A stretch of DNA of 64,000 nt from Coprinus comatus. Taxonomy: Eukaryota > Basidiomycota > Agaricomycetes > Agaricales > Agaricaceae. Of the stretch, positions 1-64,000 are shown in pieces; positions within the stretch are counted from its first letter, which is position 1, and each line of letters starts with the position of its first letter. The notes beneath the pieces were generated by a model, which saw only the letters and a program-made list of their open reading frames with translations, was not told the origin of the DNA and did no database searches. Both the position numbers and the translations under genes were made by a program. The DNA lies in NCBI GenBank assembly GCA_034638255.1, contig JAWPGT010000006.1, positions 372,001 through 436,000 on the forward strand, read 5' to 3'.

Positions 1-1708
1 CAGGGACATCCACCTCCGAACGGAGGAACCTCATCTTGTTCCAGATTCTTCCAATAATACCCTTCCAACCCACAACGGTGGAACCTGCACCAGGTGCATG
101 AGCCTACTATGAACCAAGCTTTATCATGTTGGTGTCACCGGTGTCCTCAAATAAGGATACAGGTGAAGGTTAGCATAACCTAGTATTACAACCGCCTACA
201 ACTACACGAAACAATTGGACCCTGGAATACGTAAATTGAATATAGCATCCAAAATGACACCCATCTTGGACTCGAAAGCGATGGAGTTTTTTCAACAAAC
301 CGAGAGAATTATAACAGCGCATACCACCCACTAGATTATAATATATCTCCTATGTTTTACTCTGCACCAGAGGCCTAGAAACATTCATCTTCATGCAGAA
401 TCAGAAGGAACCTGCTGGACAGCAACAACCTCAAGTTCATAGCGGATGCCTTTGAATATTCAGTTTTTCGGCAAGTATAAAAATGATATCTCGTTTCTGT
501 CCATGAAAGTAGCGGCGCAGAGAGACGTTCTAGTGTAAATGAGTGAAAAATATGGATAAAAAAAGCTTGTGGTTACGGCTTCGATGACATGCTCTGCAAT
601 TGCCGGTGAGAAAAATATTTAAATTGAATAAGTGTGGAGCTGGCCTTATGGCTGTATGGGAAACGGATAGTAGTGTAAAATTTTATCCTTAGTTTTACAC
701 CACCATGTTCACCGGTAAAACTCCGCCATTCCTCGTGAATAGTGCAATCCTGAGGTTGGGACACCACTGGGCCCTCGCAACCCTAGCGAGCAACTCGTTT
801 TTCAGAGGCGAAAAATAACAGAGTCTGAATTTGACTAACAGCTAGTAATAGATATATGTTTTGTTATACATACAACTTATTACAGTTGAACCACATTATC
901 GGAGTTTGCCGATTAATTAGGAGATTCCGGGGGTTCCCTAATCCGGTCACTTTGATGTGGCTTCATACTAGGGTGATGTAAACAATTGTCGTCCAATTGT
1001 TGACTTGAGTAAACAACAAAGGTCGTTTACCAGGGTTGATTACACGAGTAGACAATGGTTATTAACATTTATTACAACCATTGTTCATACATGCATTCCC
1101 GCCAGTCCAAAAATCGACATATAACAAAGAACCGAAAACTGATCCACAGACAAGTGTTCAAACAAATCCAAGATGTGAAGTTATTAATAATCTCTCGAGT
1201 CAATTGACATATTATTCATTTTCGGCCTATTTCAGTCGTTCTTGTACTTCCCTACGCCATGGTAACTCCCATTCGTTCATTATCACACCCCAGAACACCT
1301 TGTCATCTTGGCGGTTGAATACATCTACCCGTTCAGGAACATTATCATCACATGGATTTACTGAGGTTTCGCGGGGCTTTTATTTGAGCAGATTTCAGCA
1401 GAGGGATGAAGGTCACTGAAAAATACCTCCTATCCCGCAACATGTCAACGGATATGTTTCACTGGAAGAAAGAACTTCACGGAAGGGGCTCCAGATTAGG
1501 GTTAAATTTTCCCATGGAGTACTTACTTCCCTTCTGCTGTGAATGAGGTATCGGTCCGGCGGCAAAATTGCGGGGTAATCCTGGATATCTATAACCCAAG
1601 TGAAAGCAGTTCCAATGTTGGCAGGACGGCCCCCATTTAAAAAGCATTGTTTGAAGAATCCAACTTCTACCTTCTTTTCCCCCCCTTCAAACCGCAAACA
1701 CCAATAAA
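1..1708. other. Intergenic, no gene recognised
   Basis: No reading frame here shows a recognisable domain or a splice-consistent gene. The stretch is AT-rich with scattered stops. Short open frames around 1081-1419 (+) and 1413-1727 (-) have no family features, and the second overlaps the 5' end of the reductase gene. The last few hundred bases presumably hold that gene's promoter. Confidence 0.6.
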
Positions 1709-2894
1709 ATGTCTCCCATCCCAACAATCAAGCTCAGCTCTGGCTATGAGATGCCTCAGGTTGGGTAAGTTAAACATCTTTACAACTCGATCCTTCTAGA
1801 TCTCTTAATCTATGGTATTGAATTATGGCAGATTCGGATTATGGAAGGTTCCTAATGATGCCACTCCTGATACTGTCTACAACGCGATCAAGGCTGGCTA
1901 TCGCCTTTTCGATGGTGCCTTTGGTATGATTCTTAGCTTCCATGTACCAAACCATGTTGATGTTCCTTATCAGATTATGGTAATGAGAAAGAGGCCGGAA
2001 TGGGTATCAAACGTGCCATCGATGACGGCCTAGTCAAGCGCGAAGACCTCTTCATTACTTCTAAACTTTGGAACACCTTCCATGAGAAAAGTCGTGTTGA
2101 ACCTATCGTCCGCAAGCAACTCAAATGGTGGGGTCTCGAGTACGCACTTTTAATCTTCATCACCATGGTATCTTATCTAACATTTCCAACAACACAGATA
2201 CTTCGATCTCTACTTGATTCATTTCCCTGTTGCTCTGGAATATGTTGATCCTGAAGTCTCATTCCCATCAGGATGGAAGAACCTCAAGGACCAAATCGTT
2301 GAAATCCCAGTTCCCATCCAAGAGACTTGGCAAGCCGTCGAGTCTCTCGTTGATGCAGGCCTTGCTCGTTCCATTGGTGTTTCCAATTTCCAAGGATCCC
2401 TCGTTATGGATCTCCTTCGCTACGCCCGCATTCGTCCCGCTGCTCTTCAAGTAGAACTCCACCCCTACCTTGCCCAGCCCAACCTCGTTCGCCTTGCTAA
2501 GCAAGAGAACATTGCCATTACTGCATACTCCTCCTTCGGGCCCCAAAGTTTCATCGAGCTTGGATGGGAGAAATCCAAAGCACAACCATTATTCACCCAC
2601 CCTGTCACTACCAAAATCGCAAAAGCTCATGGAAGGACACCGGCGCAGGTCCTCCTTCGATGGGCTACTCAACGTGGTCTTGCTGTTATTCCTAAGAGCA
2701 ACCATCCTGAGCGTTTGATCCAGAATCTCGATTCAGTTGCTTTTGATCTTACTTCTGAGGAACTCGCAGAAATATCCTCACTGGACCAAAACTTGAGGTT
2801 CAATGACCCTGTCGACGTAAGTCTTCTAAAGCCAGTCACGCATCACATCTAACATGTTCAACAGTATCTTGACACCCTCCATATCTTTTCCTGA
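1709..2894 (+). CDS. NAD(P)H-dependent D-xylose reductase-like aldo-keto reductase
   Basis: Cytosolic aldo-keto reductase, most like fungal xylose reductases, which reduce D-xylose and other aldoses to polyols. The start [19 protein letters not shown] begins at 1709. Five exons are joined by introns at about 1765-1829, 1925-1974, 2140-2197 and 2818-2866. After splicing, GYRLFDGAF joins DYGNEKEAG, which carries the catalytic tyrosine. Further along are the strand motif [10 protein letters not shown], the GVSNFQ motif and the cofactor loop [13 protein letters not shown]. That loop holds the Lys-Ser-Asn and Arg used by xylose reductases for NADPH/NADH binding. The last exon gives YLDTLHIFS and a stop, close to the family C-terminus. 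The length, about 320 residues, is normal. The exact sugar specificity is inferred; another aldose or glycerol reductase of the same family is possible. Confidence 0.9.
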
Positions 2895-3158
2895 GCCACA
2901 AATTGACATGTATTTTTATATATTATAAAATAGTCCTGTTTTGAACGCGTTGTATGAATTAAAATTCCAGCTTTTCACTCTTAAAGATCACACGTTAAGA
3001 TAACAAATTCAACATATGAGCCAGGGTAACTATGTAGATTCCAACATTACAATCAATCTATTTATGAAAAACCGAGTCCATGGATCAAAAGTACAGTAGT
3101 TGTGTCCGTTTAAAAACGATTTTCGTAAGGGGTTTCCACGATAATTGTGGGAGGAAGT

Positions 3159-5657
<2,499 letters not shown>

Positions 5658-6348
5658 GATTAACTAGTAGGGGAAGAAAAGCTGCACTGGATGTGAGATC
5701 AGGCCTGCACTGTGTAATGGAACGACAACGGACCTTGAGAGATATGGGTGGAAGACGCGTAATGGAGAGATGGGAAGCAGATGAGTCGATGGACAATTTA
5801 TATACCTCTCTCATATTGATTCTGGGGTTGGACAAATATGAACAAACACCGTCCCAGCATAGCCTCTCAACGCGGCAAGCTCTTGATCGCCCTTGCAGTT
5901 GTACTGCCTTTCAGTAGAGATAGAATCCTTTGTATGTAACAGTCTGGTAGTAATGTATGTATATTGTTTGAGTAAATCGCTGTGTCAACCAGTAACACAG
6001 CATCAGGCCCTGAGCGCTATCTGAGGTTCACTCCCTGGCCCCTGGGGCGGTTCATTCTTCCACGCGATCGAAATGAAGTCTGGGCGCGTAACCACCGTTT
6101 CCTAACAATGTGTTTTGAAACAGAAACCCACAAAAATGTACACACAACATGTTTGAGGAAGTCTTTCTTGTTTGTTTCGCTCCCAGATTTACTACGCGAG
6201 AGCGCGTGTTTCACAATCGTTGATATTTTTACGTCTTGCATTGGACATCGGATGCAAATCAATCCCGAATCAATTCCCCTCTACTTACACTGAATACATG
6301 CTTATCAATAACTTTCTTATAAGGTCCCTAAATAGTACGTGATACTCC
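5658..6348. other. Intergenic between GFA1 5' end and the 3' end of the secreted-protein gene
   Basis: This stretch should contain the GFA1 promoter, because GFA1 reads leftward from 5657. No domain-bearing reading frame was found. Short frames near 5982-6293 on both strands have no recognisable feature. Confidence 0.5.
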
Positions 6349-7317
6349 TCAAGCCCAAATCCAGCCACCAATCGATCTACGAACGTGTTCTCCTTCTACT
6401 TGGGCATAACGAAGAGCCCTGGCAAGCCGAGAGCCCTATTATCTTATCAGTTATACTATAACTCAACGTACGAGTTGCCAACTCACGCTTGGAACCCTGT
6501 CATCTGCCACCTTTCCGGCCTCCTATTCACGAAATAATGTTAGCTTGTGATCGACGCCTAGCTTTTCCTTTAGCTGACTTACGTTTCCGGTAGCTGCGTT
6601 CCCAGTGTTCTCTTGGGTAACATCACTAGCAGCTTGTTGTACGACAATGCAATTGCCGAAGCCACCTAAGGTTTCGAAAGACTACACGTGTAGTTGGGTA
6701 TCATTGATCAGGAAATCCTCTCTTCTTCTCTAATTGACAGGTTGATACACTCACGACAAGACACAGATTGCCTGCTTTGCCTCCGGTACATGTTGTACCT
6801 GCAGGAAGAGTAGCAACGATACTTTCAGAGGTCTTGTCTCTTGGAGCCTTTGAAAAATGGTCAGAATTTGCAGGTTTTACATAATGTTAGACATACTGCC
6901 ACTCCATTCTGCGTCACAGTTGCAGCAACGAAATTCTTTCCGGTGCCAGCGGCATCCACTTTCGCAGACACTTGCCTAGATCCATCCCGACCCCTGGCAG
7001 AAACATTAACCGTCATTAACAAACCACCCAAGGTGGACACAGCCGTTGGTCGATCGGAATGAATTAGCTCACCTATTAAAGTTAGTAATGGTTGCAGTGA
7101 ATGTACCATCAGCAGCAGCCTGCACTGGTGTACTGGTGTCTATGGTAGCAGCGACATTAACGCGACGACCACATGGATTAGCAGTTGAAGGCCTCTTGGC
7201 GTCCGATCGTTTTGGTTCTCCTTGGAGTCCCAAGACAGGCGAGATGGCAGCATGGGCTTGCACTTCACAAGCGATGAAAAGGAGAAAAGCGATAGAGATC
7301 CAGACTTTGGCGAACAT
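6349..7317 (-). CDS. Small secreted protein, Gas1/Egh16-like basidiomycete family
   Basis: Predicted extracellular protein. Residues 1-21 (MFAKVWISIAFLLFIACEVQA) form a signal peptide with cleavage before HAAISPVLG. The mature part has NPCGRRVNVAATID, TITNFNR, GRDGSRQVSAKVDAAGTG, FVAATVTQNG, LPAGTTCTGGKAGNLC and GGFGNCIVVQQ, with conserved cysteines. I assembled about six exons with introns near 6994-7070, 6847-6891, 6684-6738, 6535-6589 and 6438-6486, ending SIGGWIWA and stop. The pattern matches a widespread basidiomycete family of small secreted proteins. I relate it to Gas1/Egh16 proteins, linked to appressoria in ascomycetes, from memory only. The biochemical role is unknown. The start is fixed by the signal peptide. 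Confidence 0.72.
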
Positions 7318-10300
7318 TGTAGGGGATGTGGGTTGCAAGATTAGAGCAAAAAGAATATCAAAAGCCGTCAAGGCAAGGAATTTGAAAGTTTAAACTGGTA
7401 TGTGTAACAAAGAGGAAAGGAACCGGTCCTGGAAGAATAGAGAGGAAGAAAAGACTGAGGATAACAATGCATCAGCTCGTTCTTCGTTATAAAGGCCAGG
7501 AAGCCCATATGACTATTTGCTGCTTCTGTAGTTAACCGACGGCATCCATGCAACATGATCCTTGTTCTCACCCCGGTCGAGCAACTTGTGATGCATCGAT
7601 GTATATTGAACTGATATATCGATAACTGATGTCCTGTCGACGCTTTGCTCTCACAACTTATTTTTTGCTTCGTTTACCTACCCTGGTTATCGAGTGGGAC
7701 GAAGCCATTCAAGGCAATGTATTCGTCCACAGTATAGTTAATCCGAGGGCTCTCACAGATTTCACCAACTAAACTAAGTTGTCCTATATAAATAAATATC
7801 CATCAATATCATTAGTGACCGACTCATCACCAACCTTCGGAAAATGTCGAAGTTGTTCATCTTTGACAACTCTCTGACGGGTACTTGCAACAACAATCGA
7901 AGATGTTGGGCATGTGTCTTGTAATGGCGACGAATCATGGCATGAGTTATTGTTAGTAGTGGACATAGTATAACTGATACATTATGATACGCAAAGCACT
8001 GACTCAATGACATAGTGAGAAAAAATCACCAATATGTCAGAGCTCGGCTGGGGTATCCCCACATGTTGATTTTTCTGTCAAGCTGATCAATCAATCGAGA
8101 CTATGTATTTTCACCAGAAGTAAATAGTATCAATTAGAGAAGGCAGCAATCGTGGGCCATCTTGGTATTCGTGGGCGACAAACTCACCCCTAACACACTG
8201 TCGAAATTTAACTTAGTATACAAATGCAACCAGCATCCATGGTGATCGTGGTGGTTACCATTTTCACTTACCGGTGAGTATTGGCCTTTCTCCACTGAAG
8301 CCATAGTTCGGAGTAGCAAAGAAGAAACGCGGTAAAAATAAACTCCTTCTCAGACTATCTCTAGACTCCGTAATGATTTTACCGCGAAGAATCAATAAGC
8401 CAGGTGATGTCACATGGGGTGACCCAACACAGCAGTTTAATTGTACTCCCTAACACACAATTCGTGACCAACGACGACAAGCGTATCAGCCAACCCGAGA
8501 TGCCTTTTCAGTGAGTTTTCGGAGAACAACTTGCATAACTGTCCACTAAACAGATGTGACTTAGCTTCCAAGGTCCTCGTATCACTCGTAAGATACATTC
8601 AATGTCTGGAACTGAAGTACTAAAATACTTATATATATCGCCGTCAGACACGCATAAACGTCGAACTATAATACCTGGGTAGGTCATTTACAATTCCACA
8701 AAATCAATCACAGTGGCACATATGTATTCACCGTGCCAGTTTCCTCTATGTGACCTTCATCGGTTTCAAACCCAAGTTTTCCATCCAGTTGGGAAGGCAT
8801 GTTCACATTAACTAAATAATATTTGCACATGCATGTGAGTTCTTATATGGTTGGGTTGGACATGATTATCATAGAAATAACCAGGGTTTTCTTTTCTGTT
8901 AGTCCTTCAACGCTTCAATTTTTACGTGTCGCACATGCATTATATTCAATTGCCTCATGGCCTCATGCCTTGTTTCATTTTCTTTGTTTACATTTGTTCC
9001 TCTATATCTTGAAAATTGGCTTGTGTAAAACACAGAGGTGCACGCGCAAGCGAAATCAGCCAGCGCTAGTGAAAGCCCAAACTAGAGTGATGCCTTGCCA
9101 ATTCAATAAGTGTCGCGAACGTTGACTATGGATTCCCACGTCTTCTGGAACCTTGCAATTTCTTGTTTTTGGGATTCTGCGATGCGCATGATATCGAAGT
9201 TAAAAACACCATTCCTGCGGCTTGTATGTCTCTCTTGTCATTTTCGTTTATCGCTTGACGCCGATCTCAAGCTTGTAGCCTCTTACTGCCAGCGGTACAG
9301 CTTTATACACCGTAAGTCAAGTCTTCCAGGTCATATCGTTCGACAGATATCTATGGAAGTATGGAGCACAAACAACCCCTATTCGTAGTTCCACATTATC
9401 AACGCACCATGACGATATACGGATGTAGAACCGAAGAACCCTTAATCAAACTTCAAGGCCCGGGGCAACATGCCTCATGAGTCGGCGGGATGCTCATAGG
9501 TGAGATACAGATTGGGTACAAGCTTGATGCCAAGATTGAAACGCTGACATGGACAAAATGGATGCCTCAACCACCGGACGCCACTTGGATTTACATACAC
9601 AAAGCACACATATATTGCGAGAGAACTATGGTTTCAGCTCGCACCTCTCTCGGCTGGTCACATCTCAAATTCAGGTTCATTATAGTTCCACATCTGCTGT
9701 TTAAAGCGATTTCCTCACCATGTGTTTTCGTCAAACCCGAGGAGAATGGATGACGCAGCATATTTTTTTTTTTGGCAAACTTCGGTACCAATGCCTTTTA
9801 TCAGACAGACTTAATATGAGAGTAAACGCGAGAATTTCGATCCAGCTCCTCAAGACCCTTTTCACAGATTTCGAAGCTTTGGAGGCCAACTGGTCTGGTT
9901 CGTTTTGATCGAGTATTCCAATTTGATCTACTCACGGTCAAAGTAGCAACAGTAGGGCAATAGAGCTGTCAAGCGGGTTAGATTTTGGTGAGAATTTACA
10001 AGATTTTTGCAAATCTTAATCATCTACGATTTAGGTCTCCAAGGCTCAGACTGTCGAACGTTACCCAAGTTCTCCGAGTCAAATATTTGTGTCACTACGG
10101 CGCAAAAAGTGACTCGGAGACTATGATCCATTATTTTGGTTACTTGAACAATTTAAATGATCAAGCCAACCACAGGTGAAGCTATTGGATACATATATAT
10201 TCAAGTAATACTTACCTTTATCTCTCCATAGTCGGTCTTCTGCCGGACCAATGTACCGAGCATATATTTGATATATGAAGCATCCACTCTCCGTTCCCTC

Positions 10301-10411
10301 CACGTGATCGGGGGTTGGAAAGGTTGCATCCATTGCCACCCATTCCCCCATCATGCATCAAACCTCATAACCTACGCAAGAACCACTTCATTTCGTTTGT
10401 TAGCCCTTGAA
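7318..10411. other. About 3.1 kb gene-poor stretch
   Basis: Only short frames occur (for example 8823-9125 and 9110-9388 on +, 7774-8013 on -). None has a recognisable domain, a convincing start or usable splice joins. No terminal inverted repeats, long terminal repeats or reverse-transcriptase motifs were seen by eye. It may hold regulatory DNA for the flanking genes or decayed sequence. Confidence 0.5.
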
Positions 10412-11343
10412 ATGGTCGACCTTCCGCGGTTCCGCTTTAACGACCTTCCACTCGAGCTTCAACGTGAAGTTTTCGTGCTTGGTGCATGTGAAGACACGCC
10501 GAATGCTCTCCGTCTCACTCTTGTTTCTAGTACAACGAACAAGTGGTTCGTTGGAATTGTCACAATACATTATATTCTGACATTATCTTTAGGGTATCTC
10601 CAATAATCTACAACATTATTACTCTAGGATCGTCGGACATGGAATCATTTATGCGGACGCTCGACTCGAAACCCTCCACCTTCTTCGCTACGCACGTAAA
10701 ATGCCTTTGCCTCTCTGTATCTGTAGATTCAAGTGATGCAGCACGACTACTCTCCATTTGTACTGGTGTCAAGTTTCTTGCTTTCTGGTTGGATTACCTT
10801 CACTTGTCCACCGAGGGCGCATTTTCGTTTTCCCGCTTATTTTCCTCTCTCTCGTTGCACAGACTCTCCCTCGAAATTGAACACCTACAGGATTTATGTA
10901 CACATTCACTTCCAGCACAACCGACGACCGATAGTACCGATACCAAGTGGTGCTCTGACCTTACGCACCTAGATATTATTTTTTGGGATCAGGCCCACTT
11001 GGAAGGAGGAGAAAAATTTCCTGATTTGGGTCAGCTACCCTCCCTAACCCATGTAGGACTGTGGCATCCACACGGACCCATTGGCGAGCTCGTCGTGAGT
11101 CGGCTACTAGATTCTTGCGAAAAGCTTAGAATCCTCCTCGTGGTGGTTGATGAACATGACCTTGTGGACCACCCCACTCCATCCGACCGTCGCGTCGTTT
11201 TGATGCCTTATCCAGCAACGGTTGTGCAAGATTGGGAAGCATCATATCGCGGACGGTCTAGTACTTGGTCAAGGGCGGAGGAGGCGCTTTTAGCGAATGT
11301 ACCAACCCGAACAATATCAGGTGGGACTTCTTGTTGCTGCTGA
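10412..11343 (+). CDS. F-box-like/leucine-rich protein
   Basis: Probable substrate-recognition protein of SCF ubiquitin ligases, typical of expanded Agaricomycete F-box-like families. The start MVDLPRFRFNDLPLELQREV at 10412 carries the F-box-like LPLELQREVF segment, followed by ALRLTLVSS. One intron (about 10542-10590) joins NK to VSPIIYNIITLG. The rest is a weak repeat-like region (HVKCLCLSV, LHRLSLEIEHL, SLTHVGLWHP, EKLRILLVVVD). It ends with a Cys-rich tail and stop at 11341-11343, giving roughly 295 residues. The target protein is unknown. Confidence 0.68.
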
Positions 11344-12102
11344 GCTGTAGTCATTGATTGACAGTGACACGTCGTCCAGGCTAGAGTAAGTACTGTCGTT
11401 ATAACGCAGCCGTAGATCACCGCCGACATGTTTATTTAAAAGTCTGCCATGTATGAAATGCAGAACAGATGATTGCAATTTTCTACTCGGTCCGATTTGT
11501 AAGGGACACCCCTGCCAAAATCTACATACCCACCCACATATTTTAGTAGAAACATCCCACCGTACATAACACCCAGCCGTTGTATTTGATATCCTCAATG
11601 GTCTCTAACATTAAGAAGCCAGAGTCTCCACAAGAGGAGCCCTTTCGATCTCCTCGGTCCTACGTTGCTACAGACTCTGGTCCGTTCGCAAATTAGATCG
11701 ATGGAACGTGTTCCTGATGAACGGGAGCGAAGGTGAGGCCGAGTGTTCTGATTCACCGCCAAACAAGTTGGATAGTGGAACATCAGATGAAGATTTCTCT
11801 GTTCAATTGGCAACCCTGGGGCTACATTTAGACTCACTGTAAATTTATGCCACTGTTCTCGCTGTGATGATGATCAGAAATGTTGTAAGAAACACGCTTC
11901 TACACTGGAATGTCCTAACTTGGCTCCAAGACTGTCTGTGTCATTCAACCCTAGCAGGCACTTATAATGAACCGAATGCACCCATGTGGTTCAGCTAGGG
12001 CCAGCCTGGATGATGCAAAAATATTGCAGTAATTAACCCCGTGATCTTTGATGCAGGTATACGGTGCTATTTATATCAAATTCATATCACCCCTCGATCA
12101 TC
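11344..12102. other. Intergenic between two F-box-like genes
   Basis: No gene is recognised. Short minus-strand frames (11317-11598, 11595-11837) lack domain features. A short pyrimidine-rich leader precedes the ATG at 12103. Confidence 0.5.
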
Positions 12103-13657
12103 ATGTCATCACCACCACCTTCCAGGCCATCCAGAGCGTCAGATCTCCCAGAACCAATCCTCCAGCACATATTCAGATACACCTATCACGCAGAACCATA
12201 CACCACTCGCTACCAGCTCCTATGGTCTTTTAGTCTAGTGTGCTCATCATGGCGATACCCAGCTCAGAAAGACATCTTCGAAGAGCTCACTATATCGTCT
12301 GAAACACCTCCAGACTTATACGATGCATTAACACCCATTAACTCAGAAGCAGGTACAACAGATGCAGCACTATTAGCGAGGATGAAGACGGGTTTACGCT
12401 TGTCAGGCTACATTCAAAGCCTTGTACTTGTACTCGACGAACACGATGTTCTTCCCGACGAATTCCCCCTATTTCTGGAGGGTCTGACATCCATCCGTGA
12501 ACTATGCTTCCTCGAAGATACCGGAAGAGTTCTATTCCACCAAGGACCACAGAATGTTTCCCAACCTCTTGTCTCTGCACTCCTCAAAGTCTTTCGACTA
12601 CCATCACTCAAAACTCTAACAATGGAACCTGCTGGTGCTCAAGGAGTCCCCCTATCCTTTATTCCTTGTTGTCCAAATCTCGAACAACTAGTTATTGGAT
12701 GCGATCCGAAGAATATACGCAGAGGCGAAGAGCTCATATGTAGTTGTTCACTCTGTCAAGTCGACTTGAAAGCACATTGGAGTGGTCGAACTCTAGATTT
12801 GCAAAAACTCACAATTCGGGGTGGCTCCGACCAAATAGTCGCTTTTACAGACAAAGTCATTCGGGAACCGGAATATCAACTTTCACTACAAAATATTCGT
12901 GAAATGACGCTGGGATTCATGGATGGATATCCTCAAAGTGAGGCGGCGGGTGCCATACTTGCTCTTGGAAGCACAGTAGAGGTTCTTACGTTTATGTTCG
13001 ATAGTAGACCAGATCGTAAGTCGCAGCTATTTTCATTGATTACTACCTAATTTTATTCACACTTAACAAGCCAAAAGGAGGGGCAATCGTAAATTCAACC
13101 TCAAAACTTCACATATACAAAGTCTTACCAATCTTCGCTCTCTTGAAGTCATTCATACCGGATTCCATCGTTTCACACGTGTTGTTTCTAGCAATCATCG
13201 TGCTAGCCTTCAACTTGGTGGTGGTAATGGAGGTGGTGGAGGACGTGATCAACGTCGTTTATCAACAAATGCGCTTTTACATGGTGGTCGAGCACAACCT
13301 AATCCAGAGTCCGAATACCTTCTCGCTATTGAAAAACCACTTTCGGAATGGATTCTTCCTCTCCTAGAACGTCTACCACGACCAGATAAATTACGACGTA
13401 TCAAAATACCAGTCGGTTTACCATCATATGAAACGATTTTATCCCGTGGAGCTATATCTGCTGTGGTGCCTGATAATATTGATATTGGAGTTAAGGATGC
13501 ACGATGGGCAGTGGATGATTTGGCCGCGACTAGATTTAGGAATTTAGAAGAGGTTAGGATATTTATCCCGTCAGTGGAAGAGGTTAAACCGGTTATTGTT
13601 GATCAATTTCCGAAGTTGAAGGAAAGGAGTGTTTTGACTACTGACCGCGGAGGTTGA
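12103..13657 (+). CDS. F-box-like/leucine-rich protein
   Basis: Second F-box-like gene, in the same orientation as its upstream neighbour. It starts MSSPPPSRPSRASDLPEPIL. The F-box-like segment is LPEPILQHIFRYTY followed by SLVCSSWRYPAQKDIFEEL. The middle shows leucine-rich spacing: LRLSGYIQSLVLVLDEHD, LPSLKTLTME, CPNLEQLVIGCDP, LDLQKLTIRGG. A 54-nt intron (about 13018-13071, GTAAGT to AAG) shifts into the frame with QSLTNLRSLEVIHTGFHRF and a Gly-rich stretch, ending FPKLKERSVLTTDRGG. The protein is near 500 residues. It is similar in style but not obviously a recent duplicate of the gene at 10412. The substrate is unknown. Confidence 0.72.
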
Positions 13658-14152
13658 AATTTTGAGGGAGAGGATCGGGAGATTAGTAAGAGGCTAAATA
13701 GAAATGGGAGAGAGCTGGTGCTTTTGCCGTTCCGAAGTCACTGCCCGACTTTGCCCCTTTTTTCTCCTCTGTACTGGCATCATGGGCCCAGTAATTGGGC
13801 CTCATACTAACTAGTGTAACCATTTCCCAGCCCGACTTTCTTGGATTGGTCGTATAGGTCGCGGATTATGGGAAGGGGGAATTATATATCGTTGAACGAT
13901 TATTGCATATGGAGCTCCTGGAGAGTAGTTTTTTTTTTTTGCTTGATTTAATTATATATAACATATGTCGTCACTATAACTCTATCGACTTGTATAGATT
14001 TACACTGCTTGATTTTTTGTACTTTGGAATCAAAAGATAATCTAGAGCCACAACGCAGGCTATTAGGTATAGTACAAGAACACTCTTGGGAATCTATAAT
14101 ACATGACACATCCTACCAATCCCACTCACTTGATATACTACGATGCAAGTAG
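13658..14152. other. Intergenic region between convergent genes
   Basis: This is the 3' region of the F-box-like gene (+) and of the lipase gene (-). It has a T-run near 13930 and AT-rich sequence. No gene was seen. Confidence 0.5.
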
Positions 14153-15944
14153 TTATCTCAATTTTGAACAAAAAGCAAGATATCGTTCTTTCCATCCATC
14201 CTTCATTTCAAATTTCAATTCAGAGTCCTGGCCTGCTGTTTTATTAGATATAGTTTTCATTTTATTAGACCAAAAACCAGATTTGATCAACCATTGTGTT
14301 TTTCGTAAAAATCCTTCGAGATCACGTTCGTTATAATAGTTATGACCTCCTCGCGGATATAAAAATGTTGATTCTGTTGGTTGTTTCAAGTTATTCGTAT
14401 CTGTAGTAGTTGTCGTATTACCCGGGGTATTATCGGTATTGTTATTTGATACTATATCGTTGGGAGAGGAAGTTGAAGAGGGTTTAGTTTGATCTTTCGT
14501 AGGTGGATGATTTCGAATTCGGAAAAGTGTATGTTCTTTTTCACTTGATGGAACTCGATACATTTTGCTGTTCATCGTATATAATGGTTGATAAACGAAA
14601 TGTCTATAACCGAGTTTTGCTGGTGGTAATGCTGGTACACCTGTTCGGTTATTATGTGTGTCGGTTATTGATGATGTCATTGTGTCAATTTTGAGATAAT
14701 GAAATACTGACCATCGTTGTATGCTTTAACAGAGAATTCATTAATTTGAATCTTGTAAGGTGATTCACCTTGATTTTTTAAATGGGTCCAAAAATCAACC
14801 AATGCCTGATTTCCTGCTCTAGGTTCACCGAAAGTGACAATATGAAAGGTTTTGATTGAATTTTTGTGTAGGAATGATTCAGTTGTCGTTGGTTTTCGTG
14901 GTATATCGCTTATAGACTGCAGTTCCTTCGAAAATGTTTGCTCGGGGGTAGGGTCATGTCCGCAGCAGCAGTTAAGGGAATTGAGTAGTTGGGAAAATGA
15001 ACGCGATTGAGGATGTGCAGATTCCGAATTTGGTTTGGTGTTTGATTTTGATTTTGGAGTGAGTGGGGATAAAAGATCAATGGCAAGTAAGTGGGCTACA
15101 GCAGCACCCAAACTATGTCCGGTTAGTATCAATTCTCTCTCAATCGTTACTGTTCCTCCAGTTTCAAGACTGGATGGAGGTGGAAGAAGTAATGCCTCTT
15201 GGAGGTATTGTAAAACGTCGTGCTTGATACCTTGGCAAAGGGACCAAAACCCACTATGAATTGCAGGTAAGTTTGTATCGATTTTGTTGGGTTGAAGAGA
15301 GAAAGAGGTTTTAGTGCGTGGATGAATAGTACGTATAGCACGCAAATCATACAAGGCGAGTTTCACGGAACTAGTGCCAGATATTGAAACTATGATCTGA
15401 TTGCGGATAAGTGTATGATTTGATGAGATGTCCTTGGGTTCGGTTTCGGTTATCCAGCGTGAATACACGGCTACTGGGAGATCGGCTATGGTGCCATTAA
15501 AGCTTTTGATAAGCTTAAGACCGGTGCATGTTGCCCGTGATGAGGAAGAGTCGTAAAATGGAGAGGCGTATGAGTTATACTTGTAAGGTGAGAGCGCGTA
15601 GTATCCTTCCAGGGGAAATTTAGGTTGGTTCATGATGTCGTAGTTGGCTAATAAATGTTCGATCGGAATGGCACTGTACACGACTTCTGCAAACTGCCCT
15701 ATGTTATTTGATTTAGTTATATTAGTGGTCATTGGTATTGAGATAAAATATAATGACCTATTTCGTGTATGAGATTTATTTCGCTGGAGGGTATGAGGTC
15801 ATTGTCGGAGAGTTCATAAGGGGAATATGTCGCGACAACTTTGGCTATCCACCGGAAGTTGAGAAGCTTTTCTGTGGTATACACCCGACGCTGATCTTCT
15901 GTAAGCTTTAACTTTGTTTTTGCATTGCTTTTGAGATTGAGCAT
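14153..15944 (-). CDS. Class 3 lipase (alpha/beta hydrolase)
   Basis: Predicted triacylglycerol-lipase-like hydrolase of the fungal lipase class 3 family. The nucleophile elbow is LILTGHSLGAAVAHLLAIDL, with the catalytic serine in GHSLG. Upstream is IIVSISGTSS, the oxyanion strand. Downstream are HIVTFGEPRAGN and, across an intron near 14646-14713, VKAYND joined to GVPALPP, which supplies the catalytic aspartate region. A histidine in YPRGGHNYYNE is the likely third member of the triad. The start is MLNLKSNAKTKLKLTEDQ; no signal peptide is visible, so secretion is not supported. An intron near 15703-15764 (GTCATT to CATAG) joins HEIG to QFAEVVYS. A Ser/Asn/Thr-rich insert lies between the aspartate and histidine regions. 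The protein is about 550 residues, long for the family. Confidence 0.85.
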
Positions 15945-16033
15945 GGGGGGAGGGAGGTTATTGGTAATCGGAAGGGTGTGGCTGTTTATGTAATAGAAAT
16001 GAGATCAACGGTTACACTGGACGAGTTGTATCA

Positions 16034-16956
16034 ATGCACTCACCCTCACGGCCTAACCGACCACAAAAGCCTCAGCAAAAATACGTATCATTTACGAATC
16101 TTGCACCTCAAACACCGAGTGAGCTTTACTGGGCATCACGCGCACAAAAGGCTGAGGCTTTGCTTGCCGCCAAGGACAAGCATTATGCTGAGGTTGGAAA
16201 GCTGAGAGAGGAGGAAGAGGCAAAGCGCAGAGTGCGTCTTTAAAACATTATGTACGCGGCGAATTTTTGAGCGTGTGTAGAGGGAAATAGAAGACCTGGA
16301 AAGGAGGTTCAAGGAGAAGTATCATGGTCTTGAGAGACTTGTTGTACGTTTGGCCGTGTTGGTACGCATATTGTCTACTGACTCTGATAACAGATTATAC
16401 TTGTCTCTGCCATATTGATGCTTATTGGGCTTCTGGTATACCTTACGACCTCACATACCACACAATCAGCAAACTTGTTCAAGTCTGTACACTCTTCCAG
16501 CTGGTTTGGGCTCGGTGGCAGTCGGTCGACGAGCAATGGCGCAAGCTGGTTATATCTGAATCTACATCTACCTCAGCATTTTACACTCCCTATTCTCTCT
16601 CCTTGGACTTCTGTGGTACGTTAAAAAAGAGCTGCTGGCCCGGTATAATGATTAACATGCCTTTGCAGATAGAACATCAGACGTCTACGTCCACAACGAC
16701 TAGTTCATCGAATTTCTTCTTGAAGTATATCGCCCTCACCTCACTTATTCTTGGAATCGTCGCATCTGTCATCATCTATGTTAATGCGCACTCACCTTCA
16801 GTGGCGGAAGTTAAGAGTAAGGATAATATCGAGCAAGGTGCATTGTGGCGCATATATCGACTGTTGTCTGGGTCAAGGCTCGTGTCATCCGGTGTTTTTC
16901 AATGGGTGTGGATATGGGGGTGGAGAGTATTGCGTTTGATAGGTGTTGTGTCTTGA
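16034..16956 (+). CDS. Small coiled-coil membrane protein, function unknown
   Basis: It starts MHSPSRPNRPQKPQQKYVSF only 89 bp from the divergent lipase start. A charged coiled coil (AEALLAAKDKHYAEVGKL, then after an intron EIEDLERRFKEKYHGLERLV) leads into the membrane segment IILVSAILMLIGLLVYL. Supported introns are near 16231-16280, 16354-16392 and 16619-16673; the last has GTACGT, a TTAAC branch-like site and GCAG. Downstream the frame continues through a second hydrophobic helix (YIALTSLILGIVASVIIYV) to a stop at 16954-16956. The exon boundaries between 16430 and 16620 are uncertain because three frames look partly coding. I know of no assigned function. Confidence 0.5.
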
Positions 16957-17088
16957 TAATGTACGAACATGTAATCTGCATGTAATACATTTTGTATTAC
17001 CCCAGCTTCCTTTCGTCCCTGATGATCACGTCATGAAGCCATCACGAAGGCTGGGAATATGCGCATATAACTCTCTTGGCATACAACC

Positions 17089-17696
17089 ATGTCTGCTCGC
17101 CATCCCCTGTGAGCAGCTCCGTCCCGTCTTCACTTCATGGCTAACCACGCATACATGTAGCGCTGTTGTCTTTCTGTTACACATAGCACTAGAGATCCCA
17201 CTGGCCTTCCAGGGAATATGGTCTCCCGCTACACTACCGTTTCTTCAATTGAACAATACCACAATCGTGATTCTCAAGGTAGCTTTGTCTCATCACGCCA
17301 TCAACACTCTTTAACGAATACACAATGTAGCTATATGCGGCCCTTTCGCTCTCTACTTGCTTGGTTTCTCTGCTCGCCTTCCCTCTACCTGACTTCCTGC
17401 CCGGAAAACGCGCTCTAGCATTGGGACTATGTGTCTATCATAGTGCGGTATCTACTGTGCTTTTCCAAGCCCCAAGGTTTATCCCTCACTCCCTTGGTCC
17501 GTTGGCTGAACAGTAAGTACTTTTTTTCGGCAATGTGCACTTAGTTGATTGACCCCGCCTCAGATACAAGCTCTCCCCAGAAGTGTTATGGGGAATAGTG
17601 CATGGTTTTTTAGGGCTAGGTTTTGTTATGTGGTGGCAGGCAACTGTTCAATTAACTGCTATGGCACGAGCTGCCGGAAAGAGTTCCCAAACCTAA
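17089..17696 (+). CDS. Four-exon small membrane protein, function unknown
   Basis: This gene emerges only after splicing. ACAACCATG at 17089 gives MSARHPL. Introns near 17109-17159 (GTGAGC to GTAG), 17279-17331 (GTAGCT to GTAG) and 17512-17564 (GTAAGT to TCAG) all keep phase. The 150-residue product is mostly hydrophobic: AVVFLLHIALEIPLAFQGIW, LYAALSLSTCLVSLLAFPLP, ALALGLCVYHSAVSTVLF and VLWGIVHGFLGLGFVMWW suggest about four membrane spans. It ends AMARAAGKSSQT. The coherent phase across three introns and the regular helix spacing argue for a real gene. I do not recognise the family with certainty. Confidence 0.66.
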
Positions 17697-18153
17697 GTTG
17701 GATGTTGTCTCATGTCTATAATGTACCGAAGGAATCTAAGCCTCTTTTCACCAAACAGAATAGTTGTAAGCAGGTCCCAATATTCTCAGCCACACAGTCA
17801 CATCGAAAGCTAGTTCTACTTGGCCTGCAGCGACAATATTTCAAGCGTTGTGTTATGTTGGCAAATAGGAAATCCGGAGCCCGAACCTAATCTCGTGTAT
17901 GCTTTTGGTTCAACCTTTGAGGATAAAAAAGTCGAAGGATGTAACGATGTGTATCAACTTATAAATAAGCACACAGGTTTGCTGTCCCGTGCTGATCTCT
18001 GCGATGTAATCTGAGTGTTCTTATCAGGCTGGCAGGCTGGGTTCCAAACTCAAGTGTCTTCACCAGCGACTACTACTCACCCTTCCATGGACCTATCAAC
18101 TTCATCACCTGTATACGGACCAGGTGGGTGTTCATAATGTATCAAAAGTTAGC
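17697..18153. other. Intergenic, upstream of the NACHT gene
   Basis: No gene is recognised. This is the presumed promoter and leader of the NACHT gene that starts at 18154. Confidence 0.45.
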
Positions 18154-20768
18154 ATGCCATCTCATGTGGGATTGTTAGGTTCTTCCTCCAGTGCTTTGAC
18201 CGGTGATACGAACAGAAGTAATCCCCCAAGCAGCGTACTTAAAAATGCACACGATTTTGTTTTAAAGGACGCAGTATTTGTGTCAAATACTTACAGTAGT
18301 CAGAATAGTCTTGGTGAGATTTATTATTTATTATTTCAGACCATGATTATATTATCAACCCTTTCACTTTAGGATTTGACTCCCTGGCACGTCAGATCTT
18401 GGCTGGTGCCGAATTTGACTCTTCCCAGAGGGACCCTCCTCCTCGTTGCCATCCAGGCACCCGGACGACTATTCTCCATAAGGCGCTAAGATGGCTTCAT
18501 GATCCACAAAGGAGCAAACCCATATTGTGGCTCAGCGGAAGTGCCGGTGTCGGAAAATCTGCAATCATGCAGACGTTGGCCGAACATGAATCTGACCACG
18601 GTCACCTCGCTGCAAGTCTTTTTCTATCTAGGTCGAAACACATAAATGATCCCCTACAAGTATTCCCATCCCTTGCGTATCAGATTGCTGTTAAAAATAC
18701 AGCATATCGAGCATATATTGATACGCTGCTTCTCCGGGACCCACGAGTACTGGATAAATCGATGAGTGAACAGTTCAAGAGATTGATCATTGAACCCTTC
18801 GCTCGACAGAAGATACAGTTAGGATCGGGGACGTGGTTGATGATCATTGACGGTCTCGATGAATGTGGGGTCGAGTTTGGTTGGAACACGAGAACCGCGA
18901 CTTCGACGCTGGGCGGATGCAATGTGAAATCATTCAGCTTATCCACTACTTCACAATCAATTGCCCTTTTGTACCCTTGGTGTGGGCCATCGCTAGCCGA
19001 CCAGAAGCTAATCTGAAGACTATATTCTCACGTGGAAACATTAGTACGGGCCACTGGAGAGAAGAGGTTCCTGTCGATACCACCGAGGCCTGCGAAGATG
19101 TGGAACGCTACCTACGAGCTCGCTTTCTGGCTATCCGTCACGATTATCCAGATCACATCCCACAACATTCACTTTGGCCTTCTGAACAGCATCTACTTGC
19201 ACTGGGGAAGGCTGCCTCTGGTCTCTTTGCTTTTGCTTCTACAGCAATACAGTTTATTGAAGACCCTCATGTTGCAAGTCCTGTTCAACAACTCGAATAC
19301 ATAGTGGAGTTTATTGATGGAAGGCAAACCTCTGATGGAAACAATCCACTCAGTATGCTCGATGCGCTGTATACACGCATACTTCAAAGTGTTCCTCAGT
19401 CAATCATTGCGGTTACCCTGTCGTTGCTTGCTTTCTCTCTAGTCAACAACTATACAGTTAACCGCTTGTCATTCCGAGTATTATCAAATATCTTGGGTCT
19501 AGGACAAGACATGGTATACAGTGCTCTCCGGAAGCTACATGCTGTCCTTGACATTCCAACTCCCTCCGATGCATTAATTAATGTTCCTGAACCATTGGGA
19601 GGAAAGAGAATCTCCAAAGGTCAAATTCGCGCCCGACATGCTTCCTTCACAGACTATCTTCAAGATGGTAATCGATCTGGCCAATATTGTGCTGAAAAGT
19701 TTGAAGTAGAGGGTCTATGGAATCGTTGCTTCCACATCTTACAATTGGTGAATGATAATGGTGAAACAAATATTATTTATTTTTATTAAAAGGTTCTAAA
19801 TTTCCCTATTCTAACAGCTGGTTGTGATCCACAGACTTCAATTATTCCTCTTAGCTGGCCATGCGAGAAAGAGCGAGCAGATAAACTACTTCAAAGGGAA
19901 ATTCATTTACAATGTGGATTCCTATGCAGGGTGCTTAGAAAGGAAATATCCATAAGGCAACAAGTTGAAGCTGTTGAGCGAATGGATTTTAGTAAGTTGG
20001 CTTATGGGTATTTCTCGGGGGAGCTGGATGTGTGTCATTTTGTATTAGCATCTGATAACTGGACAGAATTCCAAATTGTGGGTCCTAAAACACTTTTTTA
20101 TTCACTCGGTCCTGACAATTTCGTACTTAGAATCAGTCTTTTGAGCAAGCAAGGATAACTAGGAAGATAACGTTGGCTGAATTGAAACTTGAACGAATTA
20201 GGAGAGATAGGATTGCATACTCTCACTTTATACCGGAAAAAATTGTTTGGTCAATAATTGAACAATACTACCGTGATGATTTCGTGAGTCACCGTAGCCC
20301 CAGTCTCTTTGGGAATACATAAACGCTGATGACATACAGAAGGTGACGTCTAATGAAGACCGGGGCCCGGTATGTAACTTATATTGGAGGTATACACCGG
20401 CGTATTTAACAACAATCTTTATGTAGCATTACGAGAAACATTTCAAACCGCTCGATAAGCTCGTCGAGCGCCTGCGCCTTCGACAAACAGAATATCCACA
20501 TGCGCAAGTAGAACTTATCGGAAACGAACCATATAAGAGTTGTGCTGTGCTTGTCCTTGATCGTGGTAGCCCCAACCGATTCCCAGGTCGTAGTGAATAT
20601 ATGTCGATTGAGTATTATATTCTTCCTTATTCCTCTGTATAACATGCTTTGTTTATTTTCAAGTGGATTTCAATAAATCAACCACTTCGTGATTCTTGTT
20701 CAACGTAACGGTGTAATCGATCAACGAGGGAGTCAGATTTTATGTAGGCCTTGGGGTGACTTGTACTG
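18154..20768 (+). CDS. NACHT-domain NTPase with an internal frame break (possible pseudogene)
   Basis: STAND/NLR-like NTPase of the type expanded in Agaricomycetes. The ATG at 18154 (MPSHVGLLGSSSS) is followed by KNAHDFVLKDAVFVSN. An intron at about 18315-18371 leads into GFDSLARQILAGAEFDSS. Walker A is LSGSAGVGKSAIMQ and Walker B is WLMIIDGLDEC. Shortly after Walker B the open frame changes: QCEIIQLIHYF and VWAIASRPEANLKTIF continue in another frame from about 18863 to 19789. A 75-nt intron could bridge the frames but would delete the QCEIIQ segment expected in the family, so a frameshift is more likely. Further exons run to about 20643, or to 20768 with two more short introns (FKPLDKLVERLRLRQ, YMSIEYYILPYSS). 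No WD40 or ankyrin repeats are visible. Function as a sensor in allorecognition or immunity is only inferred. Confidence 0.62.
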
Positions 20769-21670
20769 AAATTGAGATAAGTATGGAGTTGACCGCTGTT
20801 GACACTGTCTCAAAACCCCCTGAGAGGCCTCAATCAGAAGCGCCAGAACATAAAAAATCGGTTCGATCATGGACACTCATACCCAATGAACGTGAACTTC
20901 GCGGAAAATCACCAGACCAACAGGCTAAACAATCGGAGGAAAAAAGAGTCAAACAAATGGGAGCTGGACAACAAGAAAATGAGAAAAGGAAAGTCTACGA
21001 TGTAGAAGGATAATCGGGAGTGACAGAAAGGATTGCAGTAGCTAAAGAAGCAATGACGGAAGAAGAAATTAAAAGGTAGAGTGATGAACTTGGAATTTTG
21101 GTTCTTAATGGGGTAAATCGAGGGTGAATTTTACAATTGAGGAGACGGGACTGAAACTGGAACAGCAACTACTGCAGTGGTTGAGGCCTCAGATAGAAAA
21201 CTTTATTCTCCCAACTTGAATAAATCAACTCACTGCATCATTGATCTGGTGGCACAGAGCCTAGTTCTATATTGGTATCCATATACACCTACGTGATTAC
21301 ACACAGCCTACATAGACCAAACCTATGATGGAAAAGTGAGTGCGTAATATCCACACAAGGTGCTCAGGATGCATAGATTGATCATGAAGAATAGATAAAT
21401 TATTCACAATTTCATGTCTTTTTTTATAATCATTTTCATGTCTCAGAACTTGAAGCCCATATAACCATCGGCGCACTGTCGTTCAATTAGATACAGGCTG
21501 TACAGCACAATTTCTGCGCTTGTAATTCTTGGTCATGACAGCACCCACCCAACAGAAATATATTCGTCGGATCCAACCGATTCAGATAACAATCATAACA
21601 TGCTTCTTCAGTCTTTTTTGGGAAGATGAAAAGAGGCGCTTGGAGCTTACTACTTGTCACTCTCACTCTG
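20769..21670. other. Segment X1, duplicated element upstream of HNH-MIF4G copy A
   Basis: A short open frame, 20783-21013 (+), encodes a charged peptide with APEHKKSVRSW, IPNERELRGKSPDQQAKQ and EEKRVKQ. The same arrangement (EHKK, W, NERE, SP, QAKQEE) is encoded on the minus strand at about 34830-34990 upstream of copy C. DNA similarity continues on the X1 side to about 21190, including GGAACTGG-type and GGAACAGCAACT stretches. Whether X1 is a gene, a relic exon set or untranslated DNA cannot be settled. The rest of the region holds the promoter of copy A. Confidence 0.45.
21567..21580 (-). promoter_or_regulatory. Shared near-palindromic element upstream of HNH-MIF4G copy A
   Basis: TCGGATCCAACCGA lies 90 bp before the chosen ATG of copy A. 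Its reverse complement TCGGTTGGATCCGA matches elements upstream of copies B and C and one at 35192. The TCGG...CCGA arms form an inverted repeat, which would suit a dimeric regulator. A role in transcription is inferred from position and conservation only. Confidence 0.5.
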
Positions 21671-23428
21671 ATGCCACTTTTTCCAGTTTCCGGTGGCTTC
21701 ACCTTGCCAGTAGTAGAACATGACATCTTAAGTCCATCCGACGAGTCAAATATCAAGACCACAGAAAGAAATATTCGTTGTGTAGTCTGCAGCACCGCAA
21801 TCGCGGTTCAGAAGTGTCATATAATACAACCATGGGACACACATACTGTGCGTCTTCTTATTCTTAAGAATGTGTCATGTATTCACGCCGTGATCGCTAT
21901 TGGTCTTATAGTGGAATACTTTGAAAGCAAAGAAATGCATTCCTCCTGGCTCCGGATTGATTGATCAAGAAGTTGGGAATACCATCTCTATGTGCCCTAC
22001 ACACACCACTTCATTCGAGAGATACTATTTCTTTATACAATACATCCCTGGAGTATGTACGATATCCTATAAATTTTCTCTCCATATTATTTACCACTCT
22101 TTAGCTTCGACAATACTTGTTTGTTAACCATAGTGGTGTTGACGACCCAATGCTTACACCGTTTCATGGAAAATCGATCAAACTGGACGTGAAAGATCAT
22201 GTACCGTTCCAATCACTTCTTCTCATCCATGAACAACGAGTACGCGGTTTCTGGTCTTTTGCTCAGCCAGAAACCGACATTTATGTGCACATAAACCAGG
22301 AACTTGAAGTTCAAGCTCGCTGTAACTCGGTCGCGATGCTGCTTAGGCGACTGACATCTGGGTCATTTAATGAAGTCTCTAATAAAATCATCGAAATAAT
22401 TAACAGGGATGTCAATCCTAAAACTCCCCCAACTTCGACGTCTACGGTGTTTCCATCCACCTTCATCTCTTCTCAATCGACATCACGAAGGCCTAAAGTT
22501 ACGCTAAAAAATCCCGATGGTGTGGAACTCAAGTTGGGGGACCTCATCAAGCCGAGGCAAGATGCATTCTCCAAAGAAAACATGTCAATCAATAAACTAT
22601 CACTGGAAGAAGAAAAAGGAAAACGACAGAAAATGGAAGAGAAAGAGACATCCAAAGAAAGGAACTCCAAATTGAAGAAGTTGGAAGGGGCTAACGATGG
22701 GGAACTTCCTCTTAAAGCTCTGAGGCATATTATCGATCTCATCTATTCTTATGCCATAGCTGCCGACGATGCTGAAAAGACGACATCAATCGCTTCTCTC
22801 TTACGCAAGATCGTGGAACAAACTAGTACCAAGATCCAGGACGACAGTTTGAAAGATTTTGACGGCAAACCCATTGTCGGGGGTCAACTAGCTCGCAAAC
22901 ACCTTCTCAACAGATGTCAGGAGGACTTTAAGAGAGGCTGGGCTGTCAATGAATTCATTAGTACTGAGGAGAATGAAGTTTCAAGACGACAGTATCTCGG
23001 TCTCCTCAGGTTAATGGCTGAATTTTACAAACTGCAGATGTTGACCGAACGGGTTATACACGAGTCCATAAAATTCCTCTTGTCAAAATCCGTGACTGAA
23101 GAATTATACCTTGAGGGTGTATGTACGCTTCTCCTAGTCGCTGGTAGAGAGTTGCAGAACCCCAAGGCACATGCGCACATGGATGTATACTTTAGTCGCA
23201 TGAGGGAGTGGACTGATGCACCAAACATCTCTTCCCGTACCCGATCAATGGTTCAGGTTTGCGCTATCTTGTAGTGATCTGATGCAAGTAGCTAGACTGA
23301 CTTGTACGTACTAGGATGCCATCGCCTTGCGTCACGCTGGCTGGGATACAGACCGAGTTAAGTTGGCTCAGGAAGACGTGTTGGATTTCATCTACACTGA
23401 AGGTTGGCAAGTATATAACAGGATTTGA
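21671..23428 (+). CDS. HNH-nuclease-like / eIF4G-MIF4G fusion protein, copy A
   Basis: Four exons (21671-21847, 21912-22052, 22105-23256, 23315-23428) give 527 residues. Residues about 36-160 resemble fungal HNH endonuclease domains: RCVVC, CHIIQPW with His50, GNTISMC with Asn82, THTTSFE with His90, then GVDDPMLTPFHGKSIKL and IHEQRVRGFW. From about 180 the protein is a MIF4G domain like eIF4G: FNEVSNKIIEI, GQLARKHLLNRCQEDF, LRLMAEFYKLQMLTERVIHE, AHMDVYFSRM and, after the last intron, DAIALRHAGW. A charged insert of about 100 residues (207-306, with LEEEKGKRQKMEEKETSKE) interrupts the MIF4G domain. MIF4G in eIF4G binds eIF4A and RNA; a nuclease tethered there is inference. The ATG was chosen because the leader ending ...CACTCTC and exon 1 match copies B and C. 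Confidence 0.85.
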
Positions 23429-25406
23429 TTAGAGTAGATATGTACCGTACATACTATTCTGTCAGATTTTGATGGAGGTTATCAAGTTTTATTTCTGGGT
23501 TCAAAGGACCCAGTCACTGAACCATTCATGATTCTAGCCATGATTGTCCTAAGTATAATAAATCAGTGCTTTGCACTCAACAGCGACTAATTCTACGTCA
23601 TACACTGATGCACAATAACACATTGACCGATAAATCAAAATAGTGGAATGCATTAATGCTTGGAACACATTGTTGTATCAATGACTTCACAATAAGCCTG
23701 CTCCTGTACACAGCCGGGCTTTAAAACAACAAAAGCCATGAGTTACTTTGGTCTCTGACTCGGATCTTGATTGGATTGTAGCGACGTATGTAAGTGTATC
23801 CGTACACATGCTTTCTTACGAACTCAAGTAACCTTATTGTATTGTAAGGCTATTGTACTCCACGTTTAGCATGACATCAATTTAAGCGCTTTAAACGTCA
23901 TACAACAGCTTTCAACGCTTCATCTGCGTGTAGTTAACAACAGGTTCACAATGCTACATTGATGTTACGAACTATGAATCTTGTATTTCGCGGGGCCTGT
24001 AAGAACACTCCGATACTCAATCGGTATTTACTATCACATAATCTGTAAAAAAAATTGAGGTGACGACTCAAATGATGTGCGTATGAGGTCCGAGAATCGA
24101 CATACATACATAATATCTACAACCAGGTCTGCAAAATCACAATCACCATGTTGATCTTTTTTTTTCCAAACATACATAGTGACTATGCTAAATAAGGTGA
24201 AACTGGGGCTGTGCCTTTAGACGGAGGCGAGGTATGCACTACTTAAACTCTAAGTTTAGAGTTGTTGATGGTACTAAACATTATCTGAGGATGAGATGAT
24301 GTCGTCGAATAGGGAGTTGTTGGATTGATGGGTTATCATGACGCAGGGTATGAATTTGGAAGTTGTACATAAAATGAACGAAGGCAGAGAAGTAGAGAAT
24401 ACCAGGAGAATATATAAATAGAACAAGTAGCAAGACAGAGGGATCATACAACGATCGATCAAACTAAGCCATGGCATGGATGATCAGCTATGATCAGAGC
24501 TTCGAAACCGCTTCCGAACTCAAGGTTTCTAAGGGAGTTTGTTGATAAGATGTCATCTAATTGTGTCGTGTTTAGGATGTCAAAACGAGTTTGAGCGCTG
24601 AACGCTTGAACGCTTTCCATAAGGAGTCTAGTTCAAAAATAAATGCCTGACTCTCTCAGCCTCAAATCTTAGAATCAACATGATTAGCTGTGCTTATTTA
24701 GTACACAAGAGCGGAGAATGCTTAGCGCGACCAACTGCGACCAGAGTGCGATGCGAGGGTTGATTGTAGCAACCACGTGGCGTCATTAATGGTTATTTTT
24801 GTTTTTGATGGTGTGGTTTTGCAAGGAGGTCGCCTCGAGGCAAAGTTGAACCGTCTCTGGTATCATGATCCCATGCTTTCTTCACTCCTACTCTCATCAT
24901 GTACTAGTCAAAGACCATTTCTCTGCCTCTGATGAACATTTTTTATTACAATTTTTCTTCCTCTCAAACCATCCTATAACGGCCACCATGTGATGCACAT
25001 TTATGAGATATATTTAGTGCCGATCTGCGGGCACGGCTCTCTTTGGAGCCCGTCGTACGAATGGTCCAAGCACGGTCCAAGCGTCAAGTCAAAGCTAATA
25101 TGGGGACATGGCGGTGCTAGTGAAAACTAAAGGGAGCGTCAAAAGGTGGAATGTGAGTTAAACTTTTCGGCGGGCGTTCTAAGCTCATTCATTCTGTCTA
25201 GATTATGATTATTATAAATTTTTATATCATGTGGGATCTGACCTAACTATGACATTCTTGCTGTTGCTATTTTCTGAGAGGTCTGCTAAGCAGAGTGGGG
25301 GCTGTTTGGTTTGAAGGAGGTGATTGTTGGTATGGACAGTTACCCCATTTGGCTTTCCAGGGTTCCTTATAATCTAGGCTGACTCCTTCTCCCATATCCA
25401 CCAATC
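23429..25406. other. About 2 kb intergenic, no gene recognised
   Basis: AT-rich stretch with scattered short frames only; an example is 24274-24477 (-), which is hydrophobic but without family features. A plausible promoter for the DUF6699 gene lies in the last few hundred bases. No mobile-element motif was seen. Confidence 0.5.
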
Positions 25407-26189
25407 ATGCAGAGACGCATACGCTTTGCAACGACCAACACCCTCTACTCCCCACCAAACTCGCCCTCGCCGTCTCTTTCTCACAGTTCACTGCACTCAG
25501 ACGACTCGTCAGCACCAGAGCTCACAACTCCTCCACCAGAAATCGACTACTCTCCTCATTACCCACAATCGCCATACCCACATTCTACAGACTTTATCCT
25601 TCATCCCCAGCACCAGATCATCCAGCAACAACACCAGAGCCAGAACCACAACCAGCACTATGAAGCTCTCGATGTTGTTGCCAAGAATCCTCCCAGCCCC
25701 GAACAGCCAATGCAAATTCATTACCTCCTGGCGTACAACCCCCTCGCAGAGCTCCCTATCCATTTCGACTTGTCGCTCCATTGGTCTCAAATTTTAGAGC
25801 AAGTCCAACCGCATGAGCTCGGCGAGCCAGCGACAAACCCTCCACTCTCCTCCATCATCATCATCACCCCACTCATTCCCTGGCAGTTCCTTATCACAGC
25901 CTCCACGCAAAGTGGTCATATCACCGTCCAAGACTTGCTCACGACACTCTTCCGGGAACTTCGTCTCGCTGTTCGTAGAGATGAGTACAACGCTACCGAC
26001 GTGGTAACCAGGTCAGCCGTTGACGCAGCTTATCATGCGAGATATTCCCGGGTCCAAGATTCTCAGACCAGGGAAAATGAACGGTGCAAAGGGGTTAAAA
26101 AAGTAGACTTCCTACAAGGAAGAAACCTCTTCAAGGGTCTTTCGGGCACTATGGCAGGTCCTGGAGTTTGGGAGCTCAATGTCGCATGA
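25407..26189 (+). CDS. DUF6699 domain protein
   Basis: Single-exon gene of 260 residues with a C-terminal DUF6699-like domain, a basidiomycete-rich domain of unknown function. Residues 1-100 are low-complexity, rich in Ser, Pro, His and Gln (PSPSLSHSSLHSDDSSAPEL, QQQHQSQNHNQHY). The domain follows: HYLLAYNPLAELPIHFDLSL, then IITPLIPWQFLITAST, GHITVQDLLTTLFRELRLAV, the Arg-rich AYHARYSRVQ, and DFLQGRNLFKGLSGTMAGPG. These match the beta-strand, W/P and helix pattern of the family as I know it. No catalytic residues are known. No intron is needed and nothing is broken. Confidence 0.82.
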   Translation: MQRRIRFATTNTLYSPPNSPSPSLSHSSLHSDDSSAPELTTPPPEIDYSPHYPQSPYPHSTDFILHPQHQIIQQQHQSQNHNQHYEALDVVAKNPPSPEQPMQIHYLLAYNPLAELPIHFDLSLHWSQILEQVQPHELGEPATNPPLSSIIIITPLIPWQFLITASTQSGHITVQDLLTTLFRELRLAVRRDEYNATDVVTRSAVDAAYHARYSRVQDSQTRENERCKGVKKVDFLQGRNLFKGLSGTMAGPGVWELNVA

Positions 26190-27232
26190 GGAACCCCCAC
26201 TTTCCATATTTACATCCCTCTCTCCCTGTCCTCTCTCTGTCCTTCCACCTCCACCACTCCTTCGGGTACGGGATATATGCTATTCTGGCTGTGCGGTCTG
26301 TCAAGAAAACTCCTGAGAACTACGCTCATAGTAGACCGCATATAGTTTCGTTTTCTTGGACGACGAATATCGCGGTAGCAGTATTCATACCCCATCCATT
26401 TCACTCTCCGTTCCATTCTCTCCGAAAGTTACTGGAAAAAATAATCAAAACTCAGAAGAAAAAAGTATTTATTGGGTTTTCTCATGGGTAATGGGTTGGA
26501 AAATCGAAGCCGGAAGGATAACCTTCGCTTCATGAGCGGCGTGGCGTTGTCAACTGTTGCAACATGTGACTATTGTACGGTGCGCTGCATTAGATTTATA
26601 ACACGGGTCATATGGTTGTGCGCCCCTCACTTTCCGGAAGCCTCTTTGCGGTGTTCCTGGAAAGACCAGTGAGAGTGACAATCCCTACTTTGGGATTCAC
26701 TTTCACTACAAAGTATTTTTTACTAGACACTTTATTTTACCTTCTATCCCTTCCTCATCTTCATCCTCTACTATCGTTATTCTTCGTCTTATCGTTTTCT
26801 TTTGCTTATTTGGTTTTGCTGTCGTAGTTTATTGTGTTATTTGTTCAACTCCCTTTCTGACCAGGTCATGCTTTACATGAGCCTTGGCTGTTATTAAATA
26901 TGTAGTACAACATCTGTATGTAGTCGTACGCCGTTTGTAAACCCCCTCCTTCCTGTACTCGGGAAATTAGTGTACTTGGTTTATCCCGAACAATCAAAGA
27001 AAAGAAAAGAATCAAAATCCATTAATCAATTCTAAAAATGCCCATTGCCCAGACGCTCACAACGCTACCTAACCCTACGCCCTGGTATTACTTTTATCAC
27101 AAGTACAGCAAAATGACGTCACTCTCTCTTCAGCCAGTAAGACAAAGTACTTTTGTATTGGATTCGTATTGGATCCTTCCGGTATAAAATTCGTTTTCAG
27201 GGTAGTGCAAGACTAATACTAGTGTATCCTTT
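26190..27232. other. Intergenic between DUF6699 gene and F-box gene 3' end
   Basis: Contains pyrimidine-rich tracts and short frames without recognisable domains (26168-26491, 26472-26672). Two genes converge here, so it holds their 3' untranslated regions. Confidence 0.5.
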
Positions 27233-30200
27233 TCAAAGGAGATCAAGAAGATCGAACAGCAAGCTATCATATTTCCCCAGTCCAGATGAAAACTTGTTTT
27301 CGTTAAAGTCGATCACTGTATAACAGAAATAATCCTCATCGCCAACTCGATAAATTTTATGTCTAAGAAATTTATTAGCAAGGTTCTGGAATCTGAAATG
27401 TTAATATGATTCATGCACACTTACTTTGACGAGAGATGTGATCGTAACCCATTAAACGTAAACTTATTTTCAGGTTTTTTCTCTTTCTCTTTTTTCCCTT
27501 TCTCTTTCCCCTCCTCTTTTTCTTTCCCTTTCCCCTCCTCTTTCTCTTTTTTCATGGTTGTACAGGCACCTTCCGTTATGATCTCTTCGTCTACACACAT
27601 CGCTGAATCGTCTTGCATTACGGATATCACCTGCATTGTCGAACTTCCAACTACACCTTCCTCTTCTTTTCCCTCTCGTTCTTTTGCCGCTTCTTTTTCT
27701 CGTTCCTTGATGTGATGACAATATATACACCCAAACACCAATTGCTCTTCCCAAGTCCTCTTCTTAATATCATCATGTATAAATCGTGTAGTCCCACGTT
27801 TATTTAAAGCTGGTCTCCAACTATTCGCTTGAATTTTAGTTACTTTTTCCAGTTTCATTGGAACAGGATGACGATGCGAATGACCAATCTATCATATAAA
27901 TAATATAAAAAAAAAAAGTTATACGATGCAAGTTTTCTGTCAATGAACTTACAATGCTGGAGTGATGTAATCCTATAGGTGGATCACAGGACATACATTT
28001 CCAATAGCTTCTGTTATATTCAGGGGTGTATTCGTCTGGATTTTCTGACGATACACCTAATATCTTCAAAGCTTGCAGGATAGCAGCAGAAGCCTGTTCA
28101 AGATTTCCTGAAATGAGCAACGATTTGGGTGTAGAGAAAAACCAAATATATGCAGTATAGATATATTAACTCACCTGTTCATCTAAAACAAAATTATTAG
28201 CATTCCAGATTCCTCCCTTCCCTTTCTTATTCAACTTTCCCTTCACCATCAAACATTCATGTTTACAAACGCCTCTAAAATCCATGCACTCATCCATCTG
28301 ATACCTTCTTTCCAAATGATCACAATTTTTACACTTCCATCTTGCTTCAGGACGTAAAACAGGATGAATCATGGTTTCACATGGTACCATTCTAGCCCAT
28401 TCATCTCCAACATCAGGTAACGTCTTCGATAACTCTAGTTTCGCTTTTTCAACCCAATCATCGATTTGCTTTTAAGAAGAGGGCGAAGGAAGGAACTTGA
28501 TTTGAATGCAACTTGCGCATCAACTTTGGGATTGAAGTCGGGTGATTCTACTATTTTGATAGCGGGTAATGTTCGGAATGTTGAGAATGGTGGGATGAAA
28601 GGATAATCGTCTTTCGTATTTGATTCGATTATTTTATAGAACTTCCAAATCCGTTTTGGATTGTCTTGTATGGTTTTAGCTTTTGCGGCTTTTTCTCGTT
28701 TCTCGTTCAAGATGAAGAGTTCTCGAGCAAGTTGTGGTCGTATTTTTATAAAATCTGTGAAAATGATGTCCTTGTTTAGAAAACCCAATATAACAAAGAA
28801 AAATATGAGTAAAAAAAAGGTAGTTGACCTTTGAGCGAGATAACTTTGCCAAGTTTTCTGGTATTGAACTCCAGAAGTTTGGCAAAGGTCGTATTTGCTT
28901 TCAAGTCGGACCATTCCCAATGTTCACGAAATGCGAAGTTCCTTCCCCTATACTGCGTGTCAAAAACGTATTAAAAATATGAATATTTCTTGAAACCCTT
29001 ACTCCTCTTCGTTTTGATTTCGAAGAGACCTCATCTTTTCATCCCTTTTCCTTTTCCAGACCTCGAGAGCAGCACAAAACTTCACAGAAGATGTAAGTTG
29101 AAAGTGTACGAATTATAGGTTAAGGTCAAACGATGTACCTCATTCCAAATATTATAATATGCAGTTTTTTTGGCCAACGCCAACCTCTGTCTTACATTAG
29201 CTTCCCTTGCTGAATATCACTATCTCAGTCACCGTTTGATAAATGAAGGCAATGAAATGTACATACACGCAGGGAGATTGATACGAACACGCCGAGGGGC
29301 TGTGTCCCAACTTAGGTCTAGTTGTCCTTCAACGGTACTGGTACTAGTAGATGCCCCATGAGCAAGTCTTACTGGATGCAATAGATACAACAAACTCGAT
29401 ATCTTGAACACATGCAGCCTGAAAACACAAAATAAATCAAGATTGAACTAAATTTCAAGTACACAACCTACATCACCACAGTATCGGATCCTCAGCGCAA
29501 ACGAGTGGTACATCCTATCAGTTCGTTTGTCACATGTCTGTACCTCAAATGAGTCTATTTTCCAGAGATAAATATGTTAAAGGTCTGAACCTTACCTTGC
29601 ATACTCCGCCATCGAAAATAAAAGCCGCGTAAGCAGCTTCACTACCAATGAAAGGGCGTACACCGTTAATCGTTATTTCCTTCCCAGTTTCCGGGTCATT
29701 ATATGTTGATTTATATCCCTCTGGTTTGGGTAGGTTAAGATCATTTCGCAACTGTCTCCAGATATAACTAGCGTCGGGGCTAAGAAGTTGTGCGCACAAT
29801 GTCTTACAACTTCTTGCCACAGCAAGGAGATCGTCAGGATCCGAAGTTTGCGTAAGAATCTCGCCTAGAATTTCCAAAGGGAGATGAACCAATGGTGTTG
29901 TTTGTAATACATCGTTTATGGTGTCCTGATCATCTATATTGGTAGACGAGGATGGAAGTTGAGACTGTTCGGGTTCAACTCGTAGTCGTTTAGAGTTGTG
30001 TTCCTCCATCGATTCCTGATCAAGTGATTGATCAGTCTCCATAGTGGAAGAATTATCAAGTTTACGCTTCAAATTTGATGAAGAGGCAGTTGAGCTGGGA
30101 CTAGAAGAACGAATTCGTGTTCTCTTTGAAGTAGTTTCTCGTTCATCAGTCCCAGTTGTGTAGCTGTCTCGACGTCTTTTGGCGCCTGAATGGTTCGAAT

Positions 30201-30264
30201 CCGCTTCGAGAAATACCTTTTGTAATACTTGCTCCCCTTCAGCAGCTTTCGAGGGTATAGACAT
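27233..30264 (-). CDS. Many-exon F-box protein with Cys-rich C-terminal part
   Basis: It starts MSIPSKAAEGEQVLQKVF at 30264 and has a Ser/Arg-rich, probably nuclear, N-terminal region with KRRRDS and SKRTRIRSSSPSS. The F-box is PLVHLPLEILGEILTQTSD plus LLAVARSCKTLCAQLL and YIWRQLR. The following exons have the layout of a common basidiomycete family: AAYAAFIFDGGVCK, RTDRMYHSFALRIRYC, FREHWEWSDLKA, RPQLARELFILNEKR, then Cys pairs in WKCKNCDHLERRY, YWKCMSCDPP and VFGCIYCHH, and a C2H2-like NGLRSHLSSK. A Lys/Glu-rich tract (KEKEEGKGKEKEEGKEKG) precedes the end, which after a last intron reads FQNLANKFLRHKIYRV and stops at 27233. I count at least ten introns, some only about 46 nt. Likely an SCF ubiquitin-ligase adaptor; exon edges between 28900 and 29600 are approximate. 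Confidence 0.7.
27475..27552. repeat. Polypyrimidine (CT-rich) low-complexity tract inside coding sequence
   Basis: The tract is almost pure C and T on the plus strand, with a near-duplicate block of about 30 nt (CCTTTCTCTTTCCCCTCCTC and CCTTTCCCCTCCTCTTTCTC). On the coding (minus) strand it encodes the Lys/Glu/Gly-rich segment of the F-box protein. Confidence 0.8.
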
Positions 30265-30582
30265 TAGTGTGTTGGATTGCTGAAAGATTCAGCTTTGCTG
30301 GCGGTGACAGGAGGGTTGCAAAAGATCCTCCCCCCAGTTCTTCTCCTGATGTTGATGACCACGTGAATTGAGCGCTTAACTAGCTCTTAGAGTCACTTGA
30401 TAGGCATTTTTCGAATATATACTGTGTTTCGGTTTTAACTTTTAGTTCCCTATTGATACATTGATATTATGATATTAATTATGTGCAATAGAGTGTGTGT
30501 GTGACGCTCAATGTACAGCATGTACTGTACATGCTTTAGACAAGTCTATTAAAATACTTCTACAATGGTCAATAATAATAAT

Positions 30583-32083
30583 TTAATTCGAAGCATACCC
30601 TGCATAATTTTTAGAAGAGGTAGACTTTGGCGCACAATATGTATCTCACCGGCAGAGTAAGACATCCCAGAATCTTTCTTATACACAACCCATCCCGCCT
30701 TACGCAAATTAATGATATCCTAACATCTCGAATCAGCATAAATCATCATCCAGAAAAATCCAAACAAACCTGAAGCATTTTCTGTATATGAGGAGCGACG
30801 TTAGGGCTTGTACTACACTTCTTCATATGCGCAAAGTACATATCCATATACATTTGAGCCTTAGGAGTATCCAACTCTCTACCAACGATCATTAACAACG
30901 TACAGACATCTTCAATGTAGTTTTCTACGTTGGTGTTGCCTAAGAGAACCTGTAAACTCTTATGTACACTACGTTCAGTTAATATCTGTAACTTGAACAA
31001 TTCGCCCATCAACCTGATGAGAGCGAGACCTCGTTGCTTCGCAGCCTCGTACTCCTCAGTACTATTAGTTTCATTTACATCCCAGCCTCTTTCCAAGTCC
31101 TCTTGACATCTGTTGAGAAGATATTTGCGGAACAATAGACCTCCGGTAATGGGTTTGCCGTCCAGATACGAGACACCATCCTGAATATCATTCCCAATTT
31201 CCTTCGTGATTGTGTAACAAAGACGAGCGAATAATTCCGATTGAGTAGCATCACTGATCATCGCCTGTTCATAGACAACGGCAATAATACATTTCAGTGT
31301 TCTTGCATCCTTCTCTCTGGAAAACCCATTAATCATTTGTATGATATTGTCCGAGATTGCATCAAATGTGTAAAACGTCAGTTGTCGAAGTAGATTTGTT
31401 GCTCCAAGACGAACAAGTTCCGGTGAATTGGTACAAGTCTGAACTATGAGCGTAGGAATATCCAGCAGCTCATGAGCAAAAGGCCAGAAACCGCGCACTC
31501 GTTGTTCATGGATGAGAAAAAGCGCTGGGAAAGGTGTATGAGGGTCTTCCACATCCAAGAGGATAGACTTTCCATGAAAAGGTGTAAGCATCGGATCGTC
31601 AACACCACTATAGTTAATAAATACATATTGCCGAAGCTAAAGATTGTAGTGAGTAATATGGCAAGAGACAGAATAAACGGGACGTACTTCGGGGAGGTAT
31701 CGTATAAAGAAGTAACATCTTTCGAATGAGGTGACATGTGCAGAACACATGGAGATGGTATTCCTAACTTCTTCTTCAATCGATTTAGCTTCATAAGGAA
31801 TGTAGTTCCTGTCTTTCAAATTGTCCCACTACAAAATAAATAAAAACATGAATGTAGATGTTACATACCCAATAATACGAAGACGTACAGTATGAGTGTC
31901 CCATGTTTGAATTATATGACAATTTTGAACAGCGAATGTGGTACCGCAAACCGTACAACGAGCAGTGGTCTTAACAGTTAATTCATTAGATTGACGAAAA
32001 ATGGCACGTTTTACTGGTAAGTTGAAGCCATCAGGTGGACCATAGGCAGGAAGAGGCAGCGAGATTGTTGGCAAAGATGACAT
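30583..32083 (-). CDS. HNH-nuclease-like / eIF4G-MIF4G fusion protein, copy B (compact form)
   Basis: Exons 32083-31889, 31828-31688, 31636-30770, 30719-30650 and probably 30599-30583 give about 429 residues. The HNH-like part has ARCTVCGTT, CHIIQTW with His56, VRNTISMC with Asn88, SAHVTSFE with His96, then YVFINYSGVDDPML and LFLIHEQRVRGFWPFA. It runs straight into an uninterrupted MIF4G domain: FYTFDAISDNIIQMINGFS, REKDARTLKCIIAVVYEQA, DGKPITGGLLFRKYLL, NRCQEDLERGWDVNE, LALIRLMGELFKLQILTERS, ELDTPKAQMYMDMYFAHM, MLQDIINLRKAGW. This copy is the closest to canonical eIF4G and lacks the charged insert of copies A and C. If the last intron is not used the frame ends at 30549 instead. All three HNH positions are intact. 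Confidence 0.86.
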
Positions 32084-32765
32084 GAGAGTGATAGGTAAGC
32101 CTCGAGCACATGTTTATCGGCTGGATCCGATGCAGGGACGAGAACCACCATATCAGTTAAGTACATTTGTGAGGAACGTCACACTACTTATGTATAGCTA
32201 TCTATAGCTATGCACTGTGCCAGTGACTTGGTAATCCACACATATTATCAAGTACTAGCGAGTATTTATTCAAGCTTTACTTTACTCGTGAGTGCGGGTC
32301 TCAGAGTAAAGTTTAGGTATGTCCTCGATAATCCAGTTAGATTATCGAGTCACCCACTCAGTGTATGAAAATATTATAAGTAGTAAGAGCCTGAAGGTTT
32401 TCGGGAGCACTAGAATGCTGACCAGATGCTAAAATTAATGGAATAACAGTCAGCACTCGTGAATTTGAGGTACGTTTGAAGAAAAAGAATTTACCATTGC
32501 CAGCGACAGTACTATCCAGCTTCATTCACCCACATTCAGATGGTGATCTCGACACACACACGAATATTTTACATTATTAGTATAGTCAGAAAGCAACTCC
32601 GCTTTGGGGGAAAATTCGGGATCGGAGTTTTCTAGTAAGAAGTACGACAGAGAGCAGTGAAGTTCAAACATTCAAATTCAAAAGCATATACAGCATACTC
32701 ATATATTCTTTAATCAAATCTCGTAGATACTCCTACAAGTATAAGGGACACTAACTTAATTAGTG
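32084..32765. other. Intergenic between tandem copies B and C
   Basis: It holds the copy B promoter (element at 32117-32130) and the 3' region of copy C. Near 32300 and 32340 the sequence has short imperfect repeats (TTATCGAG, CGATAATC). No gene was seen. Confidence 0.5.
32117..32130 (+). promoter_or_regulatory. Shared near-palindromic element upstream of copy B
   Basis: TCGGCTGGATCCGA lies 34 bp upstream of the copy B ATG (gene on the minus strand). It matches the elements at 34514 and 35192 and, in reverse complement, at 21567. The leader after it, read on the gene strand, includes GCTTACCTATCACTCTC directly before the ATG, similar to copies A and C. Confidence 0.55.
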
Positions 32766-34456
32766 TCATGAGGGTTGTGTTGGAATCCAACCCATGTTAC
32801 GCAAAGCAATGACATCCTAGTGGGTACAATCCAAGTCAGTATACAGACTTGTATAAGATCACCATAAGATTAAGCAAACCTGAAGCATTGATTGGATACG
32901 AGGAGAGATGTTTGGTGTATCAATGTACTCCTTCATACGTGTGAAGTACACATCTATGTGTGCGCGTGCTTTGGGTGTATCCAACCCTCCACCAACAACC
33001 ATGAAAATCATACATGCACCTTCAAGGTAACATTCTTCAGTCATGGGCCTTAATACTAAGAGAAATTTTATGGACTCGTGCATAATCCGTTCGGTCAACG
33101 TCTGCAGTTTGTACAATTCAGCCATTAACCTGAGGAGACCGAGATACCGTTGTCTTGCAACCTCGTTCTCTTCAGTACTAATGGATTCATTGGCAGACCA
33201 GCCTTCCATAAAGTCCTCCTGACATCTGTTGAGAAGGTGTATACGAACTAGTTGACCTCCGCCAATGGGTTTCCGTTTGCCGTCAGAACCTTTGAAACCG
33301 TCGTCCTGAATCTTGGCACTAGTTTGTTCCATGACCTTTCGCAAGAGAGAAGCGATTAATATCATCTTCTTAGCATCGTTGACTACAGCGTGAGAATAGA
33401 TGAGGTCGATAATACGTCCCAGGGCTTTAGGAGGAAGTTCCTTTTCAAACTTCTTCAGTCTCCAACTCTTTGTCTCGTGCGTCTCTTTCTCTTTCTCTTC
33501 CGTTTTCTGCAGTTGTTTTTCTTCTTCTTCTTCTTCTTCTCCTAGCGGTTGTTCATTTCTTTTTAAGTCGTTTACCGAGTCAAACGGAGCTGGCTCCAAT
33601 TTAACATCCACGTCATGAGCCCTTGTTAATGTAGCTTCGGGTTGTTGTTGAGGGGGGGTGGGGGTAGATGAAGGACTTTTGGATGATTGTAAAGCTGAGG
33701 GAGTCTTGGGACTCAAAACGTCCTTATTAATTATTTCGATGATTTTACCACAGACTTCATCAAAATTATCCGATATCATTTGTTGAAGCAACCTTGCGAC
33801 AGTGTCACAACGAGCTTGAATTTCAAGTTCTTGGATCACAAACATAGGAATATCTGATTGCTGAACAAGAGGCCAGAAACCGAATACTCGTTGCTCGTGA
33901 ATGAGAAAAAGTGTTGCGAAAGGTATATGAGGGTCTTTCACATCCAAGGTGATTGACTTTCGATCAAAACGTGTGAGCATTGGATCGTCAACGCCACTAT
34001 AGTTGATAAACACGTATTGTTGAAGCTGAAATATGGTGAATAATATGCAGAAACTTATGGGATATTGTACTACGTACTCTAGGGATGTATCGTATAAAGA
34101 AATAGTACCTCTCGAATAAAGTGGTGTGTGTAGAACACATAGAGATGGTGTTTCTAACTTCTTGATCAACTGATTGGGCGTCAGAAGGAATATATTTCTT
34201 GGTTTTCAAGGTATTCCACTATGTTAATAAAATCAATGAATGCAGATGTTACATTTCCAAGAAGACGCACAGTATGAGAGTCCCATGCTTGTATTATACG
34301 ACATTTCTGAACAGCGATTGTGGTACTGCAAACTGCGCAACGAACAGTTTTGTCCGTGGTCATGAGAGTTGACTCGTTGGATGAACTGAAGGTGCCATGT
34401 TCTTCTAGTGACAAGTTAAAACAACTGGGTGGTGAGATGTTTGACAAGGGAGGCAT
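32766..34456 (-). CDS. HNH-like / eIF4G-MIF4G fusion protein, copy C (HNH histidine lost)
   Basis: Exons 34456-34271, 34218-34078, 34025-32880 and 32816-32766 give 507 residues, with the same intron positions as copies A and B. The HNH-like part reads VRCAVCSTT, then CRIIQAW. Arg53 stands where A and B have His (CGT for CAT), while NTISMC (Asn85) and STHTTLFE (His93) are kept. Then come YVFINYSGVDDPML and LFLIHEQRVFGFW. The MIF4G domain has FDEVCGKIIEIINKDV, HLLNRCQEDFMEGW, LLRLMAELYKLQTLTERIM, LDTPKARAHIDVYFTRM, and the last exon DVIALRNMGWIPTQPS. A charged insert of about 100 residues, with a Glu run (EEEEEEKQLQKTEEKEKE), splits the MIF4G domain as in copy A. Nuclease activity is doubtful; eIF4A or RNA binding could persist. 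Confidence 0.85.
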
Positions 34457-34513
34457 GAGAGTAACAAGTAAGTATGAGCTTTTTCTCCACGGAAAGGTTT
34501 AAAAAGCACGTTA

Positions 34514-34527
34514 TCGGCTGGATCTGA
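34514..34527 (+). promoter_or_regulatory. Shared near-palindromic element upstream of copy C
   Basis: TCGGCTGGATCTGA lies 58 bp upstream of the copy C ATG (gene on the minus strand). It has one change from the copy B element, which weakens the right arm of the inverted repeat. Confidence 0.5.
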
Positions 34528-35191
34528 TGGGTTTAATTCTGTTGGGTAGTTGGTATTTACTGGTCGTGAGAGTTAGAAGAAGCGAAACCAGAAGTTTATT
34601 TTTAGCGGTCAATATTATCTCAAACCACCAGTTGCTGTTCCAGTTCCACTCTCCCGTCTCCTTAATTGTCAGATTCATCGCTTCAATAACCATAATTATA
34701 AGTCCATCACTCTCCATTTTTACATTTTTCCTCCAACGATTTACCCTGGTCTTTTTTTTCTTTCTTCACTTACACGTAGTTCTTAATTATCCTTTTACTT
34801 GCCCTTTTCTTTTTCTTGTTGTTTAACACACTTCCTCCTGTTTAGCTTGTGGTTCCGGTGACTCCATCTGAATCTCACGTTCATTACGTGACCACGGTCT
34901 TGGAGGCCATTTTTTATGCTCCAGTGCTTTTGATTTAGGCTCCGTTGTATTTTCCGGGGTTTCGTACCACTATCCGAACTTTTTAATGTGGTAGTATTAG
35001 TTATTAATTGCTTGATGTGCCCATGTAAAATATCACGTTTGGATGGAGTATCGATATCAGACGTGTTTTGTCATCACTGGTAGATGAACATAAAGCGGCA
35101 TGCTCTGTCCACTCGAAGCCTTCAGGATCGTTATCAGAGTGAATGGCGACAATAGAGCCGTAGTAAACGCGACGTGGAAGAAGCATGTTTG

Positions 35192-35205
35192 TCGGCCGGA
35201 TCCGA
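35192..35205 (+). promoter_or_regulatory. Fourth copy of the shared element, without an HNH-MIF4G gene after it
   Basis: TCGGCCGGATCCGA, with perfect TCGG/CCGA arms, sits upstream of segment X2. The adjacent minus-strand frame (MLLPRRVYYGSIVAIHSDND from 35186) has no HNH or MIF4G features. It looks like a duplicated promoter that lost or never had the fusion gene. Confidence 0.45.
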
Positions 35206-35884
35206 TGCGGTTTATTTCTCTTGTGAGGTTTGAAAGGAAGTTGGTACAGTTGCTACGACCAGAGTTGCGAAAAATTAAAAATGATCGATCCACTTGGCTG
35301 ATAGTGTTTTATAGATAACTCGGACTTCGGGATATACCGACTCGTTGGCCGTAGAAGTTTGTTCTTAGCGGTCAATCAATGCATCTATGTGGTCCAAGGT
35401 CTGCTGAAGATTGGTTGAGCGTATTCTTATCATAGGGGTTGAGATGGGCGCGACAAACAACATCATGACGGCCATTGAACGGCTAGTCTTTATTTATAGA
35501 TCCCTGGAGTACATTTGAGTATGTCGATGCCTACCTACCTAGGCTTATGGCTGTAGCCGTGGTAGTGAGCGAGGGTTGAGGAAAGGGTTAATAGGACGTT
35601 AAATAATTTGCAAAGGTACGTCAAGGGGGAGGATGGAAGATGGGTGTACATAACGGGAACTGAGCGTGCGAATATTTCTGGCAGGGCTTTGCAGGTCTTT
35701 TCGAACACCACGCATCTTGTTTCCTGCCAACACAAAGTACAATCATCCATCCACACAACTTCTCTCAGCAACACCAACCCAGAAACTTGTCCATTTATCA
35801 TCACAATTCACCCAGCCCTTACAAACCATCAGCCTCCAACCAAACACGTTTTTACCCGCTTTACCCCATCCACCCCATCCAACA

Positions 35885-37666
35885 ATGTCCCAAGCTACCA
35901 CATCTTCATCGTCAACGTGAGTCTTTATCTGTCTTTTCATATCACAACAAATCCGTACGACCGCCTTCCCCTTTCCCCTTTTTCCAGACCCAGCAATCAC
36001 GCCAATACCACCATCCCCATCTCGAATAATAATGATAACTCCTGGAAAGCTTCCCTTCGTCCTCCACCAAAAGACCTCCGCCCCCAAACCGAGGATGTTA
36101 CAGCAACCAAAGGCATAGAATTTGAGGACATGGACATCAGACGCGAACTCCTCATGGGCATTTTCGAAGCAGGATTTGAAAGGCCTTCACCCATCCAAGA
36201 AGAAGCCATACCCATCGCTCTAACCAAACGTGACGTTCTAGCCAGAGCGAAGAACGGCACTGGCAAAACAGCCGCATTCGTTATCCCCTCCCTCCAACAG
36301 ATTGATATCAACCGACCAAAGATTCAAGCCTTACTCCTCGTACCCACAAGAGAACTCGCTTTACAGACCTCTCAAGTCTGCAAGAACCTCGGAAAGCATA
36401 TGGGAGTACAGGTCATGGTCACCACTGGAGGAACGACACTTAAGGATGATATTTTACGTCTTTCTGAGACTGTACATGTTTTAGTCGGTACTCCTGGAAG
36501 AATTTTGGATCTTGCAGGAAAGGGTGTCGCTGATTTCAGCGAATGTCCTGTATTTGTTATGGACGAGGCCGATAAGCTGCTTTCACCGGAATTTGCTCCA
36601 GTGATGGAGCAGCTACTGTCTTTCTTACCCGATAATCGCCAGGTCATGTTGTTCAGCGCTACATTCCCAATGATAGTCAAGGACTTCAAGGTAAGTTAAT
36701 CTTTAAATATCTCTCTGACTTTTACTGATGGGTGAACAGGACAAACACATGCACGAGCCCTATGAGATTAATCTTATGGATGAGCTTACCCTTCGTGGTG
36801 TAACTCAATACTATGCCTATGTCGAAGAGCGACAAAAGGTTCACTGCCTCAACACACTTTTCTCAAAGGTCTGCCGTTTGCCAAGCAAATCACGGACTGA
36901 TACTGATGAACAAGTTTAAATTTAACAGCTCCAAATCAATCAGTCTATTATTTTCTGCAACTCGACCAATCGAGTTGAGCTGTTGGCCAAGAAGGTCACC
37001 GAGCTCGGATATTCCTGCTTCTACTCGCATGCTAAAATGCTTCAATCCCACCGTAACCGTGTTTTCCATGATTTCCGTAATGGCGTCTGTCGTAACTTGG
37101 TCTGCTCTGATCTCCTCACCCGTGGTATCGATATTCAAGCTGTCAACGTGGTCATCAACTTTGATTTCCCAAAGAACAGCGAAACTTATTTGCATCGTAT
37201 TGGTCGTTCTGGCCGTTTTGGACATTTGGGGCTGGCAATTAATCTGGTGACCTATGAGGATAGATTCAATCTGTATAAGATTGAACAAGAGCTTGGGACA
37301 GAGATTCAACCGATTCCCCAAACTATTGATCGTGGTTTGTACGTTGCACCGAATGCGACGGAGGATCAACACCAAAAGCCTCAACCACAACAAGCACAGC
37401 AATCGCAACAGAGACAAGCTGCGGCTATTGCCCAAGCCCAGACCCAGCTCCCACTTCCAGGTCAACCTCAAGTTCAACGCGTTGCCCCACCGCACATCCC
37501 CCAACAATATCAACAACAACCCCAGATTCCTATGCCACAACAACAGCAACATATCTATAATGGACAACCACAACCGCAGAGGCAGAATGGAGGTGTACCA
37601 CCCCAGCAACAGCAACAGATTCGTGGCCAGCCTACGTACCGCGGTGGTGTACCCGTTGCGAGATGA
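35885..37666 (+). CDS. DHH1: DEAD-box RNA helicase Dhh1 (DDX6 family)
   Basis: Cytoplasmic RNA helicase of P-bodies that promotes decapping and translational repression. The ATG at 35885 gives [11 protein letters not shown]. Introns near 35918-35989, 36691-36738 and 36869-36928 keep frame. Helicase motifs in order: [20 protein letters not shown] with the Q motif [23 protein letters not shown] (I), PTRELALQ (Ia), [19 protein letters not shown] (Ib), [10 protein letters not shown] (II), LFSATFP (III), [11 protein letters not shown] (IV), [13 protein letters not shown] (V), [12 protein letters not shown] (VI). [10 protein letters not shown] and the short spacing after it are typical of Dhh1/DDX6. 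The tail is rich in Gln and Pro with CAA/CAG repeats, as in other fungal Dhh1 proteins. The neighbours are unrelated. Confidence 0.96.
37370..37625 (+). repeat. CAA/CAG-rich segment encoding the Gln/Pro-rich Dhh1 tail
   Basis: An irregular CAA/CAG-rich stretch encodes runs such as [15 protein letters not shown] and MPQQQQ. It is low-complexity coding DNA and a likely site of length variation. Confidence 0.7.
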
Positions 37667-38040
37667 GGTGTGAGGGATTAGTCGTACGTTGGGGGGGAGG
37701 AGATGGATGAAGAGAACGTGGTCTATTTTTACAGGTAAAACACTAACACATATATTCGACCTTACTGAAGCTGCCCACCCTTTCTTTCCGTGCTGTTTTC
37801 TTATCTCTCTCTCGGTGATCCGATACCTGAAATGTATGTAGTCGTTTGTGATCGTATTAAGTACTAGCGTAGTAGTTCGTCCGTATTGCCTTTTTGCCTT
37901 TGCAGTTTGCAGTTTGGGGTATTTTGTAGTTTTTAGTTTAGCCTGCCAACCACGTTTTTTTCGTCCGTGTTTAATGTCTGAAATATTGAGTATTAATAAA
38001 TCCTGATCGCGGGAAAATCGTGGCCGAGACGCGTTGCTCG
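37667..38040. other. Short intergenic between DHH1 and the glycosyltransferase gene
   Basis: 374 bp separate the DHH1 stop from the next ATG in the same orientation. It contains a G-run near 37690 and AT-rich sequence. No gene was seen. Confidence 0.5.
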
Positions 38041-39516
38041 ATGCCACCAGCTGCAGACTACGAACGACTTCCTCTACATGCTATCGATTCACCTCCATCT
38101 CCACGTCTTCGCACATTCTCTAATCGATCCCGTTCAGAATCACCACAACGCATAATTCATACTGGTACCAGCCCTCGACAACTGCGGAGAACATGGTTAC
38201 CAACGCGAATGACTAGAATATTATTTCTATTGAAATATATTCTACCTCTCATTGCTTTATTGATTTTTGTGGCTTTGTATTTATATGAACCACATATTGA
38301 AATCTCATTTTATTCGAGGAATTGGGTGAAACAGGAAATTGAAAAAGTAGAAAGTTTGGGTGGTTGTTTTAAAGAAGAGAATATTAGTGGGGTTTATAAT
38401 GTTTCGAAATTTATTTATGGGAAGAAGAGGTTAGAGGTTCAAGCTGGGTTACCTTTGAAAATGGGTATGGATTGTTATAATTTTGCTGGGACTATTCAAA
38501 GTCAGAAGAATTCAAAGTCTCTAAGGGTAGGAGGAGGAGGAGGAGGAGAGGAGAGAATAGTGTTTCACACTTATTGGCGTGTTGATTTAGCATCTTTTGG
38601 ACCAAGACAAGAATGGATGATTAAATCCTATTTTGCAACTCAATCTCTAACTTCTACAAAACTAATCTTATGGTCGAATGGTGATTTATCCCAAAACTCG
38701 ATTCTTCAAAATTACCTTCAAAGGTATCCGGAATCTTTCAGTCTTGAAATTGTTGATATTCCAAAACTGGCAAAAGGAACGGAATTGGATGGGAGTGAGC
38801 TGTTGAGGTTTAAAGATAAGAAAGCTTGGTTGGATGGTGATCTTATTAGACTTTTGTTGTTATGGAATTACGGTGGTGTTTGGGTTGATATGGATTCTTT
38901 ATTAACGAGGGATTTGGATCCTTTATATGAACATGAATTTATTACTCAATGGGATTGTTACGGTACGTCTTGTCTCCTTACTCATTTTTCTAATTTAGAA
39001 AACTAAAGACTACAACCCGCCCTACATATTATAACAGATAAACCTTATTCACCATTTAATGGAGCTTTAATGCGATTCAGAAAACATTCACCTTATTTAT
39101 GTGAAGCTTTTCATATAATGGCAACTTCCTCTTTACCACGACCGGGATCAACAGATTGGGGATCCATACTTTATCTCAAACTATGGAGACGTCTAGTATC
39201 AAATTCAATACCACCATTCAAAGTCTTACCATTTTGTTTTAACGATGGTAGATCTTGTCGATTGGATAATCGATTACCTGACCCTTTTAAACCTGATAGA
39301 AGTGATGGTTTATGGACTTTTGGTTTGAGAGTTGATAAAGGTGGAGGGTTGGATGATGTTTTGAGTAATAAGGTTTTTGGTGTTCATTTACATAATCAAT
39401 GGGAGAAGGATTTTCCTAAGGATGGTTGGGTTGAGAGATTATTGTTGAAGAAGTATGATGAGGTATTGGAGAAGAGGAATGTGGTTTCGGTTGAGGATAC
39501 TAAAGAAGAGTTATGA
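38041..39516 (+). CDS. GT32-type glycosyltransferase (DXD sugar-binding), type II membrane protein
   Basis: Predicted Golgi-type glycosyltransferase. It starts MPPAADYERLPLHAIDSPPS and has a cytoplasmic tail, then one membrane segment (ILFLLKYILPLIALLIFVAL, residues about 60-80) and a lumenal catalytic domain. The GT32/DXD signature is LLLWNYGGVWVDMDSLLTRD, preceded by FHTYWRVD and LILWSNGDLS. One intron (about 38962-39038) joins TQWDCY to DKPYSPFNGALMRF. Downstream are STDWGSILYLKLWR and FGVHLHNQWEKDF. Related fungal proteins add sugars to protein or lipid glycans; donor and acceptor are not predictable here. A poly-Gly stretch (RVGGGGGGEE) is encoded near 38527-38550. The 3' end faces the MAK5 3' end 180 bp away. 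Confidence 0.85.
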
Positions 39517-39698
39517 CCATTAAATTAGTTTTAGGTATCTCGTATTTCACATCGATTAGATCTCTTTGAGAATATTTTCGCTTTCGTTGTTTTTACGTTG
39601 TTGCATATCATGTACTTAGAATCCGTTTAATTTTCCCGTAAGGACGTTAAAAGGAAGAGTTTCACTAGATTTTAATCATTAAACTTGAAATTGGTTAT

Positions 39699-42610
39699 TT
39701 ATACAGAAATACCACCCCATTCTTCTTCAGATTCTTCTGTAGCCTCAGTTGATATCACATCCTCTTTCTTGGTAGTAGTATCCACCTTTTTCTTCTTTTT
39801 CAACACCAATTCACTTCCTGCATCTGCCTTTCTAAGACCTAACATCGTACCATTCGCTATTTTGTTGAGTTTAGAGTCTATTAGAAAGAAGGGAGGGAAG
39901 AAAAGAGACGTACTGTCGCCAGATAATAAATCGTTAACGATAGATTTACTTCCAGAAGTTATATATTTTGCAGAGAATCCACGAGTCATTAGTGGTTGTG
40001 AAAGGAGTTGTTTTAATTCAGCCTTCAAATTTGCTTTTTTCATTTCTGCAGTTTTGAGACGCCAGTTTGTTTGTTGACCCTCTTCATCACTGTTAAAAAG
40101 ATAATGATGATGATTAGTGCTGTGAACAAAAAGAAAAGAAGGGAGATAGAGACAGAGAAGGATTCATACCTAATATCCTCATCCAATTCAACACCCAAAA
40201 CATCAGCAGTTTCTTTCAACCAATTCTTTTCATAATTCTCTTTTTTGATTTTATGTTGTTTCTGTTCAATCTGTCTAGCAAGTTGAACTCTCTTTTTCAA
40301 TTTATCCAAAATATCAAGCTCGATTGAAAGTTCCGGTATATCCGCTTCATCTAAAACCAATTCAACATTAGTTCTTTCTGTTCGGAAAAGTCGAAACAAC
40401 CCTCGTTATACGTACCTCGAGACAAACTACCCATAAGAGCTCTAACAACTCTTCTCTCTTCAGGTCCAATCATTAACATGCTAAAACCTTTATTCATAGC
40501 ACGGGCTGTTCTTCCACTTCTATGAATATAGGTATCCGCCGTACGTGGGATTTGGAAATGAATAACATGATCAACTGCAGGTATATCAAGACCTCTGGCA
40601 GCAATATCAGTCGCTAACAAAACCGCATTTGGTATTGTTTTGAAACTTTATAATTGCATCAAGTTAGTGTGAAGAAGGGTCGAAGGTTTGAAAGAAGAGG
40701 ACATACCGATCAAGATTCTTTAATCGTTGTCGTTGTTCAAGTTGGGAATGGAGCGGGAATGCTTTAATATTGAGAAGTTCGAGTAAAGGCATAAGACGTC
40801 TGATTCCATCTATTGATCCTAAGAAAACGAGAGAACGACCTGGATGACGGAGAAGGAAATAGTATAGGTATACATCCTAATTGACATGCATATAAGCACA
40901 TTTTTCGAGTTTTCAAAAAGACGGAGTTTGGATTACCTTATCATTAGTTAAACATTCAATTTTGGCTTCTTGTAGTGTGGAAACGACTTTGCTGTCTGTG
41001 CTCAAATCGATAATTTCCGGCTCGGGATCACGGAAATCAAGACGAAGGAGTAGGTCATCTGTTGTTTAATGTATCCTATTAGCCGCAAATAGGGCGGGTG
41101 AGGGAAGAAAGTCGAACCTAATGTGGTGGCGGGCTTTTCATCTCTATTCTTCCTATTTTTAATAGGTTTGGGCCGGGACCGCTTTTTCAGGTTACGTTGA
41201 AGATCTTTACTAAGTGTAGCTGATAACACAAATGTTTGCAGATCATCCGATTTCTCAGTCTTCTTTTGCTCTTCGTTTTCACCAGGCATGTCTTCGAATT
41301 CAACAGGTATCATGTCCTCTCTGAATGTATACAATAAGGGAATGAGCGGAATAGAGAAGGTAACCAACGTACGTGTTTTCACGGAGGGTTAGTCGTAATA
41401 TATTCTCCAATTCCACGAAATGACCAGCTTCAATCATGCGGTCTGCTTCGTCCAAAACTAGGAAGCGTAGGTGTTTTATCTCCTTAGCCAATACGTCATC
41501 CTATAACATGAATTCATGATTAGCACAAAAAATGGAATAAAACACAAACGATTCAAACTGACGTTCTGTATAATATCCCACAAACGACCAGGAGTAGCCA
41601 CAAGTACATCGACACCTCTGTCAAGAATCCTGCGCTGCTTCTGACTTGACATACCACCAACAATGGCAGCTACACTGACGTGCGGAGGAGGTTTCTTGAT
41701 CGGTGCGTTTGCCTTTTCCTTGCCTTTCCCCTTTCCTTTTCCTTTGGTACCTTTCTTTGAATCAAGATTTTCTTCTACTCCTTCCTCCTTGGTGGGTGGT
41801 ACGGGATTTAGACACTCGTTCAAGTGAGCGGAAACTTGCAACGCTAGTTCACGAACAGGTGCGAGGATTAGAGCGCGTACAGAACGTCTTCGTTTGGGAT
41901 GGGGGAGGGGCTGGGAGAGAAGGTAGTTAAGAATCGGAAGGCCATAGGCCAAAGTTTTACCAGAACCCTACAAAAGAAATGAGAGACAGGTAATAGATTG
42001 AAATTGAAGTTTACAAACCGTTTGTGCAACTCCAACGATGTCTTTGTTGGTTGATGCGACGGGCATGACTGCTTTTTGGATGGGTGTGGGCTTGGAAAAG
42101 CCCTTTTGGTGAATTACGTGTAGTAATTGAGGATGTAGGGAATATGGAGACCATTCGGGCAAGAGACTTGCTAGCAGAATGTATAAGTAGTCAGTAACAC
42201 AGACAATATTCTGCTCACAGTCAAAAGTAGGTTGTTCTTCTGGTGAGGATGTCTCCCCCTCCTCTGTCTCATCATCGTTTACATTTACGGCGTCATTAGT
42301 ATTAGAAGATCCCTCGACTTGGTCCACAACCTATTTCTTCCATCAATGAACCGGATACTGAAGATACAACAATTCTACTCACACAAAACTTTGCAACCTT
42401 GCCACCCTCTGTTTCCTCGTAGACAATTTCAACACCTTCCACTTCCTCCAATTCCAGGATACCATCATCGCCAAGTCCAGTCTCAAGTGGTCGTGCACTT
42501 TTCTTCCATGGAAGGTCGTCTGTAGTACTCGCTATGCGTAGCTTCTTTCTGAACCCAGAACCTGCACTGCTCTTTCTTTTGAGAGATCTGGGTTTCCCAA
42601 GTGCAGTCAT
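39699..42610 (-). CDS. MAK5: DEAD-box RNA helicase Mak5 (DDX24 family), 60S ribosome biogenesis
   Basis: Nucleolar helicase for large-subunit pre-rRNA processing. It starts [20 protein letters not shown] with a basic N-terminus, then [20 protein letters not shown] and the Q motif [13 protein letters not shown]. Motifs: GVAQT joined across an intron to [13 protein letters not shown] (I), APVRELALQ (Ia), [10 protein letters not shown] (Ib), [15 protein letters not shown] (II), FVLSATLS (III), [11 protein letters not shown] (IV), [14 protein letters not shown] (V), [11 protein letters not shown] (VI). The family-specific GHF after DEAD and the long insert between Ia and Ib (Gly/Lys-rich) fit Mak5/DDX24. 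About ten short introns are present. The tail is Lys/Glu-rich and ends EEWGGISV. The start is divergent from the F-box-like gene 419 bp away. Confidence 0.93.
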
Positions 42611-43028
42611 TGTGATTGAGCTGAATACCAGAACTTGATCTCAAAAATATTGTTACTTTCGGTCATCATGCACGTGATCAATTAATTGCAGTTGGGTCGG
42701 TAACTCTTGCAAAAAAAAACAAATCAAAAAATAATGTCCAAGTATTTGCATATACGACGGCCTATAATCACTGCTATGGGAAATGGAATATTCTAAAACT
42801 GTTATACATATGGGGGGTTCAGAAGCAAGTGGCGTAGATCAGGGTCAATCCAACAGGCTCAATCAGGGGGTTGCCGGCACAACAGCTTGCAGACAGCATC
42901 TTCCTTCCTAAGTTTTCTACCTTCCCTCATAAAAACCACAGTTCTTGACTGACCTACTTCAATTTTTAAGGTATATACATGATGTATGCGTCTATATCGC
43001 TTGAACCTGACCATAAATACTCAGGACA
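42611..43028. other. Divergent promoter region between MAK5 and an F-box-like gene
   Basis: 418 bp lie between two divergent starts. It has an A-run near 42712 and an AT-rich centre. No gene was recognised. Confidence 0.5.
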
Positions 43029-44740
43029 ATGTTGGTACTCCGGATTTCCTCAAATTACTTTTGGCCATGGTTCAAGAAAATATTCCGAACGCCTTCAGTC
43101 TTTCGTGCAATTTTCTCGTCCCTTACACTCTCTGTTCAATCTCTGATTGAAGTTGAAGTTGATGACGACGAAGAAACGGCCATTGGCTCCTCTCAACTCA
43201 ACCCTCGCTATGCAACGGAGATCCTTCCCCCAGAGCTTTGGCAAAAGATTCTTCGCTACGCCCTCCGTCTCACCGGGGAAACAGCAATTGCTTCAAAAAG
43301 CCCATTTCACTCCGAATATGACCAAGAGGACTACCCTCACATTCATCCTGGGTATTTTGAAGACCGTCGATCTTGTCGACGCGTTTGTCACCTCTTTGAC
43401 ACCTTTGTCAAAGAGATCATGGTTGAATATATTGTCATTCATCACCAGCATGAACTAGATTTCTACGTCTCACAGCTTGAAGGTGAATCTGTCATGGTGC
43501 ACGACCGCAAAACACTGGGTGAAAGGACCACTCGCATTGATTTTTGTATCACTGGGAAAGACGCGTACGATCCCGATATGATGTTCCGTCTTCTTACCGT
43601 CGTTCCAAATCTCCTAATATATACCACCAACACTGGGGACAATGAAACCCCAGAATATTCCATGGATCAAACCATCCTTTACGCTCTTGTCAATTTCCAT
43701 GCTTCTACTTTGCTTCGTCTTGACTGGTCAGGACTAAACGATGCCCCTACTTATTCTGACCTTTACCTCATATCCAAAAACCTCACCTCCCTACAAACTC
43801 TAGGCATACGACACCTCTATAGTCTTCCACAAACCAACAACCCCGCACCATTACTCAATTTCTCCTCCTTAAAATCCTTACATCTCGGTTTAATCCCATT
43901 CACTCGTCCACCAAACATCACTTCCTCATTATTCCCATACGTCTGGGACATCTTCTTACTATACCTATCAATCAACTCTTCTCAACTTCCCAAAATCACC
44001 GAAATCTCCATCTACACATGTCCCACAAACTCTCAGCAATTTTTCCAATTACACGGTCACAAAATCCAAACTTTCCAAACAACCTCTTGGTCTGCATATC
44101 TTTCATTAGAACCAACATTCGACTTATTACCCCATCTTCAAACCTTCCAATATGTTTTTCATATAGATCCACAACCTTATATTCCACTTGCCCATCCAAC
44201 TCTAAAACGAATCGCTTTACTACCAATGATTGAAAATTACATTGAAGTACCTTCCCAGTTTTATCATTCATGCATCTTGAGACCTATCAATAACATCTTT
44301 GGAAACGTTGATGCTATGACATGTCCCAAACTTCGAGAACTACGAATATGCGATTTTGGTGCATATAGTAATATATTTGAGAAAAATCCTCATCTATTTT
44401 GGTCATGGAAGAAACGTCTCGAGAAGAAAAAGATTCGGGTTGAGAATCAATTTGGGGATCTTGATAAACGTTATGCTCAATGTAAGTTCATTCCCAGCCA
44501 TTCAAAAATTTTGTCATTACTCCCAGAAAACTAACGTTTTTTTTTATTGTTTGTTTGACATCACCCTCCACCCTATTCTCCTTCTTTTTGCTCCTCCCAT
44601 TCACAGACGGAGATGAATGTCCACCACCGCCGCCGCAAGGTTTTCCAATATCTGCCTTCTCCCAGGCCAACCTTCCATCAACACCTTCCGCCGAACCAGA
44701 CTCGTCCACTACCGATACCACTATCACTACCAGCTTGTGA
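43029..44740 (+). CDS. F-box-like protein
   Basis: Long first exon, then one intron (about 44482-44606) joining KRYAQ to YGDECPPPPP, ending TTDTTITTSL at 44740; about 545 residues. The F-box-like segment is ATEILPPELWQKILRYALRL at residues 62-81, followed by RRVCHLFDTFVKEIMVEYIV. The rest shows loose leucine-rich spacing (TSLQTLGIRHLYSL, SLKSLHLGLIPF, PHLQTFQYVFHID, PKLRELRICDFGA), as in Agaricomycete F-box-like families. An acidic patch (EVDDDEE) lies near the N-terminus. Probably an SCF adaptor; the target is unknown. The ATG at 43029 is the first in frame, but one slightly downstream is possible. Confidence 0.72.
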
Positions 44741-45240
44741 GAACACATACCCTATACACGCGGAGCCTCCTAGTCCTTATCACCAATGGACATCTATATA
44801 TCTAATCTCCTAGGACTTCACTTTATCTTCTTATTTTCGTCTTGAAATTGTTCATAAGCTTTAGTACTGAAAGAATGTATAATACACTTCTATTCATACT
44901 ATTACTCTACACCTGCTTGTACCCCTATTGTTTAATTGAAATACTTGTATATTGATTAATCGACCCAGTATACCCATGTTAAAATGTGAATGTTTTATGT
45001 ATAGGATTGGGGTGTGGGGGATGCCAAAATAAAGAGCGGGGATCGATGCAGGGTGATGTCCAAGAAATGCAAAATCTACAAGATACGGGACGAAAAAGAG
45101 AAAGAATAAGAAAATGCAACAAAAGGGTATGTAAGACAGTAATTAGTATAATCATGCCCTCTCAGAAGGTCAAGCACAAAAGTCCAAAATATTAGCATAA
45201 GTAAAACATCACTTCCAAGCTCAAACACTTTACGCAACGC
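44741..45240. other. 3' intergenic between convergent genes
   Basis: This is the 3' region of the F-box-like gene (+) and of the MFS gene (-). Only short frames occur and no domain was seen. Confidence 0.5.
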
Positions 45241-48200
45241 TTATCGGATCAAGAAGGTCTGTAGGATCGAAACACCACAAAAGGCAGCACATGCGACGAA
45301 GCCTAAATAATACCCATTTGGGTCGTCTCGGATGCTCGCAGACCAGATCTAAATCCAGTGGAACAATGACGATGTTAGCATTTTGTACTTCTCCAGGACA
45401 ACAAAGAATACAAAAGAGGACCCACCCATCCACCAAAACTGGGACCAAGACAACGAGCCAGGCTAACAATGCTCTGGGCTATCCCATTAGCGTATCCTAC
45501 TGCACTCGGGGGTGTCACTTAAAACAGCAACAGTCAGCGCTAAGTCAAGGTACAATGTCACAGAAACAGCCGTAGAACTCACTGTAGTTCAGCAGTATGG
45601 AAATGGCTGTATATCCAAATGTGCTACCACAATATCTCAACGCCCTAGTTCGTACCAATCAATACAAGTAACCTGTCTGGGGGAAAGGCTACCCACGTGC
45701 TAAGTGCCAGCGCTGCAAAACGAGAAGAAAGGTTGTAAAAAGTCAGTTCCGGCAATCAGAAGTAAAAAGCGTCTCGTTCCTCAAACTCACCGGTCATAAG
45801 AATGAAGTTACCATCATTCGAAGAGCTCGCGAAGACACGGTATAGAACCACAGAGAGGTACGAAGGGATAAAGAAAAGAGAACCAAGGCGGAACATCGCC
45901 AGGTGGGAAAAGCGACCACGAGGGGGTCTTTCATTACCGTCAGTCACCATAAAAGAGTAGAAATTTGAGACTCACCCCATATTACTACAGTCGAGGATCA
46001 TCGAGTGAGCTTTGAACCATCACATTTGTAAACGAGGTACTTACGGATAGAGGTAAAATTGGTAGGCAATCTGAGCTAGGCACATCAAAGCGACTGGCAA
46101 AAGATTAAGCTATTAGACACTCAGGGAGGCCATCAATTTCATGACGTACTTAGCTGAGCAAAGTGGCCTGCATTCAAGTTCAGACCTCCGGAATCATAAT
46201 CACTGGACCACAGTCAGACCAAGTCGGTAGACCAGGTTAAAACCACGTACGTAACAAGGTAGGACATGAAAATTTGATCGTGCGTCGTTGTGTGTAGTGC
46301 CATCATTCCATATTGAATGATCACAAGAATAGGTAATTGTGAAGTTAAGGAAGGCACACTCTCCTTGAGGGCTTCAAGGTCAGCTTGAGTATCAAGGCGG
46401 GAGTCTGTCTGTTCTGCAGGAAGCTCGAGATTCTCATCTATACTTGTGGTTGGTAACAGTCGCTGAGCCTCCAGGAATGCAGGTGGAGTCTTCACGCCTG
46501 AATGAGAGAAGATACTGGGAACGTTGCTTGAAAGCCGGCGCGAACTAGATAAAGTGGACAATCCTTGGGGCATTGAAAACGAGGCATGCCGATTGGTGAA
46601 CGCTCGGGAAGTAGAGCGACGTTGTGGTGATGTTATACCTGATCCAGGCAGAAGGGAAGAACCTGTAATACTCGGTCGATGTAACATTCCAGGAGGGGAG
46701 AGGTTTTGAGATAACGGTGCTCGAGAACGAGAAAATCTCCGGCCACGACCAGCGGATGGCGTGGACGTTGCATCATCAAGGTCTGTTGCAAAGGACTCCT
46801 CCAATTCAAGAGATTCGGTAGAGTGGTCGGAATCTGGATAATCCTCTTCATCTGTCTCAAATGGATCCTCGTTATCGACATTCATAGCCGCGGCAACCCA
46901 TAAATCAGCAATATTGGTCACAGCATTCTCATTGGCCATCAATAACCTTTGCGCAAAGTTGAGATCAGAGCCTTCGACGCTATTCTCGGCATCAGATTGG
47001 AACTGGCTTCCTCTCCTGCGCCGAAGCGAGCTACCTAGGCTATTTCTCCTTGCAGCGATTGTCGTGGAATTGCTAGAAAGTCTGTTACGGTAGTTGCTAC
47101 TATATCCATAAGCAGAACCATTCACGCGGCTTGTCCTAGACATTGTACGCGGTCTGTCGGAACGTGATTGAGAGGGGCCCATTGGAACTGCTTGTTGAAG
47201 AATAGGTGAAGTTGGCTGATGTGCATGAGGAACACGCGAGGCAAAGAGGCCGAACAGTCTTTGTGATATTTTATGTTGGACGCCACCACCAAAAGAATGG
47301 GAGTCGTGTTCTTCCGTAGGACTGGAAGGTGTTGATTCTTCCTCGGGGATGGTGGGGTGGATGTCGATCTTTTCGGGTAGAAGACGAATAGCTCCCGTCT
47401 TTGGACCGCCGTCGCGATCAAGGAAGATTCCAAGAAATGAGCCTACATCGAAAAGGCCGTTGAGCGGATTTACAGGTGAAGAAATTGATTCATTACCGGT
47501 GAGCATCACCAACGCAGCGAGAACGCAAGGTAATAAGTAAGGGTAAGTCGTAAAGATCGGAAAGTCGTGGAAGATTCGGGGCCATTTGATAGCAGGGCGC
47601 TCGACTAAACCATAGAACCATCAGTAGAGCACAACGTTTCACGGGACAGAGTCAACACGTACATGCACCACCAATGATTGCCCCCGACACACCACCAAAG
47701 CCCCAACAGAAACTGAATGAGAGTGAAATGGGCACATATATGAATTACAAAGCAAAGCCTACCCAAGGATAGCATAAGCTCTTCCTTCATTGGTGGGATC
47801 TGTAATAAACGTAACAGATCCACGAGCAACACCCACTGCACCAGCAAAAACGCCTTGCGCCAGCCGAATAACGACGGCTTGTCGTAGGGAGGTAGAGGTC
47901 CCAAACATGGAACATGTGACTGCACTTCCGAGCAATGAGATTACAAGCACCGCACGCCGTCCATGCTTTTCCGCAACAGTAGCCTGTAAAGCGGATGTAT
48001 GCGCATGAGTGAAGCACAGGGAGTGTGGGATGGTACTTACCCATAGTAGGGATGTGAGAAATTGGGTCAAAAAGAACGTTGATACTGAATTGAACCATTA
48101 AGCGCTGAATACACTAGATAACTATCCAAACCACTTGCCCAGTATCCCGGTCCAGAATGCTACCTGTGCATCGTCAGACATACCCCCGAAGCCTAACAAA

Positions 48201-48670
48201 ACAATTACTAATGGCTCTATTATCGTCTACCAATCGTACCTTTCACCATGAATAGTAGAAATGGAGTGGAGACATTGGCGGAGAGAAATTCCCCCAACAT
48301 TGTCTGTGACAAAAAGGGTGAGTTGAACATTATGAGATGGGTTCGTGGCGCATACGATTGAAAGGACAATCATAGATAGAATGGGCAAAGGTGTCGTGTA
48401 TGCTTCCCCAGAAGGTTGCATAACCGTTGGGACAGGAGGGCGTTCCGCTGAACTTGGTGTGGAACTACCCATCCCCTCTGGATTGCGAAGCCTGGATAGA
48501 AGGGAGCTGGGCCTTTGGCGGATGCTGCCAAAGGATATACGGCCTAAGAAACGACGAGCAACATTTGGTTCAGCCGAGCCCTGAAGGTCTTGGTCTGTTG
48601 CAGAAGATGAATCTTGAATGCCAAAGGTGCGGACTGTGCCAGGCGTAGTACGAATGCCGGGGTTGTCCAT
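45241..48670 (-). CDS. Major facilitator superfamily transporter with a long cytosolic loop
   Basis: Predicted 12-span MFS transporter, resembling the YCR023C-like fungal group. It starts MDNPGIRTTPGTVRTFGIQD with a Ser/Arg-rich N-terminal tail. Segments include MLGEFLSANVSTPFLLFMV, STFFLTQFLTSLLW, the loop motif AEKHGRRAVLVISLLGS, LAQGVFAGAVGVARG, FCWGFGGVSGAIIGG, and after a long insertion LPILVIIQYGMMALH and LAMFRLGSLFFIPSYL. The last exons give YCGSTFGYTAISILLNYMTP, PSAVGYANGIAQSIVSLA, RCLGPSFGGW, then YYLGFVACAAFCGVSILQTF and the stop at 45241. The loop between the two halves is about 300 residues, Ser/Arg-rich and probably phosphorylated. One intron (48138-48085) begins with GC, not GT. 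The substrate is unknown. Confidence 0.84.
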
Positions 48671-49634
48671 ATATTAAGTGGACGGACACAATGGTGGAGA
48701 GATAGAGAGATAGAGAGTGAGTGGTATGTATCTATGCGCGTTATTAGCCTAAAGCGTATGTGTACATCTGCTTGGCCCTGACCCATCAAGCTTTGTTTAC
48801 AATTGGACAGAATACTTTTATGTATGGCACCTCAAGGATTCCGACCCCGTAGGACTTGGAGAATACGCAGCAGAATTAATACAACATACAGCACATATAT
48901 GATGTGTCAAATCATACTGTTCAAGATTTCATACCCAATCCCCGGCCAGCCCATGATCGATCCACATCGTAATAGACTCGAAACAGCGTTAGGTAGGCTC
49001 TCCCAGCCTATATGATTCCTTCCGAATACTTATTGTCATGTTCTGAAATTCGCCGCAAAGGTTAATTTAAGAATACACCGTTGTTAGTCAGTCCGGCAGC
49101 TTCCGCCTGGGCAGTGAGTCGCAACAGCACAATGGGTTCATTAAGCACAGGCACGATCCCTGCGCAGCCCGTGTGTTGGGCTAATGTCTGCCGAGCTAGT
49201 TTGACAGGTCGTTCCGAAGAGCGTGCGGCATTGCCGTCTTGGGCCAAAGTTGCGGGTGGAGAAGGAGTAAGTGGGGATTCACTGGAAGATTCCCACAGGC
49301 TGACTCGGCATTGTCAGATTGACATGGCTACGGACATAATAATGATAGAGGCAATGGAGGACCGAGCACTGATGGGACCACAGCCAGCATCAGCGGACTG
49401 CTTCGATTTCTTCGGATCGGGTCGTCGTCTAAATGCCAAAGACCCTGCAATCTCCAGATCCGTCTCTTGGTGCCTTCCCCACGATTAATCCTAGAGTCTG
49501 AAACCTACATTTGGCTCACGCTGGTTCATCGCAATCTGAACCACCCTGCTGTCCCGTATAAAATACCCAGCACACCCTGCACTCTTCATTCCTCCTCGTC
49601 TTCGTATTCACCCCCCACCCTCCTTTCCTTTAGA
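48671..49634. other. Divergent region between MFS and terpene synthase genes
   Basis: 964 bp separate the two divergent starts. It contains a GATAGAGA-type repeat near 48700 and a GC-richer open stretch at 49062-49490 described separately. The last 130 bp (TCTTCATTCCTCCTCGTC region) are a pyrimidine-rich leader for the synthase. Confidence 0.5.
49062..49480 (-). other. Possible small gene or gene remnant (unresolved strand)
   Basis: On the minus strand one frame is open from about 49480 to 49062 except for a single TGA. It encodes SADAGCGPISARSSIASIII, then TPSPPATLAQDGNAARSSE, and ends VPVLNEPIVLLRLTAQAEAA plus GLTNNGVFLN. A 58-nt segment (GTCCGT to TTCCAG, containing CTGAC) would remove the TGA in phase, but the donor is weak and no ATG is present. 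On the plus strand a 119-residue frame from the ATG at 49132 is also open. I cannot decide which, if either, is coding. Confidence 0.28.
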
Positions 49635-51363
49635 ATGGTCCCGTCTCCAAAATCTCCCCCACCAACCCACTTCGTCCTCCCAGACCTCGTCTCCCACTGC
49701 AACTTCAAGTTGCGCATCAGCAGGCATCGCAAACAGGTCACTTCAGAGACCAAGAAATGGCTCTTCCAAGGCGACAACCTCTCAGGCGACAAATGCAAGG
49801 CCTATCATGGACTTAATGCAGGTTTGCTCACGGCCATGACCTACCCAGATGCCGCGTGCCCTCAGCTGCGAGTCTGTAATGACTTCTTGACTTTCCTTTT
49901 CCATTTGGATAATCTCTCGGATGATATGGACAACCGCGGGACACGCAATGTTGCGGATGTCGTCCTAAACTCCCTTTATCACCCTCACACTCTCTGTCCC
50001 TCAGCACGCATCGGAAAGATGACCCGGCAGTAAGCAATTTATTGTTTTCCTTATCTTACTCCTTCTAATTTTAGCTTTCTCTCAGCCTTTACAAACGTAT
50101 TCTTCAAACAGCTTCCCTTGGAACACAGCAACGCTTTATCGAGACAATGGACTTCTTTTTCCAAAGTGTAACCCAACAAGCTCTTGATCGTGCCAATGGT
50201 GTAATACCCGATCTCGAATCCTATATTGCTTTACGCCGTGACACTTCCGGATGCAAGCCATGTTGGGCCTTGATCGAATGCAAGTCTCGACTCTAAATTA
50301 TCCCTGACACTCTACTCACTCCCTTTTACAGATGCCAGCAACCTCAACATCCCGGACCATGTCATGGACCATCCAGCAGTACGCGCACTGGGAGAAGCTA
50401 CAAACGACCTCGTCACATGGTCAAACGTAAGTCATTTAACCTTGACGGATTGAGAGTGCTTGTACTCAACCTGTCCGCCTCTAGGACATCTTCTCCTACA
50501 ACGTGGAGCAGTCTAAGGGTGACACCCATAACATGATTGTTGTCGCAATGAACCAGAAGGGACTTGATCTTCAAGCCGCCGTGGACTTTGTCGGTGACAT
50601 GTGCAAACAAAGCATAGATCGCTTCACGACAGAAAGAGCCAATCTGCCTTCCTGGGGACCTGCGATCGACCGCCAGGTCCAGACTTATGTTGACGGCTTG
50701 GCTAGCTGGATTGTTGGATCCCTGCATTGGTCGTTCGAGTCGACGAGGTATTTTGGAACGAATGGCCGGAAGATCAAGGCTACTCGTGTCGTTGAACTAT
50801 TACCTCTCCGTCCAGGAGTCGCACAAGCCTACAAGTCCAAGAAAGCGCTTTCAATCTGTGTTACATCTGTATTGCCTTCTCAGCCACAAGAACCATCACC
50901 GGCGGCCACAAGCCCCCCAATCACACCAAAGGAAGGACAGCATCTGGTCCCAGAGATTCTCGATCCATATGGGATTACTTCGCAAGGGCACGACCCTTTG
51001 GACGAATTAATCCCTCTTATACTCCGCGTCGATACATCTTCCAAGAAACCCAATTCCACTCCGGTCTTAGGTCGCATCCAAACCATTGGGTTGCCCATAT
51101 CTGCAAAGGACCACGATTCAGATTCGAGCATCTCTACCGGAGTTCTTGTTTTCCATCCATTGTCTCCGGGTATATTATCCCCTGCAGGCGGGAACCCATT
51201 GGTTCCACAGAGAGCATTAGAGAATGGACCAATTGCCAAACCCTTTACAAATCTATATGCACTTACTCTCGGGTTCTTTTACTCTCTCATCATTCAACCT
51301 TCGATGAACTTCATTCGGTCTTTCGTTGATGGTGATATACATGCGCACCCCTTCATATTTTGA
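49635..51363 (+). CDS. Sesquiterpene synthase with long C-terminal extension
   Basis: Class I terpene cyclase that would ionise farnesyl diphosphate. The ATG at 49635 gives MVPSPKSPPPTHFVLPDLVS. Four exons, with introns near 50033-50084, 50280-50331 and 50428-50484, give about 520 residues. The metal-binding motif is FLFHLDNLSDDMDNRGTRNV, a D(N)xxD type. The NSE motif is NDLVTWSN joined to DIFSYNVEQSKGDTHNM, and the RY pair is SFESTRYFG. Up to about residue 355 it matches basidiomycete synthases. After VVELLPLRPG an extra stretch of about 165 residues follows: Pro/Ser-rich, then a hydrophobic segment (FTNLYALTLGFFYSLIIQPS). The second intron is GC-AG. No P450 or other pathway gene is adjacent, so a biosynthetic cluster is not supported. 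The product is not predictable. Confidence 0.9.
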
Positions 51364-54300
51364 GTATCAACATTGAGCTTTTTCTCTTGACTCAACTTAA
51401 ACAATTTCAACTAATCCAAAATGGAATATGCGCTGGATACCTTTCATTTTTCCTTTCATAGAATTCCTTTTACAGGATCCAATAGAACCCTTTGAGCGGT
51501 TCTCCTTACATTTTACATCCACATTCTAACTTATCCTAATTATTGAGGCATTAAACCACCCACACAGTCTTTTCTTCGTTCTCCGATTCTTCGTTCCTTT
51601 TCGTTCGCCCCAATACTCTTACCCTTTCTACTATTTCTACTATACATTTCTTATTAGTTGAACGATACAAATTTACTTAGTTACTTGATTCTCTTACAAA
51701 CTATACTTTTTTTTTCGTTCTCAACCCCGGGAACCAGCGCATTCTTCACGTTCTTCTTACTTTTCGATTTTCTTGGAACTTGTTGAACAATTCCCTTTTT
51801 TCTTCGTTCTATTATCACAATCACAAGTTGACTGTTCAGATATAATTAGTATGGTGTATTAGTATCTAGTTTGGCCAATGTGAAGCCTTTACGTGTGTGA
51901 ACTTCGAATTCGAACTTGAACCATGTATTTTCCCCTTTGACAAATACATATTTATTAATGAAAATTGCTTCAATGTTTAACGTTTGGAGTCATTGGTGAG
52001 ATCTTGAGAAGCTAACAATGCTAATCTAAATGTTCCCTTCATTCCCGCTTGTCCGTTGTCAGTTTGCTCGTTTGCCCGTAAATACCCTTCTTTGGCAGGA
52101 ACTATTCAAAACCAACCAATACTAACCGCTAACCGGGCTCCAAACTCCACGGCACTTCTCGCATTGCCAATATATTAATCGTCTCATAGGTATATATATC
52201 ATCATTGTAATCATAAGTAACGGTTTGACTCCGAGTTTCTTGACCGTGTGTATAAGTCTTCGATACATCTATATCAATCACATGTACTGTACACTTACAT
52301 ACGATAAATATCATTGATTTTATGCATTATGCATTCTGATTCGTCCATAACATCCATAACAATTGATCTTCGCTAAGTTTATTATCGTAATATGTCATCA
52401 ACTCAATATGTCATCATTATCATCACACATCCACATCATCATTTTATCTATTTGAGATATTAGGAGTAAAGAGTAACGGTAGCAATGCATATACGTAGAC
52501 AAGGATACTAAGAATAAGTAAAATCTTGAAACAGGACAACCGGGATGACGAGTCTGAGTTAATAATTGTGCTTGATGGGTATCCGGGACCGAACACAATC
52601 GCAGATACAGACATATCATGCGTTTGGGCAATCCAGTTCAGATTCTTTCGTTTTTGTTTTGTTCCAAGTTGTTCTATCACACCATAGGTTATTTTTAGCA
52701 ACGATTTTGGCTCTTGGCCCTTTGAGTACGGGTTTCGGAAACTTTGGAAACTTGAGAAAACATTGGAGCTGGAAGGGTATCCCGGATATAGTATACGTTG
52801 ATGAATTTTGCCATTGTGCGCGTGGAGTGTGTGTGTGTATGTGTATGCGTTCAATGGAGAGTAAAACCGTAGAATACCCGACGTATATGTTTCATCTCTT
52901 ACAAAATACTCAGGCTATTCTCTCCCGAGTCCCGACACGGCGAGCCAAGTGCCAACTACTCGGATTTTATATTTAGAACATGGGATCGTCACCAAGATCT
53001 TTTTGGTTTTTTGAATACATAAGTATGTAGAAAAAGAACAGGAACCAACCCCTGACGACATAACTTCCCAATGATATTTATTTATGGACGCCACTACTGT
53101 ATATATATGGTTATACAAGTCGACCCTGAACACGCGAATCAGTGAAGTGAAATTAACAATGGAGACCTGACCCTTAAGGTCTATATATAATTGGGTATAT
53201 GTCATTGTATGGGCTTTTTTCTTCTCAAGTTATTGTTATGGTGTTCCCTCTCGGTAATAATTCTATTTCCTTGGTGCTATCATGGGAGTGTGGGAGTAAG
53301 TGGGAGTGCTACTGCTATGCTAAAAAGCCCGTATGTGTAGTATCCGACGTCGGTTTGGTTTTCTACATAATTTGAGTGTACATAAGTGGTCTAGACTCTA
53401 TAGACCCTGATAATATAGTAGAGGTTTAATGTTTAAACATTTAGCCCTTGCCGAATTCTACTTATGTATTGAAGAGGTAATAGTGTGAAACGAAGATCGG
53501 TAGGCGCCACTATCCCCAAACTGGATATCTAACTCAGTCTCTCGGTCTGTTGGCGAGTTGAAGCTGAAGAATTGTTTACTATGACTTCAGAGTATGCGGC
53601 AGTTATTCCAGTACCCGAAGTCCGACGGTGACCGTCGGGTGGAGATAGATGTCATTGATGGATGTCGCGGAGACGTTGTCCCCCTTAAAAGAAAAAAAGG
53701 AAATCTGAAAGAAACTGTGCAAGTTCCGAGAGCATCATAATAACTAGGCAGGGATCTTGAAAATGAATCATGTTGACAAAGTCAGTTTACCGTCTCTCGG
53801 GTCCTCGGAGGGAGAATGTCAATATATTTGACAACTACAATACAGACGTAATTGTACGTTTCGTGCCTGTACTTAAGTGCATGTTATGTTCATATAATCG
53901 TATGCACTGACACATCACACATCACACAGGAGAATTCAAACAAGTCACTATGGGATTTTGCTATTGAATATGACATTGGCATGTATGTGAATCTGAGCGC
54001 TTGAAAGAGTTGACAAGCGCGTACTATTTGATGGACCGATGTCCATGTGAGATGGAATACCATTTTGAATATATAAGAGGAATGTTGGAGATTACTACAA
54101 GTTTGCTGGGATCAAACATCAGATGCATGCATCAAATTGATGCAACTCAGGTCGTAAAGGTTAAATCTCAGGCACCTTACCACGAGGGAAAACATCAGTC
54201 CGCGAACAACATACTGAGTGCCATTTCTATTTCTTGTATTGATGTGATTATAATGATCGACTCGCGACAATCTTAATGGTTTATGCATTATGCATCACAT

Positions 54301-56811
54301 GTTATAATTTAGTACAAAGTAATGGCAACGGCATGGACGAATTTTTGTGGCAATGAAAAACGCAACAATACAGCACACCCGCTGATCACCGTTTTAGTAC
54401 CGAAAAGGGGAAGAGCTACCATCGATTGAACTAATTCAATTGACTCCAAATTGGCCAGTTGGCAAAGGGACGAAACATGTCCGATTTTAACATCAGTTCT
54501 ATTTTTAGATGTCATAGATGTTGGAAGTTTGTGGACTTGCGGCTGCATCATGGATCATGCATGCAATGATGCACATATTGCCCACGGGTCACAAAAATTG
54601 GTTTGTAATCTCTCTTCCAATTGTCAACAGAACATGCCGGACTGATCATGGTGATTGTGGACCTTCGCTTGTATGTATTCTTACGATCATGAGGACCCAT
54701 CTGTGGTGTTGGTGGTTCTTGATTTCTCTCAACAGGGGTGATTTGAATTGGTATTGGAATGATGGGTAAGTTTACTCTGTTTTGGACGAGAATGTGGTGT
54801 TATGGTGACTTTATTCTCGGGGAAGTCAAACATACTGAAGGAGAACAATAACAATAAGTATGGAAGTGACCCTTCGAGTTTGTTAACAAGCTGATAGGGG
54901 TAATCCGAGTTACTAGGACTATGAGAAAGAGAACTCTTTTTAAACTTGAACTTCTGACATGAGAGTTAGAGTGGTGTTTATGGACAGATTCGAAGAGATA
55001 CTGGCGGTAATAAGTCGTATGTAGATGCCCAAAGTCTTGGAATGCTCTCCAACTCACTGAACCGCTGGTTCGACTCATCATAACCAAGACTATAGGGGGT
55101 CCAAGGTGATGGCACTAGTACTGCTCATTACCATCTTTACACTTAACAACTTGGATTGTTTCCAACTCACCAACACATCAATGGACTAGTGGAATCGCTC
55201 AGTAGTTACTTTCTTTCTAACTATTGCAGTGCTGCGCATATGTTGATTTCGATTTGACATGGCACTGAGTACTTTAGAGTCACTTTTTGTCATAATCGTA
55301 CTCAGAGCGATTTACGCACTTGATAGTGTACTGATGTATCGGACAGGTATCGGTTATTGGCTGAGTCGGAACTCCAAAGTGTTGAAACAGTAGAGTTGGT
55401 CAAGAGTTGGTAAATCAGTATGTCATTTTGATCGGTGCTGTGAGTTATCTATTTATAGAACAACAGAATCCCCGAGACAAGTTTCCACACTAATAAGTAC
55501 TAAAGTACCGAATCCTGTGCATTAGGCGCAAGTTCTGCAATGATAAAGTTATTGTGTACCTCCATGAGTAATAATACGCCGTCATCGCTACAGTAAAGAC
55601 GCTTAGTTCGATGCATACTATACAGAATTACCATCCAAGCCTAACAATCAACAACAGATTGTCGATATGACAATGAGTGGAACAAGGCGATGGCATCGTG
55701 CAATTCTGATTCTGTATACTGGACTATACTAGCTAAATCAAGCCCAAGTACTATCTACGAGCTTGTTGCGTCTTTCTGCATTCGATAGTCCGACTTAGGA
55801 TCCATCAACTTTTCCGCGGTCATCATATTGGTTTAAAAGTCCAACAGCATCGATGTCCTTAACAACGTTCTTGGAAGAACTTGGGTTATGTTTTCCCGAA
55901 AACATTAGGACTGCATATCAACTACATTTCTACTAACGCTGAAAATAGCATCTCACCTCGCCGTTGCTTGCTGCGCGGAGATTGTTAATCAGTATTAATA
56001 TATCAGTTGAAAACAAAAAAAGCCTTTATCCCCGTCATCTACATTACGTCATGGATTTCAATTATCTGTGGTGCACTGGTGTTTCAAAGTTCAGCGCAGC
56101 GGTATGTTAGAATATGAAGATGTCGCATGGCTAAATATATATACTATATTGGCTTTGCTTAGTATTAGCGCCCATCATTATTAGTAGTCAATGCTGAGCG
56201 CTGAGCACCTGGACCTTTCAGATCTCAATACTATATATGTTCCTAGTTCATGATCGTTGCGATTACCTGTGTGAATCATTGAATCATGTTGAATGCTGTT
56301 AAAATTTTCATTCATAATACGATCCTCCCATGGCTATTACTGACGGGACATATGGTTGTAAAGTCCGAGCTTGAAGGCGAATTAGTTGTGAAATGAATCT
56401 AAACCCGCAAGGTTCAAAACATTTAGGTTGGTCTTCCTGTGAATATATTCCTCCGTTGTCCATTGTAAGTATGACTCCAACGCCTGTCAGGAACAGATGT
56501 GCTGGTTCGAGACGACCTGTTTACGGTCAAGGAGACTGTATGGGTGAAAACTTACACATGCCATGGCGACTATTGTTCGATAATTTAAGAATCGGAACTA
56601 GTACACCAGGTACAAGAATGATATAGATAGGCGACATTGGACAATTCGGACATACCTACATATTACTCCTTTGTATATATATTCAGAAAAATAGATCAAA
56701 TTGATCCATAATTATATATATCTTATTGTTTTGCACCATCTAAGAGAAAACCAACGGAGTAATTAGGACTGCGGTTAAGATGAAGCTGAATTTTACTAAA
56801 ACTTGATCCCT
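51364..56811. other. About 5.4 kb without a recognisable gene
   Basis: Longest gene-free stretch in the window. It is AT-rich with pyrimidine-rich 3' flanks after the terpene synthase (51480-51800). Only short frames occur (for example 52566-52976, 54001-54276, 54518-54769, 56393-56626), none with domain features or convincing splice joins. The palindromic ATGCATTATGCAT-type sequence appears near 52322 and 54284. No reverse transcriptase, transposase, long terminal repeat or clear terminal inverted repeat was seen. It could contain decayed elements, non-coding transcripts or a lineage-specific gene too short to see. Confidence 0.55.
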
Positions 56812-58059
56812 CTAATGATTAACCTCCCAGATCTGATCCCTAACAACCCAAGGACCATCATACCACATCCTCTTCTCGAAAACGAGGTACTGGACTACAT
56901 GTTGTCTCGCAGCAGGGAAAGAACCATGCTTGGCCTCGATATCGGTTGCAAGCTTATGCATAGGCTTTCCTCTGCGATCGTACATCTCAAGGCTCTAAGA
57001 AAGGGCATAAGTATTGTTGCTAAACGGGTAAACCCATCAGACAAACCTGTTCTGTGTCGAATTTCACCAAAGCGTGGACCATTAGACGGTTTCCGAACTT
57101 GGGATCTTCTGCAGCAAGATATCCTTCAGTCACACGAATGGATACGATTTGGGTGGGGTTGACTTCGCGGTGAAAACGCCACACATAATTGAAGTTTGAC
57201 GATCTCTTCTTTTGGCCAGCAAGTGTATCAGCGAGGAAAGAGTCGGTAGTGAGTCGTTTGATTTCTTTGACATCATTCCTATATAAGTCATCAATAAACA
57301 CACGAGTTGACTACTGAGGAAGACCCATACTTGGCCATGGCTACATTCAATTGCGTGTATGTTTCTAGAGCAAGACTTCGTGTTGGAGCTAGCCAAGCGG
57401 TAGGTCTTGTGGATTTTGTAGTGAATGCATAAATTGGCCATGTAAATAGCTTCTTGAAGAATCCGTCACTACCTGTGCTTACGCCTGGAAAGGCATTATG
57501 TGAGGCAAGAGTAGCCATGCTAGTAGCGTTTTTTAAATCATTGTGTCGATTTCTCCAGAACTGTTCCCATCCAGCACGAACACCACCTGTACTGCTCCGA
57601 GAAATGACAGAATAGGGTATCGTGACATCTGTTCTTGGAGGGTATGACATGAATAATTAGGCTACTATAGATTGGACATACAAGCGTACCTAGTGTGTCC
57701 ACCCTCTGACCCCAGACATCGGCTGTTGGCATAAATCGAGAGAATGCTAGGATTTGGTCAAGTTGGTCCATCTGATCTTGCTCCGTAGAATCTTCGTCAT
57801 CTTTAGCTGCAGCCTTTTCCACAGGGACACTGGGAGAAGATTTTGTACGGGTTTTCGTAGAGGGTTTTTGGGCAGAAGCAGACGTGGCCGACGTCTTCCG
57901 TGTAGACTTGGACTTGGTTGTGGCCACAGCAGTTGCTGTTGCGTACGTTCGGCGGTATGTAGCCGGAACAATGAGCCGAGCCGAGCAATTACGCGTCAGC
58001 AAGCCGAGCTGGGCATGGGTAAGAGAGTTCAGGTATGTTCTGGAAAGCCCGGACGCCAT
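56812..58059 (-). CDS. Mitochondrial Tim44-like / mL45-Mba1-type protein
   Basis: Predicted mitochondrial matrix protein of the Tim44-like fold, which includes ribosomal mL45 and the yeast ribosome receptor Mba1. It starts MASGLSRTYLNSLTHAQLGL; the Arg/Ser/Ala-rich N-terminus (TYRRTYATATAVATT) looks like a presequence. A Lys/Ser-rich linker and an acidic stretch follow. The Tim44-like part reads RFHREVNPTQIVSIRVTEGY, LAAEDPKFGNRLMVHALVKF, DTEQ, then across a short intron the SLEIYDRRG-like strand and RMWYDGPWVVRDQIWEVNH before the stop. The genes on its right (MIX17-like, MGR3-like) are also mitochondrial. A role in inner-membrane insertion or the mitoribosome is inferred from the family. Confidence 0.8.
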
Positions 58060-58270
58060 TGCGGACGATGAGGAGAAGTAGAAAACGTCACCGAATTTCG
58101 GCGCGGCGCGGTTATTCGGGCACAAACACGGTCAATTTTTCGGGGGAAGGTTGTTTGGCTGTATTTGTTGCAGATTTCCGGTATTGCAAACTTTGGCCGG
58201 CTTTATTCGTCACCCAGTTTTTCTGACTATTTCTACCAAGTTCTTCGCACCTTAACCCACAACATCTACC
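58060..58270. promoter_or_regulatory. 211-bp bidirectional promoter region of two mitochondrial genes
   Basis: The Tim44-like gene reads left from 58059 and the CX9C gene reads right from 58271, so both promoters must fit in 211 bp. A GC-rich segment (GGCGCGGCGCGG) lies near 58106. No TATA box is obvious. Confidence 0.6.
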
Positions 58271-58866
58271 ATGGCTGTGAGTATATTGTCCTCATCGTGT
58301 AGAATCACTTACTCATACCACTTCATAGCGTTCATCCCGCTCCCGTGCTTCTGCTCCCCGTGCTGCCCCAGCTCAAACCCGTAGCGCATCCACTGCTGCT
58401 GCTCCCGCTGGATACAACAACGCTGCACATGCCCCCGCTCCTCCTGCAGCTGCAGCTGCCTCCGCTGCTCAGCCAAGGCAACCCGGCATGCTCGCCCAAA
58501 TGGCTGCAACTGCTGGTTCCGTAGCAGTCGGTTCGACTATTGGTCATGGTCTCTCTAGCATGCTCTTTGGCGGTTCGAGCCAGGCTGCTCCTGCGGAAGC
58601 CCCCGCTGCACCAGTCCAACAACAACAGTCCTCTGGTATCAGCTGCGAGGCACAAGCCAAGGGTATGTTCCTTTCATCCTTCACATACGTCCTTGTAATA
58701 ATCAGGGATCTTTCAGAATTCACCAAGTGTCTTGAGAAGGCCGACCTTCCTTCGTGCACATGGTATCTTGAGCAACTCAAGGCGGTAAGTTTTGTCCTAT
58801 TTCGTTTATTGGGTTTTCTCGTGCTCATAGTCTCCTCAGTGCCAAGCTGCCGCTGCTCCTTACTAA
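58271..58866 (+). CDS. Twin CX9C (CHCH) mitochondrial protein, MIX17/CHCHD2-like
   Basis: Small intermembrane-space protein imported by the Mia40 disulfide relay. The first exon is only ATGGCT; an intron (58277-58328) leads to RSSRSRASAPRAAPAQT. An Ala/Pro/Gln-rich N-terminal half is followed by the hydrophobic Gly-rich MLAQMAATAGSVAVGSTIGH, a hallmark of the CHCHD2/CHCHD10/Mix17 family. The CHCH domain is CEAQAK joined to EFTKC (Cys-x9-Cys), then CTWYLEQLKA joined to C (second Cys-x9-Cys), ending QAAAAPY. All four cysteines of the twin motif are present. Two further introns lie near 58661-58717 and 58784-58839. The length is normal, about 145 residues. Confidence 0.92.
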
Positions 58867-60365
58867 ACAACGGATCTGTTATTTGTGAACATTTTTACAT
58901 CTACCGGGGAGATTGGGCTGGTCATACTGTCGTACCTCTGCATCGCACATCGTTTTTTGTATCAAATCTTTATTAATTGTTAGGTGCAATATAGATCCCC
59001 CACTCATCTGTGATTATATACATTTCAATATTCTTTGGATATCGGACTAGACAAAGCTCTGTTGCTTGCGTGTATCATTTATAGTTTCAGGAAGTTCTTG
59101 GAGCACGAGTATGTGCGCAAGTCCAATCTAATACAAGTCCGTTGCAGGACGGTTTTCGCCTTCCCACTGAGCAGCAAGTGTGGTGTTAGGTTTAATTTAT
59201 AACCGGAAGATTCGAACGTTTCTGACTCGGCCCATCTCCATAAGATGTAGAAAGGAAATACATGCTCGGGTTGACTGCTTTCAAGAGGGAAACAGCCGAG
59301 TTACCAAGAGCGAATGTCATTAGAGTCAGCAGGATACAAATCTATCGGTTTCAAGCACTGATTCTTTTGGAACACATACCAAGCCTGTTCCACAAACTCA
59401 TGCCTAATTCACGGATTGTTATCAAAAAGACTGTATTCATATATCTGTATCTGTACATGACAATGGCAAAAGAGTGGTGAGCATCGTGCTATTGGAGCCA
59501 AGTATAACGAGAAGATCTCATTTTAATTTTTCCTTCTGGAGGTCTGTCCAGGTAAGAGGATATAGGTTCTGATAGGCTATCATAAAGGGCCAAGATATGA
59601 GACAAAAAAGTTATGGAACATTGAATCTCGGATATGAAGATTGCCACGAGTACAACGTCGTCAAAAATCTTTAAAAAATAATTTTATGGTCTCAAATAGC
59701 GATACGTTGAAACAGGCTTCATGGAAGATACTCAATATGCCACTGCCTCCTGAGGAAAAAGAAAAACCGAAAGATGGATGAGCCAGTTACCACATAGAGT
59801 TTCTGATTTGTTACGCCGTTTCAAATTCTATAAAAAATCCAGCATACGTAGAGTTAGAATCTTACCATGGCCCATGAACTGGTTCGAACACCACAATACC
59901 AGAACGTGTTCCAGATTAAGTTTAGAAGTGGTGTATTCGTAGGGTATTACAAGTCAACAAGTATTCGAGCCAGGAAGGTGTTCTTGATTGATAATGACAC
60001 TAGTCTCGAGTCTGCAGGTCAACCGCAGGTGTTTATGTATGCCGTTATTGTTAAATGTGATGGTGGTGTTTAGCTTTTGGACCGTTGTAGACATGCACCA
60101 GTATGTAGCCAGAGTTATGAAGACATTTATCTCGAGAACACTAGAAGCACAATAACCTTGATAAAACATCCGTGTTACAATGAGGAGATGGATGTAGTAA
60201 ATAGATGAGTATGGAAATGACACAAAAGTCTCACGGCAAAAAATAGCATCTTGGCATTTTACCGAATCCCCTTCCGTTCCACCTCGAGCCTCAATTTCCC
60301 TGCAAGCATCTCTCGCCACTAATTCTTAATTCTTAATTCCATCAATATATCTAACTAAAAAAACA
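58867..60365. other. About 1.5 kb intergenic, no gene recognised
   Basis: Short frames only (59262-59480, 59867-60073); none has domain features. A near-perfect TTCTTAATTC duplication sits just before the next gene (60321-60340). Confidence 0.5.
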
Positions 60366-61994
60366 ATGCAAACCGCAAGAATAGCCACCAAAATCCGCGC
60401 TACTTCACGCAACTATGCTACATTTAACAAGTCATCAACCCCAGTGACGCGATCGGGTTCACGGCCCATGCTTCGTATGACGCGTCAGACAGTATTGTCA
60501 GGGGGAAAGCGAGCATATAGCTCTGCTGAGGGTGGCTCTAGAGGCTCGAGTATGTTGTCGCCACTGTTCACAGCATTACTGGCCTTTGGTGTTGCTGCTA
60601 CTGGATACGGAATGTACGTCAATCTGTTCTAAGATACATGCATGGAGTATAAGTGATACTAACACCTCCATATTCATAGTTATGAGATATACGGTACTAT
60701 GACAATGTGGCCTCAGGAAGTACGGAGTGATCTTCGCGAAGGAATTAAGGCAAAGCATAAAGAGGATTTTAAGACGAGTATTGCATACCTACAAAGTGAG
60801 CATGCGGTTATGTGAATATCGTATAGGAAGAACATGATTCTTCCTATGGGCATATACTTGAATCATTATTAACAACTGCTGACAACATTACTTATAGAGC
60901 ATGGGAGACAACCAAGACACTTCCCATTGAAATATTCAAAACACAACCCTACCTCAAAACCTCGGGGATCGCTGTTTGCCTTGCAGAGATACTCGAGGCT
61001 GAAGATAAAAAGTCGGAAGCTTATGATATCTACGTTGAAGCCCTAAAGCAGATTCAAGACGCTGGTATCAAAGATCTGAGTGGCCCAGAAAAGCTGCGCG
61101 CTGTAGCTCTTGCATATAAACTTGGAGAGCTTAGTGGGGAACTCCAGAAAACCGAAGAAGAACATTGGCTAACATTTGGAGTTGAAACCGTTCTGAAGCA
61201 TGTTTTGGAGGTCCCAACGGTGGAAGAAAATAAGGAAGTGAAGGAGGAAGGCCAACTCATCATTTCCGAACTAGACCTACCTGACTGGGTTTCAACAGTA
61301 GATGTCGCAGCGCCATTAGAAGCTCTGGGTACTTTCTACTCGAAAGCTGGAAAATTGGAGTTTGTTGTTAAATACTTTTTTTTTAAAAAGCCAAGCGACT
61401 AATTAATTCCCTAGTTTCGCCATGCCTTTGATGCTTCAGGCAGTTTCGATTCTTATACCCGCACCTCCGCAAGAGAGCACTCCAGAAGATAGATGTAGAG
61501 GTTAGCCGAAAGGACAGCTGATGTTTAACCGTCGACTAATCCAAAAAGCCAGGTGCACAACTCATGACAAGTATTTCCGAAATGATTATTCGGAATAGCC
61601 TTACACGTGAGACGGTACAACAGGCCGAACAATGGGCTACAAAGGGTCTGGAGGTCGTGGTTGCAACTCGCAAGGCCTCACCACAACCTATCGGTATATG
61701 CGAGGTAGCCTATGCAGTTCAATTGTTCAATATTGCATCCTTGCGGGCAGTTAGTGTTCCATTGGTCCGTTTTTCCTAACCTTACTCACATTTTCTTAGA
61801 TTGGTGGAGATATCGAGAGGGCAAAGGATCTATTCAGGCGTTGTGCGAAGCAATCACAAGCCATAGGCTATGAACAGCTAGTGAAGACCTCAAATGACGC
61901 ACTGGGGAAATTGAATCGCGCTCTGCTCCTAAAGCAACATGATATTAGTGACAATCACATAGATATAGACAAAAGTGGCGAATATATTAGATGA
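60366..61994 (+). CDS. Mitochondrial inner-membrane TPR protein, MGR3-like
   Basis: Predicted partner of the i-AAA protease Yme1 in mitochondria. It starts MQTARIATKIRATSRNYATF, an Arg/Thr/Ser-rich presequence. A membrane segment follows (LSPLFTALLAFGVAATGYGM), then after an intron YEIYGTMTMWPQEVRSDLRE. TPR-type helices come next: AWETTKTLPIEIFKTQPYL, KTSGIAVCLAEILEAEDKKS, EAYDIYVEALKQIQDAG, AVALAYKLGELSGEL, and towards the end QAEQWATKGLEVVVATRK and ERAKDLFRRCAKQSQAIGYE. The gene ends at 61992-61994 after at least six introns. The family assignment rests on presequence, membrane segment and TPR layout; another mitochondrial TPR protein is possible. Confidence 0.72.
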
Positions 61995-62042
61995 GGAATA
62001 ACGAGCGAAGTACAAAAATCCGTGGGATATAACAAGACTAGT

Positions 62043-62962
62043 TTATGCGTCCTCATCTGGGACTTCTTCAATACGTGCACCGCGGCTTTGTGGTCGCGAC
62101 TCGGCAGAGTCCTCCACCTCCTCGATCCGCGAAGTGTTTTCACCATTTGATTTACCCTTGCCCTTCTCCTTCTTGTCTCCCTTTCTCTTTTTAGATTTCT
62201 TCTTGGGGAGATCCCACTCCCACAGAGGGATGAATGAATCAACCTAACAATTGTGTTCAAATTAGGTTTAACAAGATATGAAAGATAGACGTACAAATCC
62301 AACATCGGCGAAAAGCTGGGGGAATATCCAGATTCCTGGGCTTGCGACAATGATAGTGATGATGTAGAATATAAGACGAACAACAGCAATTGCAAAGAAG
62401 AGACCAATGAGGCCCAACATGCCAATACTGAGATACCAAACGCCTAGACGCATAATGGGTGGCCAGAGAGGGAACATAACACCAGCGAGCATGATAGCAA
62501 CCATGAGTATTCCTCCAGCATATGTTGTCCATTGAGAACCTTCATAGAACCAAGCATAGTACTCGTCGGGTGAGAAGACTTGTTCTTGGATGATTTGAAG
62601 GGCTTTGGGTGATGATGACGATGAACCTGTAGGTGCGCCGCGTTGGACGCGAAGATAGAAAGCGAATGCATTGACGCCAGCAAGAACTGTGATAGCCTCT
62701 GCTTCACTGGTGACCTTTGGTACGTTTTTGAGCCTCGCATAGGCGGGTGAAAGAAGGGATTTGATGGCAGATTTGCCTATATAGTTGGATCAGATTTGTT
62801 GAAGGCATGCAATATATTTTGGAACGGGCACGAACCTTTGAAGTAGTCCAATCGCTTTCCATTTAATGCACCAACGCGAGGTTTCAGTCCTGAACTTCCA
62901 CCACGCAGGAAGTCTGCTACATTCTTAAGCTCTGGCGTTGCTCTTGCCTGCTGCTCAGCCAT
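62043..62962 (-). CDS. SEC62: ER translocation subunit Sec62
   Basis: Component of the Sec62/63 complex for post-translational protein import into the ER. It starts MAEQQARATPELKNVADFLR. The cytosolic domain has KPRVGALNGKRLDYFKG joined to KSAIKSLLSPAYARL and DEYYAWFYEGSQW. Two membrane spans follow: YAGGILMVAIMLAGVMFPLW and, after MRLGVWYLSIGMLGLIGLFF, AIAVVRLIFYIITIIV. Then come WIFPQLFADVGF and, across an intron, VDSFIPLWEWDLPKKKSKKR, with a basic C-terminal tail ending EEVPDEDA. The order matches fungal Sec62 throughout. It is convergent with the MGR3-like gene, stops 48 bp apart. Confidence 0.95.
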
Positions 62963-64000
62963 TTTGGGTTGGGAGACCTAAAAAAATTGATAGAAATCAG
63001 TTGTGAGCTTCTTTTATAATGTATAAGTGGTGAGTAAGACTGATATAAGAAACTCACTGGAGGAGGTAGGAGAAAAAAGGAGGGCGAGATTGTGCGCTGG
63101 CGAGTAGAAAGTTCTGAAAGGTCGACACGTCACATGCATGTCCTCATACGTTCAGCTGCACAGCCACCGAAACATTAGTCGTGTACATTTGTGACAGAGA
63201 ACAAGAAGGTGTAGAGTCAATCTAGGAGATGCTTATATATGTGCAACAAGATCAAAACTCGTCCGTCATTGGCAACACTCCACAGAAATACTGTCAGGGG
63301 GATTCCACTGGAATGAAGTCTCTAACTCTTGTTTAGACTTTGCTATATCTCAGCTTGGCATGGCCTATCGATTTTGCTACTTGCAGCAGATACCACGGAA
63401 TAAGCATGAAACCCACACGAAACTCAAACTACTACCCCTAGACTTGTCTTGGTAGTCAACATAACCAAAGCTAAAAAAAATGACCATGCGCAGATTTTTC
63501 CGCCCTTCCAGACCCGACCTTCTTCTGAAAAAATTGTTGAACTGGAGCCAGGGCTTGATGATAGTTTGTTTTTTTTTCTGTAGTTCATTCAAGGCTAAAC
63601 TATTCTCCCGGCCAATAGAGGATGGAATCACTGGTCAATGTAGATTTTCTGAAGTTCATTCACTCGTATTCTTCCGGTCAGTTGCACATGGACGCTTTAT
63701 TTTCGATTACAACCCTCTCAAACCGTGGCAGCATTAATTCTTGGTATGGAAGTACCGGTGAAATGAATTGTATTGTCCTGTAGCAATTATAATACATCGG
63801 CTCCCCGGAGGCCTTTCAATTTCCCTAGTTGATCCATATGAATTTGTTTACTATACTCAGAACAAAGTACAACTATACGTGACACAGTAATTTATTTTCC
63901 GTAGAGTTCACAAAAAAGCGGGGGCTCTGCTCGAAATTCAAACGAATGTTGACAATGTCCAATCATGCATTCTCAGTGTGATACTTAAGGCTAACGTGCA
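62963..64000. other. Intergenic at the right edge, no gene recognised
   Basis: This is the upstream region of SEC62 and beyond. Two short opposed frames (63377-63631 on -, 63480-63737 on +) overlap and have no domain features. A gene starting just outside the window cannot be excluded. Confidence 0.5.

Follow-up and report, generated by a model that had tools for sequence, protein, structure and literature searches.

Three neighboring paralogues of Coprinus comatus join an HNH_2-family module to an eIF4G-like MIF4G domain, probably with loss of nuclease activity and poor eIF4A binding

Can a single fungal gene join a nuclease-like fold to the middle domain of the translation initiation factor eIF4G, and what could its product still do? 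The question was raised by three neighboring paralogues of Coprinus comatus, copy A on the plus strand and copies B and C on the minus strand of the window (the whole 64,000-nucleotide stretch of DNA analyzed), in a genome assembly of 35.7 Mb and 134 contigs. Copy A was composed of exon 1 (21671–21847; N-terminus, CxxC, and CHII, with the start placed by family alignment), exon 2 (21912–22052; W-LK, IP, and NTISMCPTHTTSFE), exon 3 (22105–23256; end of the HNH-family module plus MIF4G with a charged insert, as matched by Pfam), and exon 4 (23315–23428; DAIALRHAGW and the protein end). The minus-strand counterparts were (i) in copy B, exon 1 (31889–32083; N-terminus, CxxC, and CHII), exon 2 (31688–31828; NTISMCSAHVTSFE), exon 3 (30770–31636; end of the HNH-family module plus MIF4G without the insert), and exon 4 (30549–30719; DIINLRKAGW and the end, the 3' end of the frame being uncertain) and (ii) in copy C, which started at 34456, exon 1 (34271–34456; N-terminus, CxxC, and CRII, with the base His replaced), exon 2 (34078–34218; NTISMCSTHTTLFE), exon 3 (32880–34025; end of the HNH-family module plus MIF4G with the charged insert, as matched by Pfam), and exon 4 (32766–32816; DVIALRNMGWIPTQPS followed by a stop). 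In copy A, translation from the ATG at 21671 gives MPLFPVSGGF, and a further in-frame ATG lay upstream at 21626; of the two, the former agrees better with the start pattern of the family. The spliced proteins had 542 aa (from the upstream ATG) or 527 aa (from 21671) in copy A, 457 aa in copy B with its uncertain 3' end, and 507 aa in copy C. All nine introns were in phase 0, displayed GT..AG boundaries, and were 50 to 64 nt long, and homologues that were continuous across introns 1 and 2 in the family alignment agreed with the joins predicted there. The matching exon phases described in an earlier note were thereby recovered, as were the motifs that it had read from the letters: CxxC, C(H/R)II, and NTISMC..H were located in exons 1 and 2 of each copy, blocks of the LLNRCQED, LMxExxKLQ, and (M/I)D-YF--M types in exon 3, and D-I-LR--GW in the last exon of all three.

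The neighborhood contained several other genes. A NACHT/NPHP3_N gene lay upstream of copy A, with an exon at 18318–19016 and a probable extent to about 20.6 kb. Between copies A and B were found a DUF6699 gene (25383–26189) and an F-box-like match (29548–30288) with 23.4 bits, just below its cut-off of 24.3, and positions 35569–37666 held a gene which we take, by recognition of its sequence, to be DHH1 (Pfam label DEAD).

Exon 3 carried the fusion itself: in all three copies, one open frame spanned the HNH-family block (QYVFINYSG...LIHEQRVRGFWPF in copy B) and then MIF4G, with neither a stop nor an intron between the module end and MIF4G, and the fusion of an HNH-fold module to an eIF4G-derived MIF4G domain claimed for the three paralogues was thus placed inside a single exon. 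Pfam searches of the spliced proteins bore out the MIF4G half in every copy (E 2.2e-28, 3e-27, and 9.4e-28 in A, B, and C, respectively) and the nuclease-like half in one: HNH_2 (PF13391, curated cut-off 21 bits) scored 23.1 bits in copy B, and 19.9 bits in A and 16.1 bits in C, both below the cut-off. Copies A and C aligned with a homologue family in which 33 of the 35 scanned members matched PF13391, and this homology supports their HNH assignment. A charged insert early in MIF4G amounted to 103 residues in A and 99 in C versus 8 in B. The earlier note had known of no described fusion of this kind, and none came to light here: the HNH–MIF4G architecture was absent from the matches listed in protein searches, within their length and word limits, and from the open-licence literature searched. 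Judged by their sequences and by the searches made, in which no such fusion appeared, the three genes are a new combination of known domains. To our knowledge, the eIF4G-like MIF4G proteins DAP5/eIF4G2 and Paip1 have no HNH module.

The closest stand-alone relatives were Agaricomycete HNH_2 (PF13391) proteins of about 285 aa, and the named organisms of the best matches were mostly Agaricomycetes among the matches listed; one of these proteins, P0094 (Flammula alnicola BDZ97DRAFT_1831237), was 53% identical across 81% of the HNH region used as the query. The stand-alone proteins and the three copies were alike in the N-terminal pattern, CxxC...CxxH, and the QYVFINYS...LIHEQRVRGFWPF-type module, but they differed in what followed: 30 of the 32 stand-alone homologues displayed a conserved tail (~ILAATR..SWKAC..EGTSW.GTAEEN..KY), while the three copies had MIF4G instead. 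The tail profile matched these 30 strongly and the other two weakly; across the three copies it matched C alone, at 0.0 bits and E 1.3, and elsewhere in the genome it gave no match at E up to 10 in a search run without a positive control.

The HNH module kept its zinc site and departed from the active-site pattern. Zinc ligands C63, C66, C115, and H118 (P0094 numbering; CxxC plus CxxH) were present in all three copies and, among homologues with a letter at the position, in 29/29, 29/29, 32/32, and 31/32, respectively. The site resembled that of TagI and its relatives, for which excerpts of PMC6212794 describe a structural zinc bound in TagI by a CxxC and a CxxD pair, the latter being CxxC or CxxH in the relatives. 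According to excerpts of PMC7897488, the moniker residues of VcaM4I are H224, N241, and D250, D254 is an additional ligand, and replacing H224, D250, or D254 by alanine severely reduces activity; the HNH_2 homologue family shares this N, N+9, and N+13 spacing. The moniker N was kept in all three copies and N+13 was Glu in each. The metal-ligand position N+9, which was His in 21 of 32 homologues, was T, V, and T in A, B, and C; the base His (found in 24 of the 30 homologues that have a residue there) was present in A and B and was Arg in C. Both His residues were retained by 19 of the 32 stand-alone homologues and the full H-N-(H/D) set by 14, so a decayed active site was common in the family and no peculiarity of the fusion. 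The N+13 Glu could still bind a metal, and HNH enzymes with unusual metal ligands exist (excerpts of PMC7897488). Read from these residues, the module is probably a non-cutting, inactive nuclease. TagI, VcaM4I, and EcoKMcrA, as the excerpts present them, are prokaryotic modification-dependent HNH endonucleases with a working active site and partner domains of the SRA, EVE, or NEco type, in contrast to MIF4G as the partner here.

The MIF4G part retained the LLNRCQED block. Of 116 conserved positions, copy A kept 65, copy B 72, and copy C 63 (the genome's own eIF4G kept 78 of the 82 testable). At the eIF4A-contact position, 52 of 53 homologues carried Asn, as did the genome's own eIF4G and a further eIF4G-like gene (L001), but A, B, and C had R, R, and Q. 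Excerpts of PMC10746786 equate yeast eIF4G N615 with DAP5 N86 and describe its contact with the eIF4A C-terminal domain; the structural alignment offset (model 66 to chain 597) put yeast N615 on the same residue of copy B, if ungapped there. For DAP5/eIF4G2, a MIF4G protein that binds eIF4A through N86, excerpts of PMC4402527 report that N86A abolished eIF4AI binding and left eIF3 binding unaffected, whereas the three copies have R/R/Q there. The Asp after MLQ was kept in all three copies; it was equated by counting with human D982, which is on the eIF4G–eIF4A contact list in excerpts of PMC7470955. The proteins are probably poor eIF4A binders, and binding could persist through other contacts such as this Asp. 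Apart from the replaced Asn, they differed from canonical eIF4G in having no eIF4E-binding motif (YxxxxL-hydrophobic), which was present in the genome's own eIF4G and L001, and no match to MA3 or W2, with MIF4G and HNH_2 the only Pfam matches listed at E up to 10. Fungal eIF4G may itself be without W2.

Other MIF4G genes were found elsewhere in the assembly. L003 (G000:C17:536624-539932), which we take to be eIF4G by recognition of its sequence (Pfam label MIF4G), was the only canonical eIF4G found; about 60 codons were missing from its MIF4G domain at about 1450–1460, the reading frame shifted where the flanks meet, and this gap may be an assembly error, an allele, or a real lesion. L001 (G000:C6:575402-579085) was a fast-evolving gene about 170 kb away on the same contig as the fusions, with the eIF4E motif YDLDFLMQF, and it displayed the opposite pattern to them: it kept the eIF4A-contact Asn, while its NRCQE block was changed. 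L006, L007, and L008 are presumably UPF2, NOM1-like, and CWC22, respectively (by recognition; Pfam label MIF4G).

Phylogeny and constraint analyses treated the two parts separately. The three copies formed one clade in the HNH tree (100/99) and in the MIF4G tree (100/100, stem 0.86), the latter with an unsettled bootstrap, a long stem that carries risk, and a deeper placement that the tree did not settle; the pairing (A,C) was identical in both. The dN/dS values, based on three divergent sequences, were 0.26–0.29 (NG86) and 0.25–0.37 (YN00) in the HNH part, 0.37–0.58 (NG86) and 0.57–0.59 (YN00, two of three pairs computable) in the MIF4G part, and 0.24–1.06 (NG86) in the short N-terminus, at a whole-gene NG86 dS of 0.52–0.95 among the copies. 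In substitution-only neutral simulations, which used rough chosen branch lengths and the present-day sequences as the start, the open frame was kept in 0 of 2000 runs per copy. Over A residues 346–470, A versus C displayed a dS of 0.14–0.19 and a dN/dS of 0.70–1.02; this low-dS tract (22777–23151 in A versus about 32985–33368 in C) looks in the dS comparison like gene conversion. The upstream DNA of A and C was about 75% alike over 102 columns (21071–21170 versus 34630–34720), so the duplication also took in some DNA in front of the genes.

Several readings of these genes compete. That HNH and MIF4G are separate genes, falsely joined by exon prediction or misassembly, is extremely unlikely: the apparent deletion in the genome's own eIF4G makes assembly errors possible, but each of the three diverged copies (65–74% nt identity), which lie in two orientations, has the join within a single unbroken exon. 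An active HNH nuclease sent by MIF4G to translating mRNA or ribosomes seems quite improbable, given a metal-ligand His replaced in all three copies, a base His missing as well in copy C, and an eIF4A-contact Asn gone from every copy; the same residues speak against the expectation in the earlier note that a nuclease would act on translating mRNA by way of eIF4A.

A chimera produced by gene shuffling, with no important function and drifting to loss, would be consistent with the apparent loss of both canonical activities, with the A–C dN/dS of 0.70–1.02 in part of MIF4G, and with the HNH_2 scores of A and C below the cut-off, but it has to accommodate three intact frames with every splice site kept at the observed dS, the low dN/dS of the HNH part, and the absence of open frames among the simulated neutral ones, and we regard it as rather unlikely. 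We see about as little probability in an eIF4G decoy or bait, an alternative that the earlier note had also raised; in it, MIF4G would imitate eIF4G for a mycovirus, a competitor, or a toxin and the HNH part or the NACHT neighbor would report the contact. The fast evolution of MIF4G with LLNRCQED unchanged, the second fast eIF4G-derived gene on the same contig, and the NACHT/NPHP3_N exon whose start precedes copy A by about 3.4 kb are indirect signs that fit such a bait; however, relaxed constraint also explains fast evolution, the genome held 79 NACHT-family pieces (under random placement, about 0.05 would be expected close to the copies), and the NACHT gene had no DNA repeat near B or C. In a narrower form, the dead HNH zinc module and the degenerate eIF4G core would let the three diversified copies act as decoys for, or sensors of, eIF4G-attacking factors such as viral or competitor proteins, a role whose working would be independent of eIF4A and nuclease activity; this too we hold doubtful.

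On balance, the sequences make it likely that the three genes encode non-cutting, eIF4A-poor binding proteins (scaffold, adaptor, or eIF4G mimic) that arose by fusion of HNH_2 and eIF4G and were then duplicated. That residues for both activities were lost while three diverged copies kept their frames open suggests a role other than catalysis. In this proposed history, one HNH_2-family gene of the fungal lineage would have shed its C-terminal tail and received, inside the present exon 3, a DNA-level copy of the MIF4G segment of eIF4G, and the chimeric gene would then have been duplicated to give three. By-eye reading placed an intron after MLQ in all three copies and also in the eIF4G gene of this genome, an observation that favors genomic DNA over mRNA as the source of the copy. 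The fusion protein would leave nucleic acid uncut and lack the canonical hold on eIF4A; the zinc-stabilized HNH fold, presented on a HEAT scaffold of the eIF4G type, may still be able to bind nucleic acid or some partner, and that scaffold, with its LLNRCQED block, could compete for, or pass as eIF4G to, partners other than eIF4A.

Integrated decoys have been described in plants, and they provide the comparison drawn here for eIF4G mimics. If expressed, the fusion couples a nuclease-like fold with the scaffold at the center of translation initiation, and it makes testable whether fungi use eIF4G mimics in defense or regulation.
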